NCBI RefSeq assembly: GCF_000264995.1
Contig: NW_006767438.1
Span: 536,176-600,175, forward strand
Length of the DNA: 64,000 nucleotides
DNA from: Punctularia strigosozonata HHB-11173 SS5
Lineage: Eukaryota > Basidiomycota > Agaricomycetes > Corticiales > Punctulariaceae
Direction of reading: 5' to 3'
Shown here: piece by piece, positions 1-64,000 of the stretch
How positions within the stretch are numbered: the first letter of the stretch is position 1
Layout of the letters: each line of letters starts with the position of its first letter
Made by a program: the position numbers and the translations under genes
The notes under the pieces: model-generated
Database searches by the model: none
Seen by the model: the letters and a program-made list of their open reading frames with translations, nothing else
Told to the model about the DNA's origin: nothing

Positions 1-32
<32 letters not shown>
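1..32. repeat. Poly-G run at window edge
   Basis: Thirty-two consecutive G residues open the window and abut the decayed MYND-like copy. Such a run can be a contig-end artefact or a real homopolymer. A shorter G run also lies near 4390-4400. Confidence 0.9.
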
Positions 33-34
<2 letters not shown>

Positions 35-41
35 TCCTTGA

Positions 42-290
42 ATGACGCCCTGCTTCGAATCTAATGGATGGATGGAAACGGCCCGGATTAGCTCGAAGTC
101 GCAGCGGGAACGACTATGGCATCTTGTACTGGTGTCGCAAGGTGTGTTTGTTAGTGTCATTCAGGCGACAGGCCCCCTAACGAGTTCGCAGTGCTCGCGT
201 AGAACGTGTGCCGTATTCGCTTGCTCGCAAGATTTCATCGCGCGATTTCATCAGAACATTGCGAGCCAGAAATGCACCTTCTCTATATGC
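42..290 (+). pseudogene. Decayed 3' end of MYND-like family copy
   Basis: This stretch resembles the 3' half of the intact gene at 631-1273. The segment before about 120 encodes, in a shifting frame, the G-x-L-Y-W-C finger remnant. It is followed by an intron-like stretch ending in CAG at 191. An exon-2-like sequence starting TGC TCG CGT AGA ACG follows, matching C-S-R-R-T of the intact copies. No continuous reading frame spans it, and its 5' part is cut off by the poly-G run. It is best read as a broken third copy, though a sequencing problem at the contig edge could exaggerate the damage. Confidence 0.55.
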
Positions 291-630
291 TACACTGTAC
301 ACTCACGACTATATTAGGTATCATAATCATAACCCTTGTCCTGCACTTGCACACTAACCTGCGAACGCTGGCAATCCCGCCTTATAGTGATGATCAGACG
401 TATGCAGGTCGATGCATGTGGTGGCACAGCATGGAGCCCGAAATCCGACGTATCAGGCCATTCCAGTGATAGTTTCCCAGCTTTGTCTGACGGAACCGCC
501 GGCGTCGGCGCCAGCATCAAGAGAGCCCTGTTCGAACAGCACTGAACAGCAAAAGACGCGTCTCATGTAGATGCCGCACACTCTCGATTCCAACCATTTA
601 CCATCTTCTTCCATACATCCAGAGACACCC
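291..630. other. Intergenic, no gene seen
   Basis: This gap between the decayed and intact MYND-like copies holds only short overlapping frames. An in-frame ATG at 571 would lengthen the downstream gene by 20 residues. Confidence 0.5.
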
Positions 631-1273
631 ATGGTATTTGGCATCGGTGACCGCATTGAGGCCTACTACCACGGGGAGGGGAACCTCGTCAATCCCGTAA
701 TCCCGGGCTTTCCCTTCGCCCTCGCGCGCAAATCGCACATCGATTCGGCCCAGTACATGTTCGTGTCTACCTGGGGCTCAGACCTCTTCGACGTTTGCTA
801 CATCACCACTCTCAACTCCACGGCGCGGGCTGAGGTTTCTCAGGACGGAAAGCCGTTGTTGTGGGTCGTGCCGGATGTGGAGATGACGCCGTCGCAAGTA
901 CCGGGCAGTACTCTCGACGCGTTGATCAATATCGATTATAAGCGCCCCCCGCTGCGCTTGACGGGCGGCATGCGCTTGGATCCGCGTGCGGCGGAAGGGA
1001 GAGCACTGCAGGCGGAGGTATTGCTCGATGAGGACGCGTTGCTCCGAGTATGTTGTTACTGCGGCAGAGTGGAGCGGGCAAACCATGCCGACCATTTTGA
1101 GAGGTGCGGTGGGAGCGGCTATAATTCCCTATACTGGTGCCCCGAGGTATGTTCCACACGACGTTCTGAGAGCGACAGGCGGTCTGACGAGCTTGCAGTG
1201 CTCGAGAAGAACATTCATGGGCCGTGCGCTGTTGTTGCTCGCTCGCAAGCTGTCATCGCGAAATCGCAGATGA
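631..1273 (+). CDS. MYND-like zinc-finger protein, copy 1
   Basis: Two exons, 631-1146 and 1199-1273, joined by a 52 bp GT-AG intron in phase 0, give 196 residues. The copy at 39145-39795 has the same length and a matching intron, which supports the ATG at 631 over the in-frame ATG at 571. The body is an uncharacterised domain with a highly conserved core (LLWVVPDVEMTPSQ, then PPLRLTGGMRLD). The C-terminal third carries C-C-Y-C, then F-E-R-C, Y-W-C and a last Cys supplied by exon 2. That spacing recalls a MYND finger, but one ligand position is Ser and the usual His-x3-Cys end is missing. MYND fingers normally bind short proline-rich peptides; whether this degenerate form does so is unknown. 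No signal peptide or membrane segment is present. Confidence 0.7.
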
Positions 1274-1922
1274 ACATTTTGGGTGAGATATTCGCGCCGT
1301 GTTTGCTGTATGTATGGTGAAGTCTATATTCATGGGTTATCGACTCAGAATTCCTGTCCTAAATCGGCGCACAAGTGTGCGAACGCTAGTGATCCTTACA
1401 TCGAGAGCCAGAGGCATGCACGTCAATGTCCGATACGATAGCCGAAATGCCTCCGACGCGTCCGACCACACTCCCTTGTGGAATGTATCCTCTAAATGCC
1501 GGCACTGATGCGCACGATGTTCGGAGTTGGGGGGGCGTGCATTTTCTCCTTGCTTCCGCATGCGTTTGTCTGTGGCTTCTGCGCAACTCCAGTTCCCTGG
1601 GCGTCTTCCGCAGATATCAAAATGGGTGGTGCACTGTTCTGCCTCACCCTGAGTTGCGGGCACAGAGCCAGTTACCGATGAGAGCGCGTCTGTGTAGTAC
1701 CACCACTACGTAGAACGGTCGCGAGGGAGCGACTGACGCGCCCCGGCGATGCATTTCGAGCAGCCCGGCGATTGCGAACAGCGCCTCAACCTGTGACCAC
1801 ACCGTACGCGTCGGACGACCTGACTCAAATCATGACCACCTCAAGGTGCACGATTCTACTAGACGCCACGACAACAACCCCGAACCTTCGCTATGCGATG
1901 CATTCTCAAGAGAGATATCACC
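1274..1922. other. Intergenic, no gene seen
   Basis: Only short overlapping frames without recognisable domains lie between the MYND-like gene and the F-box gene. An in-frame ATG at 1893 could be an alternative start for the latter. Confidence 0.5.
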
Positions 1923-3163
1923 ATGCTGCCGCCAGAAATTCTGGGGTTTATCATCGAGAAGCTGGACGATGAAGTTGATGTCCGAGCCTGCGCGCTCACC
2001 TACCAACGCATGCTCCCTCACGCGCGAACATCATTCTGGAGGAGGATGACGCTCGTGAAGGACGAGCACATACGGACGGTCCTCGAATTGCTCGACCACA
2101 TTCCCGAAATCGCTCGTTACATTCGCAAACTGCACGTTCATACCTACCTTTCCCAATCCGGACCACCGACTGCGCCTCCAGTAGGGAAAGATGGGACTAC
2201 GCAAAATCATATGCGCGATCTGCTGCTGCGACTTACATATCTTGACGAGCTCGCTCTCGCCAGTTTGCCCAGGGGTATCAGCAAACACGAAGCAAAAGAT
2301 TCAATCTACGATCACCGAGTCTCATCTCTACGCGCTTTCTTCCATCCTTCGCGCCCAGAATGTAAGGGTCGTCAGTCTGACGGGCTGCATCTTTGCGTCA
2401 TTGCATGATTTGATGGCCGCGCTTGGGAGGTTTCCCCGCCTCTCCGCGCTGAGGATGGACAACGTGACATTAAATCCGGACGCCCCAGAGGATGACTCCG
2501 TGCCCGGTTCGACACTTATCGACCTTCGCTCTCTGGACATGAGACCCTGCCCCTGGAACCCCAAAGACCTGACACACCTTTTCTATCGTCGTTTGGGGAG
2601 CAGACCAGCCCTTTCTATGCAACGCCTTTTCATCGACTATAGCGTCGAAAGACATTGGGACGCGCTACGTGGCTTACTCGACAACCTTCCTCAACTAGAG
2701 CACCTAGCGTTTTCCGCGCCTATATACCCATCCAAAAGTGTGTTGAACATAATCTTTATGTGTTATCGTCTCATCTCAAACGTATACAGAGCCGATGACG
2801 GAGCTCGTGAACTTAGGGCGATGCACACAGCTTCGATCCCTTAGCTTGTGCGTCCCCATCAATCTCGCGGTCCAACGCCCAATCTGTGCGACGTGGGTCT
2901 CACAGTTTCTCGATACCGCACAGAGCCATTTGCTCGAACGCGTCACGATCAGCGTCGAGTATTGGAACGACTCCTTTTACTGCCAAGTTCTGCTCTGGGA
3001 CGACATTGACGATATTTTGGCCGACTCGCGACGGTTCCCGCACCTCAAAGAGGTCACGATATTGCCTTGCACGCCGCAGCGCCCCGGATCACATATCTAC
3101 CCTGGTCGACTCGCATTGTATTTGAACAAAGTTGATGGACATGCAAACACGGGGGAAACCTAA
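1923..3163 (+). pseudogene. F-box family protein, copy 1, frame broken
   Basis: The N-terminus (MLPPEILGFIIEKL, then ACAL) is an F-box, the segment that binds Skp1 in SCF ubiquitin ligases. Leucine-rich-repeat-like sequence follows, as in the paralogues at 12770-14019 and 62093-63408. A 52 bp intron at 2738-2789 sits at the same place and in the same phase (1) as in both paralogues. However, the frame must shift by one base between about 2290 and 2330, and I found no GT-AG intron that explains it. The last residues also stop matching the paralogues after the L-K-E-V-T-I segment near 3060. Either the gene is decaying, or the assembly has an indel. If translated, it would be a substrate-recognition subunit whose target is unknown. 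Confidence 0.6.
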
Positions 3164-3739
3164 CCGGCCCTAACGGGTGCATCAGCGAGTTTACGTCATC
3201 AGTCGGTCTCTTCTCCTCCACCTCGACCGTTGACTGGCCCAATGCTCCGAGTCGGACATTGCGCGCATGTCCTTTTGATCGACACTTCGCTGTGCCGCGG
3301 ATTCCTCCGACGAAAGCAGTACTCGTAAACGGGATGATCCCGATGACGAACCTGCGCCCTTTTTTGGCTTAAAGTGCAGTCGGCTCTCGAGGGTCGATAT
3401 GATGTGAGAGGTTCAATTTGCTACGAAAGCACCATGGTCTGATGCGGCAGGAGTTGATCCTATGTGCATTTGCTCGCGTTCTCTGGGCTGCAGTAGGTAA
3501 TTCTACGGAGTGCCCCGACCTATACCAATCTCATAACCCCGACCCGGCACGTCGATGAAATTCACTTCTTGCACATCATAGTTTGAGTGCGTCCGTCGAA
3601 TTTTCGAAGTGGACAAATAAGTACATACCTGAAGCCTGACCCCAACACTATCCGCTATCGTATATTTGAGTTTATGATATGCAACAGATTCACCGACAAC
3701 ATACCTTTCCTTCTATGTAGGGCCAGGTTTCCTTGTTAT
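3164..3739. other. Intergenic, no gene seen
   Basis: Convergent 3' flank between the F-box gene and the coiled-coil membrane protein. No domain-bearing frame was found on either strand. Confidence 0.5.
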
Positions 3740-4347
3740 TCAAAAAGGCAGAAGACCGCCTCGCATGTTGTATCTCAGATCGGCGCGGAGCACCCCACCA
3801 TGCAACGGCAGGATCGCCATAAGTCGAAGCTGATTCAGGATGGACTTCTGCAGTTTATCCACCTCGTCCCTGGCATGCTTCAGCTCGCCCGTGAGACGCA
3901 CGAAAGCGACCAACTTCTCGACTGTCGTATTGGGTCGGTGAATTTCCATGTCAAAAGCGCGCATGCGGACACGAATGCTGGATTGGCGGAAGTGAGTACG
4001 CTTTTGATACACAGGAGGTAGAAATGATAAGATGCGAGGTCGTACCCTTCGAGCTTCACCTCAGTCTCACACATGAATCTAGCGTCGGATAGACCCTGTA
4101 GTGACGATCGTTGATTGCACAAGATATCGAAGTCGTATTCAGCGGTGTCGATTCGTCTCTTCAGATCGGCATATTGGGAAGAGAGCCGAAAGCTTCTTCC
4201 TAGTATATAGACAACAGCGGAAACACCAAGTCCAGCAAAGAAAGAGATGACTCCGGTGATGTTTGCAACTAAGCCAAGGCTCATTGTAAGAGTGTAAGAG
4301 AAGAGAGACTGGGTATTTTGTATCGTGGGGGCGGGTGGGTCGAACAT
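3740..4347 (-). CDS. Small membrane protein with coiled coil
   Basis: Two exons, 4046-4347 and 3740-3977, joined by a 68 bp intron (GTACGA...CCAG) that fits in phase 2, give about 179 residues. A short N-terminal lead precedes one hydrophobic segment of about 25 residues, from SLGLVANITGVISFF to AVVYILG. Heptad-like helical sequence follows in both exons, for example L-K-R-R-I-D-T-A in exon 1 and H-A-R-D-E-V-D-K-L in exon 2. This suggests a single-pass membrane anchor with a coiled-coil tail. I do not recognise the family. The intron joins two helical stretches smoothly, which argues for a real gene, but no paralogue in the window confirms it. Confidence 0.5.
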
Positions 4348-7300
4348 GGTGCAGGATCATGATCTAAAGTACGCGGCACGGTGGGCCGTGGGGGGGGGGG
4401 GTAAAGACTTTGGGTGGTTCATCAACTTAAGTATCATTCGTGGAAGGTTTTGATGGCAGTCGTGCTGTGTCGCTCCTGTGGAAGGCAGTATGGATCCCAA
4501 CTCAATAGCGCTATACTGCGAACATGAGTGCACGGCCGCCTACGTGTATTCCACGCGCGTGGGCTATCCTTTGACATAGCCATCCTATACTTGATGGTAT
4601 AGCTCGGACACTGGAATTTTACAGCTGCCCAAGCGCCACGTGCAGCCGCCGCCACACTTCCGATTCAGAACGCAGTGCTTTTTCTATCATTGCAAGGGCT
4701 GTGTTCCGTACCGTGGGGTGTTATTCCGACAACCCCCCAGGAGTTTGTCTGTGAATGTCGATTGAACCCTCGAGTAGCAGCTTCTCCTGCTGCGCGGCTG
4801 GACTGCCCTTCAGCGGTTCAAACCCCTGAGCTGTAATGCTGCACCCAGCGTACTGTAGCATGTGTTCACAAGGCACTTCGCGAAGCATGTAAATCAATGC
4901 GCTGCATTGCCTGCATGCATAGGCGATGGATACTGCTGAGATGATCACTTTTTGCCATGCAATCGGGCGGCGACATCGACTGCCCTTTTCCTCGCAGGGC
5001 TTGAAGAAGGTCAAAAGGCAGGCATAAGGCTGCTGGGCGAAGCGAGCCCCTGGACCAATCGCAGGCTTAATGAATGGCCCCAACCTGTGTTTTCTCGAGC
5101 TCGGCAGAAACTCGATCTTGCTCCTCATGAAAGGAGTAATCCGCGGTCGTACGTGGTGGTGCTGGTGCGGCCTGGGTACCGCCCGCGGAACCGCCCTTGT
5201 CCAGTCTCAGCGATGCATCCATATTCAACGTTCTCTGCTCACACCATTATCCAACAGGGGGTGAAGTCAAGCCGTTCCCGTGTTAGCGTCGCAAATGCCA
5301 AGGTCCGCCTCTCGCATTCGTCATTTCACGCCATTGGTCGCTTCCTCCGGTAGCTGTTTGGACGCAGTCCTTTCGATGTCCTGGACGATAACGCGTGCCG
5401 TCGAGGACTGTGCTTTGCGGACGACGTAACCTCGGCGTCACGCAGACGGACGGGTGCAAACATAAACAAATACCGGAAGCAGATCGGTTATCTGCTGCCT
5501 GCGTTCCGGGTCTCTGGCCGACGGTCAATCATCCCATCTTCCATGTCAGACCGTCGTTTCCGTCAATTGATACAAGCTCTGTTGGCCGTTGAGGACTCGA
5601 TTGAGTCCTGGCCTTCTTTCACGCTGTCTTTTGCGGGACGGGATTGTACCGGAGCTTGGAGCTGAATGGAGCCTGCGACTGACCAGGGTAGGGCTTGCGG
5701 AAGCTTGTAGGTTAGTCGATGAGTCGCTTCTGCCGGTGGAGATTCTGCGTTGGTACAGAGGTCGTATGCGTGTGCTTATTGTGAATGCCGCATAGACTCT
5801 AGAGCTCGATGGGCTTCGGTGGACCTAGAGCAATCTGGGGGAATTAGGCGACTGGTGCATGATCTGGAGACATATGTGGAGGTATGCGGGGTATTTCATT
5901 AATGATGGATGACGCTGCGCGTTGGTCATCTCGTCTTATGAAGCCCGTGTTCGCGAGGATTGACGGGCTTCCTAAGATATTGCTGCGTACATTAGGCGGG
6001 TTGTCTGGTCGCATTGGGATGCTGGAGGGCACGATAGGTACATGTGATGATTCGCTGGACGATATCGTGCCGCCCGCCGCCGCACTTATACATAGATGCA
6101 TGGGCACAGTACGCATGATTAAGTTTCACGTCGAAGTACGTAACGTTGGCCTGGTCCAGATCATGTTGCCATCAGATCTAGCGATTTCGATGTCGTCGAC
6201 GCCACGATGTTGCTCACGTTGCGCAGTCGTCGTCACATATGATGGTGGTGACGCGGTGGTGAAGTAGTGGCCGCACGAGCAGGTAACTTACAAGCACCGG
6301 AGAAATCGCGGGTTTGATACGCAGGACATCATCCTGCGGATGCATTGTCATGGTCTCTGCGATTGCATTCGCGCCGTGAGATTGCGAAATGTGCGGGCGG
6401 GCTAATGGAGAAGAGAAGAGAGTATGAAGATCAAGACGAAGGAACGCCGCAGAGGAGGCCAGGAACGCCGGAGATGGTTGGTGTAACGAATCAATCCAAA
6501 CAACGCCAGAAGCGAGGATAAGCCTTGCGACTGGGGCCTGGCGTGCCGCTCTGAATAGGTGCTGGCCGCGGCCGCGCGAGGCGGAGGTGAAGGGGCGGTG
6601 GTTGGATATCGGCAAGTGGCAATATGTCTGATCGCATTACAACGGTGGTGCCAAGTCAGGTTCCTGCAAGTATCAGCAGCCGCGAAGTCGAACCGAGACG
6701 GATCGTAGGGTTTGGAGCAACCGCAGAGGGTAGGTGGAGCGTGAGGGATTACGTTGGGTTATTCATGGTCAGAGACAAGAGGCAGTTACGATTCGCGAAA
6801 CCGGCTTGCGGAGAGCGCCGTCCGGGGTTCGCGAATCGATTCCGGCGAGATTGGCGTGAGCGCTATGCGCTGAGATAAGGCTGAGGCGCTGAGTACAGCG
6901 CTCCGGCGCGGTCGATTCCAGAAGCCGCGGCGAGCGGGTTTCGTCGATCTCGCTGTTGACTTTGTAAGTAAGACTCGGGATGCATGGCGTGTTCAGAGCA
7001 TTTGCTATAGGGCGGCCAGAACGTTAACCGGTGTGAACGCCATCACGACGAGGGGTTAAGTAATGCACACGAGGAGGACGGATACGATACGCGGATATCT
7101 AGAAGTGGATATACTGAGTAGTAGGCGCTATCGGTCGGTGGCTGGAGGAGCATAAGAGAACCCTCCCGTCGTAGTACCCTTTCTGGATATGCGGCCGCAT
7201 GTCAAAGCGGTATCCGCGCTTGCCCGAGCGTGAGTCGCGGGTGGCTGACATGATCCCTGTCTGAGCCGCCCTTGTGTGTGCTGGCCAACACTCGCTCGCG

Positions 7301-7923
7301 GGGTGTTTGAGGCGCGAAGGATGGTGGAGAGCACTGGGGAGCGCGAATCCTCCTGTGTGGAAATTGAAACCATGAACGGGACGGACGGGGTGCATGAGAC
7401 GAACGGGGCGCCGAGGATAGAAGCGTGCGAGCCGATGTTCATAGAGGGAAAAGCCCCTGATTCGATATGGGTGCGGGCTGCCGCAGCCAATAGCATCGCC
7501 CGCCCTGGGCGCGCCCCACGAGAGTAGCACCATTCCGCATAAAATACTGCTTGGTTCACCCCACACTCGTTCGTTCCACCTCCCCTCGCGTCTTTGCGTC
7601 TGTTTCTTTCCACCGGACGAAACCAGACCAGCGCAAATAATATCCCCTATAGCACGCTCCGGACCGACGGGCACGTTGCTTACTTATTGTGTTCCGTGGC
7701 TGGCCAAGTCTCGGGCGACGAGGCGAGTCAACCTTTACGGTTTCATTGCTTGCTCCGGACCATGGGCACTAACGTTTCGTTTCGACAATAGCATCATATA
7801 ATAGCGCTCTCCCCGTCCTCCACCGACGCACCTACTCGTGGCAAACCACCACGCCCTCCCATCCTTGCATACCACCACCATCAAAAGACAAGCCTCGGTT
7901 CCGCTTAGGCCGACCAAGCTAGG
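4348..7923. other. 3.6 kb without recognisable gene
   Basis: The longest open frames here (about 130-190 codons around 4721-5128, 5884-6267, 6214-6615 and 7099-7674) overlap on opposite strands, share no similarity with known domains I recognise, and do not join into spliced models. The last few hundred bases should hold the promoter and 5' UTR of HMG-CoA reductase. No terminal repeats of a mobile element were noticed. Confidence 0.5.
7555..7564 (+). promoter_or_regulatory. SRE-like site upstream of HMG-CoA reductase
   Basis: TTCACCCCAC matches the sterol regulatory element ATCACCCCAC at nine of ten positions, 360 bp before the reductase ATG. SREBP/Sre1 factors control HMG-CoA reductase in animals and several fungi. 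One ten-base match is weak evidence by itself. Confidence 0.35.
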
Positions 7924-10900
7924 ATGAAGACCCTCCTCCGGCCCATCGCGGGTAGCGCCGTTCGCCTACCCATAGAGCACATCGTTGGCTTCCTCGTCGT
8001 CTCGACCGTCGCCTACTTCCACGTCCTCGACGCCATCAAGCACTCCTCCTTCTTCGCCCCGGTCCCCTCCGCGGCCTCCCTGCGCCCCGCGCACGCCCTC
8101 CTCCGTGCGCCTGGCGACGCTTGGGTGAGCGTTCCGCAGAGCGTCTGGCTCGACGCGCTCTCTGCCGACGCAGACGACTCGACGACCGCACGCCCGCTCG
8201 AGTTGCAGCAGTTCGTCTTTTCGCTCGCTTCTGGCGCTTCGGCTTCTCCGAAGAGCCGGCTTCTTGACAGCGCCGCCCACGCGCTTACGCAGGACGTCGT
8301 TTCCTCCTCCGGCAACGCGTACTCGACCCTCTGCTACACCCCGGAATCCACCAACACCACCTCGGCCGCCTGCTTCGCCTACACCTCCCCGCGCACGCAC
8401 GACCTCACGCTCGCCTTCGCCCCCGGCGCGCGCGATGCTTTCCTCGCCGCGCTCAAGCGCCGCTCCCCGCTCACTCTCGCCGACTCGGCCCTTGAGCTTC
8501 ACCTCGAATCGTCCGGCGCCGCCTCAGCCGCCCCTCAAGACTCGGCGATCGCGAGCATGAAGTCCGGCCGGTGGGTCGCGCACGCGCTCCGCGCGACCGT
8601 CGCCCGCTTCTGGGCGCTCGCGCAGCACGCAAACAGCCTCGACATCCTCCTCGTCCTCGCCGGCTACATCGCGATGCACATCACCTTCGTACGCCTCATG
8701 CTCTCCTCCCGCGCGCTCGGCTCCCACTTCTGGATCCCAACCGCGATCCTGCTCAGCTCGACGCTCTCCTTCATCGTCAGCCTCCCGATCTCGACCGCGC
8801 TCGGCATCCAGCTCGACCCGATCAGCCTCAGCGAGGCGCTGCCGTTCATCGTCTGCACCGTCGGCTTCGACAAACCCCTCCGCCTCGCTGGCGCCGTCTT
8901 CCGCCACCCGCACCTGCTCACGCCCCCGACGAGCGGGTCGTCGCTCGCCAGCCCCGGCGGAGCGTCCCGTCAGCCCGCGTTCAAGCCCGCAAGCGAGGTC
9001 ATCTTGGAGGCGTTCGATCAGGTCGGCAACGGCATCCTGCGTGACTATCTGCTCGAGATCGCGGTCCTCCTCGGCGGCGCGTACTCGAAGGTCGGCGGAT
9101 TGAAGGATATATGCGCTCTCGCCGCGCTGCTGCTCACTATTGACTGTATCGCGCTCGGCACGTTCTACGTTTCGCTTCTCAGCGTCATCGTCGAGGTAAG
9201 CTTTTACAGACATTGTGTCCATCGTATCTGGTTACTGATTTGGTCTACCGTAGGTTCGCAGGATCAAGCAGCTTCGTCAAGCCGCCAAGTTCGGCGTTGC
9301 GCCCATGCACAAGGCGAACAGCGCAACCGGCGCCGTGCACCCCCGCATCGAGGGCCTCACTCTCGCGCAGAAATGGTCTGCGGCCGTGCTCGGCGTCAAG
9401 GGCGCGATGCTGCACAGCAAGGTGGACGCGAAGGGCGACCGCCAGAAGCCCGCGACGAAGATCAAGCTTGCTTTGGTAAGTCCCCTTGCCTCATCTGGAT
9501 ATGTGCCCTGTGAGCTCATCTCATGACGTACATGCAGATCGTCACGTTCCTGGGTCTCCACGTGCTCAACTTCTCTTCGGCCCTCACGTCCGACACGGCG
9601 ATCGCCCGGTACAACACCCACAACGTCCCGGCCGCCGCCGTCGAGACCGACCGCCTGAGCCACAAGGTCGACATCGCCGCGCCCGCCGTCTCGGAGGCGC
9701 TCGCGAGCCTCGCCGCTGCTCACACCGCCGAGGTCCCGCTGCTCGTTAAGGTCGCACCACCCGTCCACATTCGCGTTGGCTCAGCAGCTTCCGCATCGGG
9801 TTCCAGCGCGTCGCACCCCGCGGTGTCGTCTCCCGCCGCGGAGGAGTCGGCTATCGAGGACTTCATGGAGTCGTGGACGCGCCTCGTCGGCGACCCCGTC
9901 CTCAGCAAGTGGATCGTCGGCTTGCTCGCGGTCAGCGTCGCGCTCAACGGGTACCTCATGAAGGGAATCGTCGTCGCCAGCTCCGGGTCCTCGCCCAAAC
10001 CCTCTCCCGGAGTTCGCTTCCACGCGCTCGCGGAGGAGAAGCACGTCGACCGCGAGATGCCGGTCTCGTTCGCCGCCGCCGCCATCGCGCCCATCCCGAT
10101 TCGCGCCGACAACGAGCTCGGGTTGAGGTTGGACGCGGTGGACAAGAAGTTGGAGGAGGCGAGGAAGCTCGAGGAGGAGCAGATCAAGAAGGGGCTGCCG
10201 ACCCCGAGTGTCACCCCACCCGTGCAGGACAGCCCGCCGGAGCCTGCGCCTCAACACCGCGCCGACCGTCCCGGTCCTCTCAGCTTGGCCACAAGGGGCG
10301 AGAGCGAGGGATACGTCAAGAAGGAGAGCGTTGGCCCCGTCCGATCTTTGGAGGAGTGCCTCGACATTTTCGAGAACGGACCGAAGCCGGTGTCGGTGGC
10401 ACTTGCGACGCTGACGGACGAGGAGGTCATCATGCTCGCACAAAACGGCAAGATCGCTCCGTACGCGTTGGAGAAGATCCTCGGTGACTTGGAACGAGCT
10501 GTCTTCATCCGGCGCGCACTCATTTGTGGGTCTTTCTCCTCGTTCCTTCCCTGGGCCATTCGCTAATATATCCCATTTTCTGCCAGCCCGCGCCTCGGTC
10601 ACGAAGACTCTCGAGCACTCTGATGTCCCCATGTCCGGCTACGACTACTCAAAGGTCATGGGTGCGTGTTGCGAGAACGTCATCGGTTACATGCCCATCC
10701 CCCTCGGTGTCGCTGGCCCGCTCAAGATTGACGGCGAGTTGTTCCCGATTCCTATGGCCACCGCTGAAGGTACCTTGGTCGCGTCGACCTCTCGTGGATG
10801 CAAGGCGCTCAATGCCGGCGGCGGAGTCACTACGGTTCTCACCCACGACGCAATGACCCGCGGTCCCGCCATCGACTTCCCTACGATCGTTCAGGCTGCC

Positions 10901-11974
10901 TCCGCACGCGAATGGCTCGAGTCAGAAGATGGCTACGCCACTATCAAGGCGGCGTTCGAGTCGACCTCCCGGTTTGCGCGACTGCAGCGGCTCAAGTGCG
11001 CGATGGCGGGTCGGACGCTCTTCGTCCGCTTCGCGACTCAGACGGGTGACGCTATGGGCATGAACATGATCAGCAAGGGAACGGAGAAGGCGCTCGAAGT
11101 CCTCGGCGAGCGATACCCGGCAGCCGTCGTTCTCGCGCTGTCGGGCAACTATTGCACGGACAAGAAGCCGGCCGCGATCAACTGGATCGAGGGACGGGGC
11201 AAGAGTATCGTCGCCGAGGCTGTGATCCCTGGCAAGATCGTCAAGTCGGTGCTTAAGACGAGCGTGGATGCGTTGTGCAACTTGAACACGAAGAAGAACC
11301 TAGTGGGCAGTGCGATGGCTGGCTCAATCGGCGGATTCAACGCTCATGCGGCGAATATCCTCACGGCTGTCTTCCTCGCGACGGGCCAGGATCCGGCACA
11401 GAACGTCGAGAGCTCACAGTGCATAACTCTCATGGAGCCGTACGTGCTGTCCACTTACTTTCTTCTCCACTCATTCTGACATCCACTTGTTGATAGAACC
11501 AACAAGGGTGAAGACCTCCTCATGACTGTCTCCATGCCCTGCATCGAAGTCGGCACCGTTGGCGGCGGCACCATCCTCGGCCCTCAAGGCGCGGTTCTCG
11601 ACATGCTTGGCGTTCGCGGCGCGCACCCTACTGAACCCGGCCGCAACGCACGGCAGCTCGCGCGGATCATCGCCGCCGCCGTCATGGCCGGCGAACTCTC
11701 GCTCATGTCCGCGCTCGCGGCGGGCCACCTCATCCGCGCGCACATGGCGCACAACCGTTCGCAGGTGAACACGCCCGTCACGTCGCGCCCGGTGACCCCT
11801 GGACCGTTCGGACCCGCGGCGGGCGAGATGTGGGCGACGGGCGATAAGCAGAAGCCTGGACGGGGCGTGCTCAGCCCGCTGAGCTCGATGACGCCCGCGG
11901 CTCCGACGCCGGCGCCGATGACGCCCGTGACGAGGACGGTGCAGCCGTATAACGTCGATTCTGGCAAGCCGTGA
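7924..11974 (+). CDS. HMG1: HMG-CoA reductase
   Basis: Five exons (7924-9195, 9254-9475, 9538-10525, 10587-11439, 11497-11974) with introns of 57-62 bp give 1270 residues, all phases consistent. The enzyme reduces HMG-CoA to mevalonate with NADPH in the ER membrane, the committed step of sterol and isoprenoid synthesis. The N-terminus begins with a membrane helix. Residues about 230-420 form the polytopic sterol-sensing region. A linker leads to the catalytic domain. Visible motifs are AEGTLVAS with the catalytic Glu near 887, [17 protein letters not shown] with the Lys, [10 protein letters not shown] with the Asp, and RAHMAHNRS with the His near 1197. A Pro/Thr-rich tail of about 70 residues follows the His. 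The sterol-sensing region implies feedback control of stability, and an SRE-like site lies upstream. All key residues are present, so it looks functional. Confidence 0.97.
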
Positions 11975-12769
11975 AGGGTGTAGTCCATTCATCGGTCGTT
12001 CTTCTCCTGCCGCATTAGAGAGGACCTTTATCCGGGAGTTGTGTATGATGTCTCTTATGCTGATTATTTGCTAGCCCTCCCTCCTATTAACCCATTATTC
12101 ATTCGCATTCATCGCATTCTCTTTCTCCTTTCCCTCTCTTTCTCGTCTGCCCTCCGCATCGTTTGCACCGACGCCGCAACACACAACACTCAGACAGACA
12201 TCCACTACCTGCATTCGTCATGCTGTTACTGTACATACAAACGTTACTGTGCATTAGAAATCGGAAATAGAAACCGGAATACAAACAATACAAACATCAT
12301 CTCCACTGTGGGCGTTATCGCCGCTGGTTTGACTCGACATTAGATTCCGCCCTCAAAATTGCACGTCGTCTAAAGCGGGAAGTACTTCCGATATATTAGA
12401 CTGAGTCCAGGCTGCGTGGAGTGGTCGACGCGCGATCCGTTGATACAGTAGTAGGTCTTGGGCAATCGTTATCGACAATGAGCATATGCACGCGGCCGTG
12501 AACCCAGGACCAGTCCTTGCGGCCGTTCACGAGCTGCGGGGTCACCCGTTGCCGTCTTGCTATATCCTTGTTCCATCAAGCATCCACGACGGCGGCATTC
12601 GATTGGGAACGTCTGTCACGGATCGCCGACCCGCCCTTCTCTCGTGCCGCCGGAGGTTTTAATTGAGAGCAATCTAGGGTAAAGCGCGTGTTGAACGCGC
12701 GGCGCGGAACAACTTCTATCATTTTATATATCTTGGTGAATCCGAATCCTCCGGAGCGGGCATTTCCGG
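11975..12769. other. Convergent 3' flanks
   Basis: This holds the likely 3' UTRs of HMG-CoA reductase and the second F-box gene, which converge. The stretch near 12040-12300 is C/T-rich. No gene seen. Confidence 0.5.
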
Positions 12770-14019
12770 CTAGAACATGACATTGTACATGCTGTTGTCG
12801 GGAAGGGTACGCAGCAAGCCCTTCTCGAAGGTGCGCGGAAGCAAGGCGGGCTGAGCTTCGACGATGTCCGGGTGCTCGTCCGCCTCCACGGCCGTCTGTG
12901 GGGCGATGACGACGTCTCTAAGGGACGGGAACCTCGTGGTATCCGAGAGGAGCTCGTCGAGGACGTTCCACAAGAGGACTTGCGAGTAGTTGAGTTTGCC
13001 TTGGTAAGGGATCGTGAGGTCGATGCGGACGAGCGAGGGGGCGTTGACGGTAGCGAGGAGGTCGGTCGGCCAGTTGGCGAGGAGGGGATCTTGGGGGTAG
13101 TCTATCGTTATTTTCAGCTCAAGGCTCGCGAGGGATATGCACTTGTCAAGGCTGATCAACTCGACCAAAGGTCCTGAACAGTAAATAGATCAGCAAACGC
13201 ATGTAAGACGGAAGCGTCAAGCTCACTGCGGGTCGGATTCAAGGGCGCGGCGAGCGAAAGGTGTTGTAACTCAGAAAGTCTTTGGATGAGCTCTCCGAGG
13301 TACTTCCAATCGCCTTCCGACGTGTGGTGGACGAGGAGGCGTCGTAGGTGGAGGACCTGTTCAGCCGCGAGCCAACGATACAGGAACCGCGTCCAAGGAA
13401 CGATCGTCGACGCGGTGACGTCCAGGTGGTAAAGAGGAGGTAACCACGGGCTTGCGGCCACCCTGAACATGTTCTCCCACAAGAAGTTCGTGATGCGTAC
13501 TCGGAAGAGCGTCAGGAAGGATGCATGAGGGAAGCTGGCGAGGACGGCGAGGAAGTCGTCAACGGTCTTGAAAACGCCGTCTAAGGCGACGATGCGGGTG
13601 TGTTGGAAGCATGCTCTCGATATCGGCTTTGGGAGCGTTACTTCGCGGTAGGAGTAGGCGATCAGGCTGAGGTCTTCGATCCGCTCGAGATAGCCGGCGA
13701 GGGTATCTATCGTAGGCACCGTGTCCGTCGTGTCTTTATGGTGCTCTTCCTTCGACGACCAGCGGCAGGCGGTGCTTATACGAAGCCTCCGTATGTACGA
13801 ACCGAGGTGCGGGGAGGCTTTCAGGAGACCGAGAAGGGAATGCAGCCCGACTTCACTCCTGATACTTATCTGCTGCCATAGCTTCTGCTGGCTGAGTGTC
13901 CGCAGCCCCTGGCAGGATAGAGCGCATGCCATCAGGTCCGTGTTGGCGTCCAGCTTGTCCAGCACCAATTGAATGAGTTCAACAGGCAGCAGGCCGAGCA
14001 TGTTGTCATGCTCATACAA
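12770..14019 (-). CDS. F-box family protein, copy 2
   Basis: Exons 13227-14019 and 12770-13173, joined by a 53 bp phase-1 intron, give 398 residues (six fewer if the ATG at 14001 is used). The N-terminal LLPVELIQLVLDKL...ACALSCQ is an F-box, expected to bind Skp1 in an SCF ubiquitin ligase. The rest is leucine-rich sequence with repeated L-x-x-L-x-L units, the usual substrate-binding part. The intron position and phase are the same as in the copies at 1923 and 62093. The frame is intact throughout. Substrate unknown. A fragment of a near relative lies at 17590-17800. Confidence 0.8.
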
Positions 14020-15010
14020 AGTGGTACCGAGATATCAACTGGTTAACGTTGGAAGCCTGAAGTGCCGAAGCTTGATGCCTGGTATCGAGGCAGCTGGTCG
14101 CATCGGATGAATAAGACGCAGGTTCTACGTAAGTAGCGCGAGGATGAGGTGCAACTTCGAACTCAGACTTGACTTAGGACTATGATCATCCTTTCGCAAG
14201 CTCAGGCTCCTGGCCCTCTAAGCTGTTGGTGCTCATGAATCCCCACCGCGAGGCTATGTGTGCTTCAAGAATATCCGAATTGAACGGCGAACCATGAAAC
14301 TCGGGTCTTCTGGCATCATGCATCGGCGACCTCTACGAAGGCACTACTCGTGTATCCGTGAACCTCAAGGGCGCGTATAGACTCAAGCGTCTTGGTAAGT
14401 TATGCTTATCATCGGGACAAACTCAGGATGTCGATGTCATTGTCTGGCAGTTTGCAGGCGTTGAGACGGCAAAGCTACGCCAATGGCTTTCGGACGAACA
14501 GACTTCAGGTACCCTATGAGCAATACTCGAGGAGGCTCAACTAGCCCATCCGGACGGTCTCGAGCCCGGGTGCCATTGTGAGCCACCGGATCAGTGCAAG
14601 TGGCGCCCTATATTCCCCCCGTCGAACCACGCTCGGAAGTATCCCAGACTAGCACAACGTCACCTCCAACTACCAAGCCGTATTCCACCACGGAGAAGCC
14701 GTGCCGCGTCTCGGATTCAAGCGGTACGATATGCGGAGGAAGCGGAGGTCATATGTGTATCCGGGCCACAGCCGTTTGCGTCCGCGAGACAACTACGTTT
14801 AAGGCTTGAGGAGTGCATTTCCCGCTCATATCGCATTACACGGTTGTCAACTAACGGGCGTAGTGTCAGGTATGCTCTACTATGCTCCGCAAATGGTGGC
14901 TGCCGGGGACAGGTGGCCGTCGCCCCACGCATACAAAAAGACCATTGGGAACACCATAACGTCCCTAAATCAAGACCCCCACTTCCAGGTGATCGTCGAC
15001 ATACAGCATC
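14020..15010. other. Intergenic, no gene seen
   Basis: The upstream regions of the F-box gene and the esterase meet here. A 71-codon Thr/Ser/Pro-rich frame at 14594-14809 has no support as a gene. Confidence 0.45.
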
Positions 15011-17539
15011 ATGATTCTTTATAGCCAGAACGTCTTGCTTCTTTCTGCAACGTGCTTCGTAATACTCGCCAAGCTGGTGCGCGGAATGTCCAGCTCAGAG
15101 CAGATCCCTCTCTCCTCTGCTTTCGCTCCCGAAGTAAAGCTCGATAACGCCACTGTCATCGGCAACAGCAACGGAAACTATTCCGAGTTCCTCGGCATCC
15201 GCTATGCCGCGCCTGCGTATGAAACTTCACGCATCTTTCTCACCTTGAGGTCGTAGCTGATAGGATTACTAGGGTTCGTTTTTCGCTCCCTCAGCAGCAC
15301 CCGGCCTACAACGGAACCGTCAACGCAACGGTTTTTGGAAGTCCGTGCTCGCAGCAGAACTATACCTGGCCGACCCCAGTGAACGATGACCAAAGGCATA
15401 TACAGAACTTCCTTCAGACCTCTATTCCAACGTTCACAGGTTCTGAGGACTGTATGCTATTCCTTATATGGGACGATCCAGTGCTTTGCTCAACACCACA
15501 TAGGCTTGAATCTTAATGTCTTTGTCCCTGCGTCGGCAACACCCTCTTCTCGATTGCCGGTTGTAGTGGTGCGAATTCGTGCTATCCTAGTACCTGCTAA
15601 ATTACTGATACCTTCCTTGATTTACGAAGTGGTTCCCGGGAGGTACGCGAGTATCCGCAGGGCACATGAGATCATTGATCAACAAATTGCGCAGGTGGAT
15701 TCCAAACAGGGGCTGCTCAAGCGTACGCATTCCACGAGGTTGATCGTTCGGTTCATCCCCTAATCACCAGTCGTCCGCAGGAACAAGGGAGAAAGTGTAG
15801 TCTTGCGCTCCGTCGCGATTGGTAGACCAGTAATTTGGGTGGGAGTGAACTATCGGTGGGTATCGAGTGCGCGTGCGAGACTTTGCTGCTGAATAGGAAT
15901 CTTTTCTAGCCTCTCAGGTCAATATGAGCGTGCCCTGTGCATGGACATGCTCTTCAACTGACGCTCGAGTTTCCAGCTTTCGGATTTCTCGCGAGCGAGG
16001 AAGTTAGGAATGCGAAGCTTGGGAACCTGGGCCTACAAGATCGTCAGTTATGCATATTTCGTAAAGAAGTCAAAACTGACGTTTAGTACGATATCCTAGA
16101 ACGACAGGCTCTGAGATGGGTGAGTCAATACATCGCCAACTTTGGCGGGGATCCTTCCAGTGTGACTCTGTGAGTTTCTTTCATTGCCGTCCGATCAAAG
16201 CAGGCCTGATATGGGGGCTGGATCTCCAGATGGGGGGAGAGTGCGGGAGCGATGTCAATTGCTCTGCAAATGATCGCGTTCAACGCAAACACCGAAAACT
16301 TGTTCCGTGGGGCTATCATGCAATCTGGCGCCCCACTTCCCGTTGGCGATATAACCCATGGACAGAAGTACTACAACGACCTGGTCAGAGCGACCGGATG
16401 TCAAAACGCGAATGATACTCTCACATGTTTGCGCAATGCGGATTACAATATCCTAAAAGCAGCAGTGGACGCGTCGCCCTCATTCCTCTCATTCCAGGTA
16501 CGTGGGACACGTACCACTAGCCCGGCTCGTATATGCTGACGCCTTTTCAACAGTCTCTAAACCTTGCATGGGTTCCCAGAGTGGATGGTGTTGTTCTGAC
16601 GGACGAACCCATGCAGCTTGTCGCCGATGGTATCATGGCAAAGATTCCCTTCATTTCAGGTGCGCGAATAGGATCTCTAGACTGGATTCGGTCAATTCAC
16701 TGTGACTCCAGGTAACTGTGACGATGAGGGAACTCTTTTCTCGCTCTCCAGCACGAACATATCGTAGGTTCATCTACGGATGATGGTTGCGATCATCTTA
16801 CCTGAAGCTCGTCGTCAGGCAGGAGGCAATCCTACGGGCATGGATTCACCAGAACTATCTACCGAATGCGACTACGTCAGATATCACCAACTTGTTCGGG
16901 AATTATACCAACGATCCCCGACAAGGCTCTCCGTTCGATACAGGCGACCACAACCAGCTTACTCCCGTTTGGAAACAAGCTGCCGCCATACAGGGTGACA
17001 TGGTATTCCAAGCGCCTCGGAGATTCTTCATGCAATCCGCATTGAACTACGGAAATCACAAAATATGGGGCTTCTGTGCGTCTCCTACTCTCGTCTATAC
17101 ATCCTCCGCTGACCTATGCCCAACAGTAAGCAAGCGATTTAAGGATGAAGCTGTCCAGTACCTTCGCTTCATGGGTTCTGTGAGTTCCTGCGTCATATAG
17201 CATCGGACAGTGCTGATGAGGCGCTTGTTACAGATGCACGGAACTGACTTGCGTAATGCCTACGACCTTGGCGGCAAAGTAGGCGGGGAGTTGCTGGACT
17301 ACGTCATCTGCTTCGTCAACACGCTGGATCCGCAGAACGGCTGCGGACAACTTCGTCGGGAATGGCCTGCCTACGACTCGAGCGCCAGCAGACCGATGCT
17401 CGAGTTCACGACCGTCTCAGGGCTTCCCGAGCTCTCTGCAACGACCGACGATTATCGACAGGGCCCAATCGACCTCCTGATCAGTCTGATGATTCGGTAT
17501 CCGCTCTTGCCTGGTCCACCGAAGGAGAGAATAAACTGA
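15011..17539 (+). CDS. Secreted type-B carboxylesterase/lipase
   Basis: Fifteen exons splice into one intact frame of 583 residues: 15011-15216, 15273-15451, 15504-15568, 15630-15642, 15695-15722, 15781-15855, 15910-15917, 15977-16042, 16100-16169, 16230-16497, 16554-16659, 16712-16763, 16819-17075, 17127-17179 and 17234-17539. All 14 introns are GT-AG, 51-61 bp. A signal peptide (about 25 residues ending KLVRG) implies secretion. The alpha/beta-hydrolase motifs are complete: SEDCLNLNVFVP, GGGFQTG (oxyanion hole), NYRLSAFGFL, LWGESAG with Ser241, DDEGT with Glu367, and GSMHGTDL with His484. The family hydrolyses esters of fatty acids or other carboxylic acids outside the cell; the exact substrate cannot be told. 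Three exons are tiny (13, 28 and 8 bases), so automated prediction may call this gene broken. Confidence 0.9.
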
Positions 17540-17589
17540 GGGCGGCCTTCGGAAGGGGGTCGTTCGTATGCTACTTATCACAATTCATT

Positions 17590-17800
17590 TTCTTGTAATA
17601 AATGCAATGGCGTCGCGGCTCGAATGTAGAGGACGGCGAGGAAGTGGTCAACGGTCCTGGAAATGCCGCTGAAGGCAAGGATCCGGGTGTGTTGGAAGCA
17701 TGCTTCGGGAGTGTAGATCGCTCCAGGAGCAGGCAATGAGCTCTTCGGTGGGACATCCACGTCCATTGCCGCGCGGTTCGGGACCAAGGCGACTGATGGT
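17590..17800 (-). pseudogene. F-box family fragment
   Basis: Translated on the minus strand, a short stretch reads ACFQHTRILAF, then TVDHFLAVL. It closely matches ACFQHTRIVAL and TVDDFLAVL in the F-box gene at 12770-14019. No F-box start or C-terminus is attached, and it lies in the 3' flank of the esterase, antisense to it. This is a relic of another family member. Confidence 0.65.
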
Positions 17801-17985
17801 CGCGCGCGTACCTATTACGGTAGCGCACGTGGGCGCGATGAGACGTCCTGGTGCCGAGGTTCTTGATCAGACCTCTCGCATTCATGTCAATATAGGATCC
17901 CTTTGACTAGCGGTTCGGGACCACATCTCAGGAAACTAAGGGGTTCTGATCACTTGCGTTCTTGCCGACTCTTCTAGGGCAGAAC

Positions 17986-20900
17986 ATGATAGGTAAATCC
18001 AATGGTAGTAGCAACGCCAAGAACCGACGGACGGTGGTGTTCGACGGGGTAGAGCTTTCTATCCCGGTACGACGCGTCATGACAGAAGACTTCAGCTCTG
18101 GCAGCAGTGCGAGGAAACGACGGTTGATCTTCGACGGGGTAGAGGTTCCTACTACAGTACGCCAATTCTGCTCGGGAATCTTCGTTCATACGCTTATATC
18201 GTAACTCCAGAGATCTCGGAAGAAGGTCGCGTCTGACCGTGAGCTTCACGATGGATTGGATAACTCGTATGCTGTCATTGTGCCTCTATCTTCCGGCACT
18301 GACCCAGTATGCCGCAGCAGCAACGCACAGCCGATGGATGAGGTGCGTCTCTTGATCCTCTCCGCATCATGCGCTTATTCTTCTTCATTATTGGACACGT
18401 AGAAGCCAGAAATACCTTCGGAGCCGAACTATCAATATCCTCCGCCCGTCATCCCGGAGGAGCAATATAACGATCCCGCGGAACTCGACGTACACTCGGG
18501 GACCTCTCTCCGAGATCTGCCTGTTCGGTGGCTAACAAATTTCACGTTCTACTCTGCCGACACACGGACGATGTGCGATCTTGTCGAAGGCACAGATCTT
18601 GAAAAGTGCGGCATCGAGGGCACCGGGTCTGTCTGCCCGGCATTCGATGAGGACGAAGATAGTGATGATGAAGAAGCCGCCGACAGTGATGCTAATGAAG
18701 ACGCAACTGTTTCTGAGCCGGTCTGGACGACCATTCGTCTCGGCCCTATCCGTAAAACGTTCGTCGAGTACGACGATATTGAAAGGTTCTTTCTCAGCCC
18801 TCCCTATTCCATGTCCTTCTTTTGATTAATCTGATAGCGAGCTATGGATCTTGACAAACCATGCATGGTACAAGCTGCTACGCCCCTCAATCGGATACAG
18901 TGATATGTTCTTGTCGTTTTATACGCCAATCCGAATTACTCAGCATGTAGTCTCCTTTGCTGTTGACAATCTCACCGAGCCCGAGGAACAACAAACATAC
19001 GACGCGTTTATCGAGGATTTCGCAGGGAAGTACGATCAGCCACTTCGCAGGTTTTTCGACCCCGATGACCTCTCAAATGTCAGCATCGTAAGTACACGCC
19101 TCTCTGCCACTCACGGTTATGGCGATCTTCTGAGACCTATCCACTAGATGAAACGAGTCCGAGACGTCGTCTACCTCTACTTTGTGGATTGGTCTCGTTT
19201 GGTCGAGTCGCCCTTGATCACCCATTGTCTGTTGCTTGGAGACCCGAACTATGACCCCTCTGTTCGTCCTCCTCGCAAGCACGGCCTCGTTTGCGAAGAT
19301 AGCGATGATAACCCACGACGCCCAAGAAGACGAGGTTTCGGCAAGCGCATGAACTACGACTCAGCGGCGGCTTCCGGCAGATTCCAGACTAAGACGAGAG
19401 TCACGAATCTCGTCAAGCGGTTGGCCAGTTTGTATTTCCCGCCTAGGGAAAGGTTTGCAGTCTTAGGCTACCCGCCTCTTGAGGAAGCGCCTATGTCCAC
19501 GACGCCGCAAGACGTACCGATCGCCGCGCTCGTATCTTCCAAGTTGGGGAATAAGTCCTGCACGCCTATCTGCACCGGACACTCCAGACGCGTCGTTGCT
19601 GGCAAGGCCTGTTGTATAGTAAGCGAATTTTCGATGTGTGGTTGGATAAGCTGATACATGATGTACAGACCGGCGATTCAGTGCGTGTACGCCCGCGCCA
19701 AGGCAGACCAGTGTACTTTCAGTGAGTCATCCGACCACGACCCTTTCATAGTCTACTAATGCTTGTACAGGTTAGCTTTGGTCGTTAGGCTCGACGATCA
19801 GGCCCGACAAGCTCATGTCATATGGTACATCTCTGCCATCGATATCGGATTTGCTGTGGACGATATTGTCCCTCGTGAATTGTTCCTCACGGACGCTTGC
19901 GAAGACGTGCTCGTCGAAGAGATCGATCTCATCGTGAATGTGGAGCAAAGGTCCGCGTCCGAGGCGCAGTCGAGGTCACCGTCAGCTAGCAAGTATAGTT
20001 GTAGGCGAGTTGTTTCCATTGCGAAGAATAGAATATGGCCCATAGCTGATGTACTTTAAGGTTCGCATATGAGATGGAATCCAGCACAGTTAAGGACCTC
20101 CAACTGAATGTGGCTCGTCATCCTCAGCCGTCGAGTTGCCCCGTTTGTTCTCGACAAACAGGCTATGCAGACGATACCGTTTCGCTAGATGGGAATGAGT
20201 ATCATCTGCATGACTTCGTCCTCCTCGAAGCACGGTCCGGCGAAAGCCTTTGTCATGTCGCCCAAATCAAGAGGATTGTTGGGGGTTCGGAACCCAAAGT
20301 TAAGGTGATGCTCTTTGAGCGGCTTCACAACATGAGGGATCTACCCAACAGATTCCCTTGCGATGAGGTGTGCCTCCCTCAATGCCTGACTTTTGAGTGC
20401 TACTTACCGGATGACATAGCGGCAGTTGTTTCTTACGAAGACCGAAATCACCGTCCGGGCATCTCTGATCCTTCGGCGGTGCTACGTGCGACATGCGTGC
20501 GAGCTCCCTGGTGACGAACTGTCTGCTTGGCTGTCCAAATCGATCAACCACTTCTTTGTGCGATACGAGTTCCCGACCGTTCAACACCCCTCCTGGTCGG
20601 ATCGCATTGCTTTCAATCCTAGTGAATTATGGCAATGCGTTGACTGCACAAAGGAACACGAGACCTTCCTCTGCTCCAATCCAAGACTACGGGCGCTAGA
20701 TATCTTTGCAGGAGCCGGCGGCCTCAGTCTCTCAATGCAGGACGCGGGGCTGTTGAAGGTGACGCACGCTATTGAGATTCTGCCCAGTGCTTGTCAAACA
20801 ATCCGGTAAGTATAGCAGTTGCTTTTTGACACTCTCTGATTACATGTTTATACTTTACTACAGTGCCAATTCTCCCCAGACGATTGTGTACAACCAGTGT

Positions 20901-22667
20901 GCTAACGAGATGCTCCGATACACCGCAGATATGTTAAACGAAGCCGAGCCCTGCAGAGAAGATGCGCCTCGGCAAATTCATCCGCCGGAGCTGCTTCCCA
21001 AGCCTCCTTTACCAGGAGACATTGACGTGATACTCGCCGGATTTCCATGGTAGGTCAATTTCTACTGCTGAATCCTCTGTCTAAACACCATTGCAGCCAA
21101 TCGCATTCCGCCCTCAACATGTACCGCAAAGAAGACGATCCGCGGAGTCGCTTGATGCTGACGATGCTCAGCTTCGTCCATGTGTATCAGCCGAAGTACT
21201 GTGTATTTGAGAACGTACCAGGTTTCCTTGAGTACGACCCTGGCGCAGGTCAAGAAGATCCGGAGCACAACAAGATGGTGAGATATGCTTGATATCTGAG
21301 CAATGTCGCGTCTATTTAAAAATGCCTTCGTGTTTGTGCAGGGAGGTCTCAGGCTGCTGTACCATGCACTGACTACAATGTCGTGCGTTCATCTTCGCCT
21401 TATATGTTCGGATTTCAATGAACATATTGATAAGATACCAAGTGAGATGTGGGGTTCTCCAAGCGGGCAATTACGGCGCACCACAACACCGTCAACGGTT
21501 CTTTCTTATCGCTGCTCGCTCTGGGCTGTGCTTGCCACGTCTCCCTGAGATGAGCCATGTGTTCCCGAGCACTGGCTACTGTATACACCTGCATGATGAT
21601 GAAAAGGTCAGGTTTACCGCTAATGGACGGGTTCCATTCCACGCAGTGACGGTGGAAGATGCCATCGGCGACCTATCTATATGGGATTAGTGGGTATTTT
21701 CCCCATCTATTCTCGGTTAAGCTTGCTGATCACAATGGATACTGTAGCCACATTCCGGACTCCGAAACTGGCCAGGTTGTGAGGAACAAGGATGAAGAGC
21801 AAGGTCGCATTGTCGATTCGTTTGTATGTGACGACGATAGCGATCGCTGGGGCCCTACGGAAACTGAGTACGGACGCGAGCCCGAGACCTGGTACCAAGC
21901 CCAGTGCCGAAGAGAAGCTGCCCTCGAGCTTCAACATATTACAGTGCCTTTGTCACGAGAAACGGCCGAGAGGGTGTTTGCAACGAATCTGGACGGCGAC
22001 TATCGATGTGTGTCTTCTTCGTCGCTGCCCAAGAACACACACTCATGTTGGTTTCTTAGCACTGGGCCAGGAGTTGTGGTCGCATGAGATTGCTGGGCCG
22101 GGTTCCTCCGTGGTTCGTAAAGGACTTATATCCGGTGCGCATCTACATAGCACCGGCGCCTCCTGTACACTGACTCTCTACTCTCAGGGCCATTCAAGCA
22201 TTTGAGTAAGGATGGCCATTTCCACACAACAGTAACAAACATCGGCCCGACAGCCAAGCAGAGTGCAGTCTTACACCCTTTCGTTAGTTTCTCGTGCTCT
22301 TGCCTGCAAATACTCAGTTGAAGGTACATATCTAGTGTCGCCGCATGCTGACTGTCCGGGAACTCGCACGATCCCAAGGCTTCCCGGATAAATTCTTCTT
22401 CGTTGCAGATGGCTTTCCAGCGCCAACCGAAAAGGGCAAGGAAACAGAAGCGCCCACGGATATCAGAACAGGTCCCGCGGGCGTGAAGATGGTGAGTCGT
22501 GTACATGCACATGCCTTTCGGACGGTTGCTGATGCAATACTACACTTCAGATACATCGCCAGATCGGGAATGCGGTACCTTGGCCGCTTGCTCAGGCCAT
22601 TGGAGTGGAGTTGCTGAAAGCGGACTGGGCATATCGTAGAGATAATGCTATCGATGTCACTGATTAA
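17986..22667 (+). CDS. DNMT1: DNMT1-type DNA (cytosine-5) methyltransferase
   Basis: Eighteen exons with introns of 47-68 bp splice in phase into 1244 residues. The first exon is 17986-18156 and the last 22551-22667. The enzyme transfers methyl from S-adenosylmethionine to cytosine in DNA in the nucleus. In order: a lysine/arginine-rich N-terminus with a twofold repeat (RTVVFDGVELSIPVRR, RRLIFDGVEVPTT), a replication-foci-type domain at about 110-340 with an acidic insert, two BAH domains at about 450-720, and the catalytic domain from about 750. Motifs seen: DIFAGAGGLS (SAM binding, near 754), GFPCQSHS with catalytic Cys852, FENVPG near 890, APQHRQR near 943, RSQGFPDKF and QIGNAVP near 1212. 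The domain order is that of maintenance methyltransferases. The catalytic Cys codon is split by an intron (21050-21096). No motif is missing, so it looks active. Confidence 0.93.
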
Positions 22668-22766
22668 TAACCTATAGCTCCTGATACTATGCAGTATCCG
22701 TACAACAAGTATGATGAAACAATCATAGCAAACAAGCAAATGTGTACAAAAACATGCTGTTCGGCA

Positions 22767-24573
22767 TTAGTTCGCGAGTCCGACTGCCTCTTCGGCAAGG
22801 CTCTGTCCGATCCTCTTTACCTTTCCCCCGAGATCAGCCGCGAGGGTGGCACGTGGTGCAACATCCATCCCCAGTCCCAGCGTTAAACTTCGTTCCTCCG
22901 CCCTCCGCCCTGACCTCTCGTACTCTTCCACCAGCTTGCATAGACCTTTCGAAGTCGTGTAGGGCCCTCTATAGCCAAGCCCACCGGAGGACAGCGGAAG
23001 GCGAGCACGAGAATCAGAGAATATGAGATGCGAGAGGGTAAAGGGGAATGCGGAAGGTTGTAGGCCGAGGATGTCCCCTTTCACTGATGGGAGGCACCGG
23101 CCAGCAAGGCGGGAAACAGCCGATGTCGATTTGATCAAGCGATGGCGAAGCAAGTAATAGAATTCGACGAGGTGGGCGAGGAGGAGCATGGCGGTCGGAG
23201 AGACAGTGGTGAAAGTGGTTGTGCCGGCCGTGAGCGTTTGAAGCAGGGTGTAGACATCGCCGTAAGTCACAGCCGGCCCACTGTCGCAAATCGTGAACGC
23301 GTCCCCGCCTATGTCGGTCACGTCGCTCTTGTGTTCGTCGTTGCCGCTTCCCCGTTGGCTCGCCTTCTCGATTTCGATGAGACACCTCTCGTAGTTCAAA
23401 TGGGCCAAGGAGCAGTTCTCGACGTAAACGAAACTGTGCAAAACGTTGCCCATCCATGTCTGATTTGATTTGCGAACGAGGAGTGCGCCGCAAAGTGCAT
23501 CGCCGCCCGTGCCATAGATTCCATTTCCAGGTCTGATACATCCTGTTCGGAGAACGCCCGTTCCCGACGGAGTTTTGTCCGCGGAGCGCACAAGTCCTTC
23601 AGCGATGGTTTTTGACGCCGCCTAGAACAAGAATCAGTATCGGGCATCATTAGGGAGAGGGAGATGATGACGAACGTAGTTAGAGAAAAACTCTTCATGT
23701 TTCAAAGGAATGGGCGACTTGTCGTCCAGAAGCTGAACGACGCGCTCCGGTTGTTTCTCCCATGGCCAGAGCAGGCATCGCGTGGTGTGAAACGTGATGG
23801 AACCAGACGAAGTATACACCAGGATAGAAGCGTCGCACTGTCGAGCTGCGTCGATGATGTTCTGGGTGCCTCTAACGTTGACAGCAGCGGACAGCGAAAA
23901 GAGCTCTGGCGAGCGCTCGTAGAAGCGGATGTTGGCGGCAGAGTGGAAGACCGTTAGAGGAGCGTCCAAGGCATGCTCGGGCCACGGTGCGGAGAAGGCA
24001 CGCTTAACGGATTCGGCGTTGGAAATGTCGACCTGGTAAAAGTCCACCAGGGTAGCGGCGCCGCTGATTAGGTCCGGCCGGGTGGGCTGGAACAGGGAAT
24101 TGACGGCCGGGTCGGAAGAAGGTCAAGCATTTACTCACCGCCCTGATATCTAGGACACGGATCTTGTGTGGATCCTCGCCGCGTTCAATGAGGTGCCGAA
24201 CAATCCATCCTCCTAGGAAGCCAGCCTTGCGCAAAGATTAGCACAGACATTCCAGACTCCAAAACGTAGGGCAGCATACCCCTCCTATGACAATGTATCT
24301 TCGACCAGTGGCAGGGGGGAGATAATGCTCAATCCGAACGGGATCATCGACGAGATCCTTGGCTGCTTCAAGCGCAGACTGCGCTGTTATCCGAGTTGGT
24401 GAATGTATGCGCGCCTCCTCAGGCAAAGCTAAGAGCTAATGCCACTTTTCAGCGTTCTACTCGACTTCATAGAGAGTTGTGACTGTTGGGCGTACCTTCC
24501 TGTCGTTGTATACAATGTACAACAGCACCACAAGGATACAAGCAACGACGATGTGCCAGTTGGACAGATCCAT
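22767..24573 (-). CDS. 3-beta-HSD family NAD(P)-dependent sterol dehydrogenase
   Basis: Five exons (24496-24573, 24280-24417, 24139-24225, 23676-24086, 22767-23621) give about 522 residues. The first residues form a membrane helix (HIVVACILVVLLYIVY). A Rossmann fold begins with YIVIGGAGFLGG, the dinucleotide-binding motif, whose second half lies across an intron. The catalytic Y-x3-K is YAASK, split by the intron at 23622-23675. Later sequence (TGCIRPGNGIYG, FVYVENCSLAH) is typical of 3-beta-hydroxysteroid dehydrogenase/isomerase and of ERG26-like sterol C4-decarboxylases. A hydrophobic stretch near MLLLAHLVEFYYLL may be a second membrane segment. The exact sterol substrate is not certain. 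It starts about 200 bp from the divergent KH-domain gene and probably shares its promoter. The end of intron 1 is the least certain junction. Confidence 0.82.
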
Positions 24574-24773
24574 GGAGTCAATGTTGAGACAAAACGCCGC
24601 GAAACCAGCCCAGGCACTTATACAGATGGCGACCCCGCTAGAATGGCCGAGCAGTCAAAGTCCGGCACGAGCTTGATTGAGTCCAATACATCGAGAGGTA
24701 ATGGAAAGCGAGAGCCAAGGCAGCCGTGCGACTTCCGCCCGACCTTGACTTCTTGCCACCACCACTACTACCA

Positions 24774-26351
24774 ATGTCCTCCAAGCGCAAATGGGACGAT
24801 CCCGCCGAGGCCGCTCCTGATACTCCGGCCAAGGTCCCAAAGACGGAAGAAGGAGGAAAAACCGCGAGCGACGCCGCGGCCGCTGCCGCCGCCATTGCCG
24901 CCAAAATCGCGGCGCAATACGCGGCAGGCGGACTCGGAGGCTCGAAGGACCCGCACGACGGAGACTTCACGTACGACATCGACATCAACGACGTGCGGAA
25001 CCGGTACATGCTTACGAAGGGCGGTACGCAACAGCAGGTACGTTTGTCTGCGGAACCTGCGTGGCGCTTGGCTGACCAGACCCTCTCAGATTCATGACGA
25101 GACCGGGGCCTCTGTGAGCACGAAGGGCACATGGTACCCCGACAGGTCGAAGGCAACGGAGAAGGACCCGCCTCTCTACCTTCATATTTCTGCGACTACC
25201 CAAGAGATACTGCAAAAGGCGATCGATAAGGTCAATGAATTGCTGAACATGGACATGGGGCCGCTGGTGGATGATAAGAAGCCGAGGGAGAGGGTACACC
25301 ATCTTCACAGTATATTTGGCTGTTGCTTACGATGACCATAGCGTAAATGGCCCGAAGAGAAGGTACCTGTGGGTCTTGAGTCCTTGAGGGCGTTCAACGT
25401 TCGCGCGAAAGTTGTCGGTCCGCAAGTGAGTATTCCCGTATTGAAGTATTGCTGGTAAATGCTCATAACCTCAAAGGGTATCTTCGTGAAATACATCCAG
25501 CAGGAGACAGGAACGAGGGTGCAGATCAAGGGCCAGGGCTCTGGTTTCATCGATCAAGAAACCGGGCGTGAGGCTGACGAGCCCATGTACATCCATATAA
25601 CGTGTGTTGAGCATTCCACCTCGTCTTCCATGTTTGGTCCTTTCATGTCCGCTTATGTTCCTTCTCTTCAGAGGACCAGACGAAGGTCAAGTAGCGCGCG
25701 CCAAAGTCTTAACGGACGACCTTCTCGAAGTTGTCCGCGAAGAACACGCCAAGGTCAAAGTCATTGTCCAGCAGCAGCAGATGGAGCTCCATCAAGCCCA
25801 GATGCAGTACGCCGCTTACACTGCCGTAGCCGTATGTATATTCTTACCCTCATCCCCCCTCTTACCGCGCAGTGCCTGCTTTACTTTTGCGCGTAAGATC
25901 GTCACCCGGGTTGCTTACTGACGATACCTCTTGCGTTTTTCTTGGTTGCTGATTAGTATCCGGGGCAAGCGGCTCCTCCACCACCGGGCGCGGCGCCCCC
26001 GCCGCCTGACGCGCCTCCACCTCCACCTCCAGATGGTAGCGCGCCCGCGCCGCCAGGAGGCGCTCCTGCCGCCGGCGCGTCACAAAGCCCACTGGACGCA
26101 TATGCACAGTATTGGTGCGTTTATCATATTAGTGCAATGAAGCGCTCGGTGGCTGATGGTACGTATGCAGGGCTGCTTACGGCTACGACGTCAACACGCC
26201 TGAGTTCAAGGCGTGGCTCGCGAGCCAGCAGCAGCAATATGGGCAACAGGCAGGCGGTCAGCCTCCAGCTCCGAACGGCGCCGGTGCCCCGGCCCCTCCG
26301 CCGCCGTCTGGACAAGATGCTGCGCCGCCCCCGCCCCCGCCGCCGGCATAA
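24774..26351 (+). CDS. KH-domain RNA-binding protein (KHDC4-like)
   Basis: Seven exons (24774-25037, 25090-25293, 25342-25425, 25477-25601, 25672-25831, 25957-26114, 26171-26351) give 391 residues in consistent phase. An N-terminal basic/acidic lead and an alanine-rich stretch come first. A conserved region follows (DIDINDVRNRYML), then a KH domain with the G-x-x-G loop GPQG in KVVGPQGIFVKYIQQ. The C-terminal third is proline-rich with glutamines, ending in runs of prolines. The arrangement resembles KHDC4/BLOM7-type proteins, which bind RNA and take part in pre-mRNA splicing; that role is by family, not seen here. It shares a 200 bp divergent promoter region with the sterol dehydrogenase. 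The intron at 25832-25956 is unusually long (125 bp). Confidence 0.85.
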
Positions 26352-26535
26352 TCGCTTCGAGGGCCCCGTCGGTAACTTGTTCATGCTTTTCTCGGTATCA
26401 GGCTGTCTGTCTAGGCGAGCTGCGACAATTGACTATGATTTCCGATAATCATCGACTAAGACGACTGTATTGTAACCTGCATCGCAAAGCGGTAGGACAC
26501 CACGCATGGTCGTCCATGTGGTTGCTAACGGTGCC

Positions 26536-29500
26536 TCAAATGCCCATATGGATGTACGTTGCCCATCGCGAAGGATGCAAACCATCCTCTCTCATACGGC
26601 GTGTCACGGCATCGAGAGCCCTTGGTATCTTTTCCATGTCCAATTGACCAGAAGGATTATTCCCGAACAGATCCTGGTACATGTTGGTGGCGACCTCCGG
26701 GCCGTCGCAATCGTTCATTGACCTACAATGTTGTCAATTTGAGCGTTGATATGCTTTACGTGGTACGCGCACCACATGGTTCCGATGACACTCTTGAAGC
26801 CGACGAACATCATCGTCGCTGCGAGGTGCAGTGTTTCATCCGGCAAGCTCTATGCCAGCCGTAAGTCCCGTCACGATTCTGGAAAAGTTTTGGGATAATT
26901 ACCTGATCTCCCATTGCAGATTCACAAGCACTCAAAAAGGCAAAGAGGGCGTTGGGCAGTTGAAGCTCCATAAGGTGTGACGCCGTCAGAGTTCCGTCGG
27001 CCATTGCGAAGCCACTGTAGCATGCCCTTGTCAGCACGAAAACGCACTATGGCTCAGCTCAGAAAGCGACGGCGGACCTTTGGAAGGGATCTTGCTGATC
27101 CTGAGAGCCATGGCAGGCTAGGTGTACAATCGACGCCTCCGGCATTGCCTTCAACACTTCCCCCACACTGGCGTTCTTGCCAATCAGTACCGAAGTGCAG
27201 CGTGCATCGCGGATGTCGGCATCGCAAGCGGATATGATTCTGTCCGCCGCGTTTATCTCGTCGACGGTCTTGGGTAGTGGTGTACAACGGGGTGCCTCAG
27301 GCTGACCGACGAGCAGAACACGGAAGATCGCGATGTCAGACGATTGATCGTAATCTTGGCGTGCTTTGATAAGGGACTGTAGGGATGGACAGTACGATGA
27401 AATCACACAGTCCGACGTGCACACGTCTGTATTCCTTCCATAGTAGATACCGGCTGCATGTACCGGAAGGAAGGTGAAGGGGCCGGTGGGACACCACCAA
27501 AGCCGTGGTCGCTGGTCCAAAGTACATCCCTGAGACAAATGATGGTTTTGGTGAGCAAGCTACGGTATAGGTAGACGTCATGCCCTGACCTGCAGGTTGA
27601 GCGTAGCTATCACCGGATGGACAACCTGATGCCATAGCTCTGCTAAGATGCCTGTGTAGGAGTTCTCGGAGTTCCACTTTTGTTTCTGGACGTGGAGACG
27701 GTGGGCATCTGGAGCATAGGGATAAGACGTATCACGGCGGCGCGCAGTTGTATTTTCGGCTGACAACATGCTGGCGAACTCTGCCAAACGTGCGGACGTG
27801 ACCGAAAGCGGAAGCTGTTGTGGTTTTCCGGATGAACGAACGATGATGGCGTGGGACTGGGTCTCGCCAGCGAGCAGAAGTACGACAGGTCCCATCGCCG
27901 CCGCGGCTTGAAGTGCATAGCACTTTTTGGGAAGGAAGTAGCTTTCGAAACCTGGAGTCTGTCTTACTTCGCGTAAGACCAACTCAAACTTGTCAATAAG
28001 ATGGCGACGCTGAGACATAGCCGAGTCGCTGATATTTCCCCCAGCTAATTCTCTTCCGATAGGCCTCGCAAATCCGGCAGTGAGCGCATTGAGCCGCTCA
28101 GCGAAGTGGGGCGGAAGGTCGTCAAACCGATAGCGATGTTGAAGTGCCCTGTTCCAAAGCACCGATCGACCCTGTTCCAAAATTTCGACCGCCTCCGCTG
28201 TCCGCGAATGCAAGAGCGCGTGATTGGCTGCTTCGATCGCTAATCCCGGCGTGTCCCTGAGGAATTGAAGTCGCGTTTCTGGGTGGTAGCCTGTGTAGGC
28301 TAAACGAGGCAAAAGCCCGACAGTGTGATGATAAGCCTCGAAGACAAGATTGGAACATCCGCTGCTTCTTGCTGCTTGTATCCATCGCTTTCCCGACTGC
28401 AATGAATCTCGGGGATTGCCGTAGGGATTTTTGACCGAATCTCGAAAAAAACGCATAGACTGAAGGAAATCGTTCGGTCGATTCACCAAGCGATGTAAAG
28501 CAGAGAGGTCGTCGGCCAGGAGTGCTTGGATGTGAGGATAGTCCGGTCGTACGTTGGGAATATCAGAGAGGCAACTTTGCCGGAATGCGACCGCCTCCTC
28601 CAAATAGTCGACACAGTTGGTCATCTGTGATTGCGCTCGGAGGGCTGACGCTAGGCTGTCGATGACCTCAATCCTTCCTATCTTGTCCTCCGCTTGGATG
28701 AGGTCCAGCGATTCCCTCAAAGCTTGCACGGCTTCTCGTAGTTCGTCAAGGTTCTGCGTGATGTCCAGAGCGCGATGAAACCGCGCTTCGCCGAGAGTGC
28801 GAAGGTAGACGCCAAACCGGACATCCTTTGGCCCCATGATGGATTCCTTCGACAGGTTGTTCGCTTCTTCCAGATCGGCGAGTGCGTGTGACCGAGTGTA
28901 TCTCTGTAAGAGACTGGAAGCGAGCAAACAGAGATTGTATGATCGCTCGGAGTCTCCTGAAGGAGTAGCCTCCAGAGCCATCCGTCCTATTTGGATGGAT
29001 TCATCCAGATCCTCGGGAATGCCCAGCCGCTCGTAACGCCGCCGCAGACACAACTGCAACTTGCGGGTCGCAACCGTCCGGGACATTGCGTCTCCCCATG
29101 TTGCCACGTTTTCGCGTGCTATCTCCATAGCCTCATCGAGATCGTCCATGTTGCCGGTATGCTCGAAACTGGTCAACAATGCCCATCCAAGGTTGTGCAT
29201 AATTCGACGGTGTAGCGCTGGAGATGTTGTTGCGGTAATGCGACGAGCCCTTTTCAGGGCGAGCAGGGCTGCCTCGAGATCTTCGGAAGTGCCATCAACG
29301 GTTCGGGACTGAAACTTCTTCCATAGCACCCCACCGAGGAGCATAAAAACCAGGCCGTAATGAGGGCTGTCTTGGCCAGTTAAACCGACAGCTTCCTTCA
29401 GCATCGCGAGGGCGTCATCCAACAAGTTCTCCCCGACGTTTTCGTAAATGATGATATGGATATTGCATGCAACAGTCAGATACTCCGCCCTGAACTCGTC

Positions 29501-30031
29501 GCATTTAGCCGTCCGCGCAGCTGTTTTCATGAGAGCAAGGGAGTCGTAGAGCGCGGCTGAAGGCTCAGGGTCGGACAACGCCAAGTAGAATGTGGCCATT
29601 GCTACACAAAAGATGTTATCGGACTCGTCGAGCCCATGCGCTTTCCTGCAGGCTGAAGATTCAAGGTGGGCGGACAGGGCTTCTTCAAGGGGTAATCGGT
29701 GATCGCGCCTCCATAGGAGTCCGACCACCCGCCCCAGCTGATCCAGGAGGGCGGCGCGTAACGCAGCTGGTAAATCGGGATGTTGAAGTGCCCATTGACA
29801 AACGTTCAGAGCTTGCTCTAAATCGTCGGCTTCGTCTATGCACGTATACCGTCGTGTCAAGTGAGATGCCAGGTGCAAAGCGTAGTGGGGAACCTGAGGA
29901 TCGCTCGGGTCAAGTCTCTGCAATGCACAGCAGCACGCTAAGAGAGTGTTTTCGTCCTCGCGAAGGCGATTTTGATGAGCCCCTTCCACCCTCTCCATGT
30001 CCAGAGGTTCGCGCAAGTACCGAAAATCCAT
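26536..30031 (-). CDS. TPR-CHAT protein 1 (caspase-like protease)
   Basis: Five exons (27590-30031, 27078-27529, 26903-27014, 26773-26849, 26536-26722) give 1089 residues. About 750 residues of helical tetratricopeptide-type repeats come first, with repeated motifs such as D-L-x-E-A, typical of protein-protein interaction scaffolds. A C-terminal CHAT domain, a caspase-fold cysteine peptidase, follows. The entry motif is LWWCPTG. The catalytic dyad is visible as HLACHG (His954) and LSACES (Cys995), so the protease looks active. The last exon reads SRWATYIHMGI, as in the paralogue at 40644-44496. Bacterial TPR-CHAT proteases act in defence and some fungal CHAT genes sit beside gasdermin-like genes; the job of this one is unknown. 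No gasdermin was recognised nearby. Confidence 0.88.
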
Positions 30032-30985
30032 TCTGATTGTCAGACGTGTCAGCGCGTCCGATCATGACGAAACAGAAATTTCAATCGATGGATGCTCACT
30101 GAGGACGGTAGAACCTCTGTCCCGCTATGAATTCCAATCTCCGGAGAAGTAGCTACGCTTCGACGGAGGGTCGAGAGTGAATCTTATATATGTCTTGGCC
30201 TTGGTAGTTGGTCAGTGCGCGTTCGGTGCGGGAATGGCCTCATCCTAAGCGAACGTAATGCGTAACAGCTATACGCCTCGCGTCAAGAAAGTGTAATAGG
30301 CGTCCCGCTATCCGCTCACCTCGGGATCGACAATTACATTGTCATTACGACCTTACGACCAGCAACCGTTCGGCCAAACTTGTGCGAGATTGATGTTGCC
30401 AGATAGCATGAACAACAATATTTTGCAGTAGGCGATTGACGGTAACCGATATGAAAGACGACCAGAGGTCTACCGTCTACGCCGAAGATCATCGATCATC
30501 CGTGGCTATCGGGGGCTTAGTCACGTCCGTCACAATCGTGTGTCATCCGGTCACTCGCTCATTTCATCCTTCCTTGTCTCAAATGGGCAGACCTCACCTT
30601 GGATCCACTCTTCATTGAGGCCAAGAACCCGTTTCATGGAAGCCTGAATTTGGCGCAGGTGCAAGTTGATGGCGCTGATCGAAATGGAGAACCCTCACTG
30701 CCGGGGTGTTGCTTGTCTCGATACCCTCACCGACAAGGAAGGGATGAAGAACGGCAACGATCATTGCAGATTGCAGCGCGAGACGCGCCCTTAACCGATG
30801 GCATCGCACCTGTCCCGTGCGGGGCGGAGCCTTCGAGGACTAGACTCGAGATATGCTTGCGACAAATATATACACATAAACCTGCGATGCAGCACTCGAT
30901 ACTTTGAATGTCGCACTCCTTGCAATACACCTAGGCGACCATCACGGGTCTATTTGAAACCATGGATGCGCTCTGATACATGGCA
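30032..30985. other. Intergenic, no gene seen
   Basis: This separates the start of TPR-CHAT 1 from the end of the first seven-TM gene. It should hold the TPR-CHAT promoter. Only short noise frames are present. Confidence 0.5.
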
Positions 30986-32368
30986 TCAGTTGCAGGATGC
31001 GGCGATGAATCGCGCGGTGAGCATGCTTACATCCACCGATACTTCGGTCTCGGAACCGTTCAGCGGTGCCGCGATGAGCTTCCGTACTATACCTCGCGCA
31101 GGGCGCGTTTCCGGGACTTGAGCGTAACGTCGCGCAGCGTTCAAACTGTCGAAGTTCAAACCTTTCAGCTCACTGTAAGTCGAGTTATGTGCTTACGACG
31201 CAAACAGGCTGTTCGAGCATACTGGTAGGTATAAGTCAGTAGTCGTCAACAAATAAGCGACATCTCGAGGAACGTACTCTTGGCGTAGAACATGTCAACT
31301 GCGATCCACAGCACTGAATGAACAGTGAGAAGGCATGTCGATATCCTTGTCGCTCTGTGTTCCGCACTTACCATTTTGTGGCATAGCCGCGCACTATGTC
31401 AATCAAAGCAACCATGTCAGCACATCGTCTTAGTACGACGAACACCGCTTACAAGGATCAACATCGCGAAGCAAGTCAAACTGGATGTCTTCATGTTATC
31501 GCGAAGTAGAAATATGAATCAGTCTCAAAACATGCCTCGTGAGCAGGCTGGTCTCTGAAAGCGGGATCTCACTGCGTGCCAAGCGGGAAGAAAATAAAAC
31601 GAACCTATGGTCCATGCGGCAATCTTGTCAAGTAGCAAAGACATCCTTCGAGAGGGAAATTTTCAGATGAAATCCAAACGGCAATGGAAGTGGTCCGACC
31701 TCTTGAACTCTGAGTGCTGTGCTTTCAAGGAATAACAGAGACCAGTGGTGTTGAACAGGTCCAGTATAAGAGATACGGATATCGCAAGCAGAACAATCCA
31801 AGAAGAATTATTCATGAATGGCTCGAGATGCCCCGCTTGCATCGCTTTTGTGCCAGCGGCAATTCTTGCACCAAAGTGAACAAGCGCCAGTCCCCAGCCA
31901 ATCATGGCGAGGTCTAGAGAACGTGATAGTTTCCACAGGCGATAGGTAGAGAACGCCTAGGACTGATATCAGCAATGCTAGGCGCGCTCACAAAATCGGC
32001 AGTACCTGCGCTGAAGCGGCGACGGTACCGCCTACAACAATCATCACGGCAAGCGGCCAAGGAATGAATGTGACGTGGTCTAGTTTTCCAAAATGAGTGA
32101 CGATGATGTCGTACAAGTATATCCAAGAGAGCACAACATGGAAGGTATCGAGAAACCTAAGAAAAGACGGGTGAATCGTATACCATGAGTCCTTGGATAG
32201 TTCGCCGACATACCATACGGCTGCGGCCATCATTCGAAGGAGGAGGCTTCCCGATGCACCAGTGGTATGATACGCATAGGCTTGCGCATTCATAACACCA
32301 TACAGCAACGTAGCCACCAGTGTGCCAACCTGCAGGGCACCAAGGGAGAGTTCGGGTTGAGAGACCAT
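30986..32368 (-). CDS. Seven-TM fungal membrane protein (DUF6534-like), copy A
   Basis: The gene starts MVSQPELSLGALQVGT and is cut by many short introns. One is placed firmly where VW joins FLDTFHVV. Successive hydrophobic blocks (LVATLLYGVMNAQAYAY, FHVVLSWIYLYDIIVT, LAVMIVVGGTVAASAQ, LAMIGWGLALVHFG, WIVLLAISVSLILDLF, WIAVDMFYA) fit a seven-helix protein of the agaricomycete DUF6534 type. The C-terminal tail is Ser/Arg-rich and probably cytoplasmic. The function of this family is not established. It is a tandem paralogue of the gene at 33438-34953 with the same helix order and similar intron positions. The junctions after about 31650 were inferred by comparison with that gene and are less sure. 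The stop at 30986-30988 depends on them. Confidence 0.65.
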
Positions 32369-33437
32369 ACCGATTGCAGGAAGGGAGTCAAGTCGACTAA
32401 CTCGGTCAGTCAAGAGCCTCAGTAGCCCTTTATATAACGAATAGCTGCATCGTGAGCTGCATCGTGAATCACAATCCCGCATTCACGATTGCCGTGAGAC
32501 CTATCTCGTCTGGAACGGACCCAATAGTGGGCGGTAAAGGAGGCGTTCTCAGTAACTAGACGATACCAAGAATATGCCCAGTATTCCGAGAGTAGCTGTA
32601 GCATCCGAGTCTCCGGAAGATTCAGGATTCCCCAGCCACACTCAGTATGGCAGACTGATTTGAACCCAAGCGTGTAATCGGACACCCTGCCAGTGATGTC
32701 GCAATCGATTCCTTCACTTTTGAGACCAGATGCTGCCACTATACCTTGACTTCTGTACCGAGCATTATAACCTGAAACAAAGTTGAACAGGCGGATGGAA
32801 AGACGGGACTGTATTTCGAGGTGATCGGGTGGTGGCGCCTCGTCAGCGGCGAACTTGACAGTTGCTATCCTGCACTTATCGGAGGCACCGGTACCACATT
32901 CCTAACATGGAGAGCGAGTCTTTTATCGGGAATGCAAGCTGAACAGGTAGTTGCAGAATCAGTTTGCTGCCACATTCTTCGGAAGCTGCCAGGCTCATTG
33001 ACCTAAAGCATGGGAAGCTAATAACCCAAGACGAGCGTGCTAGAGGAAATCGCCATGAGATCCAGTTCATAGAGCCCTTCGGTGCCGGTGTCGTACTCGA
33101 TGGGCAGCAGTTACTCCAAACGACGTGGTGGTAAGCGCTCCAAGTTGGTGTGATGCTCACACGCGCTGCCAACCGCAGATAGGTACTGTACCGGTGCTGC
33201 CACATCATGCAACTACATGCATATACATGCACCAATCATGAACTCTACTTCACCGGCATCAAGCACGTTCGTGCTCTCTACCTGCGCAATGTCCACAATA
33301 GCAGGAACATGCCAAGCAGTACAGGTGATGTGAACGCAAGACCCTATTACTAGCTATATTCCAACGCCGCAGAACCCTACATCAGAACTCACCACCGCCA
33401 TCGATCTCCTGTGCATGCCTCGGTTGCAATCTTCCAT
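32369..33437. other. Spacer between the tandem membrane genes
   Basis: Should hold the promoter of copy A and the 3' flank of copy B. Frames of about 100-120 codons here lack helices or motifs of the neighbouring genes. No gene seen. Confidence 0.5.
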
Positions 33438-34953
33438 CTATATATCGCCGAGAAAGGCCGCGATACGATGGAAACGTCTACTCAAGCTGCATGAGAGCTG
33501 TCCGCCGGCGGAGCCGGAGACTGGATGGGCGTTGGTCATATCAGCGTCGTAACGGTCTCCATCGATGAAGATGCGTACATCCAAGGACACTTTACTGTAG
33601 GAAGCAGCAGATGTGTTGGAAATCTCGATGGTATCCCTGAACGCATTACGCTGATTTGACTGGTATGGATTTGGCTGGTTTGCAAGGGTTCCAAGTTGGC
33701 TTAAGCGCCGCCCAGCGTTCAGGCTGTAGGACGGGCGAGGATTAGCAACGCGTAGATGAATACTAGAGCCTAAACGTACGACGCGAACATGCTGTTAGAG
33801 AAGACTACAATATGTTTTCACCTCATCATCAACAGTTTTCCGCCGAAGCAGGTCGACTCACTCTTGGCATAGAAGATGTCAACGGCGATCCACAACGCTG
33901 CAAGCATGCATCAGGACGACAAAGAATGGATTAAGTGCAGGGCTATACCGTTATGTGGCATGGCTGCACACTAGCTCGCATGGATAAGTCAGCTAGATGC
34001 TCAGTAGATTTCCTCAATTTATCACGCACAAAGATCAACATGAAGGCACACGTTACACTGTGTTGACACCGTAAATTGCCTGAACTCGTGCAGACAATGT
34101 CATATGAGTGAATACCTCGTGATCAAGCTCGTCTCTGATATCACCGTCAGTATCAAAGTATGCATATGGCATGAACAACACTCACCTATCGTCCATGCAA
34201 TCAAATGGTCGAATATGGAGGATGTTCTAGCATAAGTGAGTCATTCCTGCTGACCTGACACCAAATGTTCGAATACCTCGTGAACATCGTTTGTTGCTTG
34301 TTCAGGTAGTAACACAGCCCAACAGTGTTGAAGATGTCCAACACCAGCGAGTCAGCGATCGCAAGGAGAGCAACCCATAGATATCGTTCGGCAAAGACCC
34401 CGAGCTGTTTGATTTCCGAAGCCAGGATGCCGACCGCAAGTATCGCGCCAAGGTGGATCATAGCCAACACCCAGCCGACGATGGCGAGATAGAGCGACCG
34501 AGACAATCTCCAAAGGCGGTAGGTGAAGAACGCCTGTATATGAGCATTGAATGAAGAAACTCCATGGTAGACGGGCGTATGATGCTTACCTGCACGAGAG
34601 TAGCTACCGTCCCCCCTATGACCACTGTCGCGGATAGAGACCAAGGGACCGAAGTAAGATGGGCCGGCTGCCCGTAGTAAGTAACAGTGGCGCTGTACAT
34701 GTATGCCCAGGAGATGGCAGCATGCAATGTTTCGAGAATCCTATCGCAAGAGACATGATTATAAGAAACGATGAAATGATCATCGCGAGAGTCCTCACCA
34801 TACAATCGTGGCGAATGCACGGATGCGACTACATCCTTGGATATCGGCGGTGTAGTACGTGTACGCTTGGATATTCATCACTCCATAGAGTAGAGTGGAT
34901 ATCAATGTACCGATCTCCAAAGCGCCCAGTGTAAAATCAATCGGCGAAGGCAT
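33438..34953 (-). CDS. Seven-TM fungal membrane protein (DUF6534-like), copy B
   Basis: The gene starts MPSPIDFTLGALEIGT and shows the same order of membrane helices as copy A: LISTLLYGVMNIQAYTYY, HAAISWAYMYSATVTYYG, ATVVIGGTVATLVQ, YLAIVGWVLAMIHLG, LWVALLAIADSLVLDIF, MPHNALWIAVDIFYAK. The final coding stretch is NSMFASLNAGRRLSQ and a Ser/Thr-rich tail of about 70 residues. Numerous 50-70 bp introns separate short exons. LNARRxL-type sequence after the last helix is a hallmark of this agaricomycete membrane family. No enzymatic motif is visible; a receptor- or transporter-like role would be guesswork. Copy A is about half identical by eye, so this looks like a fairly old tandem duplication. 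Terminal exons are less certain than the core. Confidence 0.68.
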
Positions 34954-35732
34954 ACTGAAGACAGAAGCAGAAAAAGATCTGAAAGGCAAGAAAACCGGTT
35001 GTTATCTCTAACGTCAGCCTCGTCGCTTATATGCCACTGGCAATGCGAGCTCATATCATGAGTACACTGAGTCTCATAGAACAAGGAGCTCCAATCGCAA
35101 CGAGAAGAGGCCAACGCCGATGCACGAAGGTGCATTGATGCAATGCCACTTGATTCATCCAAGAATATCACAGCACGGGTTCAACGGGATCAGATACGGC
35201 GGTGCCTTCGGGGGTAGGATGTTGTCCAAGTCTACCTGAGGGTTCACCATCAGTGCACAGCAAAGTCAAGAGCATTGTACTCAAATACCCCGCGCGCTGC
35301 ATCGCCAAGCATCATGCGTGATGTCGCCTTGGTTCTTGTACCATTAGGCCGAGTTATAGCCGAGTCTGCATAGCTATCATCGAACAGCCTTGGTCCATTC
35401 AGGACGTAGGGAAGCCAGCCGAGCAACAATCATAGGAGGGAACTCGAGTTACTCCAGCGACTGTGCCCAGTGGCTGGTAATATTTGGACAAGACTGATGC
35501 GGTCTGTGCGATACCATGATCACTAGATCTTGGGCTGTTGGAAAGTGACCAGTCATTCTAGACTCAAAGCGCAAACACCTAAGCCGCTCGAGAGTAACGT
35601 CCGTCGTCGAGACCGTGGTGGCCTGAAAATCTGAGTGTGACCATTTGACACGTCTGTCACAAACGCGTCGCCCGTTACTGTAACACGCCTTCTCCGTCCC
35701 TCCTCATATACTTACTTGACATTCTGGTACGA
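34954..35732. other. Divergent intergenic region
   Basis: Lies between the start of membrane copy B and the start of the conserved unknown gene, so it should contain both promoters. No domain-bearing frame is present. Confidence 0.5.
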
Positions 35733-36869
35733 ATGGCGCCGCTCGCGGAATCCTCAGCCAATGCCCGCGCCGGCTCGAAACGCAAACGCGTTATCGTAGT
35801 CGCAGGAGGAGGTACGTCGTATGCCTCTGTTCACACATTGTATTCTGACGCGACGCTCTTCTGTGCGATGCGCCTGGCTTTTCTTCTCCATCCCATGCCT
35901 GCCACAATAACAGTCGAACTCGATTTGGAGCGCATAGACCCGCGCGTTCCAGCGAGCGCAGACGTGATCGAGGCCATGAAAGCTCGCATCATCCAGGTAC
36001 GCATTCGAACTCACACGACCGTGTCTGCCCCGACGCGTCCGGCTTCTGATTCTGACGCGTCTTTCAATATAGCTTGAGAACGAACTCGAGCAGTCGGAGT
36101 CGGAGCATGCCGCCAAACGCGCCCGCAAGACCCCCAACCTGACGAACGAGGCGGGCCCTTCCTCCTCGAAGGCGGCTGCTGCCACTGCGAAGACGGAGGA
36201 GAAGAAACGTCGGCTTATCTTAAAGCGCATTTTTGATCAGCGAGTGCTCACGTTGCGCCTACCTCGATGCAAATGTGCTTATATACGCGCGACAAACCCC
36301 CCAGATTGAAGAAGGGCTGCAAGTCGGATACGTGCAAATTCCAAGGGAGCCCGAAGACGGTCAAGGTGGATGATGTGATCGACTACGACGACTTCCAGGC
36401 GATTTTCCGCCCTGGAGAGATCGGGACTCTCATCCAGCCGACACCGGAGAACAAGCCCAAGTCGACAGTGACGATCATCCACTACGTAAGCCTTGTCAGG
36501 TTCCGCCTCCGCATAAGCCGTCCTGATGACATTTCGTTCTATAGAACTCGGCGCAGGTGTCTGCTCTGTTCGGAGACGAGATGAAAGAGCTGAAAGGCAA
36601 CATGTGGACGATAGGCGGTAGGTCCACGTCGTTGTCCCGTGGGCTACTCTCGGCGCTCACATATCCACTATATAGGCGCGCCTTATTTCTCAAAGTCCGT
36701 CAAGCGCGGGCAATGCACGGTCGTCGTCGACGGCGCGCAACTCAACTACGCAAAGAACGGAATGAAGTGCACTATCAAGTTCGACGTCCGGCAGCAGGAT
36801 GGTGAATACGACGAATACGACTCGGACTCCGACAATATGTTCATGCGACGCGGATGGTTGCGCTACTGA
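35733..36869 (+). CDS. Conserved protein of unknown function
   Basis: Six exons (35733-35811, 35914-35996, 36073-36251, 36305-36485, 36545-36617, 36676-36869) give 262 residues, all phases consistent. The N-terminus is basic (GSKRKRVIVV) and could be a nuclear signal. A helical, charged stretch follows (LENELEQSESEHAAKRARK). The C-terminal half is a compact domain with KGCKSDTCKFQGS, IGTLIQPTPENKPKS and FSKSVKRGQCTVVV, ending in an acidic D/Y/E-rich tail. I do not recognise the domain. Its clean splicing and ordinary codon use mark it as a real, constrained gene. Confidence 0.75.
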
Positions 36870-37083
36870 TACACCCGTACCCGTCTTTGTCTTCCTTCCA
36901 CCCTCCACCTGTTTCGCAGTTCTCGTCCACGGTGACCATATTCGAATTTCCCTCAGCTGAAGCCTTGTATAATCCGCTCATTTTATGCGCCATGTAATGC
37001 TGACCGTACATGCCCTGCTCTGTGCATATTTACCGTATCATACATAGCAACAATAAAGATGACATACAGACACTCGCAAAGCT

Positions 37084-38478
<1,395 letters not shown>

Positions 38479-39144
38479 CTTGAATAGAGCGTTGGCGAGT
38501 ATGAGCTGGCCGTCAATACCGACCGCCAAGCATCGTGAGCGCTTGATGTATGCTGGGCTCTGGTACTTTCGAGCGGAGCAGCTGATGAATCAGCTATAGA
38601 ACGACATGGGTCGCGACGCGCGTTCGGCTCCGTCGTTGGACCGTCCTTGGCTCGCGGTTGTTGGGTAGGGTATTGAGCGATATGAAGGGATGAACGATGA
38701 AGACTGCTGGATGCGGAGAAATGCCTCCGTGGACATCGGCGCCTGGGAATGAGCCGGCGATGATGATGTCAGCAACCGCGATAGGTCATTGCTCCCACGC
38801 TCCGAAGAAGACGGACTGAGGGAAAGTGCGGGGTCAATGATCCAGTGATCTGTCAAGGATGGGTCGGAGGGCGTGCGAAATCGGTTGCGTGCCTCTCAGC
38901 AGGGTGATCAGCATCGTGCGTACTGAAACGCTACATCTTGTTCTTCTCGAAATGCGGGCGATATGCTCCAGAGCATCGGTGTGTCCGATCTCTCGCTGGG
39001 GCCATATTATCCTCGATGCATAAGAGCCCGTCGATCATTTCAAACAAGTACAATGACCCATGGAGAACGCATGGCTTTGAGAGTTTACCAAGGGGGGGCA
39101 GAGGCGGGACAGTTCGGGGTAGAGTTCTGAAGCGCGTTCAGCGT
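38479..39144. other. Intergenic, no gene seen
   Basis: Holds the promoter of the aldo/keto reductase and the 3' flank of the second MYND-like gene. No supported gene. Confidence 0.5.
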
Positions 39145-39795
39145 TCATGGGTGGTTCCCGAGCCACGATGAGATCTTGCGAGCAAGCACCACCAGCACAC
39201 GGCCTACGAAGGTTCTGTGCGAGCACTGTAGACCCATCAGATCCTATGTCGTTCTCAAAACGGCAGCCTGAAACATATCACATACATTGCCGCATCGATA
39301 CAGTGAGCTGTATCCGCTTCCACTACACCTCTCGAACTGATCCGAGATGACCCAGTTGCCGTTCTCCAAGCTGCCGCAGTAGCAGCACACCCGGAGCAAC
39401 TCGTCCTCTTTGAGGAGAAGTTCGGCCTGCAACGCCCGTCCCCGCGCTGCACGCGCGTCCAGGCGCATGCCGCCCGTCAAGCGCAGCGGCGGGCTTTGGT
39501 AGGTGATGGCGAGCAGCTCGTCGAGCGTGCTGCCGGGCATTTGCGACGGCGTCATCTCTACGTCTGGCACGACCCATAACAGCGGCCTTCCGTCCCGAGA
39601 AAGCTCGGCGGGCGACGTGGAGTTGAGGATAGCAAGGTATCGAGCTCCGGGGACGTACGAGCCCGCCGCAAGCACCAGTACGTACTGTCCCGGGTCGGTG
39701 TCTCCTCTGCGCGCGAGGGCGAAGGGCAGCGGGTTTGTGAACTTGGCGGGCCCGACGTAGTAACTTGTGACGCGGTCTCGGATACAACCTATCAT
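39145..39795 (-). CDS. MYND-like zinc-finger protein, copy 2
   Basis: Exons 39286-39795 and 39145-39225, joined by a 60 bp phase-0 intron, give 196 residues, exactly the length of copy 1 at 631-1273. The core LLWVVPDVEMTPSQ and PPLRLTGGMRLD is identical to copy 1. The C-terminal finger shows C-C-Y-C, F-E-R-C, Y-R-C and a final Cys at the start of exon 2. As in copy 1, one expected Cys is Ser and the last His-Cys pair is absent, so both copies share the same degenerate finger. It lies 848 bp from, and divergent to, TPR-CHAT protein 2. Role unknown. Confidence 0.7.
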
Positions 39796-40643
39796 GAGCG
39801 GCTCTTGATGTGGGAAGTAGAGAGGCTTCTACATGATCCCAAGCGTATTTGGCCCTCGTGTAGTGCTGTCCGAGAAGGGGGGCAGGAGATGCTGTGGCAG
39901 AGAGCTCCGAGAACGCCGTGGCGTTGCAAGCAACAGAAAACGGGCGAACGACTTCACCCAACAGCCTCCAAGCTCGGACATGGTATGAATATCATCCATG
40001 ATATTGCTGTACATGTATTATCTCGCGACAGACATGGAACCTAGTTTTTCTTGGCTTCTGTTTTCAACCTCGTGCCCAAGTTGTGAACCTCCTCTATCCA
40101 ACCAAAGAAAACACTCGCATCTTGATTCTTGACCTCGTCATGTTTTCGGTAGCTCGACTGAGCCATTAATTCGCGCCCTGTCAGACTCGGTTGTGGCGCG
40201 TATTCCTTGCATCAGGCCCTCCATCTTCCTCCGCAGTACAAGCACATCCGAGTGGCACGCAGTATAGACCAAATGGGCCAAAGCACATACATCGCGGTAT
40301 GTTCTCCGACATTCAATGCTAGGAGATACGCCGCATCCTCACACAATCGACGAGTCTAGTCCATCTACTTACGCACAACATTCCGAGGTCAACGTGTGAC
40401 TCATAGTTGCTACCTGAGAACGACGCATGCACTTCGGGCACTCTGAGTACACGAAACGCCCAAGGATGACCTCGACTCGTTCTCTAGGACCCCAGCCTTC
40501 AAAAGATCTTGTGATTGCCGCTATGCTCGGTTTCGCAACTTGCAGGAGATATCCGCCTTACGCAACTTCTATCAAGGTACAGTGCCTGAAGCAATTCAGA
40601 CCACAAAGACATATATAGGGCGCAGGAGGGCCAAGACGACGCA
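39796..40643. other. Divergent intergenic region
   Basis: Probably the shared upstream region of the MYND-like copy 2 and TPR-CHAT 2. No gene seen. Confidence 0.5.
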
Positions 40644-43600
40644 ATGCTCGCTGAAATGGAGGACAACGACTCACGCGCTGAGCCATCTCCTGCACTCGGT
40701 ACGCCCATCGCTTTCTGCGCCCATGCTTTGAACAATGGTAACGAACACGCGCGTAGATGCATCCCTTCCAGCGCTAGTCGGGAATCTATCCGCCTTCGAT
40801 ATCCGCCGTCTTTGCGAGTGCGCTGCAGGTACACATTCTCACTTCACCCCGATATACTCTACATACTCATTGCTCTTCGTCCCATCGGCCCAGCCCCGCC
40901 ATCTGAACCTGTCGGGCACCTTGCGGAGGCTCTTCAGCTTCATGAGCAATTTCGCCGACAGACGGATCCGGAAGCCGCGGAGAAGGCCATCCGAATATAC
41001 GAAACGCTTCTCGAGACGTCTGATTACCCAGGCCAAATGCAGCGATATCACACCCTGGCACATCTTGTCGACACTCTTCTCGCACGATTCTTGTACACTC
41101 GCAACCAGGAAGACCTGTTGAAGGCTGCTCGTCGCGGTCGAGAAGCTCTCCAAGCCTGCCTTGCAGAAGACATAACATGTCCAACCTTGTTGGCGCTTTA
41201 CTCTCGTGTTCTCTGCATCAACGCGGACAACGTTTCTCATTCAGGAGACCTAGAAACTGCTGAATCGCTGTGCCGTCACGCTGTATCGCTCTTTAACTCA
41301 AGGCATCCATCGAAGATTGCATCACGTTCGAATCTTGCATGGATTCTCGGACGACGATTCGAGACGACTGGCTGTCGAGCATACGTTGACGAAGCTATCG
41401 ATATTCAGCGCCAGACGTTGCTGGAGATAGCCTCATCTCATGATCACGTTCAACATCGGTACCTCCATCCCTTCAATTTAGGCTGGTTCCTACTTCGTCG
41501 TCATGAAACAACCAGCGAGTCTTGCGATTTGGAGGAATCTATCGCTTGTTTCGAAAACTCCTTATTACTTTGCTCGCCTACGCACATCGACCGAGGAAGA
41601 GTGTATAGTGCTCTCCTTTCCGCGCTGTACAGCAAATGTTTCTCGTACGGCAGTCCCGAAGACCTAGACAGAGCCGTAGATCTTGGCCAACTTGCGATTG
41701 AAACAGAACGTCCTCCACGAAACTCCACCATGAACACGGTGGCAAGTCTCCTCAGCATTCGCCATCAACTTACCCTGTCCGACGGACGCGACATCGAACA
41801 TGCGCTCGAGCTGCGACGGCAAGTTCTTGAATGTTCAAACCCCCGCTCTAGACACCATTCGATAAATCTTTGCAATCTAGCGTCTACTCTGAGCCTGAAA
41901 TTCGCCTGGATTGGAGGACTAGGGAACCTGGAGGAAGCAATTCAGCTGGGTCGACAAGCCGCAGATGCCGCACCTAGCGATCTTCCCCAGCGATACGCCA
42001 TCGCAGATGATATAGCGAACGTGCTTATGCTTCGATTCGCCGAGACGGGGGAGATTTCTGACCTCAATGAAGCGTTGAACTGGGATCGCACCGCTATGGC
42101 TGCCATCTCACCCTCTCATGCACGCTACAGCTCTATCGCTGTGGATATGATTGCCCATCTATGCACACGCTTCGAGCACTTCCATACTTCGAACGATCTC
42201 GAGGAGGCTATATCTCTGTCGGAAGATATCTTGCGCAGCGCGTCCGCCAATACTAGGGTCCATAAACCGCATGGGACGTATTCTCTATCAAAAGCGCTTC
42301 TTCTCCGCTCTCAGCACAATGGCAATCTGCATGATGTCGAGCGAGCGATCCAGGAGTTAGAGCCTGTCGTCTCTGGGTTTTCAGAGCGCTCGGCTTGGCC
42401 GGAGTTTGCACGCACCCTTGCTAGATGCTTCTCCGCTCGTTTCCGCCTGATTCGGCATGCCGATGATGCACATCGTGCGTTGGCGATCATGAATCAGCTC
42501 CTGATGGACGTGCCTCCGGGCTACCGTGAGAGGTACCAATGCCTCGTAGATATCGCCGAACTTTACATGCAACGAGATGCGCCCTACTACAATCTCTCAC
42601 TCGCGCTGGAGAATCTCATGCATGCTCTGAAAGACGACAGTAGGGACGTTCGCTCGCGGCTTCAAGGTGCTGCCAACATGCTCGACATGATTCAAACTCA
42701 TCATCAGGAGGCTCTCAAGGGGGATCGCGGGGCGCTATCGCAACTCCTGGATATCTACTTACAGACCATCAGTCTGCTTCAGAGGGTTGCATATTTTAGC
42801 GTTCACTTGCATTCTCGACTCCAGTCACTCAAGGCCGCACAGAACGTGGCCCTCCGAGGCGCATCGATTGCGTTGGTCCTATGTCTTCCCCACAAGTCCC
42901 TCGAGATTCTCGAGCAAGGTCGTGCGATTTTCTGGACCCATAGCCTGCGTTTACGTTCTCCATTCGACGTCGTTCCCGAGGATCTCCGAGATCGCCTCTC
43001 GACTCTCGCACTGCAATTGGACTCCGCCGCCCATGCGTCCCATTCTGTAGATGATCCTCGGGTCTTAGAGGCTACAATCGCTCAGAGAAGGCGACAGACC
43101 GAGGATTTCAACTTGCTTTTGAAAGAAATCCGCGGTTTACCTGGTCTAGAACGGTTTTTGATGCACGACGAATTTGGGACGCTAACAAAGGCAGCGGAAA
43201 GAGGGCCCGTGGTCGTGTTGGTTTCTAGCACAGTAGCATGCCATGCTATCATCATCAAGCGCCCCGATGACGCCACAAGCATCCTCATCGATCGGTTACC
43301 CTCCGCTTGGCTCGCTGAGTCGGGGATAGCATGGAGATCTGCTATGGAAGATGCGAGAGCTGACCTTGGTGGTCGTCTGAAAGTAGCAAAGCCGGCAAAG
43401 CGACACACACCGGAAAGCGCGAAAGGGGCCGAGATTCTGCGCAGGCTGTGGGTGGACGCAGTGAAGCCAATCCTCGATGTTTTGGGGATCCGGGTAAGAG
43501 CCGTTGGGCCGTGCCTATGGGTCCACAATATGCTCACATTCTGTTTTTTGCAGCCTTCAGCGGGTCGAAACCGGCCCCGCGTATGGTGGTGTCCTACTGG

Positions 43601-44496
43601 ACATTTTGTTCACCTCCCGATCCACGGGGCCGGTGCCGACGGAATCTGGTGCTCTGATTACGTCGTCTCCTCCTACATACCGACGCTCAGCTCCCTTCGT
43701 ACCACTAGGGCGAATTACGAACGGATTCCCAAGCGAGACATCCGAGCGCTGGTTGCCTCAGTTCGTCGCTCTCGCATGTCCCAGTGGACTGAGCTCCCTT
43801 CCACACGCGAGGAGGTCAGCGCGGTTCGGAGGGCACTGCCTGAAGAAGCATTAATAGAGCTGCCTAGGGTGGACGATGTCTCGAGTGGTGACGGGGATGG
43901 AATAACGGCGGAGGCGCTGCTCAAATTGCTGCCACAAGCGACTATTCTGCATCTTGCCTGCCATGGCCACCAAGACGTGGACAACCCTTTGCAGAGTGGG
44001 TTCGTCATGCAGGACGAGATGCTGACGATTGAGCGATTGATGCCTGTCCCGTTACCCCATGCATTCATGGCCTTCTTGAGCGCCTGCGAGACAGCTAAGG
44101 GAGATAAGGCGAGCTTGGTCTTTTGCGATTTCCCATTGTTGATAAACTTGCCTCCCTCATCAGGAACAGCCCGACCAGATTGTCCATCTTGCCGCCACGA
44201 TACTCTTTGCCGGTTTCAAGAGCGTCGTTGCTACTCTATGGTGCGATAGGCGATCATGTTACTGGTCGCGAGCAATTCTTGCGTCAATTTATGCTGAATA
44301 TAATTGACCCAGGTCTATGGAGGATGTCGATGGGCCCATGATAGCCCAGTCGGTGTATCAAGATATCTTTTGTGGCGACACAGATCACATCAACCCGGAC
44401 GACGTAGCGTATGCACTTGACAAGGCGGTGCAAAAACTGCGTCTAGCCCACCCCGAACCGAGTCGATGGGCACCATATATACATCTAGGAATGTAG
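40644..44496 (+). CDS. TPR-CHAT protein 2 (caspase-like protease)
   Basis: Exons 40644-43493, 43554-44117, 44170-44240 and 44313-44496 give about 1222 residues. A long array of tetratricopeptide-type helical repeats (motifs like DLEEAI and GNLEEAIQLG) fills residues about 100-850. The CHAT domain follows, with VWWCPTG, HLACHG (His1087) and LSACET (Cys1128), the caspase-like dyad. The C-terminus SRWAPYIHLGM matches TPR-CHAT 1. Introns after the LGIR segment, before PDQ and within the TMW/TLW codon fall at the same sites as in TPR-CHAT 1. The 60 bp first intron has no stop and is divisible by three, so it could be read through. The donor at 44118 (GTCTTT) competes with a GC donor nine bases upstream. 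Partners and substrates are unknown. Confidence 0.88.
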
Positions 44497-44988
44497 CCAA
44501 TGATGAGAGCAACGATACGTGAGATGCTCGATACGGACTGAGGAGACTCAAGAGGTGGCACAGTGAGTTGTGGCAGAACTTGGTGATCAGAGCAGGGCGA
44601 TGGATTAGGCAAAGGACCGTGCCTTTTATCGCATGCATGTTCATCACGATCGGCAAGTACTGCAGATGGTTTGTAGCCGGCGTCTATTCAGAGCAGAGGG
44701 ATTGATATGTGAGCGAATTGGGACACAACTGCCGGTGCATGTGGAGGATTGTATGTGCGTTCTCGCCGGTCCCCAGACGCGCTCAACAACGTGTGCCATG
44801 TTGGCGGTTCATTTGTCGAACTGTGCATTCAACGGATCTACTGCCCATCACCGAATATTCATATGACCACGACCAACGGAATCTCGTACCCAGCCGCACG
44901 GTGACCAAGCTAGCGGTGAACCGTTGACGGATCATACATCGAAACCCTTCCTCGACATCTGTTGTATGTTGTAGAGCATGTTGTCTGC
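44497..44988. other. Convergent intergenic region
   Basis: 3' flanks of TPR-CHAT 2 and of the small membrane protein. No gene seen. Confidence 0.5.
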
Positions 44989-45558
44989 CTATGCGTTTCT
45001 CCCAGTGATTCCAATCCTAGCTGCCAATTGCCTCGTCTGCAGCATCTCCATCCTCCTCGTGCGTGCGAAGAGCACAAACACACCCACCGCCGCCAAGCCG
45101 ATGTTGCTTGCGACAAACTCGTAGAAGTCTGCACGCTCGACCTCCGGGATGCGTCCACAAGCCTCCCAAGCAGGCGTCTCACCCTGAAATTTCGACGCGG
45201 GTTTGCGGTTGGGCTGATGTGGGAGCGCGGTTGTGGCGGGGGACGTTGAGTTCGAGGAGATGGGTGAACAGTGGACGAGTCTTCGGTTGCCAAACGGTTG
45301 GCAAAAGGGCTGGTGTAGCTGGTAACATGGGCTGCATTCAGAGAGCGGTCAGGATGTATGAGAGTTGGCACGGCTTACAGCGTCTTCAGGACAAGGCTCG
45401 CAAACTCCAAAAGGCGTGCATATCACGGATGGACGAGGAGGTTGTGACGTTGTGGACGTTGGCGTCGGCGAGTCTGCTGCATTGACCGAAAGTACGAAAA
45501 GGCACCATAGCGCAAGAACAAGCCATCTGAACATCATGACATTGTGACTGAAAAGCAT
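44989..45558 (-). CDS. Small Cys-rich single-pass membrane protein
   Basis: Exons 45379-45558 and 44989-45309, joined by a 69 bp intron, give 166 residues. A signal peptide (FRWLVLALWCLFVLSVNA) is followed by a Thr/Ser/Pro stretch. A Cys-rich lumenal or extracellular part comes next (ICTPFGVCEPCPEDA, PFCQPFGNRRLVHC, AWEACGR). A membrane helix (VASNIGLAAVGVFVLFA) and a basic cytoplasmic tail (RTRRMEMLQTRQLAARIG) end the protein. The order signal, Cys-rich, TM, basic tail indicates a type I protein. I do not recognise the family. It starts 175 bp from the divergent SRP19 gene, and the two may share a promoter. Confidence 0.7.
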
Positions 45559-45733
45559 AGGCAGCAGATGCTATGAAGTCATGAAGTGAGGAGGAAGACA
45601 AAGTCTGGACGTGAAGCCATCCGCACTTGTCACTTCCGTTCCGTCCTTCCTCTCTTTCTTGAACCCCTGCATCCCTCCTGAAGGAGATACATTCGGCTTC
45701 TGTACGAAGGCTGCACCACTCGAGGACCTCAGA

Positions 45734-46811
45734 ATGTCTCGTCGCGCCGCCATCGTTGAAGAAGAATTCGACGACGACACCGACATTCCGCTGCCCTCCC
45801 GGCCCTTGGCCAACACTGGGCCTCGCGGCGCGATTCTCGAGCAGATCGGCGACTCCGATGAGGACGAGTCGGACGACGACGCCCCGCAGCTCGTCGCGCC
45901 GTCTACGAGCAACCCCCAGTCACCCGCACATCCTCAATTCCGTGGGGCTCAATCGCCGCCCTCGCGCCCAGAGAACTCGGTCACAGATATCACTCCGTAC
46001 AAAAAGTACGCTCCCCATTCTGCTCCCGTTAGCCATCGTGTATGCCTTGATACTGTACGCTGACCTATCTTTGGCCGATCAGATGGACATGTATATACCC
46101 CCTCTACATCGATGCCAAGCGTGCCTACGGCACCGGTCAACGTCGCGTCGCACGCGAGAAGGCGGTATGGTGGCCGCTCAGCAAGGACATCGCGGATGCG
46201 ACGAACCGGCTCGGGCTCGGGACGCTGCACGAGGTGAACAAGGCTCACCCGCGAGACTGGGACAACCCCGGCCGCGTGCGCGTGCAATGGAAGAAGGATG
46301 GCAGGCTCGTCAACCCTGCCATCAAGACAAGTGCGTGCACTCCTGTGCCACCCCGTATATGCAATATTACTTACAACATACGTGACGGACAGAGAAACAG
46401 CTCCTGGAAGCAATCACCTTCCAGATCCACCACCTGAAGCCCGAAAACATCCCCAAGAAGCCCTTCAACTTCACGCCACCCGAGACCGCCTCGGCCACCG
46501 CAGCCGCACAACCCGCGACCAAGGTCATCGCCAAAGGCAAACAACCCGCGTCCGCGTCCAAGCCGGCGCCGTCCGCCGCCGTGGCCCCGCCCACGAAGCG
46601 GACGAGCAAGCGGCGCCTGCCCGTTCCGCCAGAGCCCCTCCCGCCGCTGCAGAACCGGTTGTCGCCCTATTCACCGGCGCTGCCGACCGGGATGCTCGTC
46701 GATGCCGTGAAAGCGGGCATGAGCGCACAGCAGGAGAGCCCGGTACCTGGTCTACCTGGAGGGGCAGGAGCACAGAAGGGAAAAAGGAAGGTGGTGAGAG
46801 TAAGGGGATAA
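45734..46811 (+). CDS. SEC65: Signal recognition particle subunit SRP19/Sec65
   Basis: Exons 45734-46005, 46083-46330 and 46393-46811 give 312 residues in consistent phase. An acidic N-terminal region precedes the SRP19 domain, marked by WTCIYPLYIDAKRAYGTGQ, RVAREKAVWWPLSKDIADA and WDNPGRVRVQWKKDGR. SRP19 binds the SRP RNA and helps SRP54 assemble; the particle targets secretory proteins to the ER. The fungal Sec65 form is longer than human SRP19 (144 residues), which fits the N- and C-terminal extensions here. The C-terminal part is basic and Pro/Ala-rich. It ends about 400 bp before the end of the convergent SHMT gene. Confidence 0.93.
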
Positions 46812-47205
46812 ACTGGGAGGACGATGGAACATGTACCATGAAATGTACCCCAATATGGAGTATGATAATCCTTTGACGCGCTAGCCACGTTGACTGCCTC
46901 AACGTGCGCACCAGCAAGGCCTTGACCCGCAAGTTTGCTCGGTCGGTGCTGGGAATATATCCTTACTGCTAAACGTCTCGATTCACCAAGCCCTGCAACA
47001 CGCACATCCAGATAAAGCATGTGTCTAATATACGTATACGTCAATGATAGAATACACACGGATCGGACGATGTTGAATGTCCGCCGGGACGAGTGAAATG
47101 CTACAGATTTTGACGTTGAATCTTCTCTCTCAACGGAACCAGCCACCAGAATCCCACATAGCACCAACCCGCAACTCTGTAACTCACAAGCACCCAAGGA
47201 CGAGC
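46812..47205. other. Convergent 3' flanks
   Basis: Probable 3' UTRs of SEC65 and SHMT; no gene seen. Confidence 0.5.
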
Positions 47206-49503
47206 TTAGTCGTCCTCGGAGATGCCAGCGGGCCGCTTGAGGTCGCTGACGTCGACACCAGGCAGAGGCCACTTGCGTGCGAACTCCTGCACCTCCTTCT
47301 TGAGCTCCTTCACCTGCTTGTAGCCCTCAAGACCTTCTCCGCCCTGGGTTGCGACCCTATACCCACTGATGAGCATCGATCGGAAAGGTGGACCACGCAG
47401 TGAAGGCGTACCTGACAAAGTCCTTGAGTAGCTTGCTGCCCGCCTCTTTCTGGAGTACGAGCGCAATCTGCACCGCGCGGTTCAGGAACTCGCCAACCTG
47501 CTTGATGTCGTCCTCAAGCATGTTGCGCGACGTGAGCGCCGACGTGCCGAGACGGATACCGCCAGGAACCTGCGCAGAGGTATCGCCAGCCACCGCGTTC
47601 TCTGTGGCCCCACGGTTGGTTAGCTTCTAAATCCGGGCAACGATGGGACGACAAGACGCACTGTTGATGGTGATACCGACAAGATCGCACAGCTTCTCGA
47701 GCTTAGAGCCGGTTAGCTTGAGCGGGCGCAGGTCCCAGAGCACGAGGTGGTTGTCCGTGCCGTTCGTCTGAAGCTTGTAGTCCTTCGCGACGAGGGTCTC
47801 AGCAAGCGCCTGAGCGTTCTTGATCACCTGCTTTGCGTACGCCTTCCACTCCGGCTGGCAGGCCTGGTGCAGGGCCGTTGCGATACCGGCGATGGTCTAA
47901 CCATCACAACGGGGGTCAGTTTACAATGTCCCAAGATGGGGATTAAGCGAGACATACATTGTTGTGGGGACCACCCTGGCAAGCAGGGAAGACAGCGTCG
48001 TTGACACGCTTCTCAAGGTCATCGGCGTACTTGCTGTCCTTGCGGAAGAAGATCAAGCCAGCGCGAGGTCCACGAAGGGTCTTGTGCCTGTTCAATAGTC
48101 CCATTAGGTCTCGCATGCTTCTTGATGAATATAAGAAAAAAAAGAAAACTCACGTAGTGGTCGTGACGACATCGCAGTACTGGAACGGATCGGCGAGCTC
48201 GCCGGCAGCGACGAGGCCAGACGTATGCGCGATATCGGCCATCAAGAACGCGCCGTGCTCGTCAGCTGTCTTGCGGAGCTCAGCGTAGTCCCAGTCGCGA
48301 GGATAAGCCGATGCGCCGCAGATGATCAAGCGGGGCTTGAAGATGCGAGCCTGAGTCGCGAGGCCTGGGGTAGGGGTGGTTGTTCAGCAAGACGGGTCGG
48401 TAATGTAGGAAGATGGAAACAAAGCAAGACAGGAAGAATCAGATCAAACGTTCTCTCATTGGATTGGGGCGTTACTCCCATCCTGTCGACGAGCTGGGTT
48501 TGTTCGAGCAAATAGCTCTTTATCGTCATTTGAAGGCAGCATATGTGCACCGATACGGGAAAGGAGAAGATAGAAGAAGCGTAAGAAGAGTCCTACATAC
48601 CCTTATAGTCGATGAGCTGGTTGGAGTGGTCGATGGAGTACGGGAGGGACTGGAAGTAAATGGAGGATGCAGTCATCTTCTTCTTCGCGGTCTGTGACGA
48701 TCAGAACTATTAGTCGAAATGACGTTATGTGAATGAGAACGTCGCGTACGTAGTAGCCGTGAGTGAGATGACCACCATCAGGGAGGCCGAGACCCATCAG
48801 GCGGTCCTGGGGCTGGAGGAGCGCCGTCAAGGCGGCGAAGTTGGCAGTCTGCCGGAGACAATGAAGTTAGCGAAGTGCCAATATAGTAATGTGCAAAAGG
48901 GTGAAAGCGAAAGTCTACGCAGATGTACGTAACGGGAGGGCTAGTCGGAAGTACGTACGCTGCCGGAATAGGGCTGCACGTTGACTCCCCACTTAGCGGG
49001 GTCAAGGTGGAACGCCTGCAGGGCACGCTTGCGGCACAGGACCTCAAGCTCGTCTATCCATCTGATAAAATGGTAAATGAGTACGCTCAGACGGAGAGGA
49101 TACGGTGTCTGAGACACTGAGATTGGAACGATACGCACTCGTTACCGCCGTAGTACCGATGGTCCGGCAATCCCTCAGAGTACTTGTTGGTGAGGATAGA
49201 ACCGTTGGCTTGCATCGTCGCCAGCGACGTCAAATTCTGAGATATGACCCGTGAGCAACACGTCTAACAAGCAGCGCCCGCGATAGATTAGCTGTGTACC
49301 TCGCTGGCGATCAGCTCGAGACCGGAGAATTGGCGCCATGTCTCCTTGTCGATAATGTTCTGCACCTCCGGGTCTGCCTCGGCGAGAGGAGTGTAAAGGA
49401 TCTTGTTCTGTATAATAAGACGAAAGTCAGTCCTCTTGATCGTCAGTTCCATTCCTCATGGTGAACGCACGAAATCCGGGGTGGACCCCAATGTGGAGGC
49501 CAT
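47206..49503 (-). CDS. SHM2: Serine hydroxymethyltransferase, cytosolic type
   Basis: About nine exons encode a PLP enzyme that converts serine and tetrahydrofolate to glycine and methylene-tetrahydrofolate, the main entry to one-carbon metabolism. A short first exon ([11 protein letters not shown], from 49503) joins [15 protein letters not shown]. Then come [27 protein letters not shown], the PLP-lysine motif [14 protein letters not shown] and [18 protein letters not shown], ending [10 protein letters not shown]. No mitochondrial presequence precedes the conserved start, so a cytosolic form is likely. All active-site motifs are present. Confidence 0.93.
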
Positions 49504-50245
49504 CGTGCGCGCTTGGAGAATGGTCGTCGGGAACGTCTGGGTTTTCGCCAGGGAATTCCGGGGCGAGCTTAAAGATGAAAGGAATGGGGTGGAGAGGGGG
49601 GAATGAGATGGGAGAGAGGGGGAAAGGCGGCGAGCGATGGCCCTGGGCAGCATTAAAAAACCGGCGAGCAGCACGCAAAAGTTTTGTACGAGGCTCCGGC
49701 GTCGGAGTCTCAATTTGGCCCAGAACTTGACCGGAATGAGCTCGGTCCCTATCGGCCGACTGCAGTCTACTTGATGCCTTCTTCCCGCTTTTCATGAAGC
49801 TGCCGCCAAAAGCACATAAAATACAGTGCGACTTGTGTGCAGAAAATTGTGCAGCCAGGTACACCATGCACGACTCACTACGCGTTGTGGGATTGTCTCA
49901 AGGGGTCTGAGACCGAATGTGTAAGTCGGCGCTACCGTTATCTCTGGACCGGCTGCACAGAGAATTGGTACGTATATAATGCGGGCGCAATGTATTGTCT
50001 AGAAAGCACGATTATCGTCTAATGTTCCAATGAACTCCGTAGAAGTAGAGCTCATAATCATTGAATGGCGTCCAATGGGACGGTGCATATCTTGTCCGAG
50101 TCATTCATAATTCACAACTTCATGGTTCAAGTCGAAGACATCGCGAGACGAAGAGCCATTATCACATCAAAGTAGAGACGTAAACTCATACACTCATCAC
50201 GACGATCCCAGAATCCAAAGAGCAATACAACCAACGATCGTCAGT
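49504..50245. other. SHMT upstream region
   Basis: Upstream flank of SHMT and 3' flank of FET3. A G/A-rich stretch lies near 49565-49660. No gene seen. Confidence 0.5.
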
Positions 50246-52760
50246 CTAAGCCTTCTTCGGGAAAAACCTGCCAAACCGTCCCCTCGCCTCCTTCTTCTCT
50301 ACCGCGGCGCGCACCTCGCGCTCGACCTCCTCGTCGCTGATACTTCCAATCGCATACCACGCCACGGTCACCATGCCCAGTGTCGCGGTGAACACGCAAG
50401 CGAACATCGCGCCGATACCCTTCGGGTGCCAGCCGTTGTTCTGCGGGTACGGGCCGAGGGTGAGCCCGGACAGGTCCGTCGGGTCGGTGTGCCCCGCGGC
50501 GTTACCCGAGGTGAGCTGACCCATAGCAGCGCACTGGTCGGCGAGCTCGGTTGGGATGGTGTATTGGCCGGAGGAGATCTGCTTCTGCATTTCCAGCGGT
50601 GCTTCGATGAGCTGCATCGCGAGACCGACTTCGAGATGCCATTCGATGTGGCCTGTGAAAATACGCGTCAGTGTATCGGTAGTATGCGCAGTGGCGACCC
50701 GGAGGACGCACAATGGAACAACCATGTTCCTGGGTTGTCCGCGACGAGTCGGAGCGTGACTGAGTTCATAGAGGGCACCTGCACCGTGTCACGACGGATC
50801 GGGTTCGCTTGGCCCTCTTCGACAGGCGGGTTCAACGTAACGTTGTCGCTCGTGTAGTCTTGCGCCCGCCCGATGATCTGGTATTTATGACCGTGCAAAT
50901 GGCTAAAGGTGGGAGTAAATCTCGGTTTCTGCGTACGTGACATCGGAAATAAGAGAGATACCCACAAAGGATGCTTGCCAGCGTCGCTGTTCTTAACCAC
51001 GATATCCACCACGTCCAAATGATCGACGACAAACGCCAACGGTCCGTACGCATCGGCGATGGTAGCGTTCGAGCCGAGGGTGGCAGCCGACAGAACGGTG
51101 GGGACAAGTCCGGCGTTCCATGTGATCCCGTTGAACATAGCGTGGTTCGTGCCGTCGTCCATCGTGTCGAAGCTTACCTAGACATGAAATGCATGATCAG
51201 CGACTCCGCTATGCAAAGAAATATTATTTTATTATTTGAATCACCTCCAGCTCGATCTTCTTGTTCGCCGGCGGGAGCTGCGCCTGAACCTCGACGGGAA
51301 CAAGCGCCGTGTCGTTGGTGTCGTGGAATGCATCCACACCACCAAGATCTTTGGTGCTAGCGCTCGAATCATACGTGATCGACGACGTTACATCTTCAGG
51401 TGATTGTGAGGTCCTCGTGCTCATTGTCAGAAAAGGCGTCGAGGCTTACTGGGGTTGAGCGCGGCAGGGACGGTATCGAACATGTCCGTGTCCATAGCGC
51501 CGTGGATTGCCCAGTTGCTCGACGTGTCGTTCCGTGCGGTGACGAGGACAGAGTAGCGCTGGGCGACGGTAAGCGAGAGCAGGTCGATAGGGGACTCTTC
51601 TACATCCGTCTAAGTCGTGAAAATCAACACATGAGCCTGCAAGTTAACAAATAAGGGTAAGACACATTCCACGTACTCCATCGACTTCGATGATGCGCAT
51701 GTCGTGACCGTCGATCCAGAAGAAGAACGCTGCAAATGCAGATACGTTCACAACGCGCAGACGATATGTTTTTCCAGGTTCGAACGGTAGAGTCGCGTTG
51801 TCTGTACGCCAAAGCGAAGCGAAAACGTCTGTCAGACGCTGCTGGGAGTAACAACGGAGAGCATAGAGCAGTACGCACCATTGTAACCGACGGAGGCCGT
51901 AACAGGGTCGGGGCTCGTTCCGCTCTTAGGGCCCAGATATGTTCCGTTTTGAGCGAAGTAAATAAGGGCCGAGTCTGATATGCATTCACGTTCCGTTCAG
52001 TCACTGCTGAGATCACCAGTAGAAGAGGACAATGAGAGGCGTACCAGGTACGGGTTCCGCTCCGCCGGGGTTGGCGACGCTGATGAATTCTTTGAGGAGA
52101 ACATCATGTTCCTTATGATACCAGTCGGAGAGGATGACAGTGTACTCCTCATCGTAGGAGTGGACCTCTTTTGTCGGGTGAATCACCACGGGTGAGCGGA
52201 GACCGTCCGCGTATTGTCCCTGTAGATAGGAAGGGCTGTCAGTAGGGTGATAGGTGGAAGATAACTCAGGATAATCAGGATGATAGAAACACCCACAGCA
52301 GAGTGAGAGTGAACCCAGTACGTGCCCCATTGGTCGCTCTCGTTGATGGGAACGACGTATGTGAAGCTCGCGCCGGGCGGGACGCCGCACTGCGAGACGC
52401 CACGAGCGCCGTCCATCCAACTTGTCGAGTTGAAGAACATGCCGTGGTGGTGGAGCGTCGTTGGTACATCGAGCGAGTTGGTGGCGTGCACAATGAGCGT
52501 GTCGTTCACCGTCACATCAATCGGCGGGGGCCTGTACCAGCAATACACGAGCGCTCGTCAATAACGTATTCATAGGAGTGGAACAGAGAACAAACGTACG
52601 GAAACGTGCCATTGACGCCAATAACGCGCCGCTGGTACAGCCCGTCGGGGCTGGCGTTTTGGACGTAGGTGATGTTCCACCAGAGCTCGGTGACGTCCGC
52701 GATGACGGCAGGGAGCGCGGCGAGGGTCGTCAGGGAGAGGGAGGCGAACGACGTCCTCAT
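50246..52760 (-). CDS. FET3: FET3-type multicopper ferroxidase
   Basis: About ten exons (first 52600-52760, second 52297-52531) encode roughly 600 residues. The enzyme oxidises Fe(II) to Fe(III) at the cell surface and hands it to Ftr1. A signal peptide (MRTSFASLSLTTLAALPAVIA) starts the protein. The four copper clusters are visible: TLHHHGMFF, YWVHSHSA, FHLHGHKYQ and LFHCHIEWHLEVG. LSDWYH and NPGGAEPVP are typical of ferroxidases rather than laccases. A C-terminal membrane helix (GAMFACVFTATLGMVTVAWYA) and a basic tail (RGRFGRFFPKK) give the type I anchoring expected of Fet3. It is transcribed away from FTR1 across a shared 1.16 kb promoter full of GATA-type sites, so iron-repressed co-expression is likely. 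All ligands are in place. Confidence 0.93.
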
Positions 52761-52835
52761 CCTCGACGAAGCTGCGGAGGGGAGGGGAGATGAGATTATG
52801 GAGGGCGGGAGATGGGAGGGGGCGTACCGTCTGGC

Positions 52836-52846
52836 TTATCAGATAA
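52836..52846. promoter_or_regulatory. Palindromic double GATA site (TTATCAGATAA)
   Basis: Two overlapping ATCWGATAA matches, one on each strand, form a perfect palindrome, 76 bp upstream of the FET3 ATG. ATCWGATAA is the target of iron-sensing GATA repressors (SRE, SreA, Urbs1) in fungi. Confidence 0.7.
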
Positions 52847-53109
52847 GTTTTTTGGGGATCGAGTGGTTTGATCGAAGACGCAGCTTCGTGTGTGTCCGAG
52901 ATGGACCGGGCCTGGAAAGGGATCCGTAAAGCTCCGCAAGCTCTGTGTCTGGGCGCAATCAAATCAGGCACGCGGAGTGCGAATGTCACCGAGGCGGTCC
53001 TCGTAGGTGTTGGTTGCTCAAGGGGGAGCGCGAGGCACGGGGTTGGTGAGCTCGGACGCGTTTTCCTCTCCTTGTGCTTTGTGGAGGACGGGGAAACGGC
53101 ATGCGGCGT

Positions 53110-53118
53110 ATCTGATAA
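53110..53118 (+). promoter_or_regulatory. ATCTGATAA iron-GATA site
   Basis: Exact match to ATCWGATAA in the FET3/FTR1 divergent promoter. Confidence 0.65.
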
Positions 53119-53583
53119 ACGCTTCCAGGAGACAACGCGGGAGAAGAGAAGTCCATCTAAACTCGGTTGAGTTTCGCCGCGGGTTTCGGGTACCGCGTGC
53201 ACATGAGCGCATCCACCTGCCCCTAGCGGCCTTCTGTCTTCGCAATAAGTTCGTAACCTTATGCTGTTTGGCACCCCAGTGATGGAGTCTGACGTAAGAG
53301 ATGGCCAGTGTCGGTTTCCTCGAGACGATGCCCATTTGAAAGACAGCACTGAGATGATTCTGCAAGCTCGACGAGGACAACGTCGGGAAATGGCGTGATT
53401 CGTCTCCAGCGGCCGTACGCTTTGCCGATTGTCTTAAGCGAGCTTTCTCCCGGTAACTCAGCGGTGAAGTTGCAGGACGGTGCATCGCGAAATGAGTGGC
53501 GCCAAAAAGGCTCAAAATCGGAGGTGGTGAGCGAACAGCGCCGCCCAAGATTGCCGTCTTTGGAAATCCTGATTGGGAGAGTG

Positions 53584-53613
53584 ATCTGATAAGCCCGAAG
53601 CGTAATCAGATAA
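53584..53613 (+). promoter_or_regulatory. Paired iron-GATA sites
   Basis: ATCTGATAA at 53584-53592 and ATCAGATAA at 53605-53613, spaced 21 bp start to start, about two helical turns, so both face the same side of the DNA. Confidence 0.7.
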
Positions 53614-53647
53614 GGACCAAAAGTAGATCAAACACACGGCACGGATC

Positions 53648-53656
53648 TTATCAGAT
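53648..53656 (-). promoter_or_regulatory. ATCTGATAA iron-GATA site
   Basis: TTATCAGAT on the plus strand, an exact ATCWGATAA match on the minus strand. Confidence 0.65.
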
Positions 53657-53761
53657 GCGGTCTCGAGGCGCGCGCCCTTCTGTCAATCTATTTGGGGTCT
53701 AGTCCCGAGGGCGCCCCGAAGAATCCCGGCATCAGGAGATCGAAGGTGCAGCGCGCGAGGG

Positions 53762-53770
53762 TTATCAGAT
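53762..53770 (-). promoter_or_regulatory. ATCTGATAA iron-GATA site
   Basis: Exact match on the minus strand, 151 bp upstream of the FTR1 ATG. Confidence 0.65.
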
Positions 53771-53920
53771 AGCAAGAAAATACCTCTCCTCCTCCGCGCC
53801 GCCCACCCCAGAGCCCCGCTGGTCAAAGCAGCCTCTGCACGCTAGCTTCACGCCGCTCTTGGTTCCCCAAGTCCTCGCCCATTCCCAGGACCTCGCAAGA
53901 CCCGTAGACCAGAGCTCGAC

Positions 53921-55426
53921 ATGGCGCGCAACCTCTTCTCCGTCCCCATCTTCTTCATCGTCTTCCGAGAGACACTCGAGGCGGCCATCATCGTCGCCGT
54001 CCTCCTCGGTCTCGTCGAGCAGATCGTGCACGACGACTCCGGCTCCTTGGCCGGCTCCACGCCCGTCGCCCCCGCGACCACCGTCGCTGAGGAGAAAAAG
54101 GACGGTGCAACGCCTGCCGCGGAGGTTCCCGAGCTTGAGCGAAGCTCAATGGAGGACAGCGTCGACGAACTTGACCAAGCTCACCTCGCTGAAGCCGACG
54201 CGCACATCAACCGCAGGAGACTGATCCGCAAACTCCGTATCCAGGTTCGTCGCCTCGTAAGGAAGATGTCTTGAGTGGGCTAACACCGTACACAGATTTT
54301 CTCGGGTGCAGCGCTGGGTTTGCTCCTTGCCCTTGCGATCGGTGCAGCCTTCATCGCCGTCTGGTTCACTCAGGCCTCCAACCTGTGGCAGAAGAGCGAA
54401 GAACTTTGGGAAGGTACGTCAGCTCCGTCGTTCACTCTATCACTTGTTCAAAAACCCACGTCTCGCTCCGCGTGTAGGTATCTTCTCCCTGATAGCGTCG
54501 TTGATGATCTTCGTGATGGGCATCACCATGCTCAAGATGGACCGTGCCAAGGCGAAGTGGCGCGTCAAGCTTCAGCGCGCGTTTGAGGTTCGTGGAGCAA
54601 GTCCTTGCTCTGTCCTCGTCCATGGTCCTCATCGTAAACGGGTATCCTCTCCCAGAAAAACACTCATGTCACTGGCGATGCTAAAGCTGGAAAATGGGTC
54701 CTCTTCATCCTTCCCTTCATCACCGTGCTCCGTGAGGGCATGGAGGCCGTCGTATTCGTCGGCGGTGTCTCGCTCGGCCAGTCCGCGACCTCTATCCCAA
54801 TCGCCGCCATCGTTGGCCTCATCTGCGGTCTCGTCTGCGGCGTGCTCATCTACTTCTTCGCGTCCCGCTCCGCCCTCCGGGTCTTCCTCGTCGTCATGAC
54901 CAACTTCATCCTCCTCATCGGCGCCGGTCTGTTCTCTAAGGCCGTCTGGGATTTCGAGGAAAACGCATTCAACAACCTGTGAGTACCCTCGTGAAGGTGT
55001 GTATGCCTTCAGGATCGGGCGCTGACGCGGTGCGTAGTCTCGGCCAGGACGTTGACGACGCGGGAGGAGACGGTCCCGGCTCGTTCGACGTGCGCAACTC
55101 CGTCTGGCATCTTGACTGCTGCAACCCCGAGAACAACCTCGATGGCGAAGGCTGGCTCATCTTCGGCGCCATCTTCGGCTGGACCAACTCCGCCACCGGT
55201 AAGGATGCCCTTATCCCACATTCCCTCTCGAAACAGGGGAGGCTGACTGGTCTGTTTTCGCTATGTAGTCGGCAGCGTGCTGTCGTACATATTCTATTGG
55301 CTCGCGGCAATCGCCGTGCTGATCTTCATGAAGTTCAGAGAGGGTCGCACGAAGGTGCTCGGTTATGAGAGCGCCGCAGGCAAGAGGAGGCGGGTGGATG
55401 CGGACACGCCTGCCTTGCCGCACTAA
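53921..55426 (+). CDS. FTR1: High-affinity iron permease FTR1
   Basis: Six exons (53921-54244, 54296-54413, 54478-54587, 54656-54978, 55038-55198, 55269-55426) give 397 residues, phases consistent. Ftr1 moves Fe(III) made by Fet3 across the plasma membrane. The iron-binding R-E-x-x-E motifs are RETLE (residues 16-20) in the first helix and REGME (210-214) in a later one; the second has Met where Leu is usual. Seven hydrophobic helices can be traced, among them FIVFRETLEAAIIVAVLLGL, ALGLLLALAIGAAFIAV, FSLIASLMIFVMGITML and LSYIFYWLAAIAVLIFM. An acidic cytoplasmic loop after helix 1 and a basic C-terminal tail are present. It pairs with the divergent FET3, and the two proteins assemble together in other fungi. 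Confidence 0.96.
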
Positions 55427-56630
55427 AAATGATGCGAAACGTTCGCGGTCATGATTCATAGGATATTGCTCTGTTTCTCGTACGACTTGGTGGATACGAC
55501 GGGTTTTCTTCATATGCACGACGATGTATGACGATTCTGCGAGGATTTGATGGATACTTCAAGGTCTCTCTGTGATTCCTGCTCCTTCTCGGACCTCCCC
55601 CGCCGTTTGCTCGTCGGATACTCCAACGAGTCCAAACGGAAAGGCACCGGCGCTCCGTGTGATACATTCAGCCTCGGAACCTCCGCAGAAGTCGCCCAGT
55701 TTTTCTTGCCGAAAACGAAGTTTCAAAGGCTTGACGTGTTCGTCGGGAGAGTCCTGGAGAACCTCTGTCGCCGGTGAGAAAAGGGACTCGGACATGCGTG
55801 GTCAGGTATCTAGAAGTGGCGCGTAAGTATAAACATCTGTTCGCCTGACGCTACGGAATGCTATACTTGCTTTCGGACGGCTCCGAAGATCCCTGAAACT
55901 GGAGCGATCTTGCTCGGCCCAGTCTTGTCCCGTGCGGCCCGAATATCGTGAAGGTACCTAATACTGGGCACCAGTGACGGAGCGGCATGGACACAATGTT
56001 ATGTTGAGGCACAGGAGAATCGCTAGTGCCGTTCGAGAGCTAACCGGATAACCCTGGATCCGGAGAACATCTGGATGGCACGAGGTCCTATCCGGTATTC
56101 GTGGAATCGCAGTCAATATATGCACATGTCATTCTTTGATAAGGTGGTTGAGCCGGCATCACACATGATGTTATATCTTATAAACTCACTATGGTCCGGA
56201 TTCACCAGCGCACCGATTGATGCCCAGCACGCGTGCAGCTCAGACAGAAGCTTCAAAGGGTAGTCCTCCGCCGGTGGAAGTTTCCCCAAGGAGTGGGTGG
56301 CCCGTCACCGGAAGCCAGCGTGCAAAGCCATCGCGGGTAGCGATCTATGGGAGCAGTAGCATTGCATTAGCCAGGTTTTTTTAAGCACAGAAGTGGGTTT
56401 GCGAGTCCGCGTTCGCCACGAAAGCATGTTCTCTCTTGACGGTGAAGATCCTGTCTTGGCACGAGCTCGTTGTCGGGGAGTCGGCGCGCAAGGCGTGTGA
56501 ATGTCTATCATTGATAGGGGACACACGCAGTACAGTGTACTGACTGACCTTACCCTGGCATTGAATCCCTTTTTATAGAACGTACTGCCCTATGGAACAA
56601 TGAACGGGGTTTTCAAGGCAACGTAAAACA
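55427..56630. other. Intergenic, no gene seen
   Basis: 1.2 kb downstream of FTR1. Overlapping frames at 55547-55826 on both strands have no recognisable domain. Confidence 0.5.
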
Positions 56631-56819
56631 ATGGTTAGCCGAGCTTCCCTTCCTGCCCTTCTGCTTTTGTTGGCCATGGCTCCTTTCATTGTCTTTGTCG
56701 GCCTCCAGGTCAATGCCACGGCCACAGTGCCACTTGCGGAGCTAAACAGGACGATAAATACTGGGTGCCAGGATGGACAAATCCCTCACCTCGGTCACCC
56801 ACTCCTTGACTGCGACTGA
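56631..56819 (+). CDS. Possible short secreted peptide
   Basis: A 62-codon frame begins with a clear signal-peptide-like stretch (LPALLLLLAMAPFIVFVGL) and continues with 30-odd polar residues holding two Cys and an N-glycosylation sequon (NRT). No intron or homologue supports it, and it lies just upstream of a gene for a larger secreted protein. It could equally be noise. Confidence 0.3.
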   Translation: MVSRASLPALLLLLAMAPFIVFVGLQVNATATVPLAELNRTINTGCQDGQIPHLGHPLLDCD

Positions 56820-56958
56820 CGCCTGGTGCTCTGCTCGTTATCCATCCCTCTGCTTTGACTAGACTGTGCTACATTCTACCGACGATTCATCTCCACGTCT
56901 TCTCTTCATCATCTTCAACACCACATTGCAACAGTCAGCTACACATTCGATTGCGACC

Positions 56959-58893
56959 ATGATCTCTATGCTTGTCTTCGCCATCCTCGGCGCTTCTTCC
57001 CTTGCCGCTGCCGCTCCGGTAACCAAGCCGTTTGTGGCTGCACGCCAAGCCACGGAGAACTCGACCTCTACCGCCGTCGCTGCCACCACCACCTCCGCTT
57101 CGTCAGCAGCTGCTGCCAGCTCAAGTTCAACCGACTTCCACCTTCAGAATGGCTTCGACGCACAGTCGCTGAACGCGAAGTTTGCTACTCTCGCCTCGAC
57201 AGACTCATGCACAGGTGCGTCCACACGTTCAGGTTTACCTTCATTCCATTCTGACGCAGTTTTCCTCTCAGATGGTGAACAAGCATGCGTCTCTAGTTCT
57301 TTCGCGCAGTGCGTTGGTGGAACATGGGCCACGACGCAGTGCCCGGGTGGGCTCTCGTGCTTTGCCTTACCGCTCGTAAACAAGGCCGGCACCAGCATCG
57401 GATGCGACACCCAGGCTGATGCAGAGGCCCGGATCGCCGCAACCGGCGCAACCGGTGGCTTGACCGGCTCTGGTTCGTCCCCATCCAGCGCCGCTGCCCC
57501 CTCATCTGCCACCGATGCTGGGACCACGTCAACATCCAGCTTGATCTTCGTCCCCGTCACTACCATCGACACCGAATCCACGGTTTCTGCGCCGGTTACC
57601 CTCACGATCGTAACGACCATCTTCCCCTCTGCATCGACTGCTGTCGCCACCGACTCTGCAGTCTCATCGGCCGCGGCATCTGCAGCTACATCCTCCGCAG
57701 CTGCCGCCTCCGTCACGTTCGCGCAACTGTCCACCGTAGACCCCATCGCGTCTGGCGCAGCAACCGACAGCGCATCCGATGCTGCTGACCCGTCCACCTC
57801 TGCGGCCACCACTGCCACTGCCGTCGCGACCTCGACCGGCGCGTCTGTGACAGGTACATTCGAGCAAATCTCGACCGTGGAGTCGATCGCCTCTACCGCC
57901 GCTTCCACCACTGCCGTTGCCGTCACATCTTCGTCTGAGAAGAGCGCATCCATCACCGCGGCGCCCACCGCTGGCGAGGCGGTCTCCACCGTAGAGGCCA
58001 TCCACAAGCGCGCTACTGCCGTTTATGGCTACGAGAACAAGCCTGTGTTTGTCGCACCTGGAAAGAGGCAGATCTCCGTCATCGGCCTGACCACTGTCCC
58101 CGCCAGTGCGGTCTTCACTTCCGCCGCTGCTTCGACGGCCTCCGCAAGTGCTAGTGATGTGGCACCCACTGAAGCGAGCGCGTCGTCCGACCCCATCCTG
58201 TCGCAGATCTCCGGTGCGATCGCGAGCGCGACCGACTCTACGTCCGTGGCCAGCGTCAGCACAAGCGTCTCCGCCTCCGACGCAAGCGCAAGCACGGTCA
58301 CCCAGTTCGTCACGGTTGTGTCCACTGTCTTCGTCACAGGCACCGACGCTATCCAATCCTCCGCGTCGTCCTCTGTGGAGTCCACTGCGCTCGTCTCCGC
58401 GACCGGTGTCCTTGTCGGTGCCTCCGCGAGTGCGAGCGCGAGCGCCTCTGCGTCGGCAGTCAACCAGGCGGCAGGCTCCTCGATCGTGGCGTCTGCACCC
58501 ACTACCATCCTGCTGAACACTGCCAGCGCGAGCGTCGTGGCTGCCTCTTCGGCCGCAGCAAGCTCTGTCCCAGTCCTTGCTTCTGCCTCGGGCATTGCGT
58601 CCGATTCGTCTGCCGCCGTCACTACCGTAGTCGCGTCGGCCACGCCCAGCGTCGCAGTTTCCGCTTCGGTGCCCGCCGTCTCCTCCGTTGCCGCTTCCTC
58701 GATCTTGAGCTCGAGCAGCGTCTCGGTTTCCGAATCCGCCAGCGCAGCGCCCTCCAGCTCCTCTGCGACGGGAGGCCGGTTTACCTTCATCACCGCGAAC
58801 CCGACCACTACCAGCGCCCCCGCGGCTACTGCCACTGCTCCCGAGTCCCTATCGAGCCTCGACATCTCGGAGCTCCTCACGGCTACCATCTGA
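56959..58893 (+). CDS. Secreted Ser/Ala/Thr-rich wall-type protein
   Basis: Two exons, 56959-57214 and 57272-58893, joined by a 57 bp intron that is itself stop-free, give 625 residues. A signal peptide (MLVFAILGASSLAAA) leads to a conserved Cys-containing domain (LNAKFATLASTDSCT, GEQACVSSSFAQCVGGTW, CFALPLVNKAGTSIGC). I associate this with basidiomycete CBM19-like (chitin-binding) proteins, with moderate certainty. The remaining 440 residues are a low-complexity stalk of Ser, Ala, Thr and Val, probably heavily O-glycosylated. In its middle, two Lys-Arg sites bracket a short ordered segment (ATAVYGYENKPVFVAPG). The end carries no obvious GPI signal. The ATG at 56959 is preferred because the signal peptide follows directly. 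Confidence 0.78.
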   Translation: MISMLVFAILGASSLAAAAPVTKPFVAARQATENSTSTAVAATTTSASSAAAASSSSTDFHLQNGFDAQSLNAKFATLASTDSCTGASTRSGLPSFHSDAVFLSDGEQACVSSSFAQCVGGTWATTQCPGGLSCFALPLVNKAGTSIGCDTQADAEARIAATGATGGLTGSGSSPSSAAAPSSATDAGTTSTSSLIFVPVTTIDTESTVSAPVTLTIVTTIFPSASTAVATDSAVSSAAASAATSSAAAASVTFAQLSTVDPIASGAATDSASDAADPSTSAATTATAVATSTGASVTGTFEQISTVESIASTAASTTAVAVTSSSEKSASITAAPTAGEAVSTVEAIHKRATAVYGYENKPVFVAPGKRQISVIGLTTVPASAVFTSAAASTASASASDVAPTEASASSDPILSQISGAIASATDSTSVASVSTSVSASDASASTVTQFVTVVSTVFVTGTDAIQSSASSSVESTALVSATGVLVGASASASASASASAVNQAAGSSIVASAPTTILLNTASASVVAASSAAASSVPVLASASGIASDSSAAVTTVVASATPSVAVSASVPAVSSVAASSILSSSSVSVSESASAAPSSSSATGGRFTFITANPTTTSAPAATATAPESLSSLDISELLTATI

Positions 58894-60261
58894 ATGTCCT
58901 CCACGAGCGTCATGATGACATTCAAGCCCCGCATTGAAAACCCTACAAAGGCAATCGTGCTCCCTAATTGTATCGCAAGACCATCTAATCGGGCTCGACT
59001 TCTCATCAATGTTGACATCACATCCGCATAGTATTGTAAACCAACACCATCCTTCATGTCTTCATATTCCCTAGTCGATGTAGTATATGGGCTGTCACTG
59101 AGTGACGCGCCAGACCGTACATGTATTTGTAGCGGATACCGTCACAATGCATTCTTTCCGATATACCTTGCTGGTTGATAATTCATGGTCAAGAGTTGTA
59201 AGCCAGACTCACTCTGCTAACGCGGTGAACATCTCGCATGCATGCGCCGGCGATTTGCCGAGCGCCTGTAAGGCGCTGTATGCCTTCGCCACCGAGTTGC
59301 AATGCGATGTAGATGCAGTTAGGACGTTGTCCAAGCAGTTTTCAATAGTAAGTTTTCGTACGGATTTGAGGGACGGTTTGTTTCTGAATCCTATCTCTAA
59401 ATACCATCATAGATGATTTCAATGTACTAAATAGCAAGGTATCCCTGTCGTATGTGTTGGTTGAGTCCTATGGCGAAAAAAGCCGAGCCATACCGTCCTT
59501 CATCATAGCTTCCCGGAGAAGGGTACGAGCCTGATACATCGCATTAGCATGCCGGTTCAGAGAGCACCTCAGTCTTCGCCCTCGCATCGGCTCTAAGTGC
59601 TCCATGGTTCCCATAACATGTGGTACATCGGGTATGCCCGCATGGAATTGAAAGGACACGCACTCATCACTAAATGCAGTACATTGTCTCGGCCCTTGCA
59701 CGGCCGCCGAGCGGTTACGACGTGCTTCGAAAGCGCGGTATCAGCCAGCTTGATCCTATTGTAGTAAATGCTTACCGACGAACGTCGTCGTTCGACATCA
59801 GGGCCGGATGGTTGACGCCATCGGTCGGGAGCCCTCCTCGTCGTTTATCGGTCCGACGACATGTGCCGTGTGGGTAGTTCGTGACCATGCTGCCTGTGTT
59901 GCATTTCCTGTCTGTTACCTTGCAGAGTTCGCGTCGTTATCAGCTGCTTAGTCGGCGACCTGTGAATGAGCTCTGTAAGAGGTGTCAACCGAACACCAAG
60001 AAGCTCAATATGATAGATACTTGATTGAGATATCTCTCCGTCGGAACGGAACGCGACTGTTTCTGTCGCAACAATCGATGACCTCTAGAAGCAGTGGCAA
60101 AGTAGTTGGAAAGCAGTATTGTTAATCATTTGAAGTTTCCGATGCGGATCAAGCCATGCGCAACAGCTCTCGACGTCACCAAAGACACTGGCTAAAAAAA
60201 TCAGCAAGCCTGGACTATCAGCACAAACCCGCCTGCCAGCTACTCATCTTTTGCATTGACA
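58894..60261. other. Intergenic, no gene seen
   Basis: 1.4 kb without a supported gene. A 104-codon frame at 59102-59416 has no recognised features. Confidence 0.5.
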
Positions 60262-60582
60262 ATGCACTTGACCAGAATCATCGCCGTGTGCTTTGCTGGC
60301 GCCGTAGCTGGAGTCTTCGCCGCTCCGTCCGCAACGGATACCTCTTCCGGTCAGGCGTTTTTTGTGTGCTCTTGACAACATGGCTTAATGCGCTTTCCGT
60401 CTACGAATTCCGCAGGTAACTTACCTAAAGCTGATCTTGATAAGAGGATGTGCTTCCCGCCTGTTGCCGGTTGCAAGGTAAGCATACATCCGTTCTCTTG
60501 CCGAGGCAGGAATAAATTCTCACAATGCGTGCGTAGTAGTAATACTGAGTCATTACCACGCATTGACGCAAGTGCGATCTGA
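60262..60582 (+). CDS. Cys-rich secreted propeptide with Kex2 site
   Basis: Exons 60262-60349 and 60416-60582, joined by a 66 bp intron in phase 1, give 84 residues. A signal peptide (MHLTRIIAVCFAGAVAGVFA) and a short pro-segment ending L-D-K-R are followed by a 44-residue mature part with four Cys: two in MCFPPVAGC, one in HPFSC and one in FSQC. This is the layout of a Kex2-processed small secreted peptide. The family is not recognised. A decayed paralogue lies 0.5 kb downstream, which shows the peptide sequence was duplicated and so argues that it is or was a real gene. Possible roles include signalling or interaction with other organisms; none is shown. Confidence 0.6.
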
Positions 60583-61050
60583 GGGCGCGTTGTTGTGTTC
60601 AATGGCAGAGTTGGGTCCGCGGGTTGCTACGTTTTCGCATGTTATTGGAGTTTTACCGTGCGACGAAAGCTAGATTTGGCCCTCCGAGGATCCGCCACCG
60701 CCGCTGATAAACCTTCGCCTTCTGGCCTCAGTATATTGCCTCGACACGTACTCTATCACCCTGCAGCACGTTGTTTTTAGATCTTGATCCTAAGGAAGAG
60801 ACCTCGAGGGATATCGCCGGAGACGCCGCTTGAATAAGTCCGTATCCGAAGAACTGCTCACCAGGTTTAGGTGCACTTCATTAGTGAACACAAAAACATG
60901 AGGAATGGGGCACGATCTGGGATGACTGCGTACTCCGTAAAAAGAGCTATTATGCCGAAGCAATCAATAGCAGTTAAATAGCGAATTCGAGACTGTGATC
61001 CCACATTCCATGCGCAACGAGTGTCAGCACACATATTTGCACTGTTCAGC
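60583..61050. other. Spacer between the peptide copies
   Basis: No supported gene. A 61-codon frame at 60595-60780 has no features. Confidence 0.45.
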
Positions 61051-61315
61051 ACATACCCACCTACCGCGTGCCTGATCGGTGCTGTAGCTGGAGCTCTTGC
61101 CCTCCCGTCGCCGAAAGAACATCGTTTCGGGAAGGCGTCTTGATCGTGTTATCGTTCATTCGTCGTGATATGCGTTCCGTGTATAATCCGCTGTCGAACT
61201 GCCCGACTTGACCCTTTCCGAGAGGAATTGCAATGGTGGCGAATGCAGGGCAAGTTTTACACCCTCTCGTGCGAGAAATAAGCAGAATGCTCAATGTGTT
61301 GTGTGTAGTCCGTAA
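61051..61315 (+). pseudogene. Decayed paralogue of the Cys-rich peptide
   Basis: A signal-peptide-like stretch (ACLIGAVAGALALPS) matches the exon 1 product of the gene at 60262. After an intron-like gap, L-P-D-L...E-R and a four-Cys segment containing ARNKQNAQC match exon 2, which has GRNKFSQC. The two parts no longer join into a translatable gene, so it looks broken. Similarity in both exons and in their spacing shows a tandem duplication. Confidence 0.55.
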
Positions 61316-62092
61316 TGTCTTCTGGCAACAGCAACTCGGAGTACGAGAGATCACGACGGAATGACCAGAAAGACGGAGGTGCTCGAGAAGGTGACCCTAG
61401 CGTAGGGCGACATGCTGTCGTCTCAGGTCCCGCGTATACAACCACATCGCTATTCTGCTACTCGCTCATCGAGACCGTATTTCTACCTGTTTGAGCCTAG
61501 TGCTATTTGATATGGCGTGCGCTGTCCCATGTCGCCCGGGGCGATTCCCGATGTCAACCACGTCGTGGTGCGCACGTACTGTGAATTGCTGGCAGTCTGG
61601 CGTTACTATGATTCATGGGCAAAGCTGCGGAGAATGAATAAACAAGTCCGTGATGCGCACCACTGAGACTAGGACGCAACCGCAACTCGCTGAGCGTGCG
61701 TCGCCCGTCAGTCGGAGCCGGGGGGTTCCCCCAGGTTGAGCGAGCCATGCATAGAGCGTGCTCCCACGGGCGAGTCGAAAGGACACCTCCGTTATAGGAT
61801 CATGCTCCGGAGCGTCCCCGGGCGCGTATGGCATGATAATAGCCTATTCGAGGTTCGAAATCTGGTGCGGATCGGCCAGGTTCTCGTTCCAGAGCATTTG
61901 ACAGTATTACAGCTCATTCCGATAAGTACTACTGAACCAATACCTACATACAACGCGGATCGTCGCTCGTTCAAGCGTGCGCCAGTGAGTAGTGTCCAGC
62001 GATTGAGAGCAAAAGGATGCGCAGGGTTGACACCGAACAGCGATATTCATGTTGGGGAACATACAGGAACTACTTGCGGATCACACAACAAG
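61316..62092. other. Intergenic, no gene seen
   Basis: Only short overlapping frames; the 128-codon frame at 61736-62122 runs antisense into the F-box gene end. Confidence 0.5.
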
Positions 62093-63408
62093 CTAGAAAT
62101 CGTTCTCCTGGGGAGTCGTTGACAGCGATGATCCGAGTCGGTCGGACGATCGAGGCAACAGTGCCCTCTGAGCAGCGATGAAGAACGCGTAATGTTCCGG
62201 GTTTTCATCTTCCGCGTAAGGAACTATCGTCACCTTCCTCAGCCGCGGCAATTTCTCCGAGTCCGCAAGAACGGTGTCGATGTCCTGCCAGCACAGCGAG
62301 TGGATGTAGGAAGTATCAGTCTCAAACGTGATCGTCACCTCTTCGAGAAGAGGGCTGTTGACCGAGGCCAGAACCTCGGAAATCCACGTCGTGCAGCGTG
62401 GGCGAATGTACGAGCCTTTGACAGAGCGGCAAAGGGCGAGCGAACGGAGGTTCGTGCAACGTCCAAGGTTTACGAAAGTAGACAATGGGTCTGCGAGCAT
62501 GGGTCAGGGGACGGCCGCTCGGATGACCGATAGAGACACTCACCCGGGGGATGCAAAGGATTGATGGTAGAGATCGTCAAGTGTTCTAGCTGAGGATGCT
62601 GTTCAATAACCGATCCTAGCGTCCTCCAATGCAAACTCTGGCTGCTTCGGACGACAAGACGTCGCAGAGGGATACACGGGCGGGCGGCCAGAAACCGATA
62701 TAAGGTACAGGAGAACTGGAAGTGATCGTATTTCCACGGGCAGTGGACGATCTGCTGAAGATTTGTAAGAGAAAAGCGTGGATCCTGTGGGTTTTCGTCC
62801 TCGAATTTGTCATCGTAATACGTTATGATACGCTCCATGTTGAGTACCTGAAGGCGGGGAAGACTGCACACCAACTCCAAGAAAGCCTCGAAAGACTCGA
62901 AGCCGGTCCCTGTCATAGTCAGAACGCTGACGTTCTTGAGGGAAGGGGAGGTAGTCAAGGGTGTAAGATGGGTTGGAGATAGTGCATGAGACCAGTCGGG
63001 TTTGTACTCTAGGGAGGCGTCTTCAAACGCCAGCTCGTCGAGCGCCGGAAGGCGCGACAGAAACGGGGTCAGGTCAGGGCATTCGACTGGGTCCATGTAC
63101 CGTCGTTGGTACTCAGGGACAGACGGTGTCGCATCGATGAACCAGTAGGGGGTATTGAGGATGCGCAACCTGCGAATGTAGTCGGCGAGATATGAGGCAC
63201 GGTCAAGGAAATCCATGATCGCTTCTAAATCGGCCTTTTGCCCGAGGGTCACACTACGCCATAACCTACTCTGCGCATGCGGGAGCATATCCCGACAGAC
63301 GATCGCGCAGGCTTTGAGATCGGCGACATCCTCGACATGCCCAATGACCACGCCCAGGATCTCGGACGGTAGTAAGAAGAGAATCGAGTCGGTGTCGCTC
63401 TTGGCCAT
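62093..63408 (-). CDS. F-box family protein, copy 3
   Basis: Exons 62544-63408 and 62093-62490, joined by a 53 bp phase-1 intron (GTGAGT...GCAG), give 420 residues. The F-box (LLPSEILGVVIGHVEDV, ACAIVCRDML) begins about 10 residues from the ATG at 63408, chosen because upstream in-frame sequence does not resemble the paralogues. Leucine-rich sequence follows. It is closest to the copy at 1923-3163, sharing H-A-x-S-x-L/F-W-R, NLGRCT and D-I-D-x-x-L-A-D-S. Expected role: substrate recognition in an SCF ubiquitin ligase, target unknown. Frame intact. Confidence 0.82.
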
Positions 63409-64000
63409 TCTGCTCGTAGTGCTGAGGCAGATCAGACCGAGCCACTGGACGAGTACTTGGTCGACGATGAAGAGAGAAGATGTTGTCAAAGGCGCGGTGG
63501 CGTGCCAGGGCTAGTGTTGCCGTCGAGTCGAGGTGAACTCGATCCAAACTCGAACTCGACTCGAACTCGTCGTAACTCGATCTTCCGAGTTCAGGCGAGG
63601 CGAGTTCGAGTGAACTCGCGAGTTTGCTAGAAGGTTAGCTCAGTGTTCCCATTGGCTATCAGGCGCGACCACGTGATCCTCTGCTCACCGATCTTGCGCT
63701 CGCGTCTCGTCGTGCTCGACATACTTGCTTCATAGCGTCTGGAGACTTTGTTTTGCCGCTCAGCGCAGACCTTCGAGCATGTCGTCAATGTACTCCGCAG
63801 CACTAGATCGACTTGGCAACAGTATATAGTCGACCAATATATCGCTTTTCTCAATTTCTCCTTCGAGCTCAAACTCCTTCGGTCATATTGTCAGCGTATG
63901 CAAGCCCCGTGTAACTGCAGCTCAGTCGATACATGTCCGCATAGAGCCATGCTATCTGACATGTTCAGTGGCTATGGTATTTCGGACTCTTTGCATGGAT
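63409..64000. other. F-box upstream flank
   Basis: Contains the repeat at 63523-63626 and otherwise no supported gene; the frame at 63627-63872 is featureless. Confidence 0.5.
63523..63626. repeat. Degenerate GAGTTCGAGT-type inverted repeat
   Basis: About 100 bases are built from variants of CGAACTCG and its complement CGAGTTCG, first in one orientation and then, after about 63585, in the other. It can fold into an imperfect hairpin. Origin unknown; such arrays may mark ends of small mobile elements or simple-sequence growth. Confidence 0.6.

Follow-up and report, generated by a model that had tools for sequence, protein, structure and literature searches.

The window, the whole 64,000-nucleotide stretch of Punctularia strigosozonata DNA analysed here, holds two divergently transcribed iron-uptake genes, FET3 and FTR1, and the question it raises is whether the interval between them is a shared control region that answers to iron, and if so, which regulator would read it. 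An earlier note had reported seven exact matches to ATCWGATAA between the two genes, two of them overlapping as a palindrome. Our pattern scan recovered all seven, at six places between 52836 and 53770 (935 bp), and the overlapping pair is TTATCAGATAA at 52836-52846. We infer, at a probability of roughly 0.87, that this interval is a shared iron-responsive control region, in which a GATA repressor of the type encoded on contig C5 would act on the ATCWGATAA sites to shut off FET3 and FTR1; binding, repression, iron response and co-regulation are here all predictions from sequence.

FET3 and FTR1 have their ATGs at 52760 (minus strand) and 53921 (plus strand), and the ends of both genes agree between a splice model and a separate, uncalibrated gene finder. 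The predicted FET3 protein carries the Pfam domains Cu-oxidase, Cu-oxidase_2 and Cu-oxidase_3, has yeast FET3 (1zpu) as its nearest relative in the PDB (E 6.6e-107), and was judged by eye to possess a membrane anchor. In the alignment with 1zpu, acidic residues are retained at positions counted as yeast E185, D278, D283 and D409, which presumably have functional roles in the yeast enzyme. The FTR1 protein matches the Pfam FTR1 domain (E 1.7e-59), and this is the only FTR1-family gene found in the genome. Yeast FET3 E185 is also named in the available text of PMC3129051. The three multicopper oxidase domains, the FTR1 domain and the 1zpu match uphold the names that the earlier note had given to the flanking genes, and with an anchored ferroxidase beside a permease, the pair makes up a divergent FET3-FTR1 reductive iron uptake module. 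Downstream of FTR1, at 56959-58893, we also observed a 644-aa open frame rich in Ser, Ala and Thr, whose start looks signal-like by eye and which matches nothing in Pfam.

Table 1. Features of the FET3-FTR1 locus (window positions) and iron genes beside palindromes elsewhere in the genome (by locus).
Feature	Position or locus	Strand	Remarks
FET3, membrane-anchored multicopper ferroxidase	50246..52760	-	10 predicted exons, 636 aa; splice model
Shared divergent interval	52761..53920		1,160 bp, GC 0.57, bounded by two start codons
Palindromic site TTATCAGATAA	52836..52846		two overlapping ATCWGATAA (52836-, 52838+); 76 bp from FET3 ATG
ATCWGATAA site ATCTGATAA	53110..53118	+	pattern scan
CCAAT box	53572..53576	-	only one in the interval; beside 53584 site
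ATCWGATAA site ATCTGATAA	53584..53592	+	end 329 bp from FTR1 ATG; first of 21-bp pair
ATCWGATAA site ATCAGATAA	53605..53613	+	second of 21-bp pair
ATCWGATAA site ATCTGATAA	53648..53656	-	core 45 bp from 53605 core
ATCWGATAA site ATCTGATAA	53762..53770	-	151 bp from FTR1 ATG
FTR1, iron permease	53921..55426	+	6 predicted exons, 397 aa; RETLE and REGME motifs
HapX with Hap-binding motif (Hap4_Hap_bind)	L011		palindrome ~208 bp ahead of predicted start
VIT1/CCC1	L013		palindrome 1,478 bp ahead; sole copy found in genome
Heme oxygenase	L015		palindrome 264 bp ahead of predicted start; sole copy found in genome
SIT-like MFS transporter (C3)	L019		two palindromes 31 bp apart, ~828 bp ahead
Ferric reductases, two in tandem	L020 (C3:2725753-2735752)	-	palindrome 689 bp from first

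The packing of sites in this interval is exceptional and far beyond chance. When the 1,160-bp interval was shuffled 5,000 times with its dinucleotides preserved, 4,957 shuffles contained no site, 43 contained one and none contained more, and shuffles of the whole window averaged 0.78 sites with a maximum of 4 (0 of 100 reached 8). Every GATAA word in the interval is extended to ATCWGATAA (7/7), versus 1/81 for the window outside it (Fisher p ~1e-9). Across the 33.57 Mb of the genome there are 353 strand-hits, which makes about one per 95 kb, and at this density 0.0098 matches would be expected in 935 bp; the earlier note's figure of about one match per 65 kb, drawn from base odds, was thus of the right order of magnitude. 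The density check that it proposed, run in part, also came out in its favour, as ATCWGATAA was absent from the 20 other predicted intergenic intervals of this window (27,573 bp), which were drawn by a purpose-written, uncalibrated gene finder. One further match in the window, at 49060, falls inside a predicted serine hydroxymethyltransferase gene and probably arose by chance. Genome-wide, a reversed-pattern control gave 116 matches, while the window shuffles (0.78 per 64 kb) scale to about 409; since the two controls disagree, we make no claim of over-density for the motif across the genome. If about 409 matches are expected from shuffles, many single genomic matches may be chance, and it is the packing at FET3/FTR1 that stands out.

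The arrangement of the sites would serve both genes. Four lie 151-337 bp from the FTR1 start, and with the palindrome near the FET3 ATG, each gene has sites close to it. A HapX composite consists of CCAAT-N11-13-RWT, with the half-site at a fixed distance from the CCAAT box. We found none of this type in the 1,160-bp interval. We also observed that GCGTAATCWGAT is common to window positions 53600-53611, at an FTR1-side site, and to C11:293188-293199, at the core of a SIT promoter, a match longer than the core requires.

To look for a regulator, the genome was searched with the GATA profile (PF00320), which gave 13 matches, 12 of them above cut-off. A gene on C5 (~264-268 kb, minus strand) resembles SRE/Urbs1 and has two GATA fingers, at C5:266527 and C5:265616, both above the PF00320 cut-off, with the cysteine-rich motif CPGDGRCDGTGGSKACSGCPTYNN between them. 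The gene is known from its fingers and the intervening motif, the gene finder having produced no single clean spliced model. Two fingers flanking a cysteine-rich region are described as typical of the iron-regulatory GATA class in the accessible portion of PMC2610380, and by these features the C5 gene is a predicted SRE/Urbs1-type factor. No such motif was seen by eye in the translated stretches of the other two-finger GATA genes, on C14 and C9. That ATCWGATAA is the known target of SRE/SreA/Urbs1 repressors, as the earlier note had stated, agrees with the consensus in print (PMC2610380, as excerpted) and with the SRE-type gene on C5. Autoregulation of the SRE gene through ATCWGATAA was considered and rejected, with no site in the 4 kb read, ~1.2 kb of which lies ahead of the predicted start.

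We then examined the full palindrome, TTATCWGATAA, across the genome. It occurs at 36 places, compared with 1 for the reversed pattern and 7 for the dinucleotide-matched control TATTCWGAATA. We read the first 20 palindrome loci in contig order, leaving aside the window's own. With 58% of these loci taken up by predicted gene spans, the palindrome falls outside such a span at 16/20 (binomial p 0.0007). No further ATCWGATAA was found within 10 kb at 18/20 loci, so dense packing is uncommon and no general mark of the palindrome. A repeat origin was rejected: the flanks differ among the 22 palindromes read, indicating no repeat family. No structured RNA scored above the gathering score in 12 of the 20 loci (L009-L020). 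As a separate observation, two full palindromes lie 3 kb apart at C10:464876 and 467871.

The neighbouring predicted protein was tested against Pfam at 17/20 of these loci, the other three (L009, L016 and L022) having no close gene start. Clear iron genes were found at 5/20 (Table 1) and not at the other 15, of which three are those without a tested neighbour. At L013 a divergent oxidoreductase is closer to the palindrome (65 bp) than VIT1/CCC1 is. The SIT-like transporter gave no solved relative at E 0.001, so its label rests on Pfam MFS_1/TRI12 and our reading of the sequence. At L020, each ferric reductase has ATCWGATAA sites ahead of it, and the second has a core pair at the 21-bp spacing also seen at FET3/FTR1. 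Two further neighbours are possible members of the iron set, a cation-efflux gene at L012 and a sucrase/ferredoxin-like gene at L021. Three further loci (L010, L024 and L025) have palindromes near nitrogen genes, encoding N-acetylglutamate synthase, an arginase-family protein and glutamate dehydrogenase, which suggests that other GATA factors may use the site. The palindrome of each of these three stands at about 4995-5005 of the locus, and a nitrogen GATA factor possibly uses the same palindrome. The remaining seven loci hold genes for malate synthase, a second MFS transporter, CRAL-TRIO, aldo-keto reductase, LRR, ELYS and lectin proteins.

Iron genes were also collected without using the sites, and 3/7 of these carry ATCWGATAA, against ~1.6% expected for each. 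Upstream of the strongest ornithine-oxygenase match (labelled SidA, on C16) are two ATCWGATAA sites, 575-737 bp before the first exon matched, and two further cores. Among the SIT paralogs, sites stand ~670 bp ahead of the one on C11 and ~350 bp ahead of that on C2, which is only 22-35% identical to the query. The other four carry none: the SIT paralog at C3:25530, the SRE gene, and two ferric-reductase-family genes on C1, which have no site ahead of them, although one has a match ~1.5 kb behind it. Four weaker PF13434 matches (L045-L048) carry no ATCWGATAA and were left out of the SidA count, and a weaker SIT match at C3:1016069 (27-28%) has no site near; with it included the count becomes 3/8. 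Contigs without a listing of single sites hold another five ferric-reductase loci and a pair of weak SIT matches, which stay outside the seven-gene count. A pooled count of 9/13 iron promoters (p 4e-14) was dropped as a test, because five of the nine had been picked for having a site (FET3/FTR1, the SIT on C3, heme oxygenase, VIT1 and the first ferric reductase) and the second reductase shares a locus with the first. The motif recurs at other iron genes of this genome, against which stand the 15/20 palindrome loci without a clear iron neighbour and the 4/7 independently collected genes without a site.

In several of these promoters the sites come in pairs, and we examined the spacing of ATCWGAT cores by a genome search. 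This gave 30 near pairs (7-37 bp) and 33 far pairs (38-68 bp), the latter including seven repeat copies (by eye) and three pairs that span a middle core. Eight near pairs are at iron genes, with spacings of 21, 21, 24, 29, 29, 30, 31 and 32 bp: 21 at FET3/FTR1, 31, 30 and 29 with 24 at three SIT-like genes, 29 and 32 at SidA, and 21 at the ferric reductase. A visibly complete site is present in 12/30 near pairs versus 4/33 far pairs, which speaks for close pairing; two more near pairs are complete only when sequence outside the match is counted. About 2.5 complete-plus-core pairs would be expected at 7-37 bp, roughly half of them visible by the same rule. Close pairs of complete sites thus appear to be genuine. 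A reversed-pattern control gave 5 near pairs and 1 far pair, and since it undercounts chance pairs, we relied on it in neither set.

Before the far search we had stated that helical phasing would give peaks at 42, 52-53 and 63 bp, and that close cooperation would give fewer pairs beyond 37 bp. The far set displayed neither a lower raw pair count nor periodicity (Monte Carlo p ~0.7 at 38-68 bp). In the near set, periodicity at 10.5 bp reached p 0.06 for all 30 pairs and 0.02 for the 14 with a complete site, or 0.14 and 0.03, respectively, once spacings <14 were removed, and the bands of 20-22 and 28-33 bp were picked post hoc, after inspection of the data. A helical-spacing rule is suggestive and post hoc, and it did not hold when carried to longer distances. 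We hold it doubtful, if worth stating, that a spacing grammar exists in which the repressor reads paired or tripled ATCWGAT cores of iron promoters at distances of 21 or ~28-33 bp, corresponding to two or three helical turns, and in which a full palindrome acts by itself as a strong site, bringing HapX, heme oxygenase and CCC1 under control. Were it true, it would be as if two molecules, or both fingers, occupied one face of the DNA. Elsewhere, at C12:984172-984236, we observed a 65-bp stretch with three ATCWGAT cores, spaced by 30 and 28 bp, resembling the promoter of the C11 SIT paralog.

The region combines sites beyond chance with the iron-uptake genes that they would drive, and the same genome has a gene for the putative cognate regulator. 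With enough iron, an SRE/Urbs1-type two-finger GATA repressor would occupy the ATCWGATAA sites, and FET3 and FTR1 would be turned off together. Upon iron starvation the repressor would be released, after which an activator, possibly HapX with the CCAAT complex, could take over, so that ferroxidase and permease would be made in step. The same element near a wider set of iron genes would bring these into the scheme.

The sites might instead be used by another GATA factor, such as a nitrogen regulator of the AreA/Nit2 kind, and the region would then answer to nitrogen or some other cue. Several GATA factors do exist, as indicated by the 12 of 13 GATA matches above cut-off, and palindromes also stand near the three nitrogen genes described above, but it is the extended ATCWGATAA form that is packed here, in 7/7 GATAA words, and the other multi-site places with a known gene are at iron genes (SIT on C3, C2 and C11, the ferric reductases, and SidA), although several places fall outside that set. 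Taken together, we regard control by such a factor as improbable. It appears less probable still that the GATA sites are secondary in this interval, a reading to which the HapX gene (Hap4_Hap_bind) and the CCAAT box beside the 53584 site lend something, yet a single CCAAT without a HapX-type composite in 1,160 bp compares poorly with seven GATA sites. Finally, that the sites clustered by chance or base composition, without function, is scarcely credible. The motif is genome-wide no denser than window shuffles predict, but 0/5,000 interval shuffles had at least two sites against the seven seen, counts that already contradict chance, and the palindrome occurs at 36 places against 7 for its matched control.

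An iron-responsive region under an SRE/Urbs1-type repressor has counterparts in other fungi, and the literature already covers ATCWGATAA, repressors of the SRE type and promoters shared by FET3 and FTR1. Among the papers found to contain the word ATCWGATAA, in a collection without most subscription papers, no title names a basidiomycete. The original paper on fet3-ftr1 of Phanerochaete chrysosporium is reportedly Larrondo 2007. In that basidiomycete, as here, fet3 adjoins ftr1, and iron lowers their expression there, a likeness by description (PMC3129051, as excerpted). The available part of PMC8152254 describes basidiomycete iron metabolism as rarely studied.

The ATCWGATAA consensus itself comes from the SreA regulon of the ascomycete Aspergillus fumigatus, where the accessible text describes it as over-represented upstream of SreA-regulated genes and SreA as repressing uptake and siderophore genes at iron sufficiency (PMC2610380). 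The excess reported there, 5.4-fold, is a mean over 49 promoters, to which a single packed interval cannot be directly compared. Binding sites of sid1 in U. maydis and of fio1-fip1 in S. pombe also conform to the consensus (PMC2610380, same portion). In Cladophialophora carrionii, as in our window, FtrA/FetC diverge from one interval, and both SreA-type (HGATAR/ATCWGATAA) and CCAAT motifs are reported for its regulated promoters, with ftrA1 and ftrA2 induced on iron starvation (PMC10382037, in the part available). What sets our interval apart from that ascomycete's is its single CCAAT and the complete palindrome close to FET3. That a palindrome stands next to HapX is consistent with two published accounts, one of SreA-HapX feedback in A. 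fumigatus (PMC10382037) and one in which iron was measured to repress hapX in Agaricus bisporus, a basidiomycete (PMC8152254), as these are given in the excerpts.

The Urbs1 regulon of Ustilago maydis (fer1/fer2 and sid1) resembles this locus in its SRE-type GATA regulator, its clustered ferroxidase and permease genes, and its siderophore genes under the same control (PMC10672361, PMC3129051, PMC2610380, each in part). It differs, as described there, from the present case, in which seven predicted sites share one interval and palindromes stand near HapX, heme oxygenase and VIT1/CCC1. What the genome offers is a compact candidate regulon with one element, spanning FET3/FTR1, siderophore synthesis and transport, ferric reductases, HapX, heme oxygenase and a vacuolar-type iron transporter, along with a checkable spacing idea for ATCWGAT cores. 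Set beside these systems, the FET3-FTR1 interval seems to exemplify well an iron switch already known from fungi, and not a new kind of system.
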